A DNA stretch of 64,000 nucleotides from Cryobacterium psychrophilum. Lineage in GTDB: Bacteria; Actinomycetota; Actinomycetes; Actinomycetales; Microbacteriaceae. How positions within the stretch are numbered: position 1 is the stretch's first letter; every line of letters starts with the position of its first letter. The position numbers were made by a program, and so were the translations under genes. The notes below the pieces were generated by a model. The model was not told the origin of the DNA. It saw nothing but the letters and a program-made list of their open reading frames with translations, and ran no database searches. This document shows, in pieces, positions 1-64,000 of the stretch. The DNA lies in NCBI RefSeq assembly GCF_004365915.1, contig NZ_SODI01000001.1, positions 372,001-436,000 on the forward strand, written 5' to 3'.

Positions 1-942
1 GGACTGCTGATACGCACGCTCGCTCACGCCGACGGCCTGCATGCCCACGGAGACGCGCGCCGTGTTCATCATGACGAACATGATCTGCATGCCCCGGTTC
101 TCCTCGCCCACGAGGTACCCGGTCGCGCCGTCGTAGTCGAGTACGCAGGTCGGTGACCCGTGGATGCCAAGCTTGTGCTCGAGCGACAGCGCGGAGACGC
201 CGTTGCGCTCGCCGAGGGACCCGTCGTCGTTCACGAGGAATTTGGGCACAATGAAGCAGGAAATGCCCTTGGTTCCGGCGGGAGCGCCGGGCAGGCGGGC
301 AAGCACAAGGTGAACGATCTGCTCGGCCATGTCGTGGTCGCCATAGGTGATGTAGATCTTCTGGCCGGTGATGGCGTAGCTGCCGTCGTCGCGCTTGACG
401 GCACGGGTGGTGAGCGCGCCGACGTCGGAACCCGCGTGCGGTTCGGTGAGGTTCATGCTGCCGGTCCACTCCCCGCTGACCATCTTCGGAAGGTAGCGCT
501 GCTTCAGCTCATCGCTGCCGTAGTGCAAAAGTGCTTCAATGGCGCCCTGGGTGAGCAGCGGACAGAGTGCAAAGGCCACGTTGGCGGTGGACATCAGCTC
601 CTGGATGGCCAAACCGACCGTGTGCGGAAAGTCGCCGCCGCCGAATTCCTCGGGCAGCGGCACCGCGCCCCAGCCCGTTTCAACGTACTGGCCGTAGGCC
701 TCCTTGAACCCCGGGGAGGTGACGACGGTGCCGTCTGACTCCCGTCGCGCGCCCTGTACATCGCCGGCACGGTTGGTGGGCGCGACAACCTGCGCCATGA
801 ACTCGCCGCACTGCTCGAGGAGGTCTACGACAGTGTCGAGGTCCGCATGCTCGAATCCGGGCAATTTGGCGATGCCGGGATATCCCACTACGTGCTCGAG
901 GGTGAAAGCGATATCGGCTGTTTGGGGACGAAATTGGCTCAT
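1..942 (-). CDS. Acyl-CoA dehydrogenase, N-terminal part (runs off window)
   Basis: FAD-dependent alpha,beta-dehydrogenation of an acyl-CoA is the family reaction. I translated 314 codons from the ATG at 942 to the window edge with no stop. The protein shows the acyl-CoA dehydrogenase N-terminal and middle domains: WGAVPLPEEFGGGDFP near residue 95, MNLTEPHAGSDVGAL near 170, and KIYITYGDHDMAEQIVHLVLARL near 205. The long N-terminal extension and the segment after the middle domain (ending ARVSVGMQAVGVSERAYQQS) match the roughly 600-residue long-chain or DmdC/FadE5-like subgroup rather than the 380-residue type. The catalytic C-terminal half lies outside the window, so the substrate cannot be judged. 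The gene is monocistronic at its 5' end; a 170-bp gap separates it from the rhodanese gene. Confidence 0.9.
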   Translation of the reverse strand, partial: MSQFRPQTADIAFTLEHVVGYPGIAKLPGFEHADLDTVVDLLEQCGEFMAQVVAPTNRAGDVQGARRESDGTVVTSPGFKEAYGQYVETGWGAVPLPEEFGGGDFPHTVGLAIQELMSTANVAFALCPLLTQGAIEALLHYGSDELKQRYLPKMVSGEWTGSMNLTEPHAGSDVGALTTRAVKRDDGSYAITGQKIYITYGDHDMAEQIVHLVLARLPGAPAGTKGISCFIVPKFLVNDDGSLGERNGVSALSLEHKLGIHGSPTCVLDYDGATGYLVGEENRGMQIMFVMMNTARVSVGMQAVGVSERAYQQS

Positions 943-1111
943 GCCTGACAGCGTAGCTAGGGATATCGCCGCGGTGGTGAGACCTCAGCATCTGTCCGGT
1001 TTTGTGCCGATTCCCTACAACTCTGTCGATAATCCACCGCGAATGGCGTTGTATTCCTACAAACAAACCGCGTTGGCACCGCAATGGCGCTCGTCGACGT
1101 GACCGCGCTGG

Positions 1112-1486
1112 TTAGTTTCCAGCGACGATCGGGATGCCGGTGGCGTCGGCGGCGCTTTGGATCGCGCCCGCATCGTGAACGTTGCTGAACCCGGCGGACT
1201 CCATGATCGACACGGCCTGGGCCGAGCGGTTGCCCGACTGGCAGTACACGATGTAGTCGCCATCCACCGGATATTCGGCGATCTCCTGCTCGAAAGATCC
1301 CGACTGCAGGTTGACGTTCACGGCCCCGTCGAGGTGCCCCGCGGAGTACTCGCCGGGAGTGCGCACGTCAACGATCACGGTGTTCGCGGCCACTGTTAGG
1401 GGTTCGGGCCCCGCACAGGCGGTGAGGCCGAGGCCGACCACGGCGAGAAAGCTGAGCATCAGGGGCAGGGTACGCAGGCGGCGCAT
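1112..1486 (-). CDS. Rhodanese-like domain lipoprotein
   Basis: A 124-residue single-domain sulfurtransferase predicted to sit on the outer face of the membrane. The N-terminus is a lipoprotein signal (MRRLRTLPLM, hydrophobic core, lipobox LTAC with Cys24). The rest is a rhodanese fold: VIVDVRTPGEYSAGHLDGAVNV, then the active loop YCQSGNRSA with the persulfide-forming Cys82. Rhodaneses move sulfane sulfur between carriers. A CsoR/CstR-type palindrome lies 35 bp upstream of the start, the same palindrome found before the repressor at 5612, so the gene is probably derepressed by persulfide or a related thiol stress. In E. coli the ynj locus carries a periplasmic sulfurtransferase (YnjE), and this protein may fill that role here. 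Family call is firm; physiological substrate unknown. Confidence 0.9.
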   Translation of the reverse strand: MRRLRTLPLMLSFLAVVGLGLTACAGPEPLTVAANTVIVDVRTPGEYSAGHLDGAVNVNLQSGSFEQEIAEYPVDGDYIVYCQSGNRSAQAVSIMESAGFSNVHDAGAIQSAADATGIPIVAGN

Positions 1487-1521
1487 GGCGGGTCTCCTTC
1501 AGAATGGGAATCAGCCCCAGT

Positions 1522-1537
1522 ATACCCATAGGGGTAT
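1522..1537. promoter_or_regulatory. CstR/CsoR-type operator before rhodanese gene
   Basis: Perfect 6-4-6 palindrome ATACCC-ATAG-GGGTAT, 35 bp upstream of the rhodanese start codon. The same arms recur at 5515-5530 before the CsoR-family gene. CsoR-family proteins are known to bind G/C-tract palindromes of this type. Confidence 0.75.
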
Positions 1538-1748
1538 CAGGAGTGTTCGGCTTGTCACTGCGTTGACTGTCCGCGAGTGAAACGGCTGGCCGCGCAGCTC
1601 AGCCGACCCGGCTGCGAAGCACTCCGTGGTGATCTCTTCTCGAAGCCGCAGCCCGCGAACGAGGCGTCGGAGGCGGAAGCGCATTCGGCCGTTCTGTTAA
1701 GACGTGTTCTCGGCAACGGGGCCACCTGACTCGTTGCTGCTCCCCGGC

Positions 1749-3068
1749 TCACTGATCCGGGGAGTCGGGAAGCGGCGGGACGGGATCGGCCTGTCGGGTC
1801 CTGTTGTCGGCGGGGTCACGCTGGCGTCGGCTCGCGAGCAGAAACGGAATCCCGATGAGCTGCACGACACCACCGATCACGAGCGAGGTGCCGTAACCCC
1901 CAAGATCGGCGGCACGGCCCAGCGCCGGTTGGATGAAGACCCCGCCAAGGCTGCCGAACAGCGAGTCGAATGACAGCACGGTGGCGCGTTGCTCCGACGG
2001 GATCATCTCGTTGAGGTAGGCCTGCCGTACCGGTCCGGCAACGGCGAAGACGAAGCCCCAGACCATCAGAAGCGCGATCGCGAACCAGAAGAGGCTGTTC
2101 AGTCCGAGCACGACGAGAACGACCGCGCTGATGACGGATGCCCCAATCACGGCGGTGGTGCGCAGGGCGAACAGCCCGCGGATTCGGGGTGCCAGCATTC
2201 CACCGGCCACCTGGGAGAGCGAGAGAATGGCCGCGGCCAGCCCCGCAACCGAGTACGCCGATGGATCCCCGTAGAGCTCCAACAGATACGGCTGCAGCGC
2301 GTAGAAGGCATAGAAGCCGACCCCCGAAGCGAAGGGAGCTGCGAGCATCACGTAGCGCACCGACCGCCTCTTGAGTCCGTACTCGATCGACTGCGCCAGC
2401 ACGTTCCGCGTCGCCTTCAACGGCCCCGCCGAACGGTCCGGAGTGAAGCCGATATCCTTCATCACAACGGCTGCAAAGACGAATAGGGCGATCAGCACCG
2501 CGGCGCGCAACACGAAGGGCACGCCGAGGTTGGTCACCTGAGCGATCACACCGCCCAGCACCGAACCCGTGAACATGGCTATGCCCGTGACCACGAGCCC
2601 CCGGCCGAACACGGCCTCGAGGCTACCGGTGTACCGGCTGAATGCCAGGGCGTCGACCAGCCACGCTTCCACGGCGCCCGAGAAGAAGGTGAAGCCGAGC
2701 CCGAGCAGCACAGAGACGATTGCCCACCAGACGAACGGCGCATGCCACAGCCACAGCATCCAGTAGAGCCCGGTCGTGACCGAGAGCGTGATCGTGCCGA
2801 GCAGATAGGAGGCCTTTCGTCCGATCGTGTCGGCCACGACACCGGTCGGAATTTCGAAGATGACCATACCCACGGTGAAGAACGCGTTCGCGGCGAACGC
2901 TTCAAAATTGGACAGTCCCGCGTCGAGCAGAAAGAGCATGTTGATGCCCCAGATGAACGACGCCGCGAGCGTATTGCCGAGTAGAAGGGTCAAGTAGATG
3001 CGTTGCACGCGCCTCGCCGCCGGGTTCATGACCCGCGACCGATCAGCGCACACGACTTCGTCACGCAT
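1749..3068 (-). CDS. MFS transporter, 12 membrane segments
   Basis: Major facilitator superfamily permease of about 439 residues. Twelve hydrophobic segments can be followed, and the loop after the second carries the MFS motif A signature (EIPTGVVADTIGRKASYLL). A second copy of the repeat starts near residue 225 (YGLKRRSVRYVMLAAPFASG). The N-terminus is uncertain: ATG at 3068 gives the full ORF, but ATG at 3029 (MNPAARRVQRIYL) starts right before the first membrane helix and is also plausible; neither has a strong Shine-Dalgarno. The C-terminal tail is charged and proline-rich. Substrate cannot be read from sequence; drug or small-metabolite efflux is the usual role of relatives. It stands alone between the rhodanese gene and a long non-coding stretch. 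Confidence 0.85.
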   Translation of the reverse strand: MRDEVVCADRSRVMNPAARRVQRIYLTLLLGNTLAASFIWGINMLFLLDAGLSNFEAFAANAFFTVGMVIFEIPTGVVADTIGRKASYLLGTITLSVTTGLYWMLWLWHAPFVWWAIVSVLLGLGFTFFSGAVEAWLVDALAFSRYTGSLEAVFGRGLVVTGIAMFTGSVLGGVIAQVTNLGVPFVLRAAVLIALFVFAAVVMKDIGFTPDRSAGPLKATRNVLAQSIEYGLKRRSVRYVMLAAPFASGVGFYAFYALQPYLLELYGDPSAYSVAGLAAAILSLSQVAGGMLAPRIRGLFALRTTAVIGASVISAVVLVVLGLNSLFWFAIALLMVWGFVFAVAGPVRQAYLNEMIPSEQRATVLSFDSLFGSLGGVFIQPALGRAADLGGYGTSLVIGGVVQLIGIPFLLASRRQRDPADNRTRQADPVPPLPDSPDQ

Positions 3069-3721
3069 CAATCATTGACCCGATCTGAGCGGATGGCTAG
3101 ATGTTGCGGGTGAGCAGGCTCTCATTCCTGGAGCGACGATGGCGCCCTCGAAGAGCAGCATCACGGTTCGGCCCGTCGCCGCCGGATCGGGACAGTCGCG
3201 CCGTGCATGCGGGCAATTCGGACATTTCCTGGAGGTTCACACCGCGATCGCCAGCCGCACCGACCCACTGGCCACCAGAGCGGGTGGTCCGCCGGCAGGC
3301 ACATGACGGAAAAGGGAATATAACCGAAAGACGGCATAAATTCCTCGATAGTCAATACTGAGACTCAATCGTTATACGGAAGCCATCCCACTGAGTGCCG
3401 ATTTCACGCCGCCGGCCGCAGCAGCACTCGGTGATTTCACCGTGGGGAGCATGCCCGAAATCCGCGGGATCCTGCGGGTCAGTGCCGTGTTTGCATCAAG
3501 AAGTTCACTTCGAGAATGGGCTTGCGCGCCTGGCCCTGCTGACCGGCGTTTGGGCCCGCGCCGGGCACCGTCAATCGGGCGCAACTGTCGTGGATGCACC
3601 TGTTTCCACGGCTAAATGGGGCTCAACGACGACAACGCAGCGTATTTCTGTGAGACTTGATGCACTGAATCACCCCTACATCGGGCATTCGAACCGGGGA
3701 AACCCACTGGAGAAAAACCCA
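3069..3721. other. Long non-coding stretch upstream of putP
   Basis: About 650 bp with no credible gene. ORFs here are short and of poor composition; the plus-frame ORF that leads into putP is an artefact of an open upstream frame. The part at 3300-3380 is A/T-rich relative to its surroundings and could hold promoters for the divergent MFS gene and putP. I saw no clear operator palindrome. Confidence 0.5.
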
Positions 3722-5227
3722 ATGACGGATCAAACCTTCCAACTTGTAGCAATCATTTTGTATTTAGCCGGCATGGTCGCCATCGGCTGGTTCGCTTTTC
3801 GGCAGACCAACGACCTCGATGACTACATGCTCGCGGGACGTGGCCTGAAGCCGGGCACCGCAGCGCTGAGCGCAGGCGCCTCTGACATGTCCGGCTGGCT
3901 CCTGCTGGGTCTTCCCGGTGCCATCTACGTGTCCGGCCTGGTCGAGGCGTGGATCGCCATCGGCCTGACCATCGGCGCCTGGCTCAACTGGAAGTTCGTT
4001 GCTCCTCGGCTGCGCTCGTACACGCAGGTGTCCAACAACTCGATCACCATTCCGAGCTTCTTCGAGAACCGTCTCAAAGACAACTCGCGCATACTGCGCG
4101 TGGTCTCCGGCGTGATCATCCTGGTTTTCTTCACGTTCTACGTGTCCTCCGGAATGGTCGCTGGCGGCGTGTTCTTTGAGAACTCCTTCGGCTCGACCTT
4201 CCTGGTCGGCATGCTCATCGTTGCCGGAGTCACCCTGCTCTACACACTCTTCGGTGGATTCCTCGGCGCGACCCTCACGGACGTTGCCCAGGGCATCCTG
4301 ATGCTCGTCGCACTGATCGCCGTGCCCCTCGTCGCCCTGAACGCCGCGGGAGGCATCACCGCAACGCTCGAATCCATCCGTGAAGTTGATCCGACCCGAC
4401 TCTCCCTCACCGCCGGCGGTTCCATCCTCAGCGTCATCTCCGCCGCAGCGTGGGGTCTGGGCTACGTCGGCCAGCCGCACATCCTCGTGCGTTTCATGGC
4501 GATGCGAACCCCGCAGGACGCCAGAGCCGGACGCCGCATCGGCATCGGCTGGATGGTCATCACCGCCATCGGCGCCGTCAGCACCGCTCTCATCGGCATC
4601 GCGTACTTCCAGCAGCACCCCGAGGTAACCCTGCAGAACCCCGAGACGGTGTTCCTGCTGCTCTCGCAGATTCTGTTCCACCCGTTCATCGCCGGTCTGG
4701 TGCTGGCTGCCGTGCTGGCCGCCGTCATGAGCACCATCTCGTCGCAGCTCATTGTCTGCTCCTCCGCCCTGGTTGAGGATCTGTACAAGATTGTCGGCAA
4801 GAAGGATGCCACGCCGAAGCAGATGATCATGCTCGGCCGCCTCGGCGTGCTGGTTGTGGCGCTCGTTGCCGGACTCATCGCGCTCAACCGCGATTCCACC
4901 ATCCTTGAGCTGGTCGGGTTTGCCTGGGCCGGTTTCGGTGCCGCGTTCGGCCCCGTCGTTCTTCTCTCGCTGTACTGGAAGAAGCTCTCCACCTGGGGCG
5001 CACTCGCCTCCATGGTCACCGGCGCCGTCGTGGTCTTCATCTGGGGCAACTCTGCGCTGAGCGACAGCATGTACGAGATCGTGCCCGGCTTCGCTGCCAG
5101 CCTGCTGGTCGCCGTGGTGGTCTCCCTGGCCACCTACAAGCCGTCTGCGGAAATCGAAATCGAATTCGATACCGCTGTGGAGCAGTCCCACCCCTCCTAC
5201 AAGGCTCCCAAGCCGGCCAAGGTCTAG
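3722..5227 (+). CDS. putP: Sodium/proline symporter
   Basis: Sodium:solute symporter of the SSS family, 501 residues, importing L-proline with Na+. The start is ATG 3722 (MTDQTFQLVAIILYLAGMVAIG), preceded by a GGAG Shine-Dalgarno at about 3710; the open frame extends upstream but that extension is not membrane-like. Family landmarks seen are YMLAGRGLKPGTAALSAGASDMSGWLLLGLPG near residue 35-65, the GQPHILVRFMA segment after TM6, and IAGLVLAAVLAAVMSTISSQLIVCSSALVEDLY, the PutP-typical TM8 region. Thirteen membrane segments are expected. The length matches PutP. It is followed by a strong hairpin, so it is a single-gene unit lying between the two CstR-operator genes without an operator of its own that I can see. 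Confidence 0.92.
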   Translation: MTDQTFQLVAIILYLAGMVAIGWFAFRQTNDLDDYMLAGRGLKPGTAALSAGASDMSGWLLLGLPGAIYVSGLVEAWIAIGLTIGAWLNWKFVAPRLRSYTQVSNNSITIPSFFENRLKDNSRILRVVSGVIILVFFTFYVSSGMVAGGVFFENSFGSTFLVGMLIVAGVTLLYTLFGGFLGATLTDVAQGILMLVALIAVPLVALNAAGGITATLESIREVDPTRLSLTAGGSILSVISAAAWGLGYVGQPHILVRFMAMRTPQDARAGRRIGIGWMVITAIGAVSTALIGIAYFQQHPEVTLQNPETVFLLLSQILFHPFIAGLVLAAVLAAVMSTISSQLIVCSSALVEDLYKIVGKKDATPKQMIMLGRLGVLVVALVAGLIALNRDSTILELVGFAWAGFGAAFGPVVLLSLYWKKLSTWGALASMVTGAVVVFIWGNSALSDSMYEIVPGFAASLLVAVVVSLATYKPSAEIEIEFDTAVEQSHPSYKAPKPAKV

Positions 5228-5250
5228 CACCGCCAGCACCACGCATCACC

Positions 5251-5305
5251 AACAACACAGGCACTTGCCCCGGCCATCACGGCCGCGGTAAGTGCCTGTG
5301 TTGTT
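5251..5305 (+). terminator. Long hairpin terminator after putP
   Basis: Nineteen-base arms (AACAACACAGGCACTT then GCC, and the complement) pair with one mismatch around a short GC-rich loop, 24 bp after the putP stop. There is no long T-run, but position and stem strength fit an intrinsic terminator. Confidence 0.8.
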
Positions 5306-5468
5306 TGCGGTGTGACTCAGGGGCAGGTGCAGCGCTGTGCCTGCGGAACATCGGCCATCGCACTGTCGACGTGCTCACCGCACCCCGCCCCGGTGATCTT
5401 GCTACAACGATTGCATCGGACTGCACTGCACATGGGAGCTCCTTCATCGTTTGCTGGAAGTACTCACT

Positions 5469-5530
5469 ATCCCCTCGGGGGTATCGCAAATATGACTCTT
5501 AGCTGTCACAATTTATACCCTGTAGGGTAT
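5469..5530. promoter_or_regulatory. Two CstR/CsoR-type operators before the repressor gene
   Basis: Site one at 5469-5484 reads ATCCCC-TCGG-GGGTAT (one arm mismatch). Site two at 5515-5530 reads ATACCC-TGTA-GGGTAT (perfect 6-4-6). Site two matches the operator at 1522-1537 in arm sequence and spacer length. The pair lies 80-140 bp upstream of the CsoR-family start codon, implying autoregulation. Confidence 0.75.
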
Positions 5531-5611
5531 CCTGTTGTTGTACGACCATCCAGGCGGGCCCTGGGCGGCGCCTCACAATCCCATCGGTCGAGAAGAAAAA
5601 GGTGGCCTGAA

Positions 5612-5893
5612 ATGACTTCGCAAGATACGAAATCCGATGACATGCGCAAGATAGTGAACCGGCTCAAGCGCGCGCAGGGTCAACTCGCTGCGGTGATTGC
5701 TGCCGTCGAATCCGGTGCGGATTGCCGCCCGGTGGTTACGCAGCTCGCCGCCGTGTCCAGCGCGATTGATCGCGCCGGTTTCACGATCATTTCCTCGGCC
5801 ATGAAAGAATGCCTTGTCGATAATGCCGACACCGGCGACAAGAAGCCACTCGACGTCAAGGAACTTGAGAAGCTGTTCCTCTCGCTGGCCTGA
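5612..5893 (+). CDS. CsoR-family repressor, CstR-like (persulfide type)
   Basis: A 93-residue all-helical DUF156 protein. The start ATG 5612 follows a GGTGG-type ribosome site; the longer open frame upstream crosses the operators and is not coding. The N-terminus MRKIVNRLKRAQGQLAAV is the family DNA-binding helix. The two conserved cysteines are present at residues 38 and 67, but the copper-ligand histidine four residues before the second cysteine is alanine (Ala63). Copper CsoR needs Cys-His-Cys; proteins keeping only the two cysteines include CstR, which senses sulfane sulfur by forming Cys-S(n)-Cys links. With a rhodanese gene sharing its operator, a persulfide sensor is the best reading. 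Copper or formaldehyde (FrmR) sensing is less likely because the metal or aldehyde ligands are missing. Confidence 0.85.
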   Translation: MTSQDTKSDDMRKIVNRLKRAQGQLAAVIAAVESGADCRPVVTQLAAVSSAIDRAGFTIISSAMKECLVDNADTGDKKPLDVKELEKLFLSLA

Positions 5894-5931
5894 ACCGGCT
5901 CTGGTCCCGGCCAGACCGAGCAGGTCAGCGG

Positions 5932-6567
5932 TTACGGGATCGTGGCCGCCACCGCTCGAATGTGTCCGCCGCTGAGTGACATTGAGCGCACGTCCACGCC
6001 CTCGCGTTCGATGACGGTCCATGGGCGAGCGTCGAGGTCGGCACCGCCGACGGCGGCAGCCAGGCGCGCGAGAGGCGAAAACACCCGATGGATGCCCGTG
6101 GGCAATTGCATGTCGACGATACCGGCGCGGCCGCCGGGCCGCAGGAGCTCACACATCCGATCCCACGCCGGATGCCAGTCATGGAAAACGCTCATCGCAT
6201 AGCTTGAGAACACGGCGTCGACGTGCCGTTCCCCCGTCGGCAGCTCGCTGGCGACCTGCGCAGGGGCGAACGTGGTGGCATCCGCCTCGAACAGGCGCAC
6301 GGTGCTCCACCGGTTCGATTCCACTCGATTCCGAGCCATTCGCAGCATCGCCGGACTGCGATCGAGAGCGATGACGGTTCCGCTCGGCCCTACGGCATCA
6401 ACGAGAAGGGCGAGGTTCAGCCCGGTGCCACATCCCAAATCCAGGACCGTATCGCCCCGGCGCAGACCGAGGAGCGTCACTCCGGCCTCACGTCCGGCCC
6501 GATAAACGAACCGCTCTCCCGAGAGCGCATCGTAGAAGCTGGCAGCCGTTTCGTAGACGTTCGCCAT
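5932..6567 (-). CDS. Class I SAM-dependent methyltransferase
   Basis: A 211-residue Rossmann-fold methyltransferase. The start is taken at ATG 6567 (MANVYETAASFYDALSGE), since the upstream codons are arginine-rich and unlike the family. Motif I is DTVLDLGCGTGLNLALLV, motif II ends VIALDRSPAMLRMAR, and the post-I to IV region is DAVFSSYAMSVFHDW followed by LLRPGGRAGIVDMQLP. This layout matches small-molecule or quinone/lipid methyltransferases of the UbiE type; the acceptor cannot be told. It lies back-to-back with the FAD oxidoreductase at 6693 and about 40 bp from the end of the CstR-like gene, inside the ynj-like gene set. Confidence 0.85.
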   Translation of the reverse strand: MANVYETAASFYDALSGERFVYRAGREAGVTLLGLRRGDTVLDLGCGTGLNLALLVDAVGPSGTVIALDRSPAMLRMARNRVESNRWSTVRLFEADATTFAPAQVASELPTGERHVDAVFSSYAMSVFHDWHPAWDRMCELLRPGGRAGIVDMQLPTGIHRVFSPLARLAAAVGGADLDARPWTVIEREGVDVRSMSLSGGHIRAVAATIP

Positions 6568-6692
6568 GGTCCAGACCCGGCCTTTCCTCCCCCTCAGCCT
6601 AACCACCGGCGCTGCCGTTCACCTCCCGTCGACGAACGTCAGCGCCGGGACCTCGGCGGCACGAACTCCGGCGACCGCCTACGCTCGCAATC

Positions 6693-8126
6693 ATGGACAA
6701 AACGAACGAATGGGACCTCGTCGTCATCGGCGGTGGATCGGCCGGGCTCGTGGCCAGCCGCACCGCCGCGAGTTTTGGAGCGAGAGCACTCCTGATCGAA
6801 GACGATCGCCTCGGCGGGGATTGCCTGTGGACCGGATGCATCCCGTCCAAGTCGCTCATCGCGGCCGCGGACGCCGCCATGACGGCCCGGTCTTCGGCGC
6901 ATCTCGGCGTGACGGCTGGAGACGTCGTCGTGGACTTCGCCCGGGTGATGACTCACGTGCATGACGCCAGGAACGAAATTGCCCCGATTGATTCCGCAGA
7001 GTCGCTGGAGAGAGACGACATCGACGTTCTGCTCGGGAAGGCGCGATTCACCGGGCCCAATACCGTCGACGTGAACGGCCGTGAGGTGCGTTTTCGCCAG
7101 GCACTGATTGCCACCGGCGCGTCCCCCGTGCTGCCTGAGATATCCGGAATCGTCGACGTGGACGTTCTGACCAGTGCAACGTTCTGGGACCTGCGAACAC
7201 TTCCGGAGCGCCTCGTGGTGCTCGGCGGCGGAGCGATCGGTTGTGAAATCGCGCAGGCCATGGCCCGCCTGGGATCGACCGTGACGCTTGTGCACCGCGG
7301 CGCACGGCTCCTGCCCAAGGAGGACGAACGGGCCAGCGCCATCGTCGAGGCGGCCCTCGTCGCCGACGGCGTCGACGTGCGCACCAGTCGCACCGTCACC
7401 TCCGTCACGTCGACCGACCGTCTCGCCGGAACATTCACCCTCAGCGATGGCAGCATCCTGCACTTCGACCGCGTCCTCGCGGCTCTCGGCCGCCGGTCAA
7501 ACTCCGTCGGACTTGACCTCGACCGTGTCGGGGTGCGTCGTGACGCACGCGGAAACGTTGTCGTCGATTCACTCCTCCGCACCTCCAACCCCCGCATCTG
7601 GGCCGCGGGCGATGTCACTGGGCTGCCGCAGTTCACGCACACCGCGGGGGTCAACGCGAGCGTGGCCGCAACCAACGCGATTCTCGGCCTGACCCGCCGG
7701 GTGGACACCACGGCGATCCCCCGAGTCACGTTCACTCACCCGGAAGTGGGCGCCGTTGGCCTGCAATTCGCCGATGTGGGCACCACAGGCCACCGAGTCG
7801 TCACCCGTGATCATGCCCACGTTGACCGCGCTGTCACGGAGGCGCGACAAGACGGGTACACCCAGCTGATCGTCGACAAGCGTGGCCGCGTCCTCGGGGG
7901 AACCGTCGTGGGCCCCCGGGCCGGTGAAACCCTCGGCGAGATCTCCCTCGCAGTGAAGAACCGGCTCAGCACGAGCGACATCGCCGGGACGACACATGCC
8001 TACCCGACGTACAACGACGGTCTCTGGAACGTGGCCCTGGCCGACGTTCGCGACCGGCTCGGTTCAGGCCTCATGTTGAGGGTCACGCGCACCCTCCGGC
8101 AACTGCGCAACGCTCGACTGAACTGA
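6693..8126 (+). CDS. Pyridine nucleotide-disulfide oxidoreductase (MerA/Lpd-like)
   Basis: A 477-residue class I flavoprotein disulfide reductase. The FAD motif VVIGGGSAGLVASR is at residue 10; the redox disulfide GGDCLWTGCIPSKS uses Cys44 and Cys49; the NAD(P) motif VVLGGGAIGCEIAQAMARLG is near 173; the second FAD motif IWAAGDVTG is near 305. The C-terminal dimerisation domain starts near 345. The usual C-terminal catalytic HxHPT..E pair is altered: the motif reads HAYPTYNDGLWNVA. There is no paired-cysteine tail as in mercuric reductase and no N-terminal HMA domain. It is therefore neither a standard lipoamide dehydrogenase nor MerA. Relatives of this kind often sit beside TVP38/TMEM64 genes, as here. 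Substrate unknown. Confidence 0.88.
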   Translation: MDKTNEWDLVVIGGGSAGLVASRTAASFGARALLIEDDRLGGDCLWTGCIPSKSLIAAADAAMTARSSAHLGVTAGDVVVDFARVMTHVHDARNEIAPIDSAESLERDDIDVLLGKARFTGPNTVDVNGREVRFRQALIATGASPVLPEISGIVDVDVLTSATFWDLRTLPERLVVLGGGAIGCEIAQAMARLGSTVTLVHRGARLLPKEDERASAIVEAALVADGVDVRTSRTVTSVTSTDRLAGTFTLSDGSILHFDRVLAALGRRSNSVGLDLDRVGVRRDARGNVVVDSLLRTSNPRIWAAGDVTGLPQFTHTAGVNASVAATNAILGLTRRVDTTAIPRVTFTHPEVGAVGLQFADVGTTGHRVVTRDHAHVDRAVTEARQDGYTQLIVDKRGRVLGGTVVGPRAGETLGEISLAVKNRLSTSDIAGTTHAYPTYNDGLWNVALADVRDRLGSGLMLRVTRTLRQLRNARLN

Positions 8127-8144
8127 CCGGCACGGGGCGGTCAG
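8123..8144. terminator. Hairpin between convergent genes
   Basis: Perfect 7-base arms CTGACCG and CGGTCAG around an 8-base loop, overlapping the stop codon of the oxidoreductase and ending just inside the convergent phosphatidyltransferase gene. It could end transcription from both sides. Confidence 0.5.
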
Positions 8145-8782
8145 CGCAGCGCCCGGTACCCCACGATGATCCGTTGGATCGCGCTGATGCCCACCCATCC
8201 GGCCCAGGCGAGCGCGATCTGCCAGGCGAAGAAGGGAAGGATCAGCCACAGACTGTGCACGACGATCGTCTCCCCGCCCTCAGCGATACGGCCGAAAAAC
8301 GAGAGGGAGCGTCCATCGTCGATCTGCCGGTTCGTGCGTTCAGCGATCGAAGAGAACGCCAGGAACGCGGCCCCGTTCACGTAGTAGGCCACCAGCACGA
8401 GCACGAACGGCCACCACGGTGCGTTGAAGGCTGCCGTGGCCCCGATCCCCACCCCGAAAACGGTGAACCCGTACACGGTGAAGTCTGCGACGATGTCGAG
8501 GAATCCGCCGGCCTCACTGTCCGGGGCCCCCGAACCGACGCCATCCCCCCGCTCCCGGCGCAGTCGGGCCAGTGTGCCGTCGAGCCCATCGAGCACTCGA
8601 GACACCAGCCACAGGGCGAGTGACCACCACCAGAGCTGCGTTGCCGCCGCGGCGGCGCTGCCCAGGCCGAGAAACAGACCGGCGATCGTCAGCCGGTTGG
8701 GCGTGACCCAGGGAAGGTCAACGGTCACGGCCACGGCGCGCAGCGGGGCGTTGAGTGCGCGCCGCAGGGAGGAATCAAACAT
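8141..8782 (-). CDS. CDP-alcohol phosphatidyltransferase family protein (YnjF-like)
   Basis: A 213-residue integral membrane protein of the family that joins a CDP-linked donor to an alcohol. The catalytic signature is present but stretched: DGTLAR at residues 70-75, then a Gly/Asp-rich insertion (RRERGDGVGSGAPDSEAG), then GFLDIVADF carrying the last two aspartates. Standard spacing between AR and the next Gly is 8; here it is longer. Five to six membrane helices surround it. The start overlaps the stop of the TVP38 gene by 8 bp (ATGTTTGA), so the two are translationally coupled. E. coli YnjF is a comparable uncharacterised member beside an ABC system and TVP38 genes. Alcohol and product are unknown. 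Confidence 0.85.
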   Translation of the reverse strand: MFDSSLRRALNAPLRAVAVTVDLPWVTPNRLTIAGLFLGLGSAAAAATQLWWWSLALWLVSRVLDGLDGTLARLRRERGDGVGSGAPDSEAGGFLDIVADFTVYGFTVFGVGIGATAAFNAPWWPFVLVLVAYYVNGAAFLAFSSIAERTNRQIDDGRSLSFFGRIAEGGETIVVHSLWLILPFFAWQIALAWAGWVGISAIQRIIVGYRALR

Positions 8783-9506
8783 CGCGTTCGTCTTCTGACG
8801 CTGCCGAAGTATCCGCTGGCCGCCCGTCCTCGGTCGCAGATCGCGCTCGGGTTTGTCGCCGCGCGCGGTTTCCGAATATGAAGCCCAGCAGGGTCAGCCC
8901 GCCGAGAGCTGCCAGCGCGATCCACAACTGCCATCCGGGTTCAAGACTGTAGGCGCCCACCGCGACATACGCGAGAGTGCCCGGGAGGATTCCGAGGATC
9001 GTGCCGAGCGCGTAGTCCCGGCGCCGCACCGCGGTCAATCCGGCAGCGTAGTTGATGGCGGTGAAGGGCAGCACGGGCATGAGCCTGACTGAGATAACCG
9101 CGGCAAGTCCTCGGCGTTGCAGGAGCTCATCCACGCGGGCGACCCGGGCGCCCGTGAACCGTTCGACCGCTTCCCGACCCAGAAAGCGCCCGATCGTGAA
9201 GGCGAGCGTGGCGCCGAGGAGGGCGCCGAGGTAGACCAGAACGACCCCGGTGCCGAAGCCCCAGATCACTCCGGCGGCGATGCTGATCACACTTTTCGGA
9301 ACGGGCGCCAGCGTGAGCAAGCCGTAGCCAAGCCCGAACCCGATCATTCCGACCAACCCGGCGGAACCGGCCGTGGCACGCACCTCGTCGACGCTCGGCA
9401 CCGGGACCGTACTCCCGACGATGACCACGACCACGATGAACACGACGAGCACGGCGAGTCTCCACCGCGGTCGTCGACGACCACGGACGGAGACCGTACC
9501 GCTCAC
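8775..9506 (-). CDS. TVP38/TMEM64 family membrane protein (YdjX/YdjZ-like)
   Basis: A 243-residue DedA/VTT-superfamily membrane protein. After an arginine-rich N-terminus comes a TM segment (LAVLVVFIVVVVIVGSTV), then the VTT core: YLGALLGATLAFTIGRFLGREAVERF near 95-120, and VISVRLMPVLPFTAINYAAG near 140-160 with the conserved Arg and Pro, followed by LGILPGTLAYVAVGAY. Relatives are proposed lipid scramblases or transport-related proteins. It is the first gene of a two-gene operon with the phosphatidyltransferase and diverges from the ABC importer genes across a 127-bp promoter region. The pairing with an FAD disulfide reductase and a YnjB-type ABC importer mirrors other bacterial loci. Confidence 0.88.
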   Translation of the reverse strand: MSGTVSVRGRRRPRWRLAVLVVFIVVVVIVGSTVPVPSVDEVRATAGSAGLVGMIGFGLGYGLLTLAPVPKSVISIAAGVIWGFGTGVVLVYLGALLGATLAFTIGRFLGREAVERFTGARVARVDELLQRRGLAAVISVRLMPVLPFTAINYAAGLTAVRRRDYALGTILGILPGTLAYVAVGAYSLEPGWQLWIALAALGGLTLLGFIFGNRARRQTRARSATEDGRPADTSAASEDERDV

Positions 9507-9633
9507 CTGGTTCTCCCCAATGTCATATAAGCCTCTTCCGCGGTTTACCCTAGTCGAACAGGATCAATGGTCCGCTCCGCCGCACGCCAACCGGTCCACC
9601 CCGAAGCTGTAGTGCCAAAAGGAAACCACACCG

Positions 9634-10929
9634 ATGAAACGCGCCCCCTCCTGGTTCCGTCGCCCGGCTCCCCGCGGGGTTCTCGGTGCTCGCGCAACGC
9701 GTGCGGGCAGGCTCGTGGCCGTCGGCACGGCCCTGGCGTTGACCCTCGGTGCGTGCGCCGCGCCCGCGCCGGACGGCGCCCGCAGCAGCTTCACCAGCTG
9801 GGATGACGTCGTCTCCGCCGCGCAGGGACAGACCGTCAAGTTGTGGATGTATGGCGGCGACGCGCAGGGCAATGCCTACGTCGACGACGTGCTCGCCCCC
9901 GCTGTGGCCGCTCAGGGCGTAACGCTCCAGCGGGTGCCGATAGCCGATACCAAGGATGCGCTCAACCGGGTGCTCTCTGAGCTTCAGGCCGGACGAACCC
10001 AGGATGGAACGGTCGATCTGGTGTGGTTGAACGGCAATAATTTCCGCACGGGGAAGGAAGCCGGGGCATGGCTGTGTGACTGGACGACGCTGATGCCCAA
10101 CCTGGCTCTGACAGCACCCGACGATCCACTCCTCACCCACGATTTCGGCACCCCGGTAGAGGGCTGCGAGGCACCATGGAGCAAGGCGCAATTTACCTTC
10201 GTCTACAACTCCGGCGTCATCGCCGACCCGCCGACCACGCTGGACGGAATCCTCGCGTGGGCCGAGGCGCATCCGGGTCGCTTCACCTACCCGGCACCGC
10301 CGGATTTCACCGGCTCCGTCTTCACCCGTGAGGTTCTCTACAGCGTCTCGGGCGGATACGACAATGTTCCGGCCGCGTTCGACCAGAGCTCGTTCGACAC
10401 CTTGACGCCCGCGCTTTTCACGAGATTGACAGAGCTGGCGCCATCGCTCTGGCGCGACGGAAGCACGTACCCGGCCAATGAAAAGGAGCTGAACCAGCTC
10501 TACGCGGACCGTCAGATCGATATGACCATGACCTACGGCCCCGCCACTCTCACCACCCTGGTGAACGACGGGACTTACCCGCCCGGCACCACGGTGCTCA
10601 CCCGGGAGGAGGGGACCGTGGGCAACGCGAGTTTTCTCGGCCTCCCCGCCAATGCCGGTTCCACCGCCGGAGCCATGGTCGTCGCCAACGTCGCCCTCTC
10701 CGCCGAGCAGCAGCTCGCGAAAGCCGACCCCCGGACCTGGGGCCAGTTCACCGTGCTCGACCGGGGCCTGCTCGCGGCGACCGACAGGGCCGCGTTCGAC
10801 GCGCTGCCCTTCTCGCCCGTCGTGCCGTCCTACGACGTGTTGTCGAAGAATGCGAACCCTGAGTTGGCGGCCGCGTGGGTCCCCGCGCTCGACGACGGCT
10901 GGCGCACCTCCGTGCTCTCCGGCCGGTAG
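9634..10929 (+). CDS. ABC importer substrate-binding lipoprotein (YnjB-like)
   Basis: A 431-residue extracellular solute-binding protein. The N-terminus is a long basic lipoprotein signal ending LTLGAC with Cys41. The mature part opens SFTSWDDVVSAAQGQTVKLW followed by MYGGDAQGNAYVDDVLAP, then DGTVDLVWLNGNNFRTGKEAG, wording very close to what I recall of the YnjB family (E. coli YnjB), which has been annotated as thiamine- or iron-like without proof. It starts a four-gene plus-strand run with two permeases and an ATPase, 18 bp ahead of the first permease. The ligand is unknown. YnjB-like assignment rests on remembered family sequence and the ynjB-C-D gene order. Confidence 0.88.
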   Translation: MKRAPSWFRRPAPRGVLGARATRAGRLVAVGTALALTLGACAAPAPDGARSSFTSWDDVVSAAQGQTVKLWMYGGDAQGNAYVDDVLAPAVAAQGVTLQRVPIADTKDALNRVLSELQAGRTQDGTVDLVWLNGNNFRTGKEAGAWLCDWTTLMPNLALTAPDDPLLTHDFGTPVEGCEAPWSKAQFTFVYNSGVIADPPTTLDGILAWAEAHPGRFTYPAPPDFTGSVFTREVLYSVSGGYDNVPAAFDQSSFDTLTPALFTRLTELAPSLWRDGSTYPANEKELNQLYADRQIDMTMTYGPATLTTLVNDGTYPPGTTVLTREEGTVGNASFLGLPANAGSTAGAMVVANVALSAEQQLAKADPRTWGQFTVLDRGLLAATDRAAFDALPFSPVVPSYDVLSKNANPELAAAWVPALDDGWRTSVLSGR

Positions 10930-10946
10930 TCGGCGAGCCGAGCCCG

Positions 10947-11828
10947 ATGAAGCGGATGCCGAATGCCCGCCAGAACACGACGACCGCCGCGGACCGTCGC
11001 AACTGGGCCACCCTGCTGGTGCTGCCCGCGCTGATTCCGGCCGTGTTCGTTGTCGTCGGCGGGGTCGGGGCCGCGGCCCTGCAGAGCCTGGGCCTCATGC
11101 CGTTGGCCGGTCCCGTCCGGCTCAGCGTCGACGCGTACACCGGTCAGTCCGGTGACCTGATCCGCGCGCTCGGACTCTCCCTGGCGCTGGCGGTCGCATC
11201 CACCGTGATTGCCGCGGTCGTCGGGGTGGGCACGGCGCTGCTGATCGTCGGCGGTCGGCGGTGCGGCCGGATCGTGGCCCTCACCAGCGCCGCGACCGTG
11301 ACCGTCCCGCATCTGGTCGGGGCCGCAGCGGTCGGGCTTCTCCTGGCCGATTCGGGCGTGCTCGCCCGCGTGTTCGGTGTGCCGGCTGAGCTGTGGCCGT
11401 CGCTCGTCGGCGGGCCCTGGTGGGTGGCCGTGGTCGCGGAATACGCGTGGAAGGAGTCGGCGTTCATCGGGCTCGTCGTAGCCGGCACGCTACTCACCCG
11501 GGTGGCCCGTTTCGATGAGGCGGCCGCGATGCTGGGCGCCGGGCGGTGGAACCGGTTTCGGTTTGTGATGCTGCCCCTCGCGTTGCCGGCGCTGGCCATT
11601 TCGTCGACGATCGCGTTTGTCTACACGCTGGGTTCCTACGAAGTGGCGTGGCTGCTCGGGCGCACCTACCCCGAACCGCTCGCGGTCATGGCCCTGCGCC
11701 TTTTCAATTCCGTGACGCTCACGGCTCGTCCCGAAGCTGCGGCGGCCGGTGTGCTCACGGCTCTGGTCTCGTTCCTGATCGTCGGGCTCTGCTTCTGGGC
11801 ACTGCGCAGAACGGCGGTATGGCGATGA
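10947..11828 (+). CDS. ABC importer permease, first half (YnjC N-half-like)
   Basis: A 293-residue binding-protein-dependent permease. The start is ATG 10947, which clears the stop of the binding-protein gene; the open frame extends back into that gene. Six membrane segments are visible, and the EAA loop reads EAAAMLGAGRWNRFRFVMLPLALPALAIS near 190. In E. coli YnjC both permease halves are one polypeptide of about 511 residues; here the halves are separate genes joined by an ATGA stop/start overlap at 11825-11828. The protein is expected to form a heterodimer with the next gene product in the membrane. Confidence 0.85.
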   Translation: MKRMPNARQNTTTAADRRNWATLLVLPALIPAVFVVVGGVGAAALQSLGLMPLAGPVRLSVDAYTGQSGDLIRALGLSLALAVASTVIAAVVGVGTALLIVGGRRCGRIVALTSAATVTVPHLVGAAAVGLLLADSGVLARVFGVPAELWPSLVGGPWWVAVVAEYAWKESAFIGLVVAGTLLTRVARFDEAAAMLGAGRWNRFRFVMLPLALPALAISSTIAFVYTLGSYEVAWLLGRTYPEPLAVMALRLFNSVTLTARPEAAAAGVLTALVSFLIVGLCFWALRRTAVWR

Positions 11829-12742
11829 AGCCCCCGGCCCCGGTCTCCACCGCCGACATACTCGCCCGCCCAGTCGCACGGATCCGGCTGCCCGGTGACC
11901 CCGGCAGCACGCTGACGCGGTCCCGCGCATCCGGCCGAACCGTGCGTATTCTCAGCACAATGCTGGTGGCCGGCTGGTTCCTGCTTCCGTTCGCCCCGCT
12001 CGGGCTTTGGGCCTTCGCGAACGACTGGTCGTTTCCCGCTGTCCTGCCCACCGAGTGGGGTTTCGAGGGGCTGACCAGCGGCATCCGGCAGGGCGCACTG
12101 CCTGCCCTGGGGCACTCGCTCACGCTCAGCCTGCTCGTGGCAGCCATCGCGACCCCGCTCGGGGCCATGGGTGCCCGGGCGCTGACCTTCGGCACCGTGC
12201 GATGGCCGCGAGCGGTGAGCCTGGCCCTGCTCGCACCGATCGCGCTGCCGCCTTTCGCTGCGGTAATGGGGCTGAACGTCATTCTTCTCCGCGCCTATGT
12301 TCCTCCCACGGCCGGGCTCCTGCTGGTGTTGGTGGTCATGGCCATCCCCTACACGACCTTCACGATGCGGGTCGCCTACGCCGCCCACGACATTCGCTAT
12401 GAGGAGGAGGCCCGCACGCTGGGCGCCTCCCGGTGGAACGTGCTCTGGCGCATTCATCTGCCGCTCGTGGCTCCCGCCCTGGCGCGCGCCGCCTTCCTGG
12501 CCTTTCTGGTGGGGTGGAGCGACTACGTGGTGACCATCGTGGTCGGCGGCGGCCAGATCGTCACGTTGCCACTGGTGACCGCGTCGATGGCCGCGGGAAT
12601 CGGAAACGATGCCACGGTCGCCGTGCTGTCGCTGTCGGCCATCGTGCCGCCCCTGATCCTGCTCGCGCTGGCCGGGCTCACCGGGCGACGCCCCGGCACA
12701 AACACGAGAACAGCGGATAGCTACAGAGGAGAGCAAGAATGA
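11825..12742 (+). CDS. ABC importer permease, second half (YnjC C-half-like)
   Basis: A 305-residue permease. The ATG at 11825 overlaps the preceding TGA; ATG 11819 is an in-frame alternative. The first membrane helix is ILSTMLVAGWFLLPFAPLGLWAF, and the EAA loop is EEEARTLGASRWNVLWRIHLPLVAPALARAAF near residue 195. Further hydrophobic segments include LALLAPIALPPFAAVMGLNV and LLLVLVVMAIPYTTF. The gene ends with TGA at 12740-12742, overlapping the ATG of the ATPase gene (12739), so both permeases and the ATPase are translationally coupled. Confidence 0.85.
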   Translation: MKPPAPVSTADILARPVARIRLPGDPGSTLTRSRASGRTVRILSTMLVAGWFLLPFAPLGLWAFANDWSFPAVLPTEWGFEGLTSGIRQGALPALGHSLTLSLLVAAIATPLGAMGARALTFGTVRWPRAVSLALLAPIALPPFAAVMGLNVILLRAYVPPTAGLLLVLVVMAIPYTTFTMRVAYAAHDIRYEEEARTLGASRWNVLWRIHLPLVAPALARAAFLAFLVGWSDYVVTIVVGGGQIVTLPLVTASMAAGIGNDATVAVLSLSAIVPPLILLALAGLTGRRPGTNTRTADSYRGEQE

Positions 12743-13791
12743 GTGCCGGTGTGTTGCTTCACGAGGTATCGAAGTCGTTCGGGGCGGCGCGAACGCCAGC
12801 GTTGACCGGGGTCACGCTCGCCGTGGCGGACGGGTCCTGCACGGCGATTCTCGGGCCGAGCGGTTCGGGCAAGAGCACCATCCTCCGGGTGATCGCGGGC
12901 CTCGACGAGGTCAGCGGCGGCACCGTGCACGTGGACGGGGTCGATGTTGCCGGGGTCCCGTCGGAGCAGCGCGGCATCGGCTTGGTGTTCCAGCGCCCGT
13001 TGCTCTTCCCGCACCTGAGCGTGCTGGACAACGTCGCCTTCTCCCATCGGGTGGGCGGCGCGAGCCGGGCCGGCTCCCGCCGCCATGCCCAGCACTACCT
13101 CGATCTCGTGCAGCTGGGTGGCTTCGGCGGCCGGCCCATCCAGGCGCTCTCCGGCGGGCAGGAGCAACGCGTCGCCATCGCCCGCGCCCTGGCCGCGGCG
13201 CCGCGCGTGCTCCTCCTCGACGAACCGTTCAGCGCCCTGGATCCTGCGCTGCGGGAGGACATGCACCTGCTGCTCGACGACGTTCGCAGCGCCCTGTCCC
13301 CCACCATCATCCTGGTCACCCATGACCGCGAAGAGGCCGCCGCCGTCGCCGACCGCATCGCGGTCATCCACAACGGCGCGCTCCTCCAGCACGACACCGT
13401 GGATCGCATCTACCACCGACCGGCATCCACTCGGGTGTCCCGTCTGATGGGCGGGCTCAACGAGATTCCCGGCCACGTACACGGCGCAATGCACGTCTCC
13501 CCCCTCGGCCAGGTCCCGGTGTCGCCGGGCACGCCTGAGGGCCCCGGCATTCTCGTCATCCGCCACGAGGCCATTGAGGTCTCCCGCTGCACCGACAACG
13601 AGCCATCCGCCTCGGGTGTCGTGGGGCACGTCTCGCGGGTGCGTCAGTTCGGGCCACGCCGCATGGTGACCGTGACCTTCGGCGACGGCAGCGAGTTGTT
13701 CGCGGCGCTCCCACCGGGCGACGGGATGTACGACGGATGCCGAGTGGTGCTTACCCTGCCGACCGAGGCCGTGTCTGTCGTACCCCGGTAA
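12739..13791 (+). CDS. ABC importer ATP-binding protein (YnjD-like)
   Basis: A 350-residue ABC ATPase. Walker A is GPSGSGKST near residue 38, the Q-loop is GLVFQRPLLFPHLSVL, the signature is ALSGGQEQRVAIARALA, Walker B is RVLLLDEPFSALD, and the switch histidine is in LVTHDREEAA. After residue 240 a C-terminal extension (GHVSRVRQFGPRRMVTVTFGDGSELFAAL) resembles the TOBE-like regulatory domain of sugar, iron or thiamine importers, which E. coli YnjD (217 residues) lacks. It is the last gene of the importer operon. Its 3' end overlaps the convergent radical SAM gene by 41 bp, so the two transcripts are antisense there. Confidence 0.9.
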   Translation: MSAGVLLHEVSKSFGAARTPALTGVTLAVADGSCTAILGPSGSGKSTILRVIAGLDEVSGGTVHVDGVDVAGVPSEQRGIGLVFQRPLLFPHLSVLDNVAFSHRVGGASRAGSRRHAQHYLDLVQLGGFGGRPIQALSGGQEQRVAIARALAAAPRVLLLDEPFSALDPALREDMHLLLDDVRSALSPTIILVTHDREEAAAVADRIAVIHNGALLQHDTVDRIYHRPASTRVSRLMGGLNEIPGHVHGAMHVSPLGQVPVSPGTPEGPGILVIRHEAIEVSRCTDNEPSASGVVGHVSRVRQFGPRRMVTVTFGDGSELFAALPPGDGMYDGCRVVLTLPTEAVSVVPR

Positions 13792-15217
13792 GCCCGCTGG
13801 GCCGGGACACGATGCTCTCGGCCGTTCCGACGATCGGCAGCAGTTTTCGAAGGCCGATGTTCTCGATCGGGTCGAGCACCGAGTGTTGCACGCACGCCGG
13901 AACGAGTCGGTCGTCGCCCGGGTGGCTCATCGCGTACATACAGGCGCCGAGGCGTTCCTGCGTCTCGATCGTCTTCGCGTCGTCGCCGACGACTCCGCGC
14001 TGTATCAGGTCCCAGGCCGGCGCCACATCGACAGCGTCCATGAAGCTGTGCACCACGAACGTCTTGAATCCGAGTCTCCCGGCCCTGGCGGCCCGAAGAA
14101 TTCCCCGGGCGCCGCCGGCCCGGCGCAGCACGCGCCCCAGCAGCCCGAGCAGCGGCGGGATGTCGCCCGGGTGCGCGGCGAGGGCGCGCACGATCTTGAC
14201 GGTCAGGATGCGCACGGGAACATCGCCGAAGATCATCCCGCCGAAGTGGTCGAGAAAACGGTCCCGCGCGGCAAGGTCCCTGGGTTCGTCCGGGTCGAGC
14301 AGCGGCGCGAACACGTCGCCCGCCCGCAGCCCGACGGTGGTTCGGTTGCACCGCGGGTCACCGAATTGGGTGGCCTGCCAGGGCAGCTTCTGCCCCGCGC
14401 CCTCTTCAATGCGCTCCCAGACCGCGTCAACGGTGACGTCGTCGAAGTCTTCCTTCCACCGACGGTCGTCGCCGATGAATGCTGCCGGCTGGAACGACAT
14501 CATGTCGTAGGGCATCTCGAGTACATCCCGGGTGACGGCGCTGACCTCTCCCACGTTCGACGGGGTGACGGTCATATTGTGTGCCAGGTACGAGTTCACG
14601 CCGTGGTCGCGCTTGAGGTCAATGAACATCCGCGCGAACTTGTCGCGGAATGGATTCAACGCGGCCTCCGAGTACGGACGAACCGCACCGCGGCGACCGC
14701 GCATCAGAGAATCGAAGTGAGCGGCGAAGGAGACCTTGTCGAATCGGGGCTTCCCGTGCTCGTCAAGCACTACATCGAGCAGATACTGGTAGTCGAAATC
14801 ACCGTGGGTCATCGACATCGGTTCGCGCCCGTTCGCACGCATGGCGAGCAGCGCCGCCGCATGGTCCGCCGCGGGGAGCAGACTGACTTCGCCGCCAATG
14901 AGCTGCGCGTGCGCGCGGGGGCCGCGAATCCGGCGGAGGTACTCCATCTGCTCGGTGACACCGGCGACGGTGTGATTGCCATCGATACGCACCTTGTTGG
15001 CATCCGCCGCGTGATAGCAGGGCGAACAGGTCAGGTCGCATTTGGGGAAGACCCCGTGGGTGCCCTCGCAGCCGATCGCGCACCGGCCGAGCAATTGGTT
15101 GTCCGTTTTGGTGTGCTCGGGCAACTCCGCCCAGCGTTTGTCGAGTGCCACCCGAGATTCCGGGTGAATCGGTCGCGTCTCCAACTCGAAGGCCCGAAGG
15201 GCACCTGCGATCGTCAT
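13751..15217 (-). CDS. Radical SAM enzyme of unknown function
   Basis: A 488-residue radical SAM protein. The [4Fe-4S] motif CxxxCxxC is CDLTCSPC with Cys60, Cys64 and Cys67; Cys46 and Cys50 just before it are further possible metal ligands (RCAIGCEGTHG). The GGE motif appears as AQLIGGEVSLLP near residue 108. A large C-terminal region of about 300 residues has no motif I recognise but keeps scattered Cys and His (ACVQHSVLDP near the end). Gene context ties it to the YnjB-C-D importer: it converges on and overlaps the ATPase gene. Family assignment is firm; reaction unknown. Confidence 0.85.
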   Translation of the reverse strand: MTIAGALRAFELETRPIHPESRVALDKRWAELPEHTKTDNQLLGRCAIGCEGTHGVFPKCDLTCSPCYHAADANKVRIDGNHTVAGVTEQMEYLRRIRGPRAHAQLIGGEVSLLPAADHAAALLAMRANGREPMSMTHGDFDYQYLLDVVLDEHGKPRFDKVSFAAHFDSLMRGRRGAVRPYSEAALNPFRDKFARMFIDLKRDHGVNSYLAHNMTVTPSNVGEVSAVTRDVLEMPYDMMSFQPAAFIGDDRRWKEDFDDVTVDAVWERIEEGAGQKLPWQATQFGDPRCNRTTVGLRAGDVFAPLLDPDEPRDLAARDRFLDHFGGMIFGDVPVRILTVKIVRALAAHPGDIPPLLGLLGRVLRRAGGARGILRAARAGRLGFKTFVVHSFMDAVDVAPAWDLIQRGVVGDDAKTIETQERLGACMYAMSHPGDDRLVPACVQHSVLDPIENIGLRKLLPIVGTAESIVSRPSGLTGVRQTRPRSAG

Positions 15218-15268
15218 GGTTCGCCCGCTTCCGGAACGGCATCTCCGCGTGTTCCTGCATCTTCGACG

Positions 15269-15287
15269 ATACCAGACCGATCGGTAT
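15269..15287. promoter_or_regulatory. Inverted repeat before the radical SAM gene
   Basis: ATACC and GGTAT arms separated by 9 bases, with a nested perfect 10-base palindrome ACCGATCGGT at 15277-15286 region. It lies about 55 bp upstream of the radical SAM start. The arms resemble the outer bases of the CstR-type sites but lack the C/G tract, so it may serve a different regulator. Confidence 0.35.
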
Positions 15288-15343
15288 AGCTGTAGGTTTT
15301 CACCGGTGCAGCAGGCCGAGCACGACGTCGGTCGGTGAAGCGG

Positions 15344-16057
15344 CTAGTCCAATCCCAGGTATGCCTCGATGACCTTCTCGTCGGCGAGCAATTCGTGCGC
15401 CGGTCCGGAATGCGAGACCTCCCCGGTCTCCAGTACGTAGCCGAAATCGGCTGCCGCGAGGGCGCGCCTGGCGTTCTGCTCGACGAGCACCACCGTGGTG
15501 CCGGTCTGCCGAATTTCCTCGATCACCGCGAATACCTCGTCCACGATCTTCGGCGCCAACCCCATCGACGGTTCGTCGAGCAGAAGAACCTCCGGCTCGG
15601 CGATCAGCGCGCGGGCGATCGACAGCATCTGCTGCTCGCCACCGGAGAGGGCTCCGGCCTGGAGCTTGCGCCGTTCGAACAGCACAGGGAAACGCTCGTA
15701 CACCTTGGCCACGTTCGCGTGCAGGGTGCTGCCGCGGTGCCAGCCACCGAGGCTGAGGTTCTCGGCCACGGTCAGCGTGCCGAGGACCTCTCGTCCCTCC
15801 GGAACCTGCACGAGTCCGGCCTTGACCAGACGGTGAGCCGGCCATTTGGTGATGTCCTGGCCCTTGAATTTGATGACGCCCTGGCGAGGACGCACGAGAC
15901 CGGACACGGCATTCAAAACGCTGGTCTTGCCGGCCCCATTGGCCCCGACGAGGGTGACCAGGGCGCCTTCGGGCACCTCGAAGGAGATGCCTCGCACGGC
16001 CTCCACGCGGCCGTAGTTGACCTGCAGGCCCTCGACGCTCAGGATCGGATCGCTCAT
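15344..16057 (-). CDS. livF: Branched-chain amino-acid ABC transporter ATPase
   Basis: A 237-residue LivF-type ATPase. Walker A is GANGAGKTSVLNAVSGL at residue 38, the signature is GALSGGEQQMLSIARALI, Walker B is EVLLLDEPSMGLAP, and the H-loop is VVLVEQNARRAL; VLLVEQNA is typical of LivF. It is the last gene of a four-gene minus-strand operon (binding protein, LivH, LivM-LivG, LivF). Its ATG overlaps the TGA of the upstream fusion gene by four bases (ATGA at 16054-16057). The substrate class is branched-chain or other hydrophobic amino acids, or urea/amide relatives; the exact ligand depends on the binding protein. Confidence 0.92.
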   Translation of the reverse strand: MSDPILSVEGLQVNYGRVEAVRGISFEVPEGALVTLVGANGAGKTSVLNAVSGLVRPRQGVIKFKGQDITKWPAHRLVKAGLVQVPEGREVLGTLTVAENLSLGGWHRGSTLHANVAKVYERFPVLFERRKLQAGALSGGEQQMLSIARALIAEPEVLLLDEPSMGLAPKIVDEVFAVIEEIRQTGTTVVLVEQNARRALAAADFGYVLETGEVSHSGPAHELLADEKVIEAYLGLD

Positions 16058-17877
16058 CGGTTTTCCTCCGGGTCTGTCGCGCCGCTGGGGTCCGCTGTGC
16101 TGTCGGGGTCGGTGTCGGCGGGGCCGCCATCGTGATCCCTCGCTGACTCTGCGGTTACCTGGGCCAGATCTTCTGCGGCCAGAACGGCTGCCGCATCGGC
16201 GTCCGCGTCGGAGCCCGCGGACCCGAGGTACGCCTCGAGCACCCTCGGGTCCCTGGCGATCTCGGCGGGTTTGCCTGACGCGATGACCTCACCGAAGTTC
16301 AGCACCGTGATGCGGTCACAGGTGGCCAGCATCATCCGCACGTTGTGCTCGATCACCAGCACGGCGATCCCGTCGGCGGCCAGCGCACGAATCAGTTCCG
16401 CCAACCGTCCGGCCTCGACGTGGTTCATTCCGGCGGCAGGCTCATCGAGCACCAGAAGCGACGGATGCGAGGCCAGCGCGCGGGCAATTTCCAGCCGCCG
16501 CTGGTCACCGTAGGACAGGTCGCCGGCGGCGTTGGCCGCCTTGTCGCCGAGGCCAACACGAATCAGCTGCGCGGATGCCATCGCCACGGCTTCTTGCTCC
16601 AAGCGACGTGCCGACGGCAGGAACAACAGCCGACGCAGCAGCGTGTCCTGGGTGATGCGGTACCCACCGACGAGCACGTTCTCGAGCGCGGAGAGCCGGT
16701 TGAAGAGCTTGATCTGCTGGAAGGTGCGGGCGACCCCGGCCTGGGCCAGGCGGTGAGCCTTCGTGGTGGCGGAGAGCGGCACGCCGAGCACCGTGCCGAT
16801 GCCCGTGCTCGGGGGCGTCAACGCGGTGACCATGTTCACGAGCGTGGTCTTGCCGGCACCGTTGGGCCCGATGAGGCCGAGGACCTCCCCGGCATTGACG
16901 GTGAGGTCGACCGATCGCACGGCGTGCACCCCGCCGTAGGACTTGCCGAGGCCGCTCAGACGCACGAGCTCGGAGCCGGCCACCGGCAGGGCAGGCAGGT
17001 CGGGGAGGAGCGACGGATCGGTGATCAGGTGTTTGGCGGACTTTCTGCGCGGAATGAGACCGGATAGCCCTCCCGGGAGGAAGAGGATCACCACGAGGAG
17101 CAACACGCCGGAGATCGTCGGGCGGATCCAGCCGGCATCAATGCCGACCGCGCGCTGCACTTCGGGGAGCACGCTGAGGAACACGGAGCCGAGGATCGGC
17201 CCAACGAACAGGGTGACCCCGCCGACGACGGCCGTGACGAGGCCGTCCACCGCGGCCGTGAACGAGAACTCGTTGGGATCAGCAAACCGGGAGAAGTACG
17301 CCAGCAGCACACCGTAGAGGCCGGAAACGGCTCCCGCGATGACGAAGGAGGCCATCCGGTACCGGGCAACGTCGATGCCCATGGTGGTGGCGGCCAGTTC
17401 GTCTTCACGGATCGCCGCGAAGGCGCGTCCTAGTCGGGAACCGGAGAGGCGCCAGAACCAGAAGGCCACAACCGCCAGGGCGATCCAGGCGATCTCAAGC
17501 CCGACAAGCTTGGGGAAACCCATCCCCTGCGCGCCGTTGGTCCAGCTCTGGTTGATCAGGAAGATCCGCACCATTTCGCCGAACGCGAGGGTCGCGATGG
17601 CGAGGAAGACGCCGCGGAGGCGGATGACGGGCAGGCCCAGGATGAACGCGGCGATGATGCCCACGCCCATGCCGAAGACGATGCCGATGGCCAGCGGAGG
17701 GATGAAACCGAACAGCGGCTCGTCGGGAACAACGAGCGCGGCGGTGAAGGCGGCCAGGGAGGCCAGCCCGACCTGGGCCAGGCTCAGCTGTCCGGCAATC
17801 AGTACGGCGTAGAAGCTGAAGGCGAGGATCGCCGTCAAGGCGATGAGGGTGATGAGTGAGTTGTATTCCGCGAACAT
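16054..17877 (-). CDS. LivM-LivG fusion: permease plus ATPase
   Basis: A 607-residue fusion. Residues 1-275 are a LivM-type permease: SFYAVLIAGQLSLAQVGLASLAAFTAAL, then LRGVFLAIATLAFGEMVRI and VDGLVTAVVGGVTLFVGPILGSVFL. From about residue 305 a LivG-type ATPase follows: Walker A GPNGAGKTTLVNMVTALTPP, the family loop FQQIKLFNRLSALENVLVG, signature DLSYGDQRRLEIARALASHP, Walker B LLVLDEPAAGMN. LivM and LivG are separate genes in E. coli, and fused forms are known in several phyla. After the ATPase there is a charged Asp/Ala-rich tail of about 50 residues. It sits 2 bp from livH and overlaps livF, so the operon order is compact. Confidence 0.92.
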   Translation of the reverse strand: MFAEYNSLITLIALTAILAFSFYAVLIAGQLSLAQVGLASLAAFTAALVVPDEPLFGFIPPLAIGIVFGMGVGIIAAFILGLPVIRLRGVFLAIATLAFGEMVRIFLINQSWTNGAQGMGFPKLVGLEIAWIALAVVAFWFWRLSGSRLGRAFAAIREDELAATTMGIDVARYRMASFVIAGAVSGLYGVLLAYFSRFADPNEFSFTAAVDGLVTAVVGGVTLFVGPILGSVFLSVLPEVQRAVGIDAGWIRPTISGVLLLVVILFLPGGLSGLIPRRKSAKHLITDPSLLPDLPALPVAGSELVRLSGLGKSYGGVHAVRSVDLTVNAGEVLGLIGPNGAGKTTLVNMVTALTPPSTGIGTVLGVPLSATTKAHRLAQAGVARTFQQIKLFNRLSALENVLVGGYRITQDTLLRRLLFLPSARRLEQEAVAMASAQLIRVGLGDKAANAAGDLSYGDQRRLEIARALASHPSLLVLDEPAAGMNHVEAGRLAELIRALAADGIAVLVIEHNVRMMLATCDRITVLNFGEVIASGKPAEIARDPRVLEAYLGSAGSDADADAAAVLAAEDLAQVTAESARDHDGGPADTDPDSTADPSGATDPEENR

Positions 17878-17879
17878 GA

Positions 17880-18755
17880 TCAGACCTCCCGCGTCTTACG
17901 TGCGCCGAAGAGGCCCTGCGGTCGCAGGATCAGGATGAGGAAGAGAAGCCCGAATGCCACCATGTCCCGCCAGGAACTGCCGATGTAGTTCACGGCCAGC
18001 ACCTCGGCCACACCGAGGATGAGGCCGCCGACCAGGGCGCCCGGCAGGGACCCCATCCCGCCGACGACGATCACGGCGAGGGCCTTGAGCTCCACGGCGT
18101 GACCGATTCCGAGGGAGGCCGCGTTCACGTTCAGGGTGAACAGCACGCCGGCCACCGCGCCGAGCGCCGAGGAGAGCGCGAAGGTGGTGCTGCTGATCCG
18201 GCCGACGTTCAGGCCAAGGACCGCGGCGGCGTGCGGGTTCTCGGCGATGGTGCGCATGCCGCGTCCCAGCTTCGACTTGGCCACGAGCCAGGTCAGAACG
18301 ACCATGAGCGTCACGCTGATCACCAGGATGATGACCTGCAGGAGGGAGACGGTAGCCCCGAGAATTTCCACCCGGGTGCGCGGGAATGCGTCTGCGGGGA
18401 AACGTCGGGTGTCGGCGCCGTACATTGCCTGCAGCAGCGAGAGCACGATCGCCCCGAACGCGATGGAGGAGATCAGGCCTGCGAAGTGCGCATCGTGCCG
18501 GCCGGCGAGCGGCCGGAACGCGATGCGTTCAATCAGGATGCCCAGCACCGCGCCGATGATCAGCACCATCGGGATGAGCAGCCAGATCGGAACGCCGAGC
18601 CGGGTCACGATCTCGATCCCGATCAGCGCGCCGGCGGTGAAGACCGCGGCGTGGGCCAGGTTCAGCCGGTCAAGAATACCGAACACCAGGGTGAAACCGA
18701 TGGCGAACAGCGCATAGATCGAGCCGAGAAAAATCCCGTCCAAGAAAAGTTGCAT
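17880..18755 (-). CDS. livH: Branched-chain amino-acid ABC permease
   Basis: A 291-residue LivH-type permease. The start is ATG 18755 (MQLFLDGIFLGSIYALFAIGFTLVFG), which places the first helix at the N-terminus; the upstream in-frame GTG would add a non-membrane leader. The family loop ILDRLNLAHAAVFTAGALIGIEI follows helix 1. RGMRTIAENPHAAAVLGLNVGRISSTTFALSSALGAVAG is the LivH cytoplasmic loop and following helix, and LKALAVIVVGGMGSLPGALVGGLILGVAE is the C-terminal signature. It lies between the binding protein and the LivM-LivG fusion. Confidence 0.92.
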   Translation of the reverse strand: MQLFLDGIFLGSIYALFAIGFTLVFGILDRLNLAHAAVFTAGALIGIEIVTRLGVPIWLLIPMVLIIGAVLGILIERIAFRPLAGRHDAHFAGLISSIAFGAIVLSLLQAMYGADTRRFPADAFPRTRVEILGATVSLLQVIILVISVTLMVVLTWLVAKSKLGRGMRTIAENPHAAAVLGLNVGRISSTTFALSSALGAVAGVLFTLNVNAASLGIGHAVELKALAVIVVGGMGSLPGALVGGLILGVAEVLAVNYIGSSWRDMVAFGLLFLILILRPQGLFGARKTREV

Positions 18756-18831
18756 TGGTGACGTCCCTGTTTTCGGCCGTGTGCCGCCCGAGGGCGACAC
18801 ACGGCCTGTGTGTAGTGGTGGAGCGGTGACG

Positions 18832-20007
18832 TTATTTCAGGATGGTGAACTGGCCGTCCTGAACGATCTGCACGAGGGCGTCGTGCACGGCGTCGCGGTT
18901 CTCGTTCAGGCTCACATCGCCGAGGACCGTCGGTACGTCGGTGATGTCACCCAGGGCCGACTTGATGTCCTCGCGCTCGGCCGAGCATTCGGAGCGAACG
19001 GCGTGGTCGATGATCTGCATGCCGGCGTATGCCTGCGCGGAGAACTGGTCGGGAGCCGAGCTGTACGTGGCTGTGTAGTCCTCGATGAACTTCACGTTCT
19101 GCGCGTTGTCGGAGGCCGAGTTCCACGCGGCACCCACGATGACGCCCTCGGCTGCCTTGCCGGCGCCGGTGAGGAGGGCAGGTGAGTTGAAGCCGTTACC
19201 GCCGATGATCGGCGTGTCAATACCGATTTCGCGGGCCTGGCTGACGAGCGGCACGGCCGCGTCGATCAGGCCGGAAACGACGATGGCGTCGGCGTCGGAC
19301 TGCTTCGCCTTGTTCAGCAGGGCGCGGAAGTCGGTGTCCGACTTGGAGAAGGTGAGGGTGTCGGCTACTTCGACGTTCTGGTCCGTGAGTGCTGCGGAGA
19401 AAGCCTGGTAACCGGACTCGGTGAAGGCGTCATCGTTGCTGTACATGACAACGACCTTCTTCACGCCGAGCTTGTCGACGGCAGCCTTGACGGTCTGCGG
19501 GATGACGGCATCCTCGGTGAGGGAATCGCGGAAGATGTAGTCGCCGATTTCGGTGATGCCGGCCGCGGTGTTCGACACGCCGAGCACGGGGACCTGCGCG
19601 TCTTGCGCGATCGGGTTCGTCTGCTTCGCTGTGTTGGACAGGGTCGGGCCGATGATGATGCTGGCGCCGGAGTTGACGAAGGTGTCGAACACCTGAATGG
19701 CCTGTTTCGGGTCGGTTGCGTCGTCTTCGACGGTGAGGTCGTAGGTGACCCCGCCAACCGCGTTCAGGTTTTCAACGGCCAGTTCCAGCGCGTTCTTCTG
19801 GCTCGCACCGTACTGTGCGCCGGCACCCGTGAGGCTGAATGCGGCGGAGATGGGGACGGCGGATTCGATAACGCAGTCCGCGCCGGTTCCGGTGCCGGTC
19901 AGGCCGCCATCGGCGGTCGTATCGGTTTCCGCGGGGGTGCTGCAGCCGGTCACGGCGAGCAGTAGGGCTGAACCGAATACAGCGGTAGAGAGCAGTTTTC
20001 TTCTCAT
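18832..20007 (-). CDS. livK: Branched-chain amino-acid type binding lipoprotein
   Basis: A 391-residue periplasmic-binding type I protein. The start is ATG 20007, preceded by an AAGGAGG Shine-Dalgarno at 20012-20020. The lipobox is LLLAVTGC with Cys22. The mature part shows IESAVPISAAFSLTGAGAQYGASQKNALELAVENLNAVGG, the LivJ/K-type opening with the conserved GA.YG element, and the ligand-loop region SGASIIIGPTLSNTAKQTNPIAQDAQVPVLGVSNTA. Gene symbol is by family and operon position; the ligand could be another amino acid. It heads the liv operon, with the promoter in the 180 bp upstream. Confidence 0.88.
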   Translation of the reverse strand: MRRKLLSTAVFGSALLLAVTGCSTPAETDTTADGGLTGTGTGADCVIESAVPISAAFSLTGAGAQYGASQKNALELAVENLNAVGGVTYDLTVEDDATDPKQAIQVFDTFVNSGASIIIGPTLSNTAKQTNPIAQDAQVPVLGVSNTAAGITEIGDYIFRDSLTEDAVIPQTVKAAVDKLGVKKVVVMYSNDDAFTESGYQAFSAALTDQNVEVADTLTFSKSDTDFRALLNKAKQSDADAIVVSGLIDAAVPLVSQAREIGIDTPIIGGNGFNSPALLTGAGKAAEGVIVGAAWNSASDNAQNVKFIEDYTATYSSAPDQFSAQAYAGMQIIDHAVRSECSAEREDIKSALGDITDVPTVLGDVSLNENRDAVHDALVQIVQDGQFTILK

Positions 20008-20189
20008 AGTGGACCTCCTTGGCCAAAGCGAGCGATCGTACCGCGTGGTGTCCAAGCGGAGTGCAACTGTCAGAGCTTATCTTTCCCTCCCAAAGCCTGA
20101 CGCCAAATGACCGCGTTGGGGGTTTCGATATGGTCACGTTTGTCCGTCGCGACAACGCACGCGAGTTTGCATGGATGCCCGTGGCGCGG

Positions 20190-20957
20190 TTAGAACAAGG
20201 GCCAGGGCACCGCGGGCATCCCCCCACGTGGCGCCGGGAACCGGCCTTCGGACCGCAATCGGTCGCAGCGCGCGGCGAAAGCAACGATCTCCACATCGCT
20301 GAGCAACCCAGCGAGGGCTTCACCGAGGTCGCCGGCAAGCCGCGTGCTGACTCGGTCGATCCCGGCCAGCTCCTCGGCGGAGAGGTCGTCACCCAGCCAC
20401 CCCCAGAGCACGGTGCGCAGCTTGTGCTCAACGTGGAACGTGAGGCCGTGATCGACGCCATGACGGTGCCCATCGGCCATCGCGAGAATGTGGTCGCCCT
20501 TGCGGTCGGCGTTGTTCACGATAATGTCGAACACGGCCATCCTCCGCAGGGCGATCGAATCCTCGTGAATGAGCGCGACAGGGCGACCCGTCTCGTCCGC
20601 ACCCTCAAGCACCTGGCGCCATCCCCCCTCGGGTACGGCGTCTGCCGCGACCAGGTCGACAGCGTCCTGCGCGGGATCTGACTCCTGCCACAGCTGCACC
20701 ATCCCCGGGCCCATCGGACCATCACGCAGCCAGGTGCGCGGCACGACGTTCCACCCCAACGACTCCGACACCAGGTACGCGGCGGCCTCCCGGCCGGCGA
20801 GATTCCCGTCGGGAAAATCCCACAACGGATTCTCGCCGGCTATCGGCTTGTACACGACGGGGACTCCCCCGATGCTGCCGAGGAACGTTGCGTTGGAGGC
20901 TGTGCGGATGCGGCCCGTGATTTCGAGCGCGTCGTCGAGGTCGGCAGCGGCAGGCAT
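20190..20957 (-). CDS. SCO1664-family protein (kinase-like fold)
   Basis: A 255-residue member of the actinobacterial SCO1664 family, distantly like phosphatidylinositol 3/4-kinases. The start is ATG 20957, overlapping the TGA of the DUF3090 gene (ATGA). Motifs are VPVVYKPIAGENPLWDFPDG near residue 30 (nucleotide-binding Lys-type strand), REAAAYLVSESLGWNVVPRT, then DIIVNNADRKGDHILAMADG with the catalytic-loop-like NNADRKGDH, and GVDHGLTFHVEHKLRTVLWGW. The three genes 20190-22219 form an operon that is conserved across actinobacteria and in many genomes neighbours the mycothiol gene mshC. Function not established. Confidence 0.9.
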   Translation of the reverse strand: MPAAADLDDALEITGRIRTASNATFLGSIGGVPVVYKPIAGENPLWDFPDGNLAGREAAAYLVSESLGWNVVPRTWLRDGPMGPGMVQLWQESDPAQDAVDLVAADAVPEGGWRQVLEGADETGRPVALIHEDSIALRRMAVFDIIVNNADRKGDHILAMADGHRHGVDHGLTFHVEHKLRTVLWGWLGDDLSAEELAGIDRVSTRLAGDLGEALAGLLSDVEIVAFAARCDRLRSEGRFPAPRGGMPAVPWPLF

Positions 20958-21502
20958 CAGGCGGTGGGGAGGGGGCAGCTGTGGCCGTCCAGGTCGATGG
21001 GGTTTCCGCAGAGCGGGCACATGGGCCGGCCGGCTCCCACGATCTCGCGGGTGCGTTTCGCAAAGGCCCGGGCGGTGCCGACGGGCATTCTTACCACCAG
21101 CACTTCCACCGGCTCCGCGGCATCCACTTCAAAAGTCGCGTCGTCGCCTTCCTCAAAACGATACGCCTCGATCACGACCTGCACCGTGGAGGGGTCCCAG
21201 CCCAGGCTCATGGCACTGGTTCGGAATTCTTCTTCGACGGGTTGCTCGAGCGGGTCGTTGTCCACGAGTTCGAGGGGCGTGATGGTGGGGATGCTGAACG
21301 GGTTGCCCTCGTAGTTGATGAGCTGGTCGAGGATCTCGTCGATTTTCTCGGCAAGCAGTGCCGATTGTTGCTTCTCCAGGGCGACGCTCACGATTTGGGC
21401 TCCGGTGCGCACCTGCAGGTAGAACGTACGCGCCCCGGGCAGACCCACCGTTCCGACGACGACGCGATCCGGCCAGGCGAACTCGTGCACGATTTTAGGC
21501 AT
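20957..21502 (-). CDS. DUF3090 family protein
   Basis: A 181-residue actinobacterial protein. The opening MPKIVHEFAWPDRVVVGTVGLPGARTFYLQ and the stretch VALEKQQSALLAEKIDEILDQL are typical of DUF3090. The C-terminus carries a zinc-ribbon-like pair, CPLCGNPIDLDGHSCP, with CxxC and a later Cys. It is coupled to the SCO1664 gene by an ATGA overlap and lies 9 bp after the phosphomutase gene. Function unknown; always found with the other two genes of this operon in the genomes I know. Confidence 0.92.
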   Translation of the reverse strand: MPKIVHEFAWPDRVVVGTVGLPGARTFYLQVRTGAQIVSVALEKQQSALLAEKIDEILDQLINYEGNPFSIPTITPLELVDNDPLEQPVEEEFRTSAMSLGWDPSTVQVVIEAYRFEEGDDATFEVDAAEPVEVLVVRMPVGTARAFAKRTREIVGAGRPMCPLCGNPIDLDGHSCPLPTA

Positions 21503-21511
21503 GCAGATATT

Positions 21512-22219
21512 TTAGGCGTGGGATTCGTGCGGCGCCTGATGACCGGCTCCACCGCCGACGGGCGCGTCGGCCGTCGGGCCAGTCCCGGCAAGCCAGGACA
21601 GGTCGCCGGAGTCGGTGTTCGTGGCGTGAACGCTCGGGCGGCTGGTTGCGTAGCGCACGATCGAGATCGACGCCGGACCCACATTGATGCGCTGGAACAG
21701 ATCGAGGTGCATGCCGAGGGCGTCGGCCAGGATGGACTTGATGATGTCACCGTGACTGACCGCCGCCCACACGGCGCCCGGTCCGTGCTGCGCCTCGAAC
21801 GCCGCGTCGAGTCGTCGAATCGCGGCGACTGACCTGGCCTGCATGGCCGCCATGGACTCGCCACCCGGAAAGACCACGGCGGACGGCTGCGTCTGCACGA
21901 CCGGCCACAGGTTTTCCGCACTCAGGTCGCTGAGCGTTCTGCCCTGCCAGGCACCGTAGTCGCACTCCGTGATGTCATCTTCCACCGGTGTGGCCGGGGA
22001 GCCGGCCTGGTGATCGAGGATGAGTTTCGAGGTCTGTCGGCAGCGCTCGAGCGGACTCGAGACCACGCCGACCAGCGGCACGACGGCCAGGCGCTCACCG
22101 GTGCGGGCCGCCTGGTCCCGCCCGATCTCGTCGAGCCGGATGCCAGCGGCACGGCCGGCGAGGATTCCTTGGGCGTTCGCGGTGGTGCGACCGTGCCGCA
22201 CGAGAATGACTGTAGCCAT
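21512..22219 (-). CDS. MSMEG_4193-family phosphomutase (histidine phosphatase fold)
   Basis: A 235-residue histidine-phosphatase protein. The catalytic RHG motif is at the N-terminus (ILVRHGRTTANAQGILAGR); further family residues are SSPLERCRQTSKLIL near 55 and the second histidine in AAVSHGDIIKSILADALG near 165. ITECDYGAWQGRTLSDL is the conserved Glu segment. The C-terminal tail after VRYATSRPSVHA is Gly/Ala-rich. It is the first gene of the actinobacterial trio with DUF3090 and SCO1664 proteins. Substrate is not known. Confidence 0.9.
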   Translation of the reverse strand: MATVILVRHGRTTANAQGILAGRAAGIRLDEIGRDQAARTGERLAVVPLVGVVSSPLERCRQTSKLILDHQAGSPATPVEDDITECDYGAWQGRTLSDLSAENLWPVVQTQPSAVVFPGGESMAAMQARSVAAIRRLDAAFEAQHGPGAVWAAVSHGDIIKSILADALGMHLDLFQRINVGPASISIVRYATSRPSVHATNTDSGDLSWLAGTGPTADAPVGGGAGHQAPHESHA

Positions 22220-22350
22220 GCCTACAGCCTAGGCAACCCCTCGATGTGCTGGTGTTCCGGGTTGCCTGTGGTCGTTCCGGTCCTCTGCGGAGTGACTCGA
22301 CGATGGGTTTGTGCAGGACCGCCCCGATGCTGGTGCTAATGTTCACACGT

Positions 22351-22371
22351 GCCGTACTACATATATTGCAT
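22351..22371 (-). promoter_or_regulatory. Shared 21-bp element before the ClC gene
   Basis: Read on the minus strand, the element is ATGCAATATATGTAG then TACGGC. It matches 21-bp segments at 24457-24477 (start of marR) and 45476-45496 (start of the marR remnant) at 18 of 21 positions. It lies 25 bp upstream of the GTG start of the ClC gene. A binding site for the MarR protein is the simplest reading. Confidence 0.6.
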
Positions 22372-22395
22372 TGACTCATACGTTGGTGGCTTGTC

Positions 22396-24195
22396 GTGAC
22401 CGCCCCGCAAGTCCCCCTCCGACGCCGGTTCTTAACCGGTACGGGAATGCTCACCCGGCCGCGGCTGGGGGGCACCTCCTATCAGCTGGCAATCATGGCC
22501 GTGATCGTCGGCGCCGGGGCTGGGCTGGCCTCTGTGGCATTCCGTTGGCTGATCACCACAGCCACCCAGATATTCAGTGGCACCGCCGACTACTCCGCCA
22601 CCCAGGACCACCCCGCACACCCGTGGCTGCCATGGGCAGGGGGCCTGTTCGTCGTGCTGGCTCCGGTCGTCGGCGGGCTGTTGTACGGCCCCTTGGTCCA
22701 GCGCTTCGCCCCGGAGGCCCGCGGGCACGGCGTCCCCGAGGTCATGTACGCCGTCAGTCAGCACGGCGGTCGCATCAAGGGCCGGGTGGCCGTGGTCAAG
22801 GCCCTCGCCTCAGCCATCTGCATCGGTTCCGGCGGGTCCGTGGGCCGGGAAGGGCCGATCGTCCAGATTGGTTCCGCGCTGGGCTCCTGGCTAGCCAGCG
22901 TCTTCCGGATGCCGGAATCCCGGGTCAAGGCGCTGGTCGCCTGCGGTGCCGCCGGCGGAATCGCAGCCACGTTCAACGCCCCCATCGCCGGCGTGTTCTT
23001 CGCCCTCGAACTCCTGCTGGCTGACTTCGCCGCCGGCTACTTCGGCGCCGTCGCCCTGTCGGCCGTCACCGCATCCGTCATCGGGCGCGCCCTCCTCGGT
23101 AACGATCCCTTCCTCCAGCTGCCGCCTTTCACCATCACCTCCGCCGCCGAGTACCCGCTGTTCATCCTTCTCGGGCTGCTCGCAGCAGTCACCGGCATCG
23201 GCTTCACCCGCATCCTGTACAAGATCGAGGACGTGTGCGACTGGGCCTGGCGCGGTCCGGCGTGGCTGCGGCCGGCTGCCGGTGGGCTATTGCTCGGCCT
23301 GCTGTTGCTGGTTTTGCCACAGATGTACGGGGTTGGTTACCCGGTCCTGCAGGCGGGAGTTGCCGGGAGCTACACGATCGGCTTTCTGGTGGTGCTGCTT
23401 CTGGGCAAGATCATCGCAACCAGCCTCACCATCGGCATCGGCGGATCCGGCGGTGTCTTCGCCCCGTCCCTCTTCATCGGCGCGATGCTGGGCGCTGCTT
23501 TCGGGGAGATCGCCGGCATGCTCAATCCCGACCTCCAGGGCCAGGTCGGCGCGTTCGCCCTCGTGGGGATGGGGGCCGTGTTCGCCGGCGCCGCTCGAGC
23601 CCCGATCACCGCGGTCATCATCATGTTCGAACTGACCGGGCAATACTCCATCATCCTGCCGCTGATGCTCGCCATCGTTGTCGCCACCGGTGTGTCCAAG
23701 GTTCTTAGCCCTGACACCATTTACACCCTGAAACTGCGCCGTCGCGGCGTGGACCTCCACCGCCACCCCGGCACCGACGCGTTGCGCAGCACTCTCGTCA
23801 GTTCGGTCATGGATACCTCCGACCGTTCCCTGCCGGATACCCTCACCGTCGCGGAGGGCGCCCGTCTGCTGCTCGCCTCCGGCCATCCGGCATTGCCGGT
23901 CATTGACAGTTCCGGCCGGCTGGGCGGCATCGTCACGGTGCACATACTCTCTGAGGTTCTCAGCAATGACGAGGACAAGGACCGCGTCCGGCTAGCGGCC
24001 GTCGCCGAAGTTCCTGTCACGGCGCGCCCCGCCGCGAACCTCGAATCGGCTCTGGATGCCGTGCTGGAATCCTCGGCCAGCGGAGGCCTGCCCGTGGCTG
24101 ATGCAGACGGCATGATGCATGGGTGGCTGAGCCAGGAAGCAGTTCTGCGCATCCTCTCCGGACCCGGCTCCGCCCAAGCCCAGGCTGCACCGTAA
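22396..24195 (+). CDS. ClC chloride channel/antiporter with CBS domains
   Basis: A 599-residue ClC-family protein starting at GTG 22396. The anion-path motifs are present: GSGGSVGREGPIVQIGSA near residue 155, in which GREGP carries the proton-gating glutamate; GGIAATFNAPIAGVFFALE near 195; and IGGSGGVFAPSLFIGAMLGAAFG near 350. The first motif has GSGGS where many ClC proteins have GSGIP, as in other CBS-bearing bacterial members. After residue 445 two CBS-like halves follow (SSVMDTSDRSLPDTLTVAEGARLL and PVTARPAANLESALDAVLES). Proton-coupled halide exchange is the likely activity. A 21-bp element shared with marR sits at the promoter, and marR lies downstream in the same orientation. Confidence 0.92.
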   Translation: MTAPQVPLRRRFLTGTGMLTRPRLGGTSYQLAIMAVIVGAGAGLASVAFRWLITTATQIFSGTADYSATQDHPAHPWLPWAGGLFVVLAPVVGGLLYGPLVQRFAPEARGHGVPEVMYAVSQHGGRIKGRVAVVKALASAICIGSGGSVGREGPIVQIGSALGSWLASVFRMPESRVKALVACGAAGGIAATFNAPIAGVFFALELLLADFAAGYFGAVALSAVTASVIGRALLGNDPFLQLPPFTITSAAEYPLFILLGLLAAVTGIGFTRILYKIEDVCDWAWRGPAWLRPAAGGLLLGLLLLVLPQMYGVGYPVLQAGVAGSYTIGFLVVLLLGKIIATSLTIGIGGSGGVFAPSLFIGAMLGAAFGEIAGMLNPDLQGQVGAFALVGMGAVFAGAARAPITAVIIMFELTGQYSIILPLMLAIVVATGVSKVLSPDTIYTLKLRRRGVDLHRHPGTDALRSTLVSSVMDTSDRSLPDTLTVAEGARLLLASGHPALPVIDSSGRLGGIVTVHILSEVLSNDEDKDRVRLAAVAEVPVTARPAANLESALDAVLESSASGGLPVADADGMMHGWLSQEAVLRILSGPGSAQAQAAP

Positions 24196-24472
24196 ATGGG
24201 CGGCGGCGGGACCGAGCCCCCACAATCACGCCGGATGATATAAACGTGGGATCCCCGATGGCCAAAGCGGCGTTTTCACCCGCGCACGGCCGTGCACCGT
24301 GACAACGGTCACGAGATCGCGCTGGCCCATGAGCTCCCGACCGCGTTCGCGAAAACCCGAGCCGGCCTGCCCCTCGCCGCGCTCGTATTCCTCGCGGAGT
24401 TCGGCGCTGCCTTCGCCACGCTGCCGGGTGAACCGACACCTCGAATCCATGATGTGATGCAGAATATGTAGT
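24196..24472. other. Intergenic stretch between ClC and marR
   Basis: About 277 bp without a gene I can name. A plus-strand frame is open up to the TAG at 24469-24471 and ends HDVMQNM; the frame just before the marR remnant at 45 kb ends HDYMQHM, so the homology of the two loci starts a little upstream of marR. Confidence 0.4.
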
Positions 24473-24477
24473 ATGGC
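24457..24477 (+). promoter_or_regulatory. Shared 21-bp element at the marR start
   Basis: ATGCAGAATATGTAG then TATGGC, 18 of 21 positions shared with the ClC promoter copy on the opposite strand. It includes the first possible marR start codon, so if a regulator binds here it would block both transcription and translation initiation. Confidence 0.55.
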
Positions 24478-24991
24478 GAGCATGAAGACTACGACAGCCT
24501 CTGATGCTGCCTCCGAGGACTCGGGAATCGGCCATCACAGTGATGCCGTTCTCGACAGCGCGCTGACGGCTTCACGGGCGCTGCTGGGCGTGATCGCAAG
24601 GTCGCTGGCACCAGTGATGGACACGGTCACCCTGCCCCAGTTCCGGGTGCTCGTGGTCCTGTCCAACTTTGGGTCGCTGCGTATGGGCCAACTGGCACTC
24701 CACGTGGGGGCGAACCAGTCCAGCTTCAGCAGGTTCGCCGACAGGATGGTCGCGGCGGGCCTGATTTCACGCTCGACGAGTCCGGACAACCGCCGCGAGG
24801 TAATCATCTCCCTGACGGACGACGGCGCACGCGTCTACGACGAGGTCACCGACGCCCGCAGGAAGGAAATCTCGCTGGTTCTCGAGAAACTCTCCGGCGC
24901 GGAACTGGACACCGTTCGGGCTGGTTTTGACGTCTTCGCCCGTGCAGCAGGCGAGCCGTCCGCAGATGCAACCCTCATCCTGGGAATCTAG
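24473..24991 (+). CDS. MarR-family transcriptional regulator
   Basis: A 172-residue winged-helix protein. The HTH is FRVLVVLSNFGSLRMGQLALHVGANQSSFSRFADRMVAAGLI near residues 60-100, and the wing is SRSTSPDNRREVIISLTDDG. The start may be ATG 24473 or ATG 24482; the first lies inside the 21-bp shared element. The C-terminus (DARRKEISLVLEKLSGAELDTVRAGFDVFARAAGEPSADATLILGI) is matched by the remnant at 45492-45719, which shows that this is the intact paralogue. Probable targets are its own promoter and the ClC gene. Inducer unknown. Confidence 0.88.
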   Translation: MASMKTTTASDAASEDSGIGHHSDAVLDSALTASRALLGVIARSLAPVMDTVTLPQFRVLVVLSNFGSLRMGQLALHVGANQSSFSRFADRMVAAGLISRSTSPDNRREVIISLTDDGARVYDEVTDARRKEISLVLEKLSGAELDTVRAGFDVFARAAGEPSADATLILGI

Positions 24992-25068
24992 CCACGACGC
25001 GGTAAACCGCAGCACCAGGGGCGTCGCCGTGCGGTCCGCCTGCACGCCAACCGGGCTAGCATGGCCGA

Positions 25069-25626
25069 GTGACCGAGCAACAGCCTTACAACGTGGTGCG
25101 CACGTACGACGACTTTGAGTTGCGTCGATACCCGGAGCATCTGCTCGCGGAGGTCACCACGGATGGACCTTTCAAGGATGCCGGCAATCGGGCCTTCCGG
25201 TACCTTTTCGCCTACATCTCCGGTGAAAATCTCTCGAGCCAGAAGGTCGCCATGACCGCGCCCGTGGTGCAGGCCGGCGCCTCAGAGAAGATCGCCATGA
25301 CCGCCCCCGTCGTACAACAGGGCAGCACGACTACCGGACTCTACGAGGTCGCTTTTGTGTTGCCCGCCGGTCTGACGGCCGACTCGGCGCCGCAGCCGAC
25401 CAGCCCGAGAGTGCGGCTGCGAACGGTTCCCGAGGGTGTTGTCGCGACTCTCCGTTTCCGTGGCGGTTGGAGTGAGGCGAACTTCACCAGACACCTTGAA
25501 CAACTGAGGACCGCCCTCGCCGCCGCCGGTCTCACCGCCGCGGGCGCACCGAGGTACGCGCGGTTCGACCCGCCCTTTCAACCCGCGTTCTTGCGACGCA
25601 ACGAGGTCATGCTCGACATTGACTGA
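25069..25626 (+). CDS. SOUL-family heme-binding protein
   Basis: A 185-residue SOUL/HBP-family protein, GTG start at 25069. The family opening YNVVRTYDDFELRRYPEHLLAEVTTDG is followed by FRYLFAYISGENLSSQKVAMTAPVVQ and a second KIAMTAPVVQQG, the MTAPV motif typical of SOUL proteins. The middle reads YEVAFVLPAGLTADSAPQPTSPRVRLR and the end FDPPFQPAFLRRNEVMLDI. Relatives bind heme or porphyrin; bacterial roles are not settled. It has no signal peptide, so a cytoplasmic location is likely. It lies 77 bp after marR in the same direction. Confidence 0.9.
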   Translation: MTEQQPYNVVRTYDDFELRRYPEHLLAEVTTDGPFKDAGNRAFRYLFAYISGENLSSQKVAMTAPVVQAGASEKIAMTAPVVQQGSTTTGLYEVAFVLPAGLTADSAPQPTSPRVRLRTVPEGVVATLRFRGGWSEANFTRHLEQLRTALAAAGLTAAGAPRYARFDPPFQPAFLRRNEVMLDID

Positions 25627-25763
25627 CCGCTCTCCGCCGGGGAGCGTATGTAACCTAGGAAGAATTCGCGACACGCCGCGAGTCCAGCCAGGAGGTCCGG
25701 CGCGGCGCGAAAAAGTCCGAGCTTAGCGCGGCTCCCCCGGCGCCTGCCGACGGGGACGACGAG

Positions 25764-27158
25764 CTAGCGGGCGTCTTCCGCCGCGATCGCACGTTCGATG
25801 GCCGCCACGGACTGCGCCACAGCGTCATCGTCGGTCATCCAGTTGCTCACCGAGATGCGCAGTACTTCGCGATCTGCCCAGCGCGAGCCCGACATCCACG
25901 TGGTGCCATCGGAGAGCAGCCGCGCGGTGATACGGCGCGTTCTCTCGTCTGAGCCGAAGCTCACGCATACCTGCGTGAAGACAACGTCGTTGATCACCTC
26001 AACCCCGGGAATTCGCGAGAGTCGCGTACCGAAGGATTGCGCGTGAGCGACGAGTCTGTCCACCAGAGCAACCACACCAGACCTTCCCAGTGAACGCAGA
26101 GCCGCCCACACCGGCACGCCGCGAGCGCGGCGGGAGAACTCCGGAACCTTGTCGAAGGGGTCGCCCGGTCCGTGTTCCTCGGTTTTGAGATAGCTGGTGT
26201 GCACGCCGAAAACCGACCGGACCACGTCCGGCCGCGACACGATGGCCACGCCACAGTCATAGGGAACGTTGAGTGTCTTGTGCGCATCCGTCGCCCACGA
26301 ATCGCAGGTCTCCACTCCGGCCACCAGATATCGGTGTGTCGGGCTCGCCGCGGCCCACAATCCGAAGGCGCCGTCCACGTGCACCCAGGCGCCATGCGCA
26401 TGCGCGATCGCCGTCGCTTCGGCCAGCGGGTCCGAGGCGCCGGAGTGCAGGTTCCCGGCCTGCAGGCATACGATGGCCGGGCCGCTCGACGCATCCATCG
26501 CCGCGGCGAGCGCGGCGGGCAGCAGCCGGCCCTGGGCATCCGTTGCCACCTCGACCGGCTTGGCCAGCCCCAGGTAGCGCAGCGACAGATCTACGGATGC
26601 GTGTCGGTCCTGCCCCACGAAAACCGTAACGCCGGGTGACCCCGCCAGCCCATGGGCCGGCAGGTCCCAGCCTGCCTGCTCCAGCACGTACTGCCGAGCG
26701 GCGGCCAGACCCACCAGATTCGACCCGGTCGCCCCGGTCGTGAAGCCGACGTCGCACCCGGCCGGCAGCCCGAGAAGGTCAAGCAGCCACATGCCGGCGG
26801 CCTGTTCCGCCGCTGCCGTCGCCGGGGTCGCGTACCGCATCGCGGCATTCTGGTCCCACGCGCTCACCAACCAGTCCGCGCCCAGCGACGCCGGGAGTGT
26901 GCCACCGATCACCCAGCCAAAGAATCGACCGGACGGCATGGCCATCAGCCCGGGTTCGGCCAGCCTGGCCAGTTCGTCGACAACCGATGCCGCATCAATT
27001 GGCTGGTCCTGCAGCGGCACTGCAAATCCCTCAAGCAGTTCATCGGCGGTGCGGCTCGGCCCGATTCGCCGGTTCGGAACGGAGTGCAGCCACTCCGTCG
27101 CGTGGGTGTGGGCTCGTTGCAGGGCCTCGGCATACTCGTCGTCCGGCTGCGTTGCCAT
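25764..27158 (-). CDS. PLP-dependent decarboxylase (aromatic amino-acid decarboxylase family)
   Basis: A 464-residue group II decarboxylase. The start is ATG 27158 (MATQPDDEYAEALQRAHTHATEWLHS), with GGGGA just upstream; the open frame continues further but is proline/arginine-rich. The PLP lysine is in CDSWATDAHKTLNVPYDCG. The substrate-side loop GFTTGATGSNLVGLAAARQYVL and the Asp before the lysine, AHGAWVHVDGAFGLWAAAS, fit the family. The N-terminal SVPNRRIGPSRTADELLEGF resembles the tyrosine/tryptophan decarboxylase entry loop. Members act on aromatic L-amino acids or related acids; the substrate here is not determinable. It is divergent from the DUF2254 gene. Confidence 0.88.
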   Translation of the reverse strand: MATQPDDEYAEALQRAHTHATEWLHSVPNRRIGPSRTADELLEGFAVPLQDQPIDAASVVDELARLAEPGLMAMPSGRFFGWVIGGTLPASLGADWLVSAWDQNAAMRYATPATAAAEQAAGMWLLDLLGLPAGCDVGFTTGATGSNLVGLAAARQYVLEQAGWDLPAHGLAGSPGVTVFVGQDRHASVDLSLRYLGLAKPVEVATDAQGRLLPAALAAAMDASSGPAIVCLQAGNLHSGASDPLAEATAIAHAHGAWVHVDGAFGLWAAASPTHRYLVAGVETCDSWATDAHKTLNVPYDCGVAIVSRPDVVRSVFGVHTSYLKTEEHGPGDPFDKVPEFSRRARGVPVWAALRSLGRSGVVALVDRLVAHAQSFGTRLSRIPGVEVINDVVFTQVCVSFGSDERTRRITARLLSDGTTWMSGSRWADREVLRISVSNWMTDDDAVAQSVAAIERAIAAEDAR

Positions 27159-27400
27159 GTCCCCAGTGTATGGAATCCGAACCCGATACAACAGATGGGC
27201 CTGCTCGCCATGAGGAGGCACAACACGGGCCGGGATATTCCTGGTCCGGCCTGGCGGCGCGGCCCCGTGTCCTTGCGCGGCGATTCGGACCCGTGGTTCA
27301 ATGGCGATCGAGGCCAGCTCTTTTAGCGGGGCGGGCGGGCCGCACGTGTCGCTTGGCATCCGTCAGAGGTACGTCACAGCAGCTTCATGGAGGCAACCGC

Positions 27401-28723
27401 ATGATTCGCACCATCCTGCTTCGCACCCGGGAGTCGTTCTGGTTTCTCCCCGCCGTCTTCGGAATCTCCGCAATCGCGCTCGCCCTGGGGCTGGTGTTGC
27501 TGGATCGAACGTTGACTGACAACGGTGTCACCAGCGCGTTCTTCCTTGATGCGCTGAGCGCCAGCGGAAGTCGCGCGATTCTCTCCATCATCGGAGCATC
27601 GATGCTCACTGTGGCCGGCACCACCTTCTCGATCACCATCTCCGTACTCGCCACGACATCATCGACGTACGGCCCGAGGCTGGTGCGCAACTTCATGGCC
27701 GATCGGGCCAACCAGTTCGTGCTCAGCGTCTTCACCTCAACCTTTCTGTATGCGCTCGTCGTGCTGCAATCCGTGCACACGCGGGTTGAGGACAACCAAA
27801 GTTTCGTGCCGATCACCGCCGTCTACTTTGCCGTGCTCCTCGCGGTGCTCAATGTGGCCGTGCTGGTGTTCTTCATCCACCACATCGCGGACTCGGTGCA
27901 GATCACCACGCTGCAACGCGGGGTTAAAAAGGATCTGACCGCCACCATCAACCTCCTGTATCCGGACGATCACGATGGTGTGGCGCAGCCGGCTGGTGTC
28001 CTTTCTTCCGCTGAGTCGCAGGTGATCACATCCGTGGCGGGAGGATACGTGCAAGGAATCGACCTGCAAAAGCTCGTTCGACTTGGATCTCATCACCGGT
28101 GCTTCATCACGGTCACCGCGGCGCCAGGCACGCATGTTCTCGCCGGCGAAGAAATTGTGGAGATCATCACGTCCAAAGCGGACGACACGTCGCAGAAGCA
28201 GCTGGAACGCAACGTGCGGGCCGCCTTCACCCTCGGGTCCGCCCGAACTCCGCGCCAGGACATCCGATTCGCGTTGCAGCAACTTCTCGAGATCGCGGTG
28301 CGCGGTCTCGCATCCGGCTCGAATGACCCGTACACGGCGGTGAGCGCATTGGATCTCGCGGGCGAGAGCCTGACGTCGCTGTTTCGTCGAGCGGTTCCGC
28401 CCTCCCATCTGGTGGACGGTGACGGCGTCACCCGGGTGAAATGTGTGTGGCCCACCGCTGAAGAACTGACCGGTGAGATCTTCGCCGGCATCAGAATCTA
28501 CGGCCTCGAACATCCGATCGTGATTCATGCCGCCCTGCGCCTGGCAGATCGGCTCTGTACGGCAGCCTCCACCGGCTCGCGTCGCAGCCGCGTGGTCAGC
28601 GAAACGACCAGGCTCATCGCGGCGTTCGAAGCGTCTGCACCTGACCCGGACACGATGGAGCGAGTTCGAGCGGCCTCGGCCGCCGTGCTCGCGCTGGCCC
28701 CAGCCGCGGAGACCGGGACCTAA
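27401..28723 (+). CDS. DUF2254 membrane protein
   Basis: A 440-residue protein starting at ATG 27401 behind a GGAGG at 27389. Four membrane helices occupy the N-terminal half: FWFLPAVFGISAIALALGLVLL, then AILSIIGASMLTVAGTTFSI, FVLSVFTSTFLYALVVL and AVYFAVLLAVLNVAVLVFFI. The signature TVAGTTFSITISVLATTSSTYGPRLVRNFMADR is typical of DUF2254. The C-terminal half is soluble (TVTAAPGTHVLAGEEIVEI, LASGSNDPYTAVSALD). No function is established for the family. The gene stands alone. Confidence 0.88.
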   Translation: MIRTILLRTRESFWFLPAVFGISAIALALGLVLLDRTLTDNGVTSAFFLDALSASGSRAILSIIGASMLTVAGTTFSITISVLATTSSTYGPRLVRNFMADRANQFVLSVFTSTFLYALVVLQSVHTRVEDNQSFVPITAVYFAVLLAVLNVAVLVFFIHHIADSVQITTLQRGVKKDLTATINLLYPDDHDGVAQPAGVLSSAESQVITSVAGGYVQGIDLQKLVRLGSHHRCFITVTAAPGTHVLAGEEIVEIITSKADDTSQKQLERNVRAAFTLGSARTPRQDIRFALQQLLEIAVRGLASGSNDPYTAVSALDLAGESLTSLFRRAVPPSHLVDGDGVTRVKCVWPTAEELTGEIFAGIRIYGLEHPIVIHAALRLADRLCTAASTGSRRSRVVSETTRLIAAFEASAPDPDTMERVRAASAAVLALAPAAETGT

Positions 28724-28761
28724 GCAGACATTGCCCCCGCGGACCACTTTCTGCCGGGCGG

Positions 28762-29376
28762 TCAGCGGTGGGTGCCGGTGAGGTAGCGCTGAATGGTCGG
28801 GGCGATCTCGGTGACGAGGTCGTCGTGCGCGAGGGCCACGAGGGGCGGCAGTTTGATCACGTAGCGGGCGATCGCGGTGCCGAGGAGGTGCGACGCGGCG
28901 AGCGCGACACGGTGGATGCGTTCGTCGGCAACCGTACCGAGGTCCTGGTCGTCGGGGATATGAGCTGCGATGACCTCGAGCAGCATCCGGGCCGTCCGAT
29001 CAGAGGTTGTCGAGGAACGCACGAGGGCGAGCAATATCGTCTGGGTCTCCGGCTCCTCCCACAGCCGGAAGTAGGCGTCGGCGACTCGGGATCCGAGGCC
29101 TAAGGAGTCACCGGCGAGTGCCGCGCCGAGGCGTTTCGGAATGGCCGTGCGGTCTTTGATCGTGGCGGCAAAGAGGCCGTCCTTGTCGACGAAGAAGTGA
29201 CGGATGAGTGCGGGGTCCACCCCGGCGACCGCAGCGATCGCGCGAATTGATGCTCCGTCGTAGCCACGCTCGGCGAATCGGTCACTGGCGGCGTCGAGGA
29301 TCGCGTCGCGCGTGCCGCTTTCCCCCGCGCGCCGTCCGGAGGGCCGCTTGCGCGGGTCGTCGGCGTTCTCTGGCAT
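28762..29376 (-). CDS. TetR-family regulator of the adjacent ABC exporter
   Basis: A 204-residue TetR-type repressor. The HTH is RDAILDAASDRFAERGYDGASIRAIAAVAGVDPALIRHFF near residues 25-65, with the family-typical HFFVDKDGLFAATI. The start is placed at ATG 29376; GGAGG sits very close to it, so GTG 29394 is an alternative. The C-terminus is a generic TetR ligand domain with RHALAA-type helices. It is divergent from the ABC ATPase gene at 29466 across 89 bp, the usual arrangement for a repressor of its own exporter. Confidence 0.88.
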   Translation of the reverse strand: MPENADDPRKRPSGRRAGESGTRDAILDAASDRFAERGYDGASIRAIAAVAGVDPALIRHFFVDKDGLFAATIKDRTAIPKRLGAALAGDSLGLGSRVADAYFRLWEEPETQTILLALVRSSTTSDRTARMLLEVIAAHIPDDQDLGTVADERIHRVALAASHLLGTAIARYVIKLPPLVALAHDDLVTEIAPTIQRYLTGTHR

Positions 29377-29465
29377 TCCTCCAGAATACTCCACGCGTGG
29401 GGGTTTCCTCGTCTGTAGAATTGACGATACTGTGACCGCAGGCTGCACGAATGAAGGGTTGACCG

Positions 29466-30374
29466 ATGAGCGCGAGCGCGGTGATCGAGGTCGAAGAACT
29501 CACCAAGTCCTATGGAAGGTTCCAGGCACTCAAGGGCCTTGATCTGCACGTCGAGCAAGGCCAGGTGCACGGCTTCCTCGGACCGAATGGTGCTGGCAAA
29601 TCGACGACCATCCGCGTGCTGCTGGGTCTGCTGAGGGCGGATGGCGGCTTGGTGCGCCTGCTCGGCGAGGATCCGTGGCGTGACGTCGTGAGCCTGCACC
29701 GCCGTCTCGCCTATGTCCCCGGCGAAGTCTCGCTGTGGCCGGGCATGACCGGCGGCGAGGCGATCGACCTGCTCGGTTCGCTGCGCGGAGGCCTCAATGA
29801 ACGACGGCGCGCCGAGCTGATCGAACGGTTCGAGCTGGATCCGACCAAGCGTGGCCGGCAGTATTCCAAGGGCAACCGGCAGAAGGTGGCGATCGTCGCC
29901 GCGCTCTCGTCTGACGTGGAGCTGCTGATCCTGGACGAGCCCACGAGCGGCCTGGACCCGCTGATGGAGAACGTGTTCCAGGAGGTCATCGGCGAGGCGA
30001 AGCAGCGCGGGGCCACCGTGCTGCTCAGTAGCCACATCCTGGCCGAGGTGGAGATCCTCGCCGACCGGTTGAGCATCATCCGCGACGGACGCATCGTGAA
30101 GAACGGCAGCCTCGCCGAACTCCGCGGCCACACCCGTACCTCCGTGCACGCGACCCTCGATCATCCGCCGGCGCTCGAACTGTTGACGCCTCTCGGCGAC
30201 GTGCACCTCGACAGCTCCCGGCTCAGCGCCTCGATTGATTCCTCCCGCATCGGCGATGCGATGACGGCTCTCGCCCCCTACGGCATCAGCGCGCTCACCG
30301 TCGAGCCCCCATCGCTGGAGAGCCTGTTTCTGCGCCTGTATGAGACGGATGCCGCCGCCGGAGCCGAGCGATGA
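29466..30374 (+). CDS. ABC exporter ATP-binding protein
   Basis: A 302-residue ATPase of the DrrA/tetronasin exporter group. Walker A is GPNGAGKSTTIRVLLGLL near residue 38. The signature is unusual: QYSKGNRQKVAIVAALSSD, with SKGNRQK where many have LSGGQ, which is common in the DrrA-like group. Walker B is LLILDEPTSGLDPLM, and the switch loop is LLSSHILAEVEIL. After residue 215 there is a C-terminal accessory domain (TSVHATLDHPPALELLTPLGDVHL). It overlaps the permease gene by 4 bp (ATGA at 30371-30374). Likely job: export of a hydrophobic drug or natural product under control of the divergent TetR protein. Confidence 0.9.
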   Translation: MSASAVIEVEELTKSYGRFQALKGLDLHVEQGQVHGFLGPNGAGKSTTIRVLLGLLRADGGLVRLLGEDPWRDVVSLHRRLAYVPGEVSLWPGMTGGEAIDLLGSLRGGLNERRRAELIERFELDPTKRGRQYSKGNRQKVAIVAALSSDVELLILDEPTSGLDPLMENVFQEVIGEAKQRGATVLLSSHILAEVEILADRLSIIRDGRIVKNGSLAELRGHTRTSVHATLDHPPALELLTPLGDVHLDSSRLSASIDSSRIGDAMTALAPYGISALTVEPPSLESLFLRLYETDAAAGAER

Positions 30375-31963
30375 GCACCGCTCTCGCGGGAACAGCGCCA
30401 CTGCTGCGCACAACCCTGCACCATGACGGGCGCTCCTTCGCGCCGTGGATCCTGATCGTGACGGTGCTGGCGACGTCTTCGGTACTGGTATACCCGTGGG
30501 TCTTCCCCTCCCAGCAGGACCGAGCCGGGCTGGCCACCGCGATCGGCGCCAACCCCGCGCTGGGACTCATCTTCGGTCCCGCCTACGACCTCAGCACCGC
30601 CGACGGCTTCACCGCCTGGCGCAGCCTCGCCCTCGGCGGCTTCCTCGTCGCTCTCGGGGCGATCTTCACGGTGACCCGCGCCACTCGCGGGCAGGAGGAT
30701 TCCGGGCAGGCCGAGCTGCTGGCATCCGGTGTTCTCGGACGCTCCAGCCGACTCCTCGCCGGCGTCGGCATGGCTCTGATCGGCTCCTTGCTGCTCGGCA
30801 TCGTCGCCGGTGTCGCCACCGCCCTGTGCGGCGGCGCGTGGGATTCGTCGCTGCTCCTCGGCGGCACGTTTGCGGCCACCGGGTGGATGTTTGCCGCCAT
30901 CGCGGCCGTCACGGCACAGATCGGATCCGACCTGCGTACCGCGAACTCCCTCGCGGTCGGCACCCTGGGTGTGTTGTTCCTCCTCCGCGGTTTCCTCATC
31001 TCGATCAGCGCACCGGAGTGGGCGGTCTGGGCCAACCCGCTCGGTTGGATGACCCAGACGCGCCCGGCGACCGAAAACAACTGGTGGCCGCTGCTGTTCG
31101 CGGTCGTGTTCACGCTCGTACTCCTGGCGATCGCATTCGCGCTGCAGGCTCGTCGCGACTTCGGACAGGGGGCGATAGCGCCCCGCCAGGGTCCCGCTCG
31201 GGGCCGCATCCGCTCTCCACTGCGGCTGGCACTGCGCATCCACGGCGGACCCGTGCTGACCTGGACGATCGCTTTCCTCGCCCTGGGAGTCATGTTCGGG
31301 TACTTCACCTCCTCCATCACCGACCTGCTCGGCGCGGACAGCGGCGTCACACAAATGCTCGCCTCTGGAGGCGCCAGCTCCGACACGCTGGTTTCGGTGT
31401 TCCTGGTCACCATACTCAGCCTCGTGGGCATCATCGCCACGATCCCGGGTGTGCAAAGCGTGCTCAAGGCGAGGGCCGAGGAGATGGATGATCGAGTCGA
31501 GCCCGTCATCGCGGCCGGAATCCGCCGCTCCCGCTACTTCGGCAGCAATGTTCTGGTGGCGTTCGCCGCCCCAACCGCCTACGTGCTGATCGCGGGCGCG
31601 ATCATCGCGGCGCTCGCCTCGAATGCCGACATCGGTATTGACTACGGCAGCGCGTTCCTGCAGGCGCTCGCGACCGTCCCAGCCGTGTGGACCGTGATCG
31701 CCCTCGCGGTCGCCGTGGTCGGCGCCCGCCCTCAGGTGACGCTGGCCGCCTGGTTCGGTGTGCTCGCTTCCTTCGTGCTCACCCTCCTCGGACCCACGTT
31801 CAAGCTTCCCGATGGGGCGCTCGCGATCAGTCCGTTCTGGCACATCCCGCTCGTGTCCTCCGTCGACTTGGACCTGAGCGGACTCGTGTGGATCACCGTC
31901 GTCACCCTGGTGCTCGGTGCGATCGGCTTCGCGGGCTTCCGCCGCCGCGACCTCGCCCGCTGA
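30371..31963 (+). CDS. ABC exporter permease (tetronasin-type)
   Basis: A 530-residue membrane protein with two six-helix halves, unlike the usual 250-residue ABC-2 permease. Hydrophobic segments include FAPWILIVTVLATSSVLVYPWVF, SLALGGFLVALGAIFTV, LLAGVGMALIGSLLLGIVAGVATAL, and in the second half LTWTIAFLALGVMFGYF, LVSVFLVTILSLVGIIATI and VLVAFAAPTAYVLIAGAIIAAL. The TRGQEDSGQAELLASGVLGRSS loop is typical of exporters of polyether or polyketide type. It pairs with the ATPase at 29466. Confidence 0.88.
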   Translation: MSTALAGTAPLLRTTLHHDGRSFAPWILIVTVLATSSVLVYPWVFPSQQDRAGLATAIGANPALGLIFGPAYDLSTADGFTAWRSLALGGFLVALGAIFTVTRATRGQEDSGQAELLASGVLGRSSRLLAGVGMALIGSLLLGIVAGVATALCGGAWDSSLLLGGTFAATGWMFAAIAAVTAQIGSDLRTANSLAVGTLGVLFLLRGFLISISAPEWAVWANPLGWMTQTRPATENNWWPLLFAVVFTLVLLAIAFALQARRDFGQGAIAPRQGPARGRIRSPLRLALRIHGGPVLTWTIAFLALGVMFGYFTSSITDLLGADSGVTQMLASGGASSDTLVSVFLVTILSLVGIIATIPGVQSVLKARAEEMDDRVEPVIAAGIRRSRYFGSNVLVAFAAPTAYVLIAGAIIAALASNADIGIDYGSAFLQALATVPAVWTVIALAVAVVGARPQVTLAAWFGVLASFVLTLLGPTFKLPDGALAISPFWHIPLVSSVDLDLSGLVWITVVTLVLGAIGFAGFRRRDLAR

Positions 31964-32015
31964 ATCGTCAACTCCCGGAGGCCCATCGCCGGCGCGCCCT
32001 CCCACTGCCATCGGG

Positions 32016-33425
32016 TCAGGAGTGGAATGGACCACCGTTGAGCGCGAGCGGAAGCCGGACGAGAAATACCGCGCCAGCCTGACCGTCAGGCCGGTCTTCA
32101 ATGGTGATGGTGCCGTGATGGTCCCGCACGATCTGCCTCACAATGGACAAACCCACCCCGGCGCCACCGCCGCGAACCGTGCGACTGCGAGCGTCATCCA
32201 GGCGGGTGAAACGCTCGAAGACCCTGTCGCGGTCCTCCGCCCGGATGCCGTCGCCATCATCCGTGACCGAGAACTCGGCCCACTTCTCGGTAGTTGTCAG
32301 CCGAATTGAGACGAGTGAGCGGGCGTGGTCACGGGCGTTGTCGCCGAGGTTGCGCAGCAGCCGGGCCAGATCCCGCTCGGAGCCCTCCACCCGGGCCGCA
32401 CGAACTCCGTCAAGTTCAACGGCGCGGCCGCCCAACTCGCGCAGGCGTTGCATTTCCGACAAGACAAGATCGTCAAGATCGACAAGACTCGTCGCCCTCC
32501 TCGGCGCGCCCTCCGCGCTGCGCGCCAGAAAGAGCAAGTCAGCGATCAACGCTGACATCCTGACGACCTGGCCGTGAACGTCTTCCAGGATGAGAGCCGA
32601 ACCCGGGTCTTCCGGGTGAGCGAGCGCGACCTCCACCTGCACCTGAAGCGCTGCCAGTGGGCTGCGAAGTTCGTGCGATGCGTCGCCCACAAATTGACGC
32701 TGGCGAAGCGCGGCCCCTTCCAGCCGCTCAAGCATTTCGTTCATCGTCACCGCAAGGCTCGCGATCTCATCGGAGCGCTCGGGCACGGGCACGCGCTGGG
32801 ACAGGTCTTCCCCACCAATGCTCGAAGCCCTGCGGCGAATGGCATCGACCGGACGAATGACCTGGCCTACCGCACGCCACAGCGCCCACACGACGATGAG
32901 GAGGACCAAGGGGAGTCCAACACCGAAGAGGGCGGCCAGGTTCCCCACGGCCGCATCGACCTGAAGAGTCGACGTGGCCACATAGACCCAGCCGCTCCCG
33001 GTCGGCAGCCGCACCGGCGCTGCAACCACTCGAAAGGGACCGTCGCCCGCCGGCATCCGGTCCAGGCTAAGCACCGTGGTCACTCCCCCGGAGGGCGGCT
33101 GGGCCAGAATCGGCTCCTGCCCATCAATACTGCTGGTCGCCGCAACAACCGAATTCGAGGAGTCGACAACCTGCACCAACGAGCTCTCGGAACCCGTGTT
33201 CGTCACGGTAGGACCCAGGTCGCCTCCAGCCACAAGCGACGCAACCGTCTGTGCCCGGTCCGTGGCGGCAGCGTCGAGGCTGGCGATGAGGGACTGCTGA
33301 AGGAGCACCACAAGAGTGATGCCACTGGCCAACAGCATGAGCGCCACAACCGAGGATGCGGTGAGGGTCACCCGAAATCGGATCCCTGAATACCACCGCC
33401 TCGCGTCAGGCCGATTGGGTGGCAT
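32016..33425 (-). CDS. Sensor histidine kinase, OmpR-partner type
   Basis: A 469-residue membrane kinase. TM1 is VTLTASSVVALMLLASGITLVVLL (residues 19-42), an extracytoplasmic sensor region follows to about 170, then TM2 LAALFGVGLPLVLLIVVWALW and a HAMP linker (QVIRPVDAIRRRASSIGG). The phospho-accepting His is in GDASHELRSPLAALQ. The N box is LLRNLGDNARDHA, G1 is VTDDGDGI, G2 is GGGAGVGLSIVRQI. The start overlaps the response regulator end by 20 bp. The pair probably regulates the divergent small secreted protein gene at 34301. The signal is unknown. Confidence 0.92.
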   Translation of the reverse strand: MPPNRPDARRWYSGIRFRVTLTASSVVALMLLASGITLVVLLQQSLIASLDAAATDRAQTVASLVAGGDLGPTVTNTGSESSLVQVVDSSNSVVAATSSIDGQEPILAQPPSGGVTTVLSLDRMPAGDGPFRVVAAPVRLPTGSGWVYVATSTLQVDAAVGNLAALFGVGLPLVLLIVVWALWRAVGQVIRPVDAIRRRASSIGGEDLSQRVPVPERSDEIASLAVTMNEMLERLEGAALRQRQFVGDASHELRSPLAALQVQVEVALAHPEDPGSALILEDVHGQVVRMSALIADLLFLARSAEGAPRRATSLVDLDDLVLSEMQRLRELGGRAVELDGVRAARVEGSERDLARLLRNLGDNARDHARSLVSIRLTTTEKWAEFSVTDDGDGIRAEDRDRVFERFTRLDDARSRTVRGGGAGVGLSIVRQIVRDHHGTITIEDRPDGQAGAVFLVRLPLALNGGPFHS

Positions 33426-34110
33426 TGGAGCTCTCCTCGGCCGTGTCCATGAGTCGGTACCCGATCCCGCGGACCGTTTCGATGAGGCCCCTTGTGCGGC
33501 TGTCGCCGAGTTTTCGACGCAGATACCCGATATAAACCTCTATCACGTTCGAGTCGATATCCAGTTCCGAATCCCACACGTGCTCAGCGATCGTGTTGCG
33601 GCTCACCACCTGACCTTTTCGGCGCATCATGAACTCTGCGAGTGAGAATTCGCGGGCCGTGAGCGTGACCTCCTCTTCTCCGGACCAGCAGCGTCGGGCC
33701 GCCGGGTCCAGCCGGATGCTGCCCGCCGTGAGCACGGGCTCGCGATCACTGGGCGCTCGCCGCAAGAGCGCTCGGAGGCGAGCGAGTAAGACGACAAAAG
33801 AGAACGGTTTGGACAAGAAGTCGTCGGCGCCAAGGTCCAGGGCATCCGCTTCGTCGTATTCGCCGTCCTTCGCCGTCAACATCAGGATCGGTACCGTCGA
33901 ACCGCCCGCACGCAACCTCCGACACACTTCGTAGCCGGATAGCCCCGGGAGCATGATGTCGAGGATGATGACGTCGAAATCGTTCTCTCCTGCCATCCAG
34001 AGGCCGTCAACGCCGTTCATTGCGGCTTCCGTCACAAACCCCTCTGCTGTCAGTCCGCGCTGTAACGCGTCGACCATGGCGGCTTCGTCTTCGACGAGAA
34101 GTACTTTCAT
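33406..34110 (-). CDS. OmpR/PhoB-type response regulator
   Basis: A 234-residue two-domain regulator. The start is ATG 34110 (MKVLLVEDEAAMVDAL) behind AAGGA; the ORF extends upstream but that segment is not conserved. The receiver domain has the acidic pair ED at residues 7-8, phospho-acceptor Asp51 (DVIILDIMLPGLSGYEV), and Lys in LSKPFSFVVLLARL. The winged-helix output domain (LTAREFSLAEFMMRRKGQVVSRNTIAEHVWDSELDIDSNVIEVYIGYLRRKLG) fills the C-terminus. It is transcribed with the kinase gene. Confidence 0.93.
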   Translation of the reverse strand: MKVLLVEDEAAMVDALQRGLTAEGFVTEAAMNGVDGLWMAGENDFDVIILDIMLPGLSGYEVCRRLRAGGSTVPILMLTAKDGEYDEADALDLGADDFLSKPFSFVVLLARLRALLRRAPSDREPVLTAGSIRLDPAARRCWSGEEEVTLTAREFSLAEFMMRRKGQVVSRNTIAEHVWDSELDIDSNVIEVYIGYLRRKLGDSRTRGLIETVRGIGYRLMDTAEESSNATQSA

Positions 34111-34300
34111 GTGCTGTCCTTCCCCCGACGAAACCGGGATGCGCGCGATCGACACATTCAGCATCCCATCATTAGATAAGGAGACGCTAAGCCTCGCTCG
34201 CCACAAGGCTCAGCTTGCTGCCAGCCGCACTTATCGGCCTCTTACCGGGAACTGCGAGAGTCATGATCGTTCCAGTCAACCGAACCTCAAGGAGAACACC

Positions 34301-34576
34301 ATGAACCAGAAGAAGCTCGCCGCCGCCGGAGTCATCGTTCTTGCCCTGACCGGCATCGGTAGTGGTGCGGCCCTGGCCGCAACGCCCGCGGTGCCCACCT
34401 CCGGTACTGCGGTAACCGACACCGCAACACCCGGCACCCCGGAAGCGCCCGATTCCGAGTCAGAAGATGAGACTCCGGGTACCGAGGCGACCACGCCGGA
34501 GGATGGCAACGACGGTGGCCACGCTGACCCCGATGGCGTCGACGTCAACCATGAAGGTGGAGCCGACGAGAAGTAA
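34301..34576 (+). CDS. Small secreted acidic protein
   Basis: A 91-residue protein starting at ATG 34301 with an AAGGAG ribosome site at 34289. A Sec signal peptide is clear: NQKKLAAAGVIVLALTGIGS, then ALAAT as the likely cleavage region. The mature part is Pro/Thr-rich and strongly acidic (DSESEDETPGTEATTPEDGN, then DPDGVDVNHEGGADEK) with no recognised domain. It is divergent from the two-component genes (190 bp apart). A metal- or cation-related role is a guess from the acidity. Could be a target of the adjacent system. Confidence 0.75.
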   Translation: MNQKKLAAAGVIVLALTGIGSGAALAATPAVPTSGTAVTDTATPGTPEAPDSESEDETPGTEATTPEDGNDGGHADPDGVDVNHEGGADEK

Positions 34577-34879
34577 CACCCAGAGTGGCCGTGGCCGGCC
34601 GCTCCGTGCGAACGGCCATGGCCACGCGGTCTCCCTGTGGCAGAGAGAGAGTCCGTGCCCGATCCTGCTGTGCGAAACACGAAAACCGGGAAGATTCACA
34701 CGGCAGTCGCCGGCGGACTGGACCCTGATGGGCGACATACCGGCAATCCCTCGGGGACAAGTCCCGGCTGTTCTCAGCTCTCATGATGGTCTGGGCGCCC
34801 GCTCGAGTCCTATACCCGGGTAGCTACCCGGGCCTCTCCCCTCGACGGCGATCCCCTCAGCCACGTACGTCGACACCGA

Positions 34880-35250
34880 CCTCATCCGGCGCAGTGGCCA
34901 AGGAATCCCCTCGAGTCGGCGGCACGCGACTGGTCTGCATGGAGAAGCAGACCCCGAACGGAACCATGAAGATGTGGTTCACGGGCGAGTACCGCGACAT
35001 CGTCGAGAACGAACGCCTCGTCTACACCGAGTCCATGTCCGATGAGCACGGCAACATTCTCGACCCGGTCGACATGGGTATGCCCGCCGATCACCCCGCC
35101 ACCAACGAAATCACCGTCGAACTCGACGACCTCGGCGACCGGACCCGAATGATCATGACCCACGCCGGTATCCCTGCCGATTCCCCCGGAGCACTGGGCT
35201 GGAACATAGCCCTCGACAAGCTGGCGACGTACATATCAACGCGTCCGTAG
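34880..35250 (+). pseudogene. AHSA1/SRPBCC gene, 5'-truncated
   Basis: The C-terminal part of an activator-of-Hsp90-like (START-like) domain is clear: GGTRLVCMEKQTPNGTMKMWFTGEYRDIVENERLVYTE, and later NEITVELDDLGDRTRMIMTHAGIP and GALGWNIALDKLATYI. The usual N-terminal strand and helix, with the 40-50 residues before the GG, are missing. Upstream in-frame sequence (34783-34880) is arginine/proline-rich and unlike the family, so it is not a credible start. I read this as a decayed gene rather than a short functional one; a frameshift in the upstream part is possible. Confidence 0.6.
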
Positions 35251-35363
35251 CCGGGAGGGAATCCACGAAACGGCGGAGGACACATCATTCCCCTCAAGGG
35301 CTCACCGTGGGCTCGGCAGGGCGTCAGAACCAGAAATAGGCTCTTCCGCAGGCCGATCGACGC

Positions 35364-35675
35364 CTAAAACTTCTCCCGTCGCAGCACGGCGACGTCGCTC
35401 ATGAACAGGATCATGGCGTAGTCGTCATAATAGTGCTCCTGCAGGTGGGCAGCGATCGCGTCGGCCGTCGCTTTGTCGCAGACCACCTCGATGCGAATGT
35501 TGCCGCTCGCCTCCCACCCGGCATCACGAACGCCGCGGCTCCCCCTGCCGCGGGCGTCGGTGATGGTGTAGCCGTGGGCGTTCAACCGGTCAAGATCTCG
35601 AGCGAGGGTGCCCTCGAGTACTGCTTCGGTGACGACGGTCAACAACGTACGGGTGTGGCTGTGCATGGGTCTCAT
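35364..35675 (-). CDS. sbtB: PII-like regulator SbtB-type
   Basis: A 103-residue PII-like protein. The ATG at 35675 overlaps the TGA of sbtA (ATGA), which decides the start (MRPMHSHTRTLLTVVTEAVLEG). The opening strand LLTVVTEAVLEGTLARDLDRLNAHGYTITDARGRGSRGVRDAG is the PII-like core and T-loop, and IRIEVVCDKATADAIAAHLQEHYYDDYAMILFMSDVAVLR is the second half. In cyanobacteria SbtB binds cAMP/ATP and inhibits SbtA. The cyanobacterial C-terminal redox loop (a CGPxGC motif) is absent. Name is by family and by linkage to the permease. Confidence 0.85.
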   Translation of the reverse strand: MRPMHSHTRTLLTVVTEAVLEGTLARDLDRLNAHGYTITDARGRGSRGVRDAGWEASGNIRIEVVCDKATADAIAAHLQEHYYDDYAMILFMSDVAVLRREKF

Positions 35676-36616
35676 CCTCTCGCGAACGCATGGGCCCACA
35701 CGGCGAGCGCGTGGTAGATCGGGATGCCGAGCAACACATTGAACGGGAACGTAATCCCGAGCGCGGCAGCCAGCGACAGAGTGGGGTTGGCTTCGGGCAC
35801 AGAAATGCGCATGGCCGCCGGCACCGCGATATAGGAAGCACTCGCCGCCAGCGTCGCGAGGATGGTCGTTCCGCCAATGGAGAGGCCAAGTGCTAACCCC
35901 ACCCCGGTCCCCACCAGCGCGGAAAAGAGCGGCATCCCAATGCCAAAGGCGACCAGAAATGGTCCATACCGGCGCAGGCTGCCCACTTGTTTCGCCGTGA
36001 TCAGCCCCATCTCCAGCAGGAAAAGGGCGAGGAAACCCTTAAAGAGATCGAAGAACAGGGGCTCGATCGGCTTCAACCCGTTCGGTCCTACTGCCCAGCC
36101 GATGAGCAGTCCGCCCAGGAGCAGAACGATGCCCTTACCCAGGAACACCTCGTGGGCCACCGACCTCCAGTGCGTCTCTCGTGAGAGGCCCCGCGCGAGC
36201 ACAATTCCCACGAGAATGGCCGGTATCTCCAGCATGACCAGAAGCAGCGGCATGTGATCTTCGAATGCGATCTGCCGACTGCTGAGGTAGGCGATAGCCA
36301 CGGCAAAGGTACCCACGCTTACCGAACCGTAGTGGGCCGCGATTGAAGCCGCATCCGCGCGCTTGAAGCGGCCCAGATAGCGCAGCACGGGGAAGGCAAT
36401 CAGGGTGAGGAGAAAGCCCATGGCCACCACCGCCACCATGTGCGGCAACAGGATGGAAAAGGGTTGCTTGGCGAGTTCGACGCCGCCCTTGAGGCCGATG
36501 CTGAGCAGCAGCACGATACTCACGAACTCGTACACCGCCGCGGGTAGCCGCAATTCCGAACGCAGCAGGCCTGCGACGCCTCCGAGTAAGAAGAAAAGGA
36601 TGATGGGATCGATCAC
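35672..36616 (-). CDS. sbtA: Sodium-dependent bicarbonate transporter family permease
   Basis: A 314-residue SbtA-type (DUF897) permease with about ten helices. Motifs are ELRLPAAVYEFVSIVLLLSIGLKGGVELAKQ near 25, AHYGSVSVGTFAVAIAYLSS near 95, and the repeat-two copy GLITAKQVGSLRRYGPFLVAFGIGMPLFSALVG and ATLAASASYIAVPAAMRISVPEANPTLSLAAALGITFPFNV, which is highly typical. SbtA takes up bicarbonate with Na+ in cyanobacteria; in a heterotroph bicarbonate supply for carboxylases is one possibility, but other substrates are not excluded. Coupled to sbtB and divergent from a small HTH regulator. Confidence 0.88.
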   Translation of the reverse strand: MIDPIILFFLLGGVAGLLRSELRLPAAVYEFVSIVLLLSIGLKGGVELAKQPFSILLPHMVAVVAMGFLLTLIAFPVLRYLGRFKRADAASIAAHYGSVSVGTFAVAIAYLSSRQIAFEDHMPLLLVMLEIPAILVGIVLARGLSRETHWRSVAHEVFLGKGIVLLLGGLLIGWAVGPNGLKPIEPLFFDLFKGFLALFLLEMGLITAKQVGSLRRYGPFLVAFGIGMPLFSALVGTGVGLALGLSIGGTTILATLAASASYIAVPAAMRISVPEANPTLSLAAALGITFPFNVLLGIPIYHALAVWAHAFARG

Positions 36617-36686
36617 GCGGTGACTCTCTGGTTCGTTTCTGTCCGCATTCCACCGGAGAGGCCCAGGAGGAACCAGTCACCGTCAC

Positions 36687-36720
36687 ATACGCTGTACAAT
36701 ACACGATAACAATAGCGTAT
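36687..36720. promoter_or_regulatory. Inverted repeat between sbtA and the regulator
   Basis: Perfect 7-base arms ATACGCT (36687-36693) and AGCGTAT (36714-36720) around a 20-base A/T-rich spacer, between the divergent sbtA and wHTH genes. Suggests an operator serving both. Confidence 0.5.
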
Positions 36721-36746
36721 ATTGCAGAACGTGTGTCGCCTATGCT

Positions 36747-37052
36747 GTGAGGGTGGCCGACTGGACTTTCCTCACTAATCACGCACACGTTCTGCTGTGC
36801 GTTTCCACGGATCCCGGAATGCGGTTGCGGGACATCGCCGTAGCCGTGGGCATCACAGAACGCGCCGCCCAGCGCATCATCGCCGAACTTGTCACCGACG
36901 GGTATCTCACCCGCCGCCGCGAGGGACGGCGTAATCACTATCAGCTCCACCCCGAGCTCCCCCTTCGGCACCCGTTGGAAGACCACCACCACATTGGTGA
37001 GCTACTCGAGACCCTCGGAACCGATCAACGGGTTCAGGCACCGAACTCGTAG
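36747..37052 (+). CDS. Winged-helix regulator divergent from sbtAB
   Basis: A 101-residue MarR/ArsR-like winged-helix protein starting at GTG 36747 (GTG 36753 is also possible). The HTH reads RLRDIAVAVGITERAAQRIIAELVTDGYLTRRREGRRNHY near residues 27-66, with LHPELPLRHPLEDHHHIGELL after it. It faces away from sbtA over 130 bp that contain an inverted repeat, so it probably controls the transporter. Histidine-rich C-terminus (DHHHIG) might bind a metal, but this is speculation. A homologue fixed beside sbtAB would confirm the link. Confidence 0.8.
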   Translation: MRVADWTFLTNHAHVLLCVSTDPGMRLRDIAVAVGITERAAQRIIAELVTDGYLTRRREGRRNHYQLHPELPLRHPLEDHHHIGELLETLGTDQRVQAPNS

Positions 37053-37327
37053 ACCGAGATGTCGTGCGTGACCTTCGCACACAGTGGAGCTCCGCCCGCC
37101 TACCCACGACGCTCCACCGAGTTCAACCGATCTGCGCTCACAGGATCTACACTGACTGGATCTGTGCTCACATCACGGCGGTGAATGAGATCCGCGGCCG
37201 GCCATGACAATGACGCGAATGTCACGGGGCCGACTCAGTGAAGGCGGTCGGTCACGTTCCGAGTGCGACACTATATGTTCGCGGCCGCGGGTCTCGAGCG
37301 CCCGAACTTGTCGAGGAGAATTGGATC
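37053..37327. repeat. Three imperfect 15-bp direct repeats
   Basis: Units at 37129, 37144 and 37159 read GATCTGCGCTCACAG, GATCTACACTGACTG and GATCTGTGCTCACAT, directly adjacent. No gene is credible in the surrounding 275 bp. They lie about 155 bp upstream of the DUF1232 gene. They could be degenerate regulator sites; no function can be given. Confidence 0.45.
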
Positions 37328-37804
37328 ATGACGACGTCCCCCGTTCTTGACGCTGGTGCGGTTCTTGGAGAGACGTCGGAATGGTGGCAGGTTGCCCTGA
37401 GCGTCATTGCCGGTCTGGTCCTGGTCTGGCTGGTGCTGGTTCTCGTTCTCTGGCTCGAGCAACGCAAACATCCGGGCCGTGCGTCGCTCACAGACATTCT
37501 GCGCCTCGCACCCGACGTGGTGAGGCTGCTGAAGCGCCTCGCCTCCGACCCGACGGTGCCGGTGGGCGTGCGGATCTGGTTGGGCGTGCTTCTGGTGTAT
37601 CTGATCTCCCCGATCGATCTCATCCCGGATTTCGTCCCCGTGCTGGGTTTTGCGGATGATGCGCTAGTGGTCGCGATCGCCCTCCGGTTCGCGACCAGGC
37701 GTGCGGGAAGCGATGCTGTCAGGCGACACTGGCCCGGAACCCCGGCCGGCCTGGCTGCCGTCCTGCGCCTGGCCGGTCTGCCGTCGTCCTCACCCGGTCG
37801 CTGA
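37328..37804 (+). CDS. DUF1232 (YkvA-like) membrane protein
   Basis: A 158-residue protein starting at ATG 37328 behind GAGGAG. A TM helix near the N-terminus (WWQVALSVIAGLVLVWLVLVLVLWL) is followed by a soluble stretch and then the DUF1232 core: DPTVPVGVRIWLGVLLVYLISPIDLIPDFVPVLGFADDALVVAIALRF, with the diagnostic YLISPIDLIPDF..GFADD string. Function is unknown. The start matches the ribosome site; the longer frame upstream is not typical. It lies 180 bp before pfkB on the same strand. Confidence 0.9.
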   Translation: MTTSPVLDAGAVLGETSEWWQVALSVIAGLVLVWLVLVLVLWLEQRKHPGRASLTDILRLAPDVVRLLKRLASDPTVPVGVRIWLGVLLVYLISPIDLIPDFVPVLGFADDALVVAIALRFATRRAGSDAVRRHWPGTPAGLAAVLRLAGLPSSSPGR

Positions 37805-37985
37805 TCACCGCCCGGCAGTGGATGCCCACGAGTACGTCGTGAGGAACTCCCCGCCGGATCCTGACCCGGTGGCGAATCGCGGCGGAAGGCTGGTCGCGAT
37901 CGGCCGCGCCAAAATGGTCCTGACACGGTCGATGGCGGCGGAGTGCGCCTACGCTGGGTCCATGGACGGCTTGAGGACAGCGACG

Positions 37986-38924
37986 ATGCGGCAGATTCTC
38001 ACGCTGACGGTGAACCCGGCCCTCGACGTGAGCACCTCGACAGATCGCGTGGTCAGCGGACACAAACTGCGTTGCGGCCCGTCTCGCCTCGACCCCGGCG
38101 GCGGAGGAATGAACGTGTCCCGAGTGGTGCAGCGGCTCGGCGGGCAAGCCCTGGCAATCTATTCCGCGGGTGGGCCGACGGGTGAGGCCTATCGCCGACT
38201 CATTGAGGCCGAACACATCCCGACCCTGGTGGTGCCGATAGCCGGGAGCACGCGCCAGGACATCACTGTCGACGAGACGGCAACAGGCAAACAGTTCCGT
38301 TTCGTACTGCAGGGCCCCGAACTGGATGAGCTCGAGTGGCGTTCCTGCCTGGCGCTCGTCGCGGAGTCGATCCCCAAGGGCGGGTATGTGGTCGCCAGCG
38401 GCAGCCTGCCGCCGGGGGTTCCTGAAGACTTCTATGCCCGCGTTGCCCGCCTGACGCGCGAACACGATGCGCGATGCATTGTGGATGCCTCCGGTCCGGC
38501 TCTCGCCGAGGCTCTCGCCGAAGGGGTGTTCCTGATCAAACCCAGCCGGCGCGAGCTGGGAGAGTTTCTGGGGACGACTCTCGACAGCGACCAGAGTCAG
38601 GTCGAGGCTGCCTCTTCCCTCGTCGCTCGGGGCTCAACCGAATTCGTTGCCTTGACCCTGGGCGGCGCGGGAGCCGTGCTCGCCTCGGAGGCCGGAGTCA
38701 TGCGCCTGCAGGTGCCACAAGTGCGGGTACAGAGCACCGTCGGGGCGGGCGACAGCTTCCTCGGCGCCTTCGTGCTCCGGCTCGCGCAAGGGCACGATGC
38801 GGCGACGGCCTTCCGTGCCGCCGTTGCCGCCGGAACCGCGACGGCCATGACACCGGCGACCGAGCTCTGCCACCGGGACGATGTCGAACGCCTGGAGGCT
38901 GAGCTCACGGCCTCGGCGGGCTGA
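37986..38924 (+). CDS. PfkB-family sugar kinase
   Basis: A 312-residue ribokinase-fold kinase. The start is ATG 37986, preceded by GAGGA at about 37972; ATG 37962 is an alternative. The opening ILTLTVNPALDVSTSTDRVVSGHKLRCG and the GGGGMNVSRVVQRLGG string (residues 38-54) are typical of 6-phosphofructokinase II / 1-phosphofructokinase. The C-terminal GAGDSFLGAFVLRLAQG holds the catalytic Asp and anion hole. The family phosphorylates fructose-6-phosphate, fructose-1-phosphate or tagatose-6-phosphate; I cannot say which here. No PTS fructose gene is adjacent. Confidence 0.9.
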   Translation: MRQILTLTVNPALDVSTSTDRVVSGHKLRCGPSRLDPGGGGMNVSRVVQRLGGQALAIYSAGGPTGEAYRRLIEAEHIPTLVVPIAGSTRQDITVDETATGKQFRFVLQGPELDELEWRSCLALVAESIPKGGYVVASGSLPPGVPEDFYARVARLTREHDARCIVDASGPALAEALAEGVFLIKPSRRELGEFLGTTLDSDQSQVEAASSLVARGSTEFVALTLGGAGAVLASEAGVMRLQVPQVRVQSTVGAGDSFLGAFVLRLAQGHDAATAFRAAVAAGTATAMTPATELCHRDDVERLEAELTASAG

Positions 38925-38972
38925 GAGCGCGTCGGTACAACTGTGGCTCGGACGGTCAGTCCGACACCGGGG

Positions 38973-40223
38973 TCAGGGCGAGATCATCTCCACGGCGGCG
39001 GAGACGGTCGTGTCAACCTGGACCTCCGAATGCAGGGTTCGGTGCACGGGACACTTATCGGCGATTTCCCGAAGTTTGTGGCGTTGACTGTCGTCCAGGT
39101 CCCCCTCCAGCTGAATGACCCGTTCGATCCGGTCCACCTGCCCGCTCCCGGTCTCGCAACCTGCGCAGTCCGACGCGTGGATCCGTGAGTGCCGTAGCGA
39201 CACGGTGACTTTCTCCAGCGGCCAGTTCTTGCGCCGAGCATACATTCGCAGCGTCATCGATGTGCAGGCCCCCAGCCCGGCCAGCAGGAAATCGTACGGG
39301 GACGGGCCCGTGTTCGTGCCGACAGGTTCGGGTTCATCGGCGGTGAGGCGATGGCGGCCGATCAGCACATTCTGGGCGTAGCCGTCGGCCTCGCTTTCGG
39401 AGACCACCACGAGTCCTTCGGTCGGGTCAGCTGGCGTCGTCACCGGCAGCGCGTCCGGGAGCGGGGATAAGGCATAGCGGCTGGCCCACGTGGCGAGCAT
39501 GGCCGCAGCGAAAAAAGCATCCGCCGGCTTCGTCAGGAGGTGATCCGCACCATCCAGTGCAATGAAAGACTTCGGGTGCCGCGCGGCCTCATAGATACGG
39601 CGCGCGTTGTCCGCGTCGACGATGGCGTCGATGGGTGAATGCATGACCAGCAGGGCTACGCCCAAGTGGCTGATTCGTTCAAGTTGGGGCTGGGCAGCGA
39701 TGTCGTCGAGGAACTGCCGTTTGATGCGGAAGGTCCTCCCGGCGAGCTGCACCTCGGCTACACCGCACTCTTCGATCTCGGCGCGGCTGGCTCGCAGCAG
39801 ATGCGCCAGGTGATCCGGATCAGCCGGCGCTCCGATTGTTGCGACGGCCCGCACCTCCGGTACACGGTGCACGGCGGCAAGCACGGCCGCGCCTCCGAGG
39901 GAATGCCCGATCAGAAGCGACGGCGCCGTGAAGTGTTCACGGAGGAAATCCGACGCGTGCACAAGATCGTCAATGTTGGACGAGAAGTTGGTGTTGGCAA
40001 AATCACCGCCCGACTGGCCCAGACCCGTGAAGTCAAACCTCAGCACCGCGATCCCAAAGTCCGTCAGGGCACGGGAGATCCGGGCGGCCGCCATGACGTC
40101 TTTGCTGCAGGTGAAGCAGTGCGCGAACAACGCATACGCCCGGGGCGCTTCATGCGGAAGATCGAGCCGGGCTGCCAGCAGCACCCCCTCTGACCCTGGG
40201 AATTCCAATCTCTCGCTCCGCAT
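38973..40223 (-). CDS. Alpha/beta hydrolase - OsmC fusion protein
   Basis: A 416-residue two-domain protein. The first 250 residues are an alpha/beta hydrolase: [34 protein letters not shown], nucleophile elbow [15 protein letters not shown], and [12 protein letters not shown] near the catalytic histidine. From about 285 an OsmC domain follows: [34 protein letters not shown], with Cys of the redox pair, and the second Cys in [19 protein letters not shown]. OsmC reduces organic peroxides. This bifunctional architecture is known in many bacteria. Start ATG 40223 ([10 protein letters not shown]) fits GAGAGGA upstream; 40229 is an alternative. Confidence 0.92.
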
Positions 40224-40330
40224 GCTCATGTCCTCTCGCTTCCGTGAATATGCCAAATCTCATCCTGATTCTCATGAGCCGGGCAAGCACATCCTTCCCG
40301 GGCCGGACTGAGCCAGAACGCAGCCAGGCG

Positions 40331-40633
40331 TTACTCGGTGATCTGAAAATCTCGCGAGAATGCGACGTATTTGCTGAAATCCCGGCCCACCCGCTCCAGC
40401 GACGCGGGATACGGCTCGGGATAGCTGAAGGCTCCGTCCTGCAGAATGTTGGCGCCGTCTGTGACGCTGAAATACTGGCAGTCGCCTTTCCACGCGCAGG
40501 TATACGGCGTTGGGCTGGTGACAAGCAGTACGGCGTTGACGCTTTGGGGCGGGAAATACCAGTTGCCTTCGATCTTGATCAGCTCGTCCCGCGCTGCCTC
40601 CGCGAGAACGGTGCCGTTCAATACTGCCTTCAT
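40331..40633 (-). CDS. DUF427 family protein
   Basis: A 100-residue protein of the DUF427 family: MKAVLNGTVLAEAARDELIKIEGNWYFP, then the conserved CAWKGDCQYFSVTDG near residue 47, and SYPEPYPASLERVGRDFSKYVAFSRDF at the end. The function is unknown. It lies between the hydrolase-OsmC gene and the left end of the accessory segment, and has no partner in its operon. A longer frame exists in this region on the same strand but does not match the family. Confidence 0.92.
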   Translation of the reverse strand: MKAVLNGTVLAEAARDELIKIEGNWYFPPQSVNAVLLVTSPTPYTCAWKGDCQYFSVTDGANILQDGAFSYPEPYPASLERVGRDFSKYVAFSRDFQITE

Positions 40634-40755
40634 GGCGGTGGCCCTTTCGTGGGTGAAATCGTTCGTTCACCTGAATCTACGCGCGATCCTCAAAGCAGTT
40701 CTGCGATACAGGATACACAGGAGACACCCCGTGAAGAACTCCCCCGAGTTCTAAA

Positions 40756-41889
40756 CGGAAGCGCAACACCTCATAGGTTGTGGTTATTCAGATCACACCG
40801 AGAGGGGTTGCGCTTCCTTGAGCGAACAATACCGACATTTGACGATGGATGACCGGGGCGAGATTGCCAGGCTTGGTGATCGGGGCAAGACCAAGGCGCA
40901 GATTGCTCGCGCTCTCGGGGTGCACCGGTCCACGATCACCCGGGAGGTGAGGCGGGGTTCTTGGCAGCCCGAGCACGATCACGCGAATCTGCGCCCGTAC
41001 CTGCGCAACAGGCTTGATACGCCTGGCCCACATGAACGTCTCTATCTCGCCGGACAGGCGCAATTGATGGCTCAGGAGCGCGCGGCCGAGTCTCACCGTC
41101 CATACCGGATGAGCTACGACCGGCTGGTGGACTGGGTGATCAAGCACCTGCTGAAGGGGTGGACCCCGCAGGAAATCGCGGGGCGACTCCCGATCGAGTT
41201 CCCCGACGATGCGCGCATGCGGGCCAGCGCCGAAACGATCTATGCGTGGATCTACTCGAAGCCGCAGCAGCACCGTCAGCTCTGGCAGTATCTGCCCCGC
41301 GGGCAACGCAAACGCAGGAAGCGAGCGGGCGGGCGGGTGCATTCCGAGCGCATCAAATGGCGCACCTCGATCCATGACCGCCCCACCGTGATCGAGGATC
41401 GGGCCCAGTTCGGGCATTGGGAGGCCGACAGTGTCCTTGGGGCCGGTGGCACCGGTGGCCTGCACACCAGCGTGGAGCGCACCTCCCGATATCTGGCCGC
41501 GGTGAAGATCCCCGCGATCACCGCAAGGGCCACCCTTGAGGCCCAACAGGCCATGTTCACCACGATGCCCGCCCACGCGGTCAAGTCGGTCACTGCCGAT
41601 AACGGCAGCGAATTCGCCTACCACTACCGACTCGCCGACACCCTCGCGATCCCGACCTATTTCGCTGACCCGTACTCGGCCTGGCAACGCGGCACGAACG
41701 AGCACTTCAACGGTCGCATCCGCCGCTACCTGCCCAAAGGCACCAGCTTCACCGACCTCACCCAAACAGAATTCGACGAATTCGTCACCGAGATCAACAA
41801 CCGGCCACGCAAAATCCTTGGCTGGGCAACCCCCGCCGAAATCTTCCAAGAACTATCATCGAAGGAAACCACACCCTGTTGCACTTCAG
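40756..41889 (+). mobile_element. IS30-family insertion sequence
   Basis: A 1.13-kb element with a single transposase gene and imperfect terminal inverted repeats: CGGAAGCGCAACA at 40756-40768 and TGTTGCACTTCAG at 41877-41889, which pair with two mismatches plus a longer diverged part with GTGTGGTT inside each end. Boundaries are inferred from these ends; I cannot see an unambiguous target duplication. Confidence 0.8.
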
Positions 41890-41894
41890 ACTAA
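40818..41894 (+). CDS. IS30-family transposase
   Basis: A 358-residue DDE transposase. The N-terminal HTH is HLTMDDRGEIARLGDRGKTKAQIARALGVHRSTITREVRRG, diagnostic for IS30. DDE residues sit in HWEADSVLGAGGTGGLHTSVERTSR, TADNGSEFAYH and the final segment AWQRGTNEHFNGRIRRYLPKGTSF, with Glu after the asparagine (NE). The gene starts with TTG 40818 by the family N-terminus, and there is no visible frameshift, so the enzyme could be active. The stop lies 5 bp past the inferred right end. Confidence 0.93.
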   Translation: MSEQYRHLTMDDRGEIARLGDRGKTKAQIARALGVHRSTITREVRRGSWQPEHDHANLRPYLRNRLDTPGPHERLYLAGQAQLMAQERAAESHRPYRMSYDRLVDWVIKHLLKGWTPQEIAGRLPIEFPDDARMRASAETIYAWIYSKPQQHRQLWQYLPRGQRKRRKRAGGRVHSERIKWRTSIHDRPTVIEDRAQFGHWEADSVLGAGGTGGLHTSVERTSRYLAAVKIPAITARATLEAQQAMFTTMPAHAVKSVTADNGSEFAYHYRLADTLAIPTYFADPYSAWQRGTNEHFNGRIRRYLPKGTSFTDLTQTEFDEFVTEINNRPRKILGWATPAEIFQELSSKETTPCCTSD

Positions 41895-42846
41895 AACCCG
41901 GGGGTCCGACTATAAAGCCTGGGCCAACGACTGGCTTGATGGCGATGGCGCACGCGGCGAGCTAAGGGATCATCCGCTCAGCGACTTACCTGGCGGTGAA
42001 TTGAGTGACCTCGACACCTCAACCGAAATTACAACCTGGGGCTCGGATGTGGTGGCAATCCTGAACGATGGGGCGGATCTCGTTGACGGTGGCACCGTGA
42101 AACTTGTCGATCCGCCATCAAACCCGGATGTCGACACCCTTGACTTAACCCTCGAGCTGACTGACGTCGTCGAAGAGGAGGACCCGAATGATTTCAACGT
42201 GTCAATCCTGTGGAACGACGAGCAAGTTTCGACCGGCACCCTAGAGTGGAGGCCGGGCGAGGGCACCCGCTTTACTGCAGAGGCGAAAGTTGCACTCCCA
42301 CGCAAGCTGGATCCCGGTGAAAAGTTCGACCTCGAAATCCGTGGCGAGTTGCCAGCCGCAGGAGGTGCACCGACGCTATGGCGGTACAAAGACTTGACCG
42401 TGGCTGGCAGCGACTGGTGTTCAAGGCTCACCGACGCCGAAGCGTCGAGCGCTTTGGGTATCGCGGTGGCAAAGTTCGATACCGGAGGTGCCGGCGGTTT
42501 CTTCGACGCATTCTGCGGATGGAGAACACCGGATGAGACCTCACAGCTCACCATGCTCGTGACCGGAGGGGGTGATTCGTTCCGATCGAACTATGCCAGC
42601 TCAGCATCGCTGGTCGACGGATTCGGTGACGTGGCCGTCTATGACCCAACGACGGGACGCGGTGACGACTGCAGCTCGATAACAGACCGGAACAGCGGGG
42701 TTCTTCAGTGGGTTTGCTTCGTAAACCTCAACGTAGCTGCCGGAAACTCTGTTCTCCGCTTCACAATGAGCGGCAATGTGGTGGGCAACAACGGGCCGGG
42801 CGGCGCCCTCCAACTCCTGCGGGACGTTGTCAGTAGCGTTCAATAA
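41890..42846 (+). pseudogene. 5'-truncated gene cut by the IS30 element
   Basis: An open frame runs on from the transposase region in another phase and continues to 42846, encoding about 318 residues with good composition but no start. It holds SDWCSRLTDAEASSALGIAV and FDAFCGWRTPDETSQLTMLV, a pattern recalling DUF3558-type secreted or lipoproteins (conserved Cys pair), after an acidic N-terminal region (LELTDVVEEEDPNDFNVSILW). The 5' end with any signal peptide was lost at the IS insertion. Family is tentative. Confidence 0.65.
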
Positions 42847-42854
42847 ACGCGGAT

Positions 42855-43952
42855 TCACCCGGCGTCGAGGACGAATTCCACGGGAACACGCACGAGGTCG
42901 CGGTCGAGCGACGCGTGACCCGCATTATTGCGGGTGTAATACAGGTATGCGGTGGTGCCCGTCGTGGTGAAGTTTCGATCAGTGCTTTCTGGATCAAGTA
43001 GTGACGGATAGAGCACCGAGAGCGAGCTACCGGCATCCGGAACTGTCCACGGCAAAGGCATCTCTGTGATCAGACGGCGTTGTGACCAAGTCGTGAGCTG
43101 TGCTCCGATCTGCAAATATGCGACTTCCCGGCACAGCGGTCCTCCGGAAGCGATTTCGGGGTCAGAGAACTCGCCGACAAAACCTGACCTGTTCCACCAA
43201 CGCCACGCTCTCGGGTCGCTGATGTCCTCCGTGCGCAACAAGCACATTGCCTGCTTCTGGCTGCCGAACCGCATTGCGCTCGCGAACATGTACAGTGCGC
43301 CGTCGGGCCCCTTGACAATGTTGGTTGGCGAGCGAAGACCGTTCGGACCGTCATCGGGCGAATAGGGTTCGGGCATGCCAGCAACATAGTTTGCGGGAGG
43401 GTCGAGAGCTGGAGCGTACGAATCGCCGCCGTTCTTCGAAACGTAGAGGGTGAGGCTTGTTACGAGGCAGTTGAAGTAGTCTGCGGATGGGCACTGGCCA
43501 GGATGCGTGTGCCCTTGATATTCGTGGTGCGCTATCGCATAGATCGTCTTGCCGTCCTCGGTGTATGGCGCGGCGATCCACGTCTGGTCTTGGTACTGAC
43601 CGGGATCGGCGTTCAGCGCGGATGTCCAAATCGGTGTGCAGTCGATCGTGAGGTGGTCGAGATCCGGCCCCGTCATGCGATGGCCCGTAGCGTGGCTGAG
43701 CAGCAACTGCACTTTGCCTGTGGAGTCTCGGAACGCGCGAGTCGCAAGGTCGGGGATATTCGTTGGTTCGCAAGCATCGGTCGTCCAGTCGAACATAACC
43801 TCCTCCGGCCCTGTAACGATGAGAGACGCGTTGGGCGGCGGACCGACCGGAGTGCGCGACTCCGGCGTCGGTGAAGCCGTAATAGTCGGGCTCGCCACGC
43901 AGCCAGCGAGCACGAACATCGCTAGAATCGGGGGCACTCCACGGAGCGACAT
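42855..43952 (-). CDS. Lipoprotein of unknown function
   Basis: A 365-residue predicted lipoprotein: MSLRGVPPILAMFVLAGC with the lipobox Cys18, then a Ser/Thr/Pro-rich linker. The body has several aromatic/Asp-rich repeats (SKNGGDSYAPALDPP, GPDGALYMFASAMRFG, TTGTTAYLYYTRNN) that recall beta-propeller glycosidase-like or sialidase-like folds, and cysteine pairs (TIDCTPIW, GQCPSADYFNCLV, GGPLCREV). No active-site motif could be identified. Lower G+C than the flanks. It sits inside the 23-bp-repeat bracket and converges with the truncated gene. Confidence 0.75.
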   Translation of the reverse strand: MSLRGVPPILAMFVLAGCVASPTITASPTPESRTPVGPPPNASLIVTGPEEVMFDWTTDACEPTNIPDLATRAFRDSTGKVQLLLSHATGHRMTGPDLDHLTIDCTPIWTSALNADPGQYQDQTWIAAPYTEDGKTIYAIAHHEYQGHTHPGQCPSADYFNCLVTSLTLYVSKNGGDSYAPALDPPANYVAGMPEPYSPDDGPNGLRSPTNIVKGPDGALYMFASAMRFGSQKQAMCLLRTEDISDPRAWRWWNRSGFVGEFSDPEIASGGPLCREVAYLQIGAQLTTWSQRRLITEMPLPWTVPDAGSSLSVLYPSLLDPESTDRNFTTTGTTAYLYYTRNNAGHASLDRDLVRVPVEFVLDAG

Positions 43953-44038
43953 GGGCTAACTCTCCCACGACGTATCGTTTGGCGGCAATGCCGCATCGCG
44001 TGGATTCCAAGTGGGTGGAATGCGAACCCGCAATTTGT

Positions 44039-44551
44039 CTACTCGGCGCGCCTCTTCAGGTCGCCCAGCAGCCCTGGCGCGGCCTTGCTAAGCATGGAGC
44101 GCAATGGCGCACGCCCGATGCCACCGAGCAAACCTTTGGTCGTGGCTTGGACCGTGAGGCTCACCTCAGATCTGTCCGCATCCGTGCCAGGCTGCACCGA
44201 CCAAGTTGAACTCAGTGACTCGACGAAGAACGGCTGCTTTTGCGCAACGACTGAGTAGGTCAGCATCCGCGCAGCAGCGTCGTAGGCAGTGATCCGTTCG
44301 TCGGTTATGCCGAGCCCGTCGACATCGCAGATGCGCCCACCGTGTTGGCTGCCGTTAATGCCAGTGGGGGTCTCGGGGTTCGCCACTGAAGTATTCACAC
44401 CACCGGCCCACGTCGAGATCTCAAGGAAGTCGTCTGACAGGATGCTCCAGATCACCTCTGGCGAGGCCGCTACGGTGTCGGTCGCGGTCGCGGCGACCAT
44501 GCGGGTGTCTGTGCGCGTCGTTGTGGTGTGGGTGGGTGTGGAGCTGCTCAT
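44039..44551 (-). CDS. SRPBCC-family protein
   Basis: A 170-residue START-like/polyketide cyclase-type protein. After a Thr-rich N-terminus comes the domain core TATDTVAASPEVIWSILSDDFLEISTWAGGVNTS, then GGRICDVDGLGITDERITAYDAAARMLTYSVVA, and RSEVSLTVQATTKGLLGGI with the C-terminal helix. These proteins bind hydrophobic ligands; no catalytic residues can be assigned. Its ATG overlaps the stop of the TetR gene (ATGA at 44548-44551), so it is the TetR protein's co-transcribed partner. Confidence 0.85.
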   Translation of the reverse strand: MSSSTPTHTTTTRTDTRMVAATATDTVAASPEVIWSILSDDFLEISTWAGGVNTSVANPETPTGINGSQHGGRICDVDGLGITDERITAYDAAARMLTYSVVAQKQPFFVESLSSTWSVQPGTDADRSEVSLTVQATTKGLLGGIGRAPLRSMLSKAAPGLLGDLKRRAE

Positions 44552-45243
44552 GGCGCAGTGCCCTTTCGGATAGTGCTCGTCGACTCGGCAGTTCCGGATG
44601 CGATCGAGCGGTGGTGCTTTACGGCGTCGCTTTCGACGGCGACCGCCTTCTGGAATGACGAAAGAAGCGTGGCGATGGTGCCCTCGACCGCGTCGTGCAC
44701 TACGGCGGCGGGGACCTTGGCGCGGATCATGACGAAGAGGCCTAGCGTGGTCGCTGCCAGTGAGCGAGCCTGATGCTGCAGTGCCTGCGCAAAAGCCGTA
44801 TTGCGGTCGCCGGAAGGTGTAGACGCGGTCAGCGCCGTGCTGTAGGCGCTCCGCAAACGGTCAATGTAGCGGGTGAGCGCATCCCGGCTAAGGCTCGGGA
44901 CTGGGGCGAACTCGATCGCCGAGTTTGTGATCAGACAGCCGGGTGCGGTGCCGGAGTCGGCGAAGCGCCCGAAGTCGCGCAGCACCTGAAGCACGGTACC
45001 GATGTCGGCCCCTGGCCGCTCTAGAGCACCGATGAACAGCGGCAGTTTTTGTGACTCGTACTTCGCAAGTGCCTGCTCGTACAAACCTTCCTTGTCGCCA
45101 AACTCGCTAAACACTGTGGCGACGTTGACCCCCATAGCTGCTGACAGTCGGCGCACAGACGCGTCGTGGTAACCGAGCTCCCAGAACAAGTCGAGGGCGC
45201 GGTCGAGCACGTCGTCACGGTCGAATTGCCTGGGTCGGCCCAT
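44548..45243 (-). CDS. TetR-family regulator of the SRPBCC operon
   Basis: A 231-residue TetR-type repressor starting at ATG 45243 (MGRPRQFDRDDVLDRALDLFWELGYHDASVRRLSAAMGV); the open frame reaches further upstream but only this start has the family N-terminus. The HTH continues ATVFSEFGDKEGLYEQAL. The ligand domain has ADSGTAPGCLITNSAIEFAP, which is typical of the AcrR/AraC-neighbour subgroup that senses electrophiles. An almost perfect palindrome just upstream of the start is its likely operator. Operon with the SRPBCC gene. Confidence 0.9.
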   Translation of the reverse strand: MGRPRQFDRDDVLDRALDLFWELGYHDASVRRLSAAMGVNVATVFSEFGDKEGLYEQALAKYESQKLPLFIGALERPGADIGTVLQVLRDFGRFADSGTAPGCLITNSAIEFAPVPSLSRDALTRYIDRLRSAYSTALTASTPSGDRNTAFAQALQHQARSLAATTLGLFVMIRAKVPAAVVHDAVEGTIATLLSSFQKAVAVESDAVKHHRSIASGTAESTSTIRKGTAP

Positions 45244-45255
45244 CCCCTGAGTATA

Positions 45256-45273
45256 TCTAAACGACTGTTTAGA
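45256..45273. promoter_or_regulatory. TetR operator palindrome
   Basis: Perfect 7-4-7 palindrome TCTAAAC-GACT-GTTTAGA, 13 bp upstream of the TetR start codon, and 13 bp inside the right repeat of the accessory segment. Confidence 0.75.
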
Positions 45274-45475
45274 AACTAATCCCCCGAGACACCCCGTGAA
45301 GAACTCCCGCCGTCGCCCGAAGTGCTGAACCGTCCTCGACCAGGGCGGCCAGGGTGTCGATCGCCTCTGGATTGACGCCACGGTCTCCCCCGGAGCCCGA
45401 TTCCCCGGACGTCGCCTGCAACGCGCCGGCTTCCAGGACATCCTGCCCGCCCACGAACCGCGAAGGCATGATTAT

Positions 45476-45496
45476 ATGCAACATATGTAGTATGGC
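45476..45496 (+). promoter_or_regulatory. Shared 21-bp element at the marR remnant
   Basis: ATGCAACATATGTAG then TATGGC, matching the marR copy at 24457 in 19 of 21 positions and the ClC promoter copy (opposite strand) in 18 or more. Confidence 0.5.
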
Positions 45497-45719
45497 AAGC
45501 ATGAAGATCAGGACCGCCTCTCGCATGACTTCCGGGAACGCTGGAACCGGGCCCAACACGGGTACCAGTGATGCCCGCAGACGAGAAATCTCACCACCGG
45601 CTCTTGAGATACTCTCCGGCCCGGATGTGGCCACCGTGCGGGCCGATCGTGGCACCTTCTTCCGCACAGGGGGCGAACCTTCCACAGATCAGGCCCTCAT
45701 CCTGGGGATCTGGCAATGA
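45492..45719 (+). pseudogene. Internally deleted MarR copy
   Basis: A 75-codon frame whose first 15 residues (MASMKIRTASRMTSG) and last 55 (DARRREISPPALEILSGP to EPSTDQALILGI) align with the ends of the intact MarR protein at 24473-24991 (MASMKTTTASDAASE; DARRKEISLVLEKLSGAE to EPSADATLILGI). About 95 residues, including the whole DNA-binding domain, are missing, and the junction keeps the frame. It ends in TGA that overlaps the CtaG start (ATGA), so the remnant may be kept as a translated leader. Confidence 0.75.
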
Positions 45720-46750
45720 CGCTGTGGGCCATGATGCCCAGCGTCGAACCAGGCGATCCGGTCGCCGGAATGACCGGGCAAATGTGGATGCCAACTCTTC
45801 CGCCCACACTCGGGCGTGTACTCGCCTGGCACCCACAACCGATTCCGATTCTGCCGGTGATCGTGTTGCTCCTGCTCGCGCTGTACGGCGTCGGCGTGGT
45901 TCTCCTCCACCGGAGAGGCATCCGTTGGCCCGTCGCGCGGATGATTTGGTGGTCACTAGGGATGGCAACAATCCTTCTTGTCACGGCCACCGGGATCGAA
46001 GGCTATGGGATGGAGCTTTTCAGCATCCACATGGTCCAGCACATGGTCCTCAACATGCTCGCTCCCATATTTCTGGTCCTCGGAGCCCCGGTGACGCTGT
46101 TGCTCCGGGCACTACCGGCCGGATCCGGACGGCGCGGGGGCGTGCGGCGAGCTGTTCTCTGGCTCCTCCATTCCCGGGGCGCGGTCTTCCTGATGCATCC
46201 GGCCGTGGCTTTTGGACTATTCGTCATGAGCTTGTACGGGCTGTATTTCACGCCGATCTTTGACTACCTGATGGGCACGTTGTGGGGGCACAACCTGATG
46301 CTCATTCATTTCCTGCTCATCGGGTTCATCTACTTTTGGGGAATCATTGGCGTTGACCCATCGGCGCGCACATCCTCGCGGGGGCTTCTGGCAACAGCGG
46401 GACCCGCGCTGCCGGTGATTGAACTGGCCGCCACGGTGCCATTTCACGCCTTTTTCGGCGTCGTGGTCATGATGTCGACGGAACTTCTGGTCACGTTCTA
46501 CGCGATGCCGATGCCCGCGTGGCAGGTCTCCCCGCTGACTGACCAAGCTACCGGCGGCGGTATTGCCTGGGGGTTCACTGAGCTTCCGACGCTACTCGTT
46601 CTCGGAGCACTGGTCGTGAAATCCCAACGATCGGACCGACGCACCAGCAAAGCGGCAGAGAGACGTCGGGTTCGCGACGGTGACGCGGAACTCGCCGACT
46701 ACAACGACTACCTGCTGTCACTGAACCGAGGCAATAGCTCGAGGCCATGA
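45716..46750 (+). CDS. CtaG-family cytochrome c oxidase assembly protein
   Basis: A 344-residue membrane protein of the caa3-type CtaG (DUF1404-like) group. Seven helices are seen: IPILPVIVLLLLALYGVGVVLL, MIWWSLGMATILLVTATGI, MVLNMLAPIFLVLGAPVTLLL, VAFGLFVMSLYGLYF, LMLIHFLLIGFIYFWGIIG and others. Family histidines are in FSIHMVQHMVLNM and LMLIHFLL, with VPFHAFFGVVVM. These proteins help copper insertion into oxidase or act in copper handling. It starts in the stop of the marR remnant and is followed by decayed copper-related genes, which fits a former copper or oxidase locus. Confidence 0.85.
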   Translation: MTLWAMMPSVEPGDPVAGMTGQMWMPTLPPTLGRVLAWHPQPIPILPVIVLLLLALYGVGVVLLHRRGIRWPVARMIWWSLGMATILLVTATGIEGYGMELFSIHMVQHMVLNMLAPIFLVLGAPVTLLLRALPAGSGRRGGVRRAVLWLLHSRGAVFLMHPAVAFGLFVMSLYGLYFTPIFDYLMGTLWGHNLMLIHFLLIGFIYFWGIIGVDPSARTSSRGLLATAGPALPVIELAATVPFHAFFGVVVMMSTELLVTFYAMPMPAWQVSPLTDQATGGGIAWGFTELPTLLVLGALVVKSQRSDRRTSKAAERRRVRDGDAELADYNDYLLSLNRGNSSRP

Positions 46751-47055
46751 AATGATCACCGCCGAGCCCATTCCGGGCATCGGGCCGGTACTCGACGCGT
46801 TCACGCTGGGCTGGTTGCAGCCGTGAATCCCTGCAGGTTCGCGATGGTGCCTGCCTTTCTTGCACTGTTCGTCACCGCGGCGGCCGGGTCAGGTCAACAG
46901 TTGATGCCGGCGTCCTGGGGGCGGCCTCCCCGAACATCGCCTGGCTCCCCGTGAACACCAACACCGCGCATCCCTCTGTTGGAGATGCACAGGCCTGGAC
47001 CGACCGCCACGGACTCGCGTCTGAACGCCACTGGGTCTTCGGGACGGGGACCCCG
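46751..47055 (+). pseudogene. Sco1/thioredoxin-like fragment and debris
   Basis: The frame at 46900-47065 encodes VDAGVLGAASPNIAWLPVNT followed by NTAHPSVGDAQAWTDRHGLASERHWVFGTGTP, which matches the middle of Sco1-like copper chaperone proteins (the NTN... ADV..W..HGL..W.F stretch). It lacks the CxxxC and the histidine end, and is open on both sides only by chance. Upstream (46752-46824) a short frame starts at ATG 46752 and reads MITAEPIPGIGPVLDAFTLGWLQP. These look like remains of a gene cluster that included CtaG. Confidence 0.55.
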
Positions 47056-47315
47056 TTACGCCCGTGCAGCGGATTCGAGGTTCTTGAGGAACGTACGCAG
47101 GCGAGCATCGGCGTCAGCGGCAACCGCCTGGATCGCCGGGTTGTCGCTGAGCTGAACCATTCCCTGCGGGTCAATGGCCTGCACCACGGTCTCGCAGGCA
47201 TTGGGGCCGCGGCGGATGACGACATTGCACGGCAGCAGCAGCCCCAGGTCTGGTTCTGCGGTCAGAGCGCGCTGCGCGAGGGCAGGGAAACGGTGACGGT
47301 GGGTGCGTAGCTCAT
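47056..47315 (-). pseudogene. DUF302 gene with internal deletion
   Basis: The start at ATG 47315 (MSYAPTVTVSLPSR), behind GGAGG, is the exact opening of DUF302 proteins. The C-terminal end is also intact in another frame: ALTAEPDLGLLLPCNVVIRR, then TVVQAIDPQGMVQLSDNPAIQAVAADADARLRTFLKNL. About 50 codons of the middle are missing and the frame is broken near 47275. The full family protein is about 130 residues or more. Confidence 0.75.
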
Positions 47316-47374
47316 GTGGTCCTCCCGTGATCTTGTTCTGTCCGTTGCGCCCAGACCCGCGCATCCACGAGTCC

Positions 47375-47480
47375 TTACCGCGCTTCGATGATCCTCATCA
47401 CTCCGTGGTCTTCATAGTCCGGAATGCGACAGTGGCAAACCGTCTTGCCAGTGAAGCAATCGAACTGAATGCGCATCGAT
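47375..47480 (-). pseudogene. C-terminal fragment of a multicopper oxidase
   Basis: Minus-strand frame FDCFTGKTVCHCRIPDYEDHGVMRIIE matches the last 30 residues of laccase-type multicopper oxidases, where the type 1/type 3 copper motif is HCHxxxHxxxxM. Here it reads HCRIPDYEDHGVM: the second histidine is Arg and the third is Tyr. Upstream of it the frame has no oxidase sequence. It is a decayed remnant. Confidence 0.65.
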
Positions 47481-47649
47481 TGAGGATGACGCCGAAGCAC
47501 CGCAACAAGATCGTTCGGCTCCCGCAGAGTATTGAAAACTACGGTACCGATGATGCCGAAGCCGCCGGTCGTTGCGGCGATCAACTCCGCACCGTGTCTG
47601 CTCAGTAGTTCCAGACCAGTGCGATTTTTTGGCCACTACAACCAAGAAT

Positions 47650-47668
47650 TAGTCAATACATCTAATGC
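47650..47668 (+). promoter_or_regulatory. Putative PucR box before the CoA transferase gene
   Basis: TTAGTCAATACATCTAATG, sharing 14 of 19 positions with the site at 50444-50462 in the promoter of the aminotransferase gene. Both lie within 80 bp of a start codon. Confidence 0.45.
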
Positions 47669-47725
47669 TCGGCAGCGTGCCAGTCGCTAGGTTTTAGATG
47701 CAACACTGCCAATGATCGGAGCGCT

Positions 47726-48916
47726 ATGACAGGCACGCAACCCCATGACTCGCCGAGACTCCCCCTAGAGGGCCTGATAGTTGCGGACTTCTCACGGGTT
47801 TTGGCCGGGCCGCTCGCAACGATGACGCTCGCCGATCTCGGCGCGCGCGTGATCAAGGTCGAGCGCCCCGGCAAAGGTGACGACACCCGCCAGTGGGGGC
47901 CTCCCTTCTCCGCGACCGGGTCAACCTATTTCGAGAGCGTCAACCGCAACAAGGAATCCATCTGCCTTGATCTGAACGATGCCGCCGATCTCGCCGTTGC
48001 GACCGATCTTGCACTGCGAGCGGACATCCTGATCGAAAATTTCAAGTCCGGGCGGATGAAACAACTTGGGCTGGATTATGACACGCTGAGCCAGCAGAAC
48101 CCCGGGCTCATCTATGCGTCGATCTCTGGTTTCGGTAGCGGCACGGGGGCCGATCTGCCGGGCTACGACTTCATGGTGCAGGCCCTCGGCGGCCTGATGA
48201 GCATCACCGGCGAGGAAACAGGTTCTCCCACAAAGGTGGGAGTTGCCGTTGTCGACATCCTCACCGCCAAAGATGCGACGATCGGCATTCTGGCCGCCCT
48301 CCACTCCCGGGAAACCTCCGGGCTGGGGCGCCTGCTTGAGGTCAACCTACTCTCGAGCCTTCAGGGTGCGCTTGCCAATCAGGGGCAGGCCTATCTGGGT
48401 GGCGGCGTCGTGCCCTCTCGAATGGGCAACGCTCACCCCTCGATCGCACCCTACGAGCTACTCAACTGCGCGGACAAACCGCTGGCTGTGGCGTGCGGCA
48501 ACGACCGCCAATTCGCCTCAATTCTGAGTGTGCTTGGCCTTGATACTCTCCTGCGAGATGAGCGATTTCTCAACAACAGGGCACGGGTACAGAACCGACC
48601 CGAGTTGGTCGCTGCTCTCGAAAGCCGGCTCACAACAGGCACCGCATCCCAATGGCAGAGCGCTCTCACTGCCGCGGGCGTTCCGGCTGGGCAGGTGGGC
48701 ACGATAGCCGATGGCATCGAGCTCGCTCGCGGCCTTGATCTCGCCCCCACGATCGATGTACAGGATGCTTCGGGCCAGACCAGAGGCACCCAAATCCGAA
48801 ATCCGATCACCTGGTCACCTTCGGTTACCCCACGCACAGCCGCGCCGCCCGCGCTTGGCGAGCACAACGACTCAGTGCGCGAATGGCTGAGCCACCTCTA
48901 CGCCGCGCAGGGCTAG
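47726..48916 (+). CDS. CaiB/BaiF-type CoA transferase (probable glutarate CoA-transferase)
   Basis: A 396-residue family III CoA transferase. The opening PLEGLIVADFSRVLAGPLATMTLADLGARVIKVERPGKGDDTR is family-typical. The catalytic Asp lies in ADLPGYDFMVQALGGLMS. Other marks are ILIENFKSGRMKQLGLDYDTLSQQNPGLIYASISGFG. Context: it is next to a PucR gene and to aminotransferase, aldehyde dehydrogenase and glutaryl-CoA dehydrogenase genes, so succinyl-CoA:glutarate CoA transferase (GcdG-like) is the likely role. Its 3' end overlaps the PucR 3' end by 45 bp on the opposite strand. Confidence 0.85.
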   Translation: MTGTQPHDSPRLPLEGLIVADFSRVLAGPLATMTLADLGARVIKVERPGKGDDTRQWGPPFSATGSTYFESVNRNKESICLDLNDAADLAVATDLALRADILIENFKSGRMKQLGLDYDTLSQQNPGLIYASISGFGSGTGADLPGYDFMVQALGGLMSITGEETGSPTKVGVAVVDILTAKDATIGILAALHSRETSGLGRLLEVNLLSSLQGALANQGQAYLGGGVVPSRMGNAHPSIAPYELLNCADKPLAVACGNDRQFASILSVLGLDTLLRDERFLNNRARVQNRPELVAALESRLTTGTASQWQSALTAAGVPAGQVGTIADGIELARGLDLAPTIDVQDASGQTRGTQIRNPITWSPSVTPRTAAPPALGEHNDSVREWLSHLYAAQG

Positions 48917-50398
48917 CCACAGTTCGGCCGAAACGTCAGGGTCATTGAGATCTGCTTCGATGAGCTCCGTAGCGATGCCGATGCGATGCCGCACAGAGTT
49001 CCGGTGCAGGTCGAGTTCGCGCGCCGAGGCCTCCCATTGACCATGATGGCGAAGGTAGCTTCTGACAGTGCCAACGAGGTCGGCCCGGCGGTAGGCGGTG
49101 AGCGCTGCCACCCAAACAGCAGCTCTCGAGTCATGAAGGCCTTGGCCTGCCGAGAGCAGGCCAACGGGGGCGATCAGACAGGCCCGGTGCACGCCATCCA
49201 CGCTCCCCCGCACTTCGCTCAGCAACATCGCGCGGCTGATCACTGCCGCATAATTTGCTCCACGCAACGGCGCCTCGATCGCACCGAACTCACCCAAAGG
49301 TGACGGCGGTTCAAGTACGAGATAGGTGAGACCGTCGGTGATGCACCGCAGTCGAGAGTGACGAATGCTCTCGCGGAGTCGTTCAGCCCCCGTACCTTTC
49401 ACCATGCTCGCCACCTGCTCTGCGAGCTCAGTAGTCGAAAGCCCGGCGACGTTGTCCCCTCGAATGGCGAGAAGCTGCACCCGTTCTGCCAGCGGCGCCC
49501 CGGCGAGATCTTCTGCCACCAGCCGGGCGGCATCCACAAAGCCGTTCACAAGCAGGGTTGCTGCGGTACTGCTCACAATCGAATTCGCGCGAGTGAGCTG
49601 CCATTCACGCTGGGCTGTCACCGCCAGCAACATACAACCGGTCAGCACGAGTTGCCGGTCGGCCGCACGCAATGGGCGCCCTGCGCACACGGCCAGAAAA
49701 CCGGCGGTGCGTGAGCCATCGACTATCGAATATTCCAGCACATCCCTCCCGAACAGTGAAAAGCTCGCGGCTGATCGGGTCCCGGCGAGGTCGAAGCGCT
49801 TCGTTTCTTCCCTGAGCGGCGGGAGAATGTGGCTTTCCGTGAGCGGCCAGTAGGTTTCATCAGACAAGTCTGCCGGGAGGTAAACAGCCCACCCGCCCAA
49901 AGCCTTGCCCAGAACACTGACAACAGCCGCGACGGCCTCAGGCCGGGTGGCCGCCTGGGCAAGCGATGTTTGAAGACTGAGGCTGGCCGCCAAGTCGGCT
50001 TGGGCGGTCTTGCCCACCAGACTCCAGTAGGCTCGAAAAACCTGCATGAAGGGGATTCCATCAGGCACGACCAACAGCGGGAGCGCCGCAGCCGCACACG
50101 CCCGTTCGAGTTCGGCAGGCACGGAATCTGTGCCGGCACCGAGCCCTAACCCGAGCGCGACGACACCCCGTGCGGTAAGGCGATCGACATAGCTTCGAAT
50201 CTTCGCGTCGTTCCCGCCGAGCGGAATACCGGTGGTGAGCAGTAACTCGCCCCCGTCCAGGTAAGGGGTTGGATCATCCAGTTCGGAGATGTGAACACCG
50301 GTGAGGTCGATCTGAGCCACACCCGTGTTACCGACCGGTTGAAGGTCAGTCCCCAGGCTTTCGCAGAGCTGCAACAAGCTGATCATGATTAAAATCAT
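48872..50398 (-). CDS. PucR-family transcriptional regulator
   Basis: A 508-residue PucR/CdaR-type regulator. The start is ATG 50398 behind GGAGAG. The N-terminal ligand domain (SLLQLCESLGTDLQPVGNTGVAQIDLTGVHISELDDPTPYLDGGELLLTTGIPLGG) is the PucR domain. The middle region is a GGDEF-like linker domain. The C-terminal HTH is LRHHGQWEASARELDLHRNSVRHRIGIATELIEADLNDPD. Divergently transcribed from the aminotransferase gene, it probably senses an amino acid or acid intermediate of the pathway and controls both gene arms. Confidence 0.9.
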   Translation of the reverse strand: MILIMISLLQLCESLGTDLQPVGNTGVAQIDLTGVHISELDDPTPYLDGGELLLTTGIPLGGNDAKIRSYVDRLTARGVVALGLGLGAGTDSVPAELERACAAAALPLLVVPDGIPFMQVFRAYWSLVGKTAQADLAASLSLQTSLAQAATRPEAVAAVVSVLGKALGGWAVYLPADLSDETYWPLTESHILPPLREETKRFDLAGTRSAASFSLFGRDVLEYSIVDGSRTAGFLAVCAGRPLRAADRQLVLTGCMLLAVTAQREWQLTRANSIVSSTAATLLVNGFVDAARLVAEDLAGAPLAERVQLLAIRGDNVAGLSTTELAEQVASMVKGTGAERLRESIRHSRLRCITDGLTYLVLEPPSPLGEFGAIEAPLRGANYAAVISRAMLLSEVRGSVDGVHRACLIAPVGLLSAGQGLHDSRAAVWVAALTAYRRADLVGTVRSYLRHHGQWEASARELDLHRNSVRHRIGIATELIEADLNDPDVSAELWLALRGVEVAQPFAH

Positions 50399-50443
50399 CC
50401 ATTCTCTCCGGTATTGGATATTCTGACCACAGCATGCCACCAA

Positions 50444-50462
50444 TTGGATAATACATCCGATG
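50444..50462 (+). promoter_or_regulatory. Putative PucR box before the aminotransferase gene
   Basis: TTGGATAATACATCCGATG with an inner GGAT-AATAC-ATCC symmetry, between the divergent PucR and aminotransferase genes. Related to the site at 47650. A half-like TTGGATATTC lies at 50414. Confidence 0.45.
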
Positions 50463-50494
50463 TGGGGTTGCCGCCTGATTGCTAACTTGGGCCA

Positions 50495-51871
50495 ATGACC
50501 CTGGCTCCCCTCGCACAATCTCGACTACTTCTCACGGCAATCCCCGGCCCTCGCTCGATCGCGCTGCACGCGGAGCGCGAGAAGCAGGTGACGACTGGTT
50601 TTGGCGTGGCTCTACCCATTTTTGTCGAGCGCGCTCAGGGCGCAATTCTGCAGGATGTTGACGGCAACCGCATTATCGACTTCGCTTCAGGCATCGCTGT
50701 CACGAGTGTTGGCGCGAGCAACCCCAGGGTGCAGGCGCACGTTGGCGAGCAGCTGGAAAAGTTCACCCACACCTGTTTCATGGTTACCGAATATGACTCC
50801 TTCACGGCCGTCTGCCGCTGGCTCAACGAGCACACCCCGGGTGATTTTGAGAAGCGCACGGCGCTGTTCTCAACCGGTTCCGAAGCTATCGAAAACGCCG
50901 TGAAGGTTGCCCGTTCGGCGACCGGTCGCCAACGGGTTCTCGTCTTTGACGATGCGTACCACGGCCGCTCGTTGCTCACCATGGCAATGACGGCGAAGGA
51001 GAACCCCTACAAACTGAACTTTGGGCCCTTCCCGACCGAAGTTGTTCGTGCGCCATTTGCCTCGCCGCTGCGCTGGCCAACCGGTGCCGAAAACGCCACA
51101 GCCGATGCTCTTGCAGCTGTCGAGCGAATTCTTGCGCAAAACGGGCCAGAAACTTTCGCGGCGATGGTCGTTGAGCCCATTCAAGGCGAGGGTGGTTTCA
51201 TTGTTCCCTCCCCCGGTTTTCTCCCCGGCCTTCGCGACATTGCAACGAAACACGGCATCGTCTTGGTACTCGATGAGGTGCAGGCCGGCATGGGCCGAAC
51301 CGGTGCGCTTTTCGCGAGCGACTATGAGCAGATTGCTGGCGACATCACCGTCACTGCAAAAGCACTCGGAGGCGGTCTGCCGCTCAGCGCCATCACCGGG
51401 CGAATCGAATTGATGAACGCTGTGCATACCGGCGGCCTGGGCGGCACCTATGCCGGCAACCCCCTCGCCTGCGCGGCCGCCCTCGGTGTTTTCGAAGCGT
51501 TGGAAGATGGCAGTCTTGTCGAAAACGCACGACGTATCGAGGTCTCAGCCCGAGACATTCTCGAGCCGTTGCGCAGGGCGACAAGCATCGTCGCCGACGT
51601 CCGGGGCCGCGGCGCCATGCTGGCTGTCGAGTTCGCCGATACCGTAACGCTGTTGCCACGAGCGGATCTGACCAAAAAAATTGCGGCCCTCTGCCACGCC
51701 AATGGTCTTCTCGTACTGATCTGCGGTACGTTCTCGAATGTGCTCCGCCTGCTCCCGCCACTCGTGATCGAGGAGAACGTGCTCAATGAGGGATTGACGC
51801 TTCTCCGCGACATGATTCAGCAGGTCAGCGATTCCGCCAACGCTGCGCAGATGGAAACGGTGACGGCATGA
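50495..51871 (+). CDS. gabT: GABA/5-aminovalerate aminotransferase
   Basis: A 458-residue class III aminotransferase. The start ATG 50495 is 96 bp from the PucR start. Marks: DVDGNRIIDFASGIAVTSVG near 45, FSTGSEAIENAVKVARSATGRQRVLVFDDAYHGRS near 115-150, the PLP Asp in IVLVLDEVQAGMGRTG, and the Schiff-base Lys in ITVTAKALGGGLPLSAI. The gabT/davT family acts on 4-aminobutyrate or 5-aminovalerate with 2-oxoglutarate; the presence of glutaryl-CoA dehydrogenase downstream favours 5-aminovalerate. Overlaps the dehydrogenase gene by 4 bp (ATGA). Confidence 0.9.
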   Translation: MTLAPLAQSRLLLTAIPGPRSIALHAEREKQVTTGFGVALPIFVERAQGAILQDVDGNRIIDFASGIAVTSVGASNPRVQAHVGEQLEKFTHTCFMVTEYDSFTAVCRWLNEHTPGDFEKRTALFSTGSEAIENAVKVARSATGRQRVLVFDDAYHGRSLLTMAMTAKENPYKLNFGPFPTEVVRAPFASPLRWPTGAENATADALAAVERILAQNGPETFAAMVVEPIQGEGGFIVPSPGFLPGLRDIATKHGIVLVLDEVQAGMGRTGALFASDYEQIAGDITVTAKALGGGLPLSAITGRIELMNAVHTGGLGGTYAGNPLACAAALGVFEALEDGSLVENARRIEVSARDILEPLRRATSIVADVRGRGAMLAVEFADTVTLLPRADLTKKIAALCHANGLLVLICGTFSNVLRLLPPLVIEENVLNEGLTLLRDMIQQVSDSANAAQMETVTA

Positions 51872-53373
51872 GCCTCTCGTTCGCAACCGCAGATGTGAGC
51901 TACAACCCCCGTACCGCAGAGCAGCAGGACGGCGTTGAGCACACAGCAACGCCCGAAGTGGAGAGACTTCTGCATGTCGCGGCATCGGCTGCGGCCGAGA
52001 TCGCAGCCACCTCTCCTCGTGATCGGCAGCGCTGGCTGAACGCCGTCGCTGAGACGCTGCTCAGCCATCAAGAAGAACTCGCGAAATTGGCCGAAGAGGA
52101 GACCGCGCTCGGCCTCCCCCGGCTTCGCGCAGAAATAGCAGGGGCCGCCAGAAGCGCCCAGTTTTACGCCAGCGTGGCTGTCGACGGCGACTATCTGGGC
52201 GCAAGTGCTGAAACAATGAACGAAAGCACAACGCTTGCGCGATGGAACATCCCCGTCGGGCCGGTCGCCGTTTTTGGTGCGAGCAACTTTCCCTTCGGCT
52301 TCGGCGTCTGTGGCCACGATGTGGCTTCTGCCATCGCAGCCGGCTGCCCTGTGGTTGTGAAGGCTCACCCGGCGCATCCGCGGCTCAGCGTGCGCCTCGC
52401 AAACCTTACCCGTGAGGCCTTTGTCTCGGCGGGGGCACCCGCCGGTGTCTATGACCTGGTCGTTGGCTTCGCGGCGGGGATACAACTCGTCGACTCACCC
52501 GAGATCATGGCTGTCGCGTTCACGGGCAGCCAGGGCGGCGGAATGGCGCTGCGCGATCGCGCCGCCGCACGCGGCGTGCCCGTATTTGCTGAAATGGGCA
52601 CTGTCAACCCTGTTTTCGTGACGGCCGCGGCGATTGCATCACCGCGCCAGACAGACGCGATCGCTGCCGGTTTCGTGGCATCGTTCACCCTTGGTGCCGG
52701 CCAATTCTGCACCAAACCGGGCCTGATCCTTGCGCCCGCTGGCTCGGGCCTGTTCGCCGCCGTCAAGAACCTCGTGACTCAGCTTCCGCCCGCCCCCCTT
52801 CTTTCGCCGGGCATTGCGACAAACTTCGCTGCGGGGGTGGACGAGCTCGCGCAGGCTACGGGTTCGCCAGCTCCCGCCGACGAGCTTCGCGGTAATTTCG
52901 CTGTGGCCCGCGTTTTCGCAGTCGACATGGAAGACCTCAAGCCCGGTTCACGCCTGCTCGACGAGTGCTTCGGCCCTGTTGCGCTTGTCTGCGAATATGC
53001 CGACTCCGCAACGGCGCTGGAGGCTGTGGGCGGCCTGCAGAACTCGCTCGCGGCATCCGTCTTCACCGGTGGCCCGGCTGACGCCGAGTCGACTGACGTG
53101 GTTTCTCGTCTGCTGACCAAGGTGGGCCGAGTGAGCATCAACGCATGGCCGACCGGTGTTGCCAACACCTGGTCTCAGCAACACGGCGGCCCCTGGCCAG
53201 CGACCTCACAGCCCCAAGCTACCAGCGTGGGCGCTGGTGCATTAGCTCGCTTCGTTCGGCCTGTTGCACTTCAGAATGCCGAGCCTGACATGCTTCCGCC
53301 AGCGGTCGCCCCGGAGAACCCCTGGAACATTCCCCGCCGAGTCAACGGTATCTTTGCCGTCTCTCCCTCCTAA
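51868..53373 (+). CDS. Aldehyde dehydrogenase (semialdehyde to acid)
   Basis: A 501-residue NAD(P)-dependent aldehyde dehydrogenase of the group that includes 2-oxoglutarate semialdehyde dehydrogenases. The catalytic Cys is in FTLGAGQFCTKPGLILAP, the general-base Glu in VPVFAEMGTVNPVFVT, and the nucleotide loop in AVAFTGSQGGGMALRDRAAA. The N-terminal part reads ARWNIPVGPVAVFGASNFPFGFGVCGHDVASAIAAGCPVVVKAHP. In this pathway it would oxidise glutarate semialdehyde to glutarate (DavD-like function by a different subfamily). Coupled to gabT and 25 bp upstream of the glutaryl-CoA dehydrogenase gene. Confidence 0.85.
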   Translation: MSLSFATADVSYNPRTAEQQDGVEHTATPEVERLLHVAASAAAEIAATSPRDRQRWLNAVAETLLSHQEELAKLAEEETALGLPRLRAEIAGAARSAQFYASVAVDGDYLGASAETMNESTTLARWNIPVGPVAVFGASNFPFGFGVCGHDVASAIAAGCPVVVKAHPAHPRLSVRLANLTREAFVSAGAPAGVYDLVVGFAAGIQLVDSPEIMAVAFTGSQGGGMALRDRAAARGVPVFAEMGTVNPVFVTAAAIASPRQTDAIAAGFVASFTLGAGQFCTKPGLILAPAGSGLFAAVKNLVTQLPPAPLLSPGIATNFAAGVDELAQATGSPAPADELRGNFAVARVFAVDMEDLKPGSRLLDECFGPVALVCEYADSATALEAVGGLQNSLAASVFTGGPADAESTDVVSRLLTKVGRVSINAWPTGVANTWSQQHGGPWPATSQPQATSVGAGALARFVRPVALQNAEPDMLPPAVAPENPWNIPRRVNGIFAVSPS

Positions 53374-53397
53374 CGTTTTACCCACGAAAGAGAATTG

Positions 53398-54576
53398 ATG
53401 TCTGAAAACGATCTGATAACCGACAACTCCGACCTCATTGAGCTCGATTTCCTGCTCACTCCCGACGAGATCGCTCTGCGCGACTCTGTGCGCTCATTCG
53501 TCGACGCCGAGATCCGGCCCAATATTGCCGGATGGTTCGAAAAGGCTCAGTTCCCTGTCGAGCTCATTCCCGAGATGGCTAAACTCGGGCTGCTCGGCAT
53601 GCACCTCACCGGGTATGGCTGTCCCGGCAAGAGTTCTGTGCAATACGGACTCGCCGCTCTGGAACTTGAGGCTGGCGATTCCGGCCTGCGCACCTTCGTG
53701 AGCGTGCAGGGTTCGCTCGCCATGGCCGCAATCTACAAGCACGGCTCCGAGGAACAGAAAAGTGAGTGGTTGCCCGGCATGGCCGCGGGAACGACGATCG
53801 GATGTTTTGGGCTCACTGAACCAGATTCGGGTTCGGACCCGGCGAGCATGAAAACGTTCGCGCGCCGTGATGGCGACGACTGGGTTATCTCCGGCCATAA
53901 ACGCTGGATCGGCCTGGGAACCATCGCCCAGGTCGCGATTGTGTGGGCGATGACTGATGAGGGCGTTCGGGGGTTCATCGTTCCCACCAACGCTCGCGGG
54001 TTTGAGGTGCAGCTGATCGAGCAGAAACTCTCGATGCGAGCATCAATTCAAACGGAGCTCATTCTCTCGGATGTCCGACTGCCGTCAACAGCACTGTTGC
54101 CCAAAGCCACGGGTCTCCGCGGCCCGTTCGAATGCTTGAATGAGGCCCGGTACGGGATCGCGTGGGGGGTCATGGGTGCTGCTCGCGACAGTTTTGAATC
54201 GGCCCTCGCCTACTCGAAGACCCGGACGCCGTTCGATCGACCTCTCGCTGGGTTTCAACTCACTCAGCAAAAACTCGTGGATATGGCTGTCGAGATCAAC
54301 AAAGGCACCCTTCTGGCGCTGCATCTCGGTCGGCTCAAAGATGCCGGCAGGCTTCAGCCGCACCAGATCTCTCTCGGCAAGCTCAGCAACACTCGCGAGG
54401 CGATCAAGATCGCGCGCGAAGCCCGCACGATTCTGGGTGGCAATGGCATCACCCTCGATCACTCGCCCCTGCGCCATGCCAACAATCTCGAAAGCGTGCG
54501 CACCTATGAGGGGACCGACGAGATCCATACGCTTGTCCTCGGACAGCACATCACGGGCATCTCTGCCTTTCGTTGA
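53398..54576 (+). CDS. gcdH: Glutaryl-CoA dehydrogenase-type acyl-CoA dehydrogenase
   Basis: A 392-residue FAD enzyme. The start is ATG 53398, with GAAAGAGA upstream. The glutaryl-specific Arg lies in LRTFVSVQGSLAM. FAD motif: IGCFGLTEPDSGSDPASMKTFARRDG. The catalytic Glu is in RTYEGTDEIHTLVLGQHITG. The segment ARYGIAWGVMGAARDSFESALAYSKTRTPFDRPLAGFQLTQQKLVDMAVEI is typical of glutaryl-CoA dehydrogenase, which oxidises and decarboxylates glutaryl-CoA to crotonyl-CoA. It ends the catabolic operon. Confidence 0.88.
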   Translation: MSENDLITDNSDLIELDFLLTPDEIALRDSVRSFVDAEIRPNIAGWFEKAQFPVELIPEMAKLGLLGMHLTGYGCPGKSSVQYGLAALELEAGDSGLRTFVSVQGSLAMAAIYKHGSEEQKSEWLPGMAAGTTIGCFGLTEPDSGSDPASMKTFARRDGDDWVISGHKRWIGLGTIAQVAIVWAMTDEGVRGFIVPTNARGFEVQLIEQKLSMRASIQTELILSDVRLPSTALLPKATGLRGPFECLNEARYGIAWGVMGAARDSFESALAYSKTRTPFDRPLAGFQLTQQKLVDMAVEINKGTLLALHLGRLKDAGRLQPHQISLGKLSNTREAIKIAREARTILGGNGITLDHSPLRHANNLESVRTYEGTDEIHTLVLGQHITGISAFR

Positions 54577-55454
54577 CCGCGAATCATAAGGAGAAGGAAC
54601 GGGACTGCCCGGTTTGGGACGCAGGGCAACCCGCGCTTTGCTGGGGAGGGAAGTGGATCAAGTAGCTGTCCCTGAGCGGGGAGGAACAGCACAATAAGGA
54701 CCTTGATCAAGATCACCGCCAGCGTTCTTGCTGCGGTGTTGCGGCACTTCTCTCCGGCTGACGCGCGGTTATCTCCCGCCTCGCAGCAGGCAGTGCTCTC
54801 GTTCGGCGGGCGCGGGAACCCGGGGTCTGAGTAGTAATGGGACGAAAACGTGCGCTAAGTGCGGGTTTCGGGGTGATGATCACCGCATTGCCAGCGTCGG
54901 CACCGGCGAAAGCACCCCTGATGATGATGTGTTCGGCAAGCTCATCCTCGTCACCACGCGCGACGACTGGTCCTGTGCTGAGTTCAGCTTCCGCCAGCCC
55001 AAGACCCCACATTGTCTCGTTCTCATCCATGCATCACTGAACTGAGCACAACATTCGAGTGCACGCGTTCACCTGCGTCCTCGCTCTGCAAATTCGCTCA
55101 CCATATCTGCCGTGAAGCCGCTCATGCAGGCCTGCTCCACTCCGTCCGCGACCAGCTCGCCGGCATCCAGGAAACCAGTTCTCATCTATCCCTCAAGCGG
55201 TGGCCGTTCCCGAGCACGCCGTATGCTCACCCAAACCAGCAAAACCGAAGACCGTTGTGCTGAAATATTCCACCTCAGCAAGTGGGCACCGAAAACTTAG
55301 GTCATGCACCCAAAACACTCAAAAAATGAACTTGACCAGCACTTCTTAAACTCCCGAGCTGCTAAACAGGAAACTTCCGGTAGCGGCCTGGCTGGATTCA
55401 TTCCGTTTCCTGAGGCGCCCCCACAATATGTTTGGCTGATCAGGATGTGGCGCC
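54577..55454. other. Low-information stretch after gcdH
   Basis: About 880 bp with no gene I can support. A minus-strand frame at 54850-55030 opens MDENETMWGLGLAEAELSTG and continues with real-looking residues, and another at 55075-55190 reads MRTGFLDAGELVADGVEQAC, but neither reaches a known family or has clear flanking signals. They may be debris of lost genes. A 10-base palindrome CTTGATCAAG lies at 54703-54712. Confidence 0.4.
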
Positions 55455-55667
55455 CTAATCAGTGTTGGTCGAGCCGGGACCAAACGTCACATGGCCGGGC
55501 CCTCTGTCGCAGCGGTAGCCGATGTCGTATCGAGCATAGAGAACGGCGTCCTTGAATTCTTCCACCCCCTCAGCGAAAGACTGAGCCTCATCCTGAGTCG
55601 CAAAAACGCCGAGGATGGTGTTGTGGGGTGACTCGTCGTGTTGCACGATCCACACTACTTTAACCAT
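55455..55667 (-). CDS. Small hypothetical protein
   Basis: A 70-residue protein: WIVQHDESPHNTILGVFATQDEAQSFAEGVEEFKDAVLYARYDIG, then YRCDRGPGHVTFGPGS. The composition (mixed charge, aromatic residues spaced in strands and one helix) looks like a real small domain rather than a shadow, but I do not recognise the family. The ATG at 55667 has only a weak ribosome site (CCGTTGAAAC). It lies between the glutarate cluster and the toxin-antitoxin pair with no partner. Confidence 0.45.
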   Translation of the reverse strand: MVKVVWIVQHDESPHNTILGVFATQDEAQSFAEGVEEFKDAVLYARYDIGYRCDRGPGHVTFGPGSTNTD

Positions 55668-56100
55668 GTTTCAACGGTAAGTGTTCTGTCAGTTTGCCAC
55701 TACCGGTACTGTCGCAGACCGAGGAACGAAATCCCGTAGGCGTGACGCGGGCGATGTGCCAGCCACATGCGCGCCGCGTAAACGATTGTTTGACACATCG
55801 CCCAGTGCCCAGTGCCCACGGGCGAAAGGTTTCCAAAAGCTGTTCGGAATTACTGTCCATCACACCGATCGTCGATGGAGACTCGGGGACGAATGGAGGA
55901 CACGTTTTCGGGCTGGTCCTCGGTCTCCTGATCGCGGTCCTCTCCGGGACTAGCGCGACAGTCGCATTCAGCATCAAGAGGAACAGATCTGCGAAGGATC
56001 CGTCGCAGCAAACCGATCATTAGCCCAACCCTCAACGGGAGGCCAGTTGTACGTTTGAAGAACACTTGTACATTCGGTAGGTGAAATGTACGATTGAAGC
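55668..56100. other. Stretch before the RelBE pair
   Basis: Roughly 430 bp with no supported gene. A plus-strand frame ends (56023) with a membrane-like segment HVFGLVLGLLIAVLSGTSATVAFSIKRN, which could be a small membrane peptide or debris. The last 50 bp carry the operator repeats of the following operon. Confidence 0.35.
56049..56099. promoter_or_regulatory. Operator repeats of the RelBE operon
   Basis: TGTACATTC (56067-56075) and GAAATGTAC (56083-56091) form an inverted repeat. The flanks TGTACG(TT/AT)TGAAG at 56049 and 56088 are direct repeats. They abut the antitoxin start at 56101, as expected for autorepression by an antitoxin. Confidence 0.7.
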
Positions 56101-56376
56101 ATGTCGACCACAGTCCCTGTCAGCGTCTCTGATGCACGCGACCAGCTCGCATCGATCATCGACCGCGCTCGCACCGAGCACGAGCCGGTCTTCTTGTCTC
56201 GCCGCGGACGGCGAGTCGCGGCTGTTATCGACGTCGACGATTTGGAGCGTCTCATCGAATTGGCCGAAGACATGGCCGATATTCGTGCCGCCGAGGAATC
56301 ACGTGAAGAGATGCGTCGCACGACAAGCGAACCGACTCCTTGGGAACAGGTGAAGGCGGACCTCGGCCTCGTATGA
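56101..56376 (+). CDS. Phd/YefM-type antitoxin
   Basis: A 91-residue antitoxin. The N-terminal Phd/YefM DNA-binding part reads TVPVSVSDARDQLASIIDRARTEHEPVFLSRRGRRVAAVIDVDDLERLIELAED, and the C-terminus is the toxin-wrapping acidic/polar tail (EESREEMRRTTSEPTPWEQV). It overlaps the toxin gene by ATGA. Operator repeats lie directly upstream. Confidence 0.9.
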   Translation: MSTTVPVSVSDARDQLASIIDRARTEHEPVFLSRRGRRVAAVIDVDDLERLIELAEDMADIRAAEESREEMRRTTSEPTPWEQVKADLGLV

Positions 56377-56636
56377 CCTACTCGGTGAAGATCGCGCCAG
56401 CCGCTGAACGGCAACTGCGCAAGTTCGATCCGCAGGTCCGACGTCGAGTTCAAGCAGCGATCGACCTCTTAGCAGACGATCCGCGGCCACCCAAGGCGAT
56501 CCAACTCGTCGGGGGCTCGGGGGAATGGCGCGTCAGAACGGGTGATTACCGCATCATTTACGAGATTCACGACGACCAGTTAATCGTGCTCATCCTCCGA
56601 CTCGGACATCGTCGCGAGATATACGAATCCCGATAG
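56373..56636 (+). CDS. RelE/ParE-family toxin
   Basis: An 87-residue mRNA-interferase-type toxin starting at ATG 56373 in the stop of the antitoxin gene. The RelE fold is clear: YSVKIAPAAERQLRKFDPQVRRRVQAAIDLLADDPRPPKAIQLVGG, then WRVRTGDYRIIYEIHDDQLIVLILRLGHRREIY, with Arg and Tyr at the expected ends of the catalytic sheet. Longer upstream frames are not needed. Confidence 0.92.
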   Translation: MTYSVKIAPAAERQLRKFDPQVRRRVQAAIDLLADDPRPPKAIQLVGGSGEWRVRTGDYRIIYEIHDDQLIVLILRLGHRREIYESR

Positions 56637-56738
56637 GTGAACCCTCTGCGGGCACATTTTGACTTGATCCCCGTCTGGTTCTCGGCGACAATTTTGCACG
56701 CCTTAGATAGGCGACGACGTCTGCCTTCGGGCGGTTGG

Positions 56739-59227
56739 TCAGTCGATGGCACTTCGGCTCGTGAATCGCACCCGAGTTCCCCTCGCGGTGAGCCAGCTGC
56801 CGAGTGCGATGAGTCCTGGCAGCACAATCGCGGTGAGGGCGAGCTGCAACCAGGGCGGGGCGAAGACTTGCAGGGGATGCCCGCCCTCGTCGATGGGCAG
56901 GAAGCGGCGCGAGGACGAGGCTGGGCCGGTAATCGACCCCCAGGGTGTCAGCGGTGGAGGGGAGCATGAACACGCCGAAGTCGATCGGATGCCGTGGCTT
57001 CTGAACGTTCGCTGGAAGCGTCACGGTTCGTGCCGGGCTCTCTGCAGCGTCGATCGTGTTCTTCCAGTCGAGCGTCACCTGGTTGTCCACGACGTATTGG
57101 GAGCAAGGACTAACGATGCCGCCGGAGGCCAGGGTCGCCCGGGACCGGTCTGAGAGCGGTTCGCCCAGGATCGCGGCGAGGTCATCGAATGACCCAACCC
57201 AGACGTGGTCGGCGACCCCCGAGTAGTTCGTGTTGGGCATGTCCGGGGTCAGACAGCGCGGGTCATTCTGAGGCTCGCTGCCAGCTGTTGCTTCCGGGTG
57301 GGCATCGCTGGGGCAGGCCGTGGCTGGGTTGGCACGCGGGTACACGAATGTCGTGGTGGTGTCCGCTTCTGCGGCTTGGGAGTGCGGCATGAGGGGGTCG
57401 GGTGCACTCGACAGGAGGCGCGCATCTGCGGTCGTGAAGGAGTTGTTCAGGGCGACAACGACCTTGCCGCCGGTGGTCTGAAGGATCTGCTGTCCTGCGT
57501 CGTCATATGTATACAGGTTGACCGACGCCGCGTGCAGGGACGTCGAGTAGTTGTAGGTCCTGTTGCTTGCCTCCTGCCCGGAGGCGATCAGGCTCATCGC
57601 GAATGCGGCGACGAAGACTGTGCTCATGATTGTGGCGAGGGCGGGCACTGACCTGCCGGGATTGCGGGCAACGTCTCTCGTGCCGAGGCGGGCCCCGGCG
57701 CCGAACCGGGAGAAGGCACGAGCGGCCCACCGCAGGATCAGGGGCGCGATCAGAACGGCACCGATTTGCATGATGACCGGGCCGCCTACGATCAGCCAGA
57801 GGCCCGCCGCCGCGAGAGTGGGCTGGTAAGGGGGCAGGTAGGCGGCGGCTTCGATGAAACCGCCGGCCAGCGCGATCAGGGCCCCACCAACGACGAGAAC
57901 GATGCCGAAGATGGGTCGTCTCCGCGTGAGTGTCGGGGGCCGGCGGGAACCACGCAGCGCACCGACAACATCCACCCGGGCCGCAGCACGCGCGGGAATG
58001 GCTGCAGCGACCCAACTGGCCGCGGTGGCAAACGCGATGATGAAGAGGAGGATGAGCGGTTCGACGTGGAAACCGGGGTAGCGGGCGGCGTTGCCGTTGG
58101 CGGAAATTCCCATATAGGCCCATGCCACACCGACCCCCAGGACGGCGCCGACCGTAGCGCCGATCACGCCGAGGATGATCCCGCCAAAGGAAATCACTCG
58201 GAACAGCATCCGCCGGTCACCGCCGACGCTGGCAAGGATTGCGAGGGCGCGCTGCTGTTGCCGCGCGCCGACGGTGAAGGCGGCACCGGCCAGGAGCGCC
58301 ACCTCGAACAGGGCAAAGCCTCCGAACAGACCCAGGTAAAGGATGACGGCGGCACTTCGGTCGCCGGGGCTGCTCGACACCGCGGTGCTTCCGGGCGGGG
58401 GCGGATCGAGGATCACCGAGCGAGACAGGACCGTGGCGCCGTGGGGGTTGAGTTGTTGCACGTCCTCCCAGTCGAGCCGCGTGTCGGGTAGGTAGTACTC
58501 CGTGCCGGCCAGGTCATTTGCAGGCAGCACGTCGTCGAACGCACCGGGCCGGGCGAAAAGCTGTTCGCCACTGTTGTCGAGGGCCGCACTTTGGATGGTG
58601 CCGACGATCCGGTAGGTACTCGCGATCGGTTCGATGACGCGGATGCTGTCGCCCAGGGCGACGCCGAATCGCTTGAGCGTCGCCGCCGTCACCATGATTT
58701 CGCTGTCCGCGTTCGGGGTATCTCCCGCTGTCACATCCCATTTTCCGGCAAACGACTCGTCCCACGGTTGGCCCTGCAGGACCTCAAAATAGCCGATGCC
58801 GTGCGCGGTTTCCGCGACCACTGAGGTCTGGCGGATGGTCAGGAGCCGCGTCCCAGCCGGCAGGAATGACTCCGGTGCCACCGGTGAGGCCGTATGTGAG
58901 TGGTTCAGGCTCGCACCCGCGTCATCGCGGTCGACCTGCCAGCCTGTCTCGTCCTGGGGGTCCTGCGTGAGAGTCGGGTCGGGGGCAGAGGCCACTTTCA
59001 GGCGTGCCTGCGTGTCACCGAGCTCGAGTATGGCTAGCTCGGCGGGGAGCGTTGTTGCTCGCCTCGACGGTGGCCATGCCCGCCATACCCAGGACCGGGA
59101 TAGCGACCAGGATCGCGACGAGGACGCTACGCCCCACGGATTGGGCGGCCATGCGCCGGGCAATGCGAAATGCGAGCCTCGCGCTGCCGGTGCTTCTAGC
59201 CGGCAGGGTGGAGCGAGCCGGTTTCAC
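56739..59227 (-). pseudogene. FtsX/MacB-type ABC permease with two frameshifts
   Basis: The gene starts at GTG 59227 in the stop of the ATPase gene (GTGA). The N-terminus ARLAFRIARRMAAQSVGRSVLVAILVAIPVLGMAGMATVEAS is in one frame, then at about 59050 the frame must shift by one base to continue TTLPAELAILELGDTQARLK. The long middle (YLGLFGGFALFEVALLAGAAFTVGARQQQRALAILASVGG and a second FtsX domain, DVARNPGRSVPALATIMSTVF) is intact. At a five-G run (about 56941) a second shift is needed to read SSSRRFLPIDEGG and the last helix (LQLALTAIVLPGLIALGSWL) to the TGA at 56739. Without both corrections the protein is broken. Confidence 0.8.
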
Positions 59228-59949
59228 GCCGGTGATCCACTGAAGAGGCTGGACACCCCGGTGGCCTGCACCTGGTCGACGATGCGTCCGTCGCGCAGGA
59301 ACACGATCCGGTCGGCCCAGGCGGCGTGGCGGGAATCATGGGTGACCAGGATGCCCCCGGCCCCGGCGTCCACCCGGGACCGGAGCATCCGCAACACGAC
59401 TTCCCCCGTCGTGCTGTCCAGGGCGCCGGCCGGCTCGCCGGCGAGGATGAGCGACCTGCCGCCGACGACCGCGCGGGCGATCGCGACGCGCTGCTGCTAC
59501 CCGCCGGACAGGTCCGACGGGTACCGGTCCGCCCGGTCGGCCAGCTCAACCACGCCGAGCGCGTCGAGGGCGGGCAGGTGCGCCTTCTTACTGCTCCAGC
59601 CGTCCAGCTCGAGCGGCAGGCTCACGTTCTCCACCGCGGTAAGCGAGGGGATGAGGTTGAAGTCCTGGAATACGAAGCCGAGGCTGCGCCGGCGCAGGGT
59701 CGCGAGTTGACCGGGCTTGAGCTGGCTGAGCCAGTTCCCCTCGATGATGACCTCACCGCTGGTGGGCCGGGTGAGGCCGCCGGCGACGGTGAGCAGAGTC
59801 GATTTGCCCGAGCCGGAGGCGCCCATGATCGCGACCAGCTCGCCGCGAGAGACGGTGAGGTCGACACCGGAGAGCGCGGTGACGGCGGTTTCGCCACGCC
59901 CGTATTGCATGGACACGCCATCGAGCCGGAGGAGCTCGTCACCGGTCAT
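59224..59949 (-). pseudogene. ABC ATPase with amber codon in the signature motif
   Basis: MacB/LolD-type ATPase of 241 codons. Walker A (GASGSGKSTLLTVAGGL) and Q-loop (GFVFQDFNLIPSLTAVENVSLPLEL) are good. The codon after LSGG is TAG (59497-59499, codon 151) where Gln (CAG) is expected, and the frame then runs on unbroken (QQRVAIARAVVGGRSL). Walker B reads LILAGEPAGALD, with Gly in place of Asp. An ATPase with both changes should be inactive. The 3' end overlaps the permease start. Confidence 0.85.
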
Positions 59950-60554
59950 GAGCTGACCGCCGGGCTCTTGGCCGGGCGGCCACGCTTCGGGATTTCGGTG
60001 TTGAGGGGCAGCGGGGTGGCAAATCCGGCGGCGACTGCGCGGGCGAGTCGGGCTTCGGAGTGGTCCAGCCAGCGCACCTCGGCTTCGGCGGCGAAGATCA
60101 GCGAGTCGACCACGAGCAGCCAGGCGAGTTCCTCCGCGGACTCGGGATTGTCGGTCGAGTTCTTGGTCCGCGTCAGCTCCTGGAGGGTGCGCAGGCTGGC
60201 GGAGCGCTGGACCTGAATGACATGAGCAATGTCGACGCCCGGCAGGGTGACCGCGATGGCCAGCTTGATCGCGAGTTCGTTGCGGACGGCGGCCGAGGGC
60301 GCAACGGGGGAGCCGAGCCAGGTGGCGACCTCGTCGCGTCCGGCATCGGTGATCTCGTAGTAGTTCTGGCCGTCCGCGTCGATGTCGGCCTTCTGCACGA
60401 GGCCGTCGCGTTCGAGGCGGTCGAGGGTGCTATAGATCTGGCCGACGTTCAGCGGCCACGTCGAGCCGGTGCGCCGATCGAACTCGGCCCGGAGCTGATA
60501 GCCGTAACACGGGCCCTGATCAAGAATGGCGAGAAGAGACTGGCGAACGGACAC
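59946..60554 (-). CDS. PadR-family regulator
   Basis: A 202-residue PadR-type repressor starting at GTG 60554. The winged helix is SVRQSLLAILDQGPCYGYQLRAEFDRRTGSTWPLNVGQIYSTLDRLERDGLVQ, the PadR diagnostic form, and the long C-terminal helix region (AVRNELAIKLAIAVTLPGVDIAHVIQVQRSASLRTLQELTR) forms the dimer. It overlaps the ATPase gene by 4 bp and is therefore the first gene of the decayed exporter operon. Its own frame is intact, so it may still bind its operator. Confidence 0.9.
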   Translation of the reverse strand: MSVRQSLLAILDQGPCYGYQLRAEFDRRTGSTWPLNVGQIYSTLDRLERDGLVQKADIDADGQNYYEITDAGRDEVATWLGSPVAPSAAVRNELAIKLAIAVTLPGVDIAHVIQVQRSASLRTLQELTRTKNSTDNPESAEELAWLLVVDSLIFAAEAEVRWLDHSEARLARAVAAGFATPLPLNTEIPKRGRPAKSPAVSS

Positions 60555-61037
60555 GTGACCCCCGACGTTGCGAACTACCTACCTAGTATGTAGGTACAGA
60601 GTATCCATTTACCTTGGAGCGACGCTGCACCGCGGCGATGTCGGCGTGTCGCTTGGGCTGGATAGTCACGTCGGGGAGATCCGAATTGGGAACCCTCATC
60701 TAGAACCTTTGCGAATGTTTCGATCTCTTTGGCCACCCTGTTGGATTGGCCGTCGGGGGGCGTCTAGTTTTTCGCCATGCCGACAACGTCGCGCGAAGTT
60801 GAGCCGAGACTTCGGTGGGTGATCCTCTTCTAGATCCTGCTCTTGCGTGCGGTCGCTTTCCTGCACTAGTGGCCCTCTGTTCGGCGGAACGAGAGCGCCC
60901 GCAATGGCGAGCCAGCTTTGGAGATACACACACGAGCGGCGAGCTGGCCTTGCGGCAACTCGCGTTTCGCTCCATTGAACTGCGCGACGAATTCGGTCAA
61001 CTCAGCACCAGTGCGTTGAGGTTCTCCCGGAAGTCCT
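60555..61037. promoter_or_regulatory. PadR operator and long gap
   Basis: An inverted repeat TACCTAC-N7-GTAGGTA at 60576-60596, 22 bp upstream of the PadR start, is its likely operator. The rest of the 480-bp gap has no supported gene; ORFs here look like shadow frames. Confidence 0.6.
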
Positions 61038-61649
61038 TTAGCGGGGGGAAGCCATCTTGACTTCGGCAAAATCGAAGTCGCGAGGACTTGCCTCGGCGAG
61101 CAACTCAGCGAGCTCACGACGGACGAGGACCTCCCGGAAGTTGTTCCAGCCGTCCCCGAACCGCTCAGGGCTCGCCGCGATGTCGACATCGCCGAGGGGC
61201 GGCTCGATGCGAAACGGAGGAAGGAGCGCAACGGCGACCGGCATCCATCTCCACCGGTTGCAGCCTGGGCACCGTGCCCCGGCCGAGCCGTGGCGCGCAA
61301 TCGCCGCGATACGAAGCTCGTCAGCGTCGAACCACTGAGTGCCGACGGTCGGAATCACGATTTGCTGCGCACTCCCCGGCGAGAACCCACGCCATTCCAC
61401 CGGCCTGAGGTCAACCGGGAAACGTGCGGCGACCTCGTCAGCGAGCGACTGCTCGAGGCAGATGGTGTCGTACTGCCCATACGGCACCCATGCGCCCGAG
61501 ATCGTTGCCATGCCCTTGCGCTCGAGGGTGAGCGCGCCTTGCTGTTCGCGCAGGGGCATCCCGCAGTCGCGACACCACCCGTCCTCACCAAACATCGGGC
61601 CCAGGCCGTATGACGAGTCTGGCCACGGCCACCCACGGTTGCGCTTCAT
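61038..61649 (-). CDS. Hypothetical protein with two CxxC pairs
   Basis: A 203-residue protein if started at ATG 61649 (MKRNRGWPWPDSS); a TTG at 61673 coupled to the upstream frame is possible. Two cysteine pairs are seen: GWCRDCGMP near residue 25 and GARCPGCNRWRW near 125. Between them are GAWVPYGQYDTICLEQSLADEVAARFPVDLRPVEW and VIPTVGTQWFDADELRIAAIARHG, and the end reads RREVLVRRELAELLAEASPRDFDF-like residues. Paired-cysteine immunity-type proteins have a similar layout, but I cannot prove membership. Function unknown. Confidence 0.6.
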   Translation of the reverse strand: MKRNRGWPWPDSSYGLGPMFGEDGWCRDCGMPLREQQGALTLERKGMATISGAWVPYGQYDTICLEQSLADEVAARFPVDLRPVEWRGFSPGSAQQIVIPTVGTQWFDADELRIAAIARHGSAGARCPGCNRWRWMPVAVALLPPFRIEPPLGDVDIAASPERFGDGWNNFREVLVRRELAELLAEASPRDFDFAEVKMASPR

Positions 61650-61669
61650 TCCCAGCGAGACGAACTCGT

Positions 61670-61876
61670 TCAACCCAGCCCCAATGCGTCGCGAATCTCC
61701 GGATAGTCAGCATAGATGCTAAGTGCGGCGTCTTCGATCTCTCCCCTGGTCGCTTTCGCCGAACGTCTTGCGAGCAGCACGCAGACCGAGGGAGACCACC
61801 GCGAAAAAGCCTTGCCTAAGTGAGGAACGACTAGTACCATTCTGCGCAGTGGTCCCCGGATCGGCGGCCCCGTCAA
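61670..61876 (-). CDS. Small ORF coupled to the paired-CxxC gene
   Basis: A 68-residue frame ending EIEDAALSIYADYPEIRDALGLG; its TGA at 61670-61672 overlaps a TTG start (61673) of the paired-CxxC gene. The C-terminal third looks like coding sequence, while the N-terminal part is basic and low in information, so the true start may lie inside. No family recognised. Confidence 0.3.
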   Translation of the reverse strand: MTGPPIRGPLRRMVLVVPHLGKAFSRWSPSVCVLLARRSAKATRGEIEDAALSIYADYPEIRDALGLG

Positions 61877-61887
61877 GAGGAGGCGTT

Positions 61888-62151
61888 ATGCCAACCGTGA
61901 TCGCCCACCACGATGTGAAGGACAAGGATCATTGGCTTGCCTCCCCGAAGCGCGAAGAGGTCTTCGGACCCCTCGGCGTCACTAACATTCGGACGTTCGT
62001 CGACCCTCAGAACCCGACGCGAGTCGCGGTACTGATGGACGTTGCTGACTTGGATGTCCTCATGGCTGCGATGCAATCCGAGGCAATTGCTGAAGCGATG
62101 GCCTACGACGGCGTGCTGGGCGAGACATTGGTGATTCTCGTCGAGGCGTAG
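61888..62151 (+). CDS. Small dimeric-barrel-like hypothetical protein
   Basis: An 87-residue protein starting at ATG 61888 behind GGAGG (61877). The sequence is PTVIAHHDVKDKDHWLASPKREEVFGPLGVTNIRTFVDPQNPTRVAVLMDVADLDVL then AAMQSEAIAEAMAYDGVLGETLVILVEA. The strand-helix pattern recalls ferredoxin-like alpha/beta dimer proteins, but I do not recognise a family. Stand-alone gene, divergent from the CxxC gene. Confidence 0.65.
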   Translation: MPTVIAHHDVKDKDHWLASPKREEVFGPLGVTNIRTFVDPQNPTRVAVLMDVADLDVLMAAMQSEAIAEAMAYDGVLGETLVILVEA

Positions 62152-62549
62152 GTTCTTTTCCCCGGAACCGGGTGCGCGAACACTGTTTTCCGGGCTGCAG
62201 CCTCACCTCGTGTCGCGATGGACGGACGATCGCCGGACGCGATTTCGCCACTCGCGAAAGCGCGCGCGAGACCACTTTTTGACCTGATCGGGTGTCCGTA
62301 AGCGGAACCCCCTACGGGACGCTTGCGTTCGCAGAGACCGACGGAGAAGTACGCTAGTTCGCTGCGCAATCAGCGACCCAACGAAGGCTGTTAAGTCCTG
62401 GTGGCGCCAGGCACCAGCGGGCCATCTTGGCCTTGCAGTTATATCTGCAAGGATCTAGACTGAAGAACGAGGCCGCGCAACGCGCCGCCTCCACGGGCCA
62501 GATCCATCAGTCGGATCTGCGGCCACGTCGAGAAGAGAGAAGTGTTGTC
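62152..62549. other. Gap before the excisionase-like gene
   Basis: About 400 bp with no supported gene. A CTGGTG-N8-CACCAG hairpin lies at 62398-62417. The rest is non-coding or carries short shadow frames. Confidence 0.35.
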
Positions 62550-62993
62550 ATGGCGCCCAATGTGCTTGTAAACGGATCCCTTCTCGTGGATGAAACAGTC
62601 CGCCGCTCTGCCGAACTCTTCATCGCGCAAGCTCATGATCGCAACATCACCACGGCCTCGTTGACCCTGGATGACGGCACGACTGTTCAGTTGGACCGCA
62701 CCTTGGCCGAACTTATGCAGTTCGTCATTCGAACGTTGCCTTCGGGCGCAGTGAACGTGCAGTCGGTTCCTTCTGAGATGACGTCAACGACCGCGGCAAG
62801 CGTTCTTGGGATATCCCGACCTACGCTCATGAAGTTGGTGCAGGACGGCCTGCTCCCCTCGCACAAAGTGGGAGCACATCATCGCTTCAAGCACGCGGAC
62901 GTCGCCATCCTCGCGGAGGCTCGCCGTGCTGCTCGATTGGATGCCTTCACCAAGCTTCGTGAACTCGATGACAGCCTCGAGGGGGCAGAGTAG
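62550..62993 (+). CDS. Excisionase-like HTH antitoxin
   Basis: A 147-residue protein starting at ATG 62550 behind GAGAGAAG. The N-terminal 70 residues (MAPNVLVNGSLLVDETVRRSAELFIAQAHDRNITTASLTLDDGTTVQLDRTLAELMQFVIRTLP) are an unknown domain, and the C-terminal part is an excisionase/MerR-like HTH: TTAASVLGISRPTLMKLVQDGLLPSHKVGAHHRFKHADV. Proteins of this shape pair with PIN-domain toxins and act as antitoxin. The next gene starts 46 bp after. Confidence 0.85.
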   Translation: MAPNVLVNGSLLVDETVRRSAELFIAQAHDRNITTASLTLDDGTTVQLDRTLAELMQFVIRTLPSGAVNVQSVPSEMTSTTAASVLGISRPTLMKLVQDGLLPSHKVGAHHRFKHADVAILAEARRAARLDAFTKLRELDDSLEGAE

Positions 62994-63039
62994 AACAAGG
63001 GTGAAACCCAAGTCCACGCTGGAGCGATAGCGTGGACGC

Positions 63040-63615
63040 GTGCACCACGTATTCGTCGACTCCAACGTACTGGGAAGCCGCACCCTCTACGACTGGCTAT
63101 TCCTGCTGCGCAGCCAATCCAAGATGTTCAGTCTGAGCGCGACTCCGGACGTGCTTGACGAAACGCATCGCGTGTGGCGACGGAAGCATCCTTCGGCGGG
63201 CGGAGAGCTGCGCAGAAACCGCGAAAAAGTCTTTCGTGAGAACTTCGACGAAATCCTCGAGGACTGGACCGGTGGCGAGGCCCCAAACCTGAGGGACAAA
63301 GACGATCAGCACGTTCACAATGCGGCCGTTTACAGCCACGCAGACATTCTGCTCACAATGAACATCAAGGACTTTGGCGACCCGGACCTGCTGCCGTATG
63401 ACCTATATACGCCCGACGAGTTCTTCTGCCTGGTAGAGAGCAGCCACTTGTTTGTTGTCCGCGAAGTCACTCGGACGCAGAACACCTATTGGCAGAGCCG
63501 ACGCGCCAAAGGCGACCCGGTGACGAGCCTGGCCGAAGCGCTCGAAAAAGCTGGTTGTCCAAAATTCGCGGCAATCGTTGCTGAACACCTTCGGGTGCTG
63601 TCGGGGCCGATCTAG
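63040..63615 (+). CDS. PIN-domain toxin
   Basis: A 191-residue PIN-domain RNase starting at GTG 63040. The first acidic residue is in the opening VFVDSNVLGSRTLYDWLFLL (Asp7), another acidic residue is in ATPDVLDETHRVWRRKHP, and the C-terminal pair is in RDKDDQHVHNAAVYSHADILLTMNIKDFGDP. The layout matches PIN toxins found with excisionase-like antitoxins. A second part after residue 135 (FCLVESSHLFVVREVTRTQNTYW) is family-specific. Together with the gene before, it forms a type II toxin-antitoxin module. Confidence 0.88.
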   Translation: MHHVFVDSNVLGSRTLYDWLFLLRSQSKMFSLSATPDVLDETHRVWRRKHPSAGGELRRNREKVFRENFDEILEDWTGGEAPNLRDKDDQHVHNAAVYSHADILLTMNIKDFGDPDLLPYDLYTPDEFFCLVESSHLFVVREVTRTQNTYWQSRRAKGDPVTSLAEALEKAGCPKFAAIVAEHLRVLSGPI

Positions 63616-64000
63616 CCAATGCTGTCGTTGGGATCCCACAGATGGTGGCGCGGTTCACGTCCATGCGGTGTATGCCCATGCCGCCTCACAAGAGCTCTAC
63701 GGTGCGTCGATCACGTCTGGCGCAGGTTGCCGGCGTCGGTGGCAGCACCACACGCGACTTCTGACGCCGACCACCCGTTTGTGACCCTGATATTGAGGCA
63801 GTTCGACCAAGCTGCCGACTGCTGGTCTTTGAGCACGAACTCCATGGGTCAACTTTGAGCGGCATCGACGCTGAACTCTTGTTGCGCTGGAACGCACCTG
63901 ATCTGACATGACCACGTCAACGAAGTGACGACAGTCTCAGACGATCTCGGAACACATTCTGCGGGCCGCTGACACGCTTGGCAGACGCCCGCTCCCTCAG
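63616..64000. other. Right-end stretch
   Basis: The last 385 bp hold no gene I can support. ORFs on both strands are low-complexity shadows; I saw no repeat or operator. Confidence 0.4.

Follow-up and report, generated by a model that had tools for sequence, protein, structure and literature searches.

A conserved YnjBCD-YnjF-TVP38 gene cassette in actinobacteria with a predicted Tes-like radical SAM protein and a possible role in membrane lipid modification

Introduction

YnjBCD, YnjF, and YdjX/YdjZ are the products of named Escherichia coli genes that are annotated only as putative or by domain. A stretch of 64,000 nucleotides of the Cryobacterium psychrophilum genome (contig NZ_SODI01000001.1, positions 372,001 to 436,000; hereafter the window) contains genes resembling them at 1112-15217. 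An earlier reading of this DNA, made from the sequence only, had described a 14-kb module for the uptake and modification of a compound, perhaps one containing sulfur or selenium. Which of these genes belong together, how widely are they conserved, and what could they do? We found a real and conserved cassette that is narrower than first described and is uncharacterised in the literature searched. Its composition, a core shared across phyla and an actinobacterial extension, leads to a concrete lipid hypothesis.

Results

Extent and gene order of the cassette

Open reading frames were called, their proteins were identified with Pfam and NCBIfam models or by alignment, and the region was compared with related loci. 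A YnjB scan of genome contigs gave 29 loci, found in Cryobacterium, Marisediminicola, Microbacterium, Rhodococcus, Hoyosella, Lolliginicoccus, Modestobacter, Geodermatophilus, Blastococcus, Promicromonospora, and some MAGs. Together with seven loci from six further genomes, a set of 36 related loci (the window itself excluded) was obtained. Presence was scored by tblastn at fixed bit thresholds (50 bits for the rhodanese and CstR-like genes), with some loci cut short.

Nine genes at 5932-15217 make up the cassette, with the recurrent order methyltransferase (-), reductase (+), phosphatidyltransferase (-), TVP38 (-), ynjB (+), ynjC1 (+), ynjC2 (+), ynjD (+), and radical SAM (-). The first 4.8 kb of 1112-15217 consists of non-recurring neighbours. 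Family models identified here a rhodanese domain protein (1112-1486, minus strand) and a CsoR-family domain protein (CstR-like; 5312-5893, plus strand). Neither gene was found by tblastn at 50 bits in any of the 36 related loci, some of them cut short; both were therefore rejected as members, and the cassette was limited to 5932-15217. MFS, PutP, and liv genes were also rejected because they did not recur with the cassette at related loci. Thus, the part of the proposed 14-kb module from 5932 onwards stands as a recurring unit, whereas the rhodanese and the CstR-like repressor do not belong to it.

As the sequence-only reading had stated, several genes are coupled or overlap. The tvp38 (8775-9506, minus strand) and cdpPT (8141-8782, minus strand) genes share 8 nt, ynjC1 (10947-11828, plus strand) and ynjC2 (11819-12742, plus strand) 10 nt, and ynjC2 and ynjD (12739-13791, plus strand) 4 nt. 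The ynjD gene and the radical SAM gene (13751-15217, minus strand) are convergent and overlap tail to tail by 41 nt. The divergent intergenic region between tvp38 and ynjB (9507-9633), read by eye, contains a TACCCTA-like box that recurs in near relatives. Read as TAGGGT on the minus strand, this box could be a candidate -10 element of the tvp38-cdpPT unit.

Distribution and linkage in actinobacteria

Across the 36 loci, the importer genes were nearly always present (ynjB in 36, ynjC1 and ynjC2 in 35 each, ynjD in 34), as were the reductase and phosphatidyltransferase genes (34 each). The radical SAM gene was matched in 27 loci, TVP38 in 22, and the methyltransferase in 15. Some gaps are due to contig ends (L012, L020, and L035). 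In Modestobacter, Geodermatophilus, and Blastococcus, the loci of this set gave no TVP38 match. Thirty-three loci extend beyond ynjD; six of them (L016, L017, L018, L034, L060, and L062) gave no radical SAM match, and this gene is therefore dispensable for the core. A genome-wide search likewise gave none in the genomes of L060 and L062.

Among 296 genomes of the class searched at E 1e-20, the radical SAM protein was detected in five and YnjB in six, with all five radical SAM genomes among the six YnjB genomes. Each of the six radical SAM copies has a YnjB gene 0.8-4.8 kb away. When the window genome was left out, four of four radical SAM genomes fell among the five YnjB genomes of 295 (chance probability 1.6e-8, the true value being less extreme since two of the four genomes share a family). 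The sequence-only reading had staked its proposal on co-occurrence beyond chance in other actinobacteria, and such co-occurrence was found. In L058, L060, L061, and L062, the reductase or radical SAM gene has been relocated and is still in or near the cluster; hence, the clustering survives rearrangement. Distance correlations between the cassette gene families ranged from 0.84 to 0.93 (25 loci) and largely reflect shared species history. Within the genus, a strong YnjB match was obtained in only 1 of 25 genomes (that of the window), with weak matches in three others, so that the cassette is sporadic.

A YnjBCD importer with a split permease

The YnjB-family substrate-binding protein (9634-10929, plus strand), which carries a lipobox-like LGAC, matched NCBIfam NF008633 with 437 bits (cut-off 203). 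As expected of a YnjBCD importer, two permease domains and one ATPase are encoded beside it. By alignment, ynjC1 and ynjC2 are the counterparts of the N-terminal and C-terminal halves of E. coli YnjC, both of which gave local matches to the window permeases. The permease is thus encoded by two genes here and not as one fused chain. The Metabacillus, Ilyobacter, Cetobacterium, and Deinococcus copies likewise have two annotated permease genes, and we therefore treat the fusion as variable and not as defining. The ATPase (350 aa, family model) has a C-terminal TOBE_2 domain and scored best with the PotA and PhnT2 models, both below cut-off. Many binding proteins share the modelled fold of YnjB, including PotD/PotF, thiamine-binding proteins, and STM0429; the fold is common to polyamine, sugar, iron, and dinucleotide binders.

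Pairwise identities to the E. coli proteins were 36% for YnjB, 30% for YnjF, 39% for YdjZ, 29% for YdjX, and 38% for YnjD; together with the YnjC matches, they bear out the homologies proposed earlier. YdjY, YnjA, and YnjE matched none of the window proteins with which they were compared.

Transferase, TVP38 protein, reductase, and methyltransferase

The YnjF-type CDP-alcohol phosphatidyltransferase encoded by cdpPT was identified by its family model and by an intact catalytic motif, D..DG..AR..G...D...D, with a longer spacer after AR. PF01066 phosphatidyltransferases join an alcohol to a CDP-activated partner. The VTT domain of the TVP38/TMEM64 membrane protein scored 101.8 bits (Pfam cut-off 33.9). 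Family models and alignment likewise confirmed what had been read from the letters for YnjB, the split permease, the ATPase, and the methyltransferase. TVP38 proteins of COG0398 have been described as putative phospholipid flippases, their commonest fusion partner being the reductase domain pair seen here (PMC10127716).

The FAD disulfide oxidoreductase (6693-8126, plus strand; PRK06370/MerA-like) had been called non-standard. It does have the CxxxxC redox pair; what departs from the standard is the HxYPT near its C-terminus, at the place where HPT with a catalytic His stands in lipoamide dehydrogenase and glutathione reductase. Its only Cys residues are at positions 44, 49, and 184 of 477, so the C-terminal Cys pair expected of MerA is missing. 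With a score of 379 bits against the curated MerA cut-off of 454, an assignment as mercuric reductase was rejected. The SAM-dependent methyltransferase (5932-6606, minus strand; Methyltransf_25/UbiE-like) is an accessory member whose start is probably an internal ATG near 6567. Its identification as an arsenite methyltransferase was also rejected (57 bits, cut-off 263; Cys only at 59 and 152).

The radical SAM protein and its relatives

Alone, the product of 13751-15217 stayed below the PF04055 threshold (E 0.033, 14.8 bits, cut-off 29.5), whereas all 25 aligned members of its family matched PF04055 at E ≤ 0.1 (best 3e-7). The CX3CX2C motif is present in 23 of 23 reading frames, the window included, and the model has the barrel-type fold of the superfamily. 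Despite the missed threshold, the motif and the modelled fold sustain the identification as a radical SAM protein. The invariant Cys residues are those of CX3CX2C (60, 64, and 67) plus C50, C290, C426, and C442.

The best fold match of the model is Tes / GDGT-MAS (7TOL, 7TOM), with which it appears to share the overall fold of a core and a C-terminal cluster domain; Tes is absent among the 50 matches listed by Foldseek. Confidence in the model is low at residues 48-82 and 446-488. At 13.9 bits, the window protein falls far short of the curated Tes cut-off of 450, and a profile comparison of the full alignment with Tes/TrsS relatives (L094, an eighth Tes/TrsS-like locus, was omitted from the alignment) gave a probability of 31.8% and an E-value of 5e-4. 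Global alignment of the C-terminal half was misregistered, with a score of 6.2 that at least 10 of 60 shuffles exceeded (up to 11.2). For the cluster region, a local test was selected with the motif already in view, and its significance is therefore optimistic. The selenoprotein family TrsS (NF045646), for which we know of no function, was weakly matched by 24 of the 25 members (best 9.5e-7). Judged by sequence, the protein is about equally near Tes and TrsS, and neither stands out as its nearest family.

Core and extension across phyla

A protein search of plasmid records yielded 112 with a YnjB-like match. Nineteen regions were read; they were picked non-randomly, for variety, from 80 of the 112 (40 best and 40 spread). 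A phosphatidyltransferase adjoins or lies near YnjB in 15 of the 19 (14 annotated, one by tblastn). The four regions without it are from Deinococcus (two), Marinovum (a 34% match in a different context), and Sinorhizobium (cut at the record end). TVP38 was annotated or matched in 10 of the 19 regions, in six of which it is fused to the reductase (three by alignment, three by annotation only). Among the copies of the module with such a fusion are those of Pseudoalteromonas, Paracoccus, and enteric plasmids. The plasmid records yielded no match to the radical SAM protein, and among the 120 relatives listed of 2541 scored, the names shown are actinobacterial save for one MAG labelled Burkholderiaceae; for these reasons, this protein looks like an actinobacterial addition. 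The cross-phylum core comprises importer, phosphatidyltransferase, TVP38, and flavin reductase, and the actinobacterial extension includes the radical SAM protein, which resembles a lipid enzyme. Recurrence, linkage, and pairwise homology support the claim of a conserved YnjBCD-type uptake-and-modification module akin to E. coli ydjXYZ-ynjABCDEF.

Discussion

What might such a cassette make or import? If the imported compound contained sulfur or selenium, as had been suggested, the reductase, the radical SAM protein, and the methyltransferase would process it. Genes that fit this idea do lie near relatives of the cassette: three rhodaneses in Ilyobacter (one fused to TVP38), ynjE in E. coli, and SelD-N-terminal-type oxidoreductases near the Paracoccus and Pseudooceanicola copies (333 and 369 bits, above the cut-off of 310) and near an Escherichia plasmid copy (287 bits, below it). 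The weak match of the radical SAM alignment to TrsS points the same way. However, the flanking rhodanese and CstR-like genes recur at none of the 36 loci, the phosphatidyltransferase and TVP38 would have no clear role in such a route, and the best fold match of the radical SAM model is a lipid enzyme. Moreover, selD reached only 54.7 bits in the window genome (cut-off 125), and selenium utilisation was rejected on this result, which bears on selenium use as opposed to selenite stress. Five of the six other cassette genomes are also below the cut-off, each with sub-threshold matches, and the only one of the seven above it has no radical SAM match. The sulfur or selenium compound is thus weakened to an unlikely explanation.

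Metal handling, which we regard as similarly unlikely, would have YnjBCD take up a metal or chelate, a MerA-like flavoenzyme reduce the metal, and the lipid enzymes remodel the membrane. Metal-uptake genes are found near some relatives, but they vary between loci, and the reductase has neither the C-terminal Cys pair nor the score of MerA. Finally, YnjBCD might simply import a polyamine-, thiamine-, or aminoethylphosphonate-like nutrient, the other genes being mere neighbours. The modelled fold of YnjB and the best ATPase scores agree with this, but the gene set persists through the rearrangements noted above, all six radical SAM copies in the class genomes are close to YnjB, and a phosphatidyltransferase accompanies YnjB across phyla. 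We consider this explanation improbable, slightly more so than metal handling.

We tentatively place a lipid role ahead of a sulfur or selenium role. With a probability of roughly 0.4, the cassette is an actinobacterial YnjBCD-YnjF-TVP38 module making a modified membrane phospholipid. Taking up a head-group alcohol, attaching it to a lipid, and then modifying that lipid and moving it across the membrane would be the simplest joint reading of an importer, a transferase, a lipid modifier, and TVP38. In the pathway that we infer, down to its substrates, product, step order, and the parts assigned to reductase and methyltransferase, YnjB and YnjC1/C2/D would import a small polar alcohol or head-group precursor, which the YnjF-type transferase would couple to a CDP-activated lipid. 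The Tes-like radical SAM enzyme might then use its C-terminal Fe-S site to form a new bond on a lipid tail from which it has abstracted hydrogen. Where the gene is present, the methyltransferase would methylate the product; reducing power would come from NAD(P)H via the flavin disulfide reductase, and TVP38 would move the lipid between leaflets. Weak points of the lipid reading are the MerA-like reductase without an obvious place, the broadly shared YnjB fold, and the nearness of TrsS. A further proposal, which we judge quite doubtful, is that a compact Tes-like enzyme, together with the head-group importer, the CDP-alcohol phosphatidyltransferase, and TVP38 acting as a scramblase, makes cross-linked, membrane-spanning, or carbon-sulfur modified phospholipids in actinobacteria of ordinary habitats, E. 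coli ynj being a stripped-down core of this lipid route.

Among known systems, Tes holds lipid tails in a hydrophobic tunnel and binds head groups non-specifically; its formation of carbon-carbon bonds passes through a carbon-sulfur intermediate (PMC9433317). The window protein resembles Tes in CX3CX2C and in a C-terminal part where conserved Cys accompany FMDA and GRLVPAC-type motifs. In contrast, the rubredoxin (motif C-X2-C-X20-C-X2-H in Tes; PMC9433317) and the N-terminal cluster cysteines are missing, with no conserved Cys before C50, and the position of the labile Met439 of Tes is apparently taken by an invariant His390 in the alignment as read by eye. Tes relatives occur in many bacteria, without proven function in the available text of PMC8941075 and PMC11868695. 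The cassette bears on their roles, which the Tes papers leave open as far as the text available of PMC9433317 and PMC8941075 goes. From TrsS, the window protein differs in its score (21.6 bits, cut-off 490), in a reading frame without an internal stop, and in a genome without selD over the cut-off. TVP38-FAD oxidoreductase fusions (PF09335 with PF07992/PF02852) combine the same two protein types in one chain, whereas the window encodes them as separate genes. The likeness to E. coli ydjXYZ-ynjABCDEF, of which ydjXYZ-ynjABCD and ynjE are reported in the FNR regulon (PMC3688515), extends to counterparts of YnjB, YnjC, YnjD, YnjF, and TVP38, with the genes side by side there too. There, YnjC is fused and YnjD has 217 aa, whereas the window has a split permease and a 350-aa ATPase with a TOBE domain, and its additions to the E. 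coli set are the genes for flavin reductase, radical SAM protein, and methyltransferase.

Divergent region upstream of ynjB

A box resembling TACCCTA or TACCCATAG is seen repeatedly in the divergent region that precedes ynjB. It is present in the window (9507-9633), where this region separates ynjB from the minus-strand pair tvp38-cdpPT (the latter encoding the phosphatidyltransferase), as well as in related loci (e.g. L009, L010, L011, L013, L014, L015, L017, L018, L033, and L034). This box is possibly the -10 element of the tvp38-cdpPT unit.

Neighboring genes and cassette variants

The rhodanese lipoprotein (1112-1486) and the CsoR-family repressor (5312-5893) of the window are encoded less than 5 kb apart, and neither was found beside the cassette at other loci. 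In the repressor, the copper-site histidine is absent from its usual place. A TVP38 domain fused to rhodanese domains was detected within a YnjBCD cluster of Ilyobacter (L065, 6062-7609). One genome, G142, carries the cassette twice in differing arrangements (L057 and L058), each copy with a separate radical SAM gene.

Related genes were also noted in plasmid records. An IncF-type conjugative E. coli plasmid (L042, 8683-15982) carries a ynj-like operon encoding a TVP38-reductase fusion, a SelD-N-terminal-type oxidoreductase, YnjBCD, and a phosphatidyltransferase; DUF2282-DUF692-DoxX genes adjoin it. At the level of matches, a protein search of plasmid records with YnjB returned near-identical hits in many enteric records. 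The gene order in a Klebsiella plasmid record (L074), ast-xthA-TVP38-ynj-gdhA, is of chromosomal type.

At two further loci (L087 and L088), a radical SAM gene resembling those of tetraether lipid synthase (Tes) or the TrsS family is followed downstream by a reading frame that resembles a methyltransferase and bears an N-terminal CC. This putative pairing is reminiscent of the radical SAM and methyltransferase genes in the window cassette.
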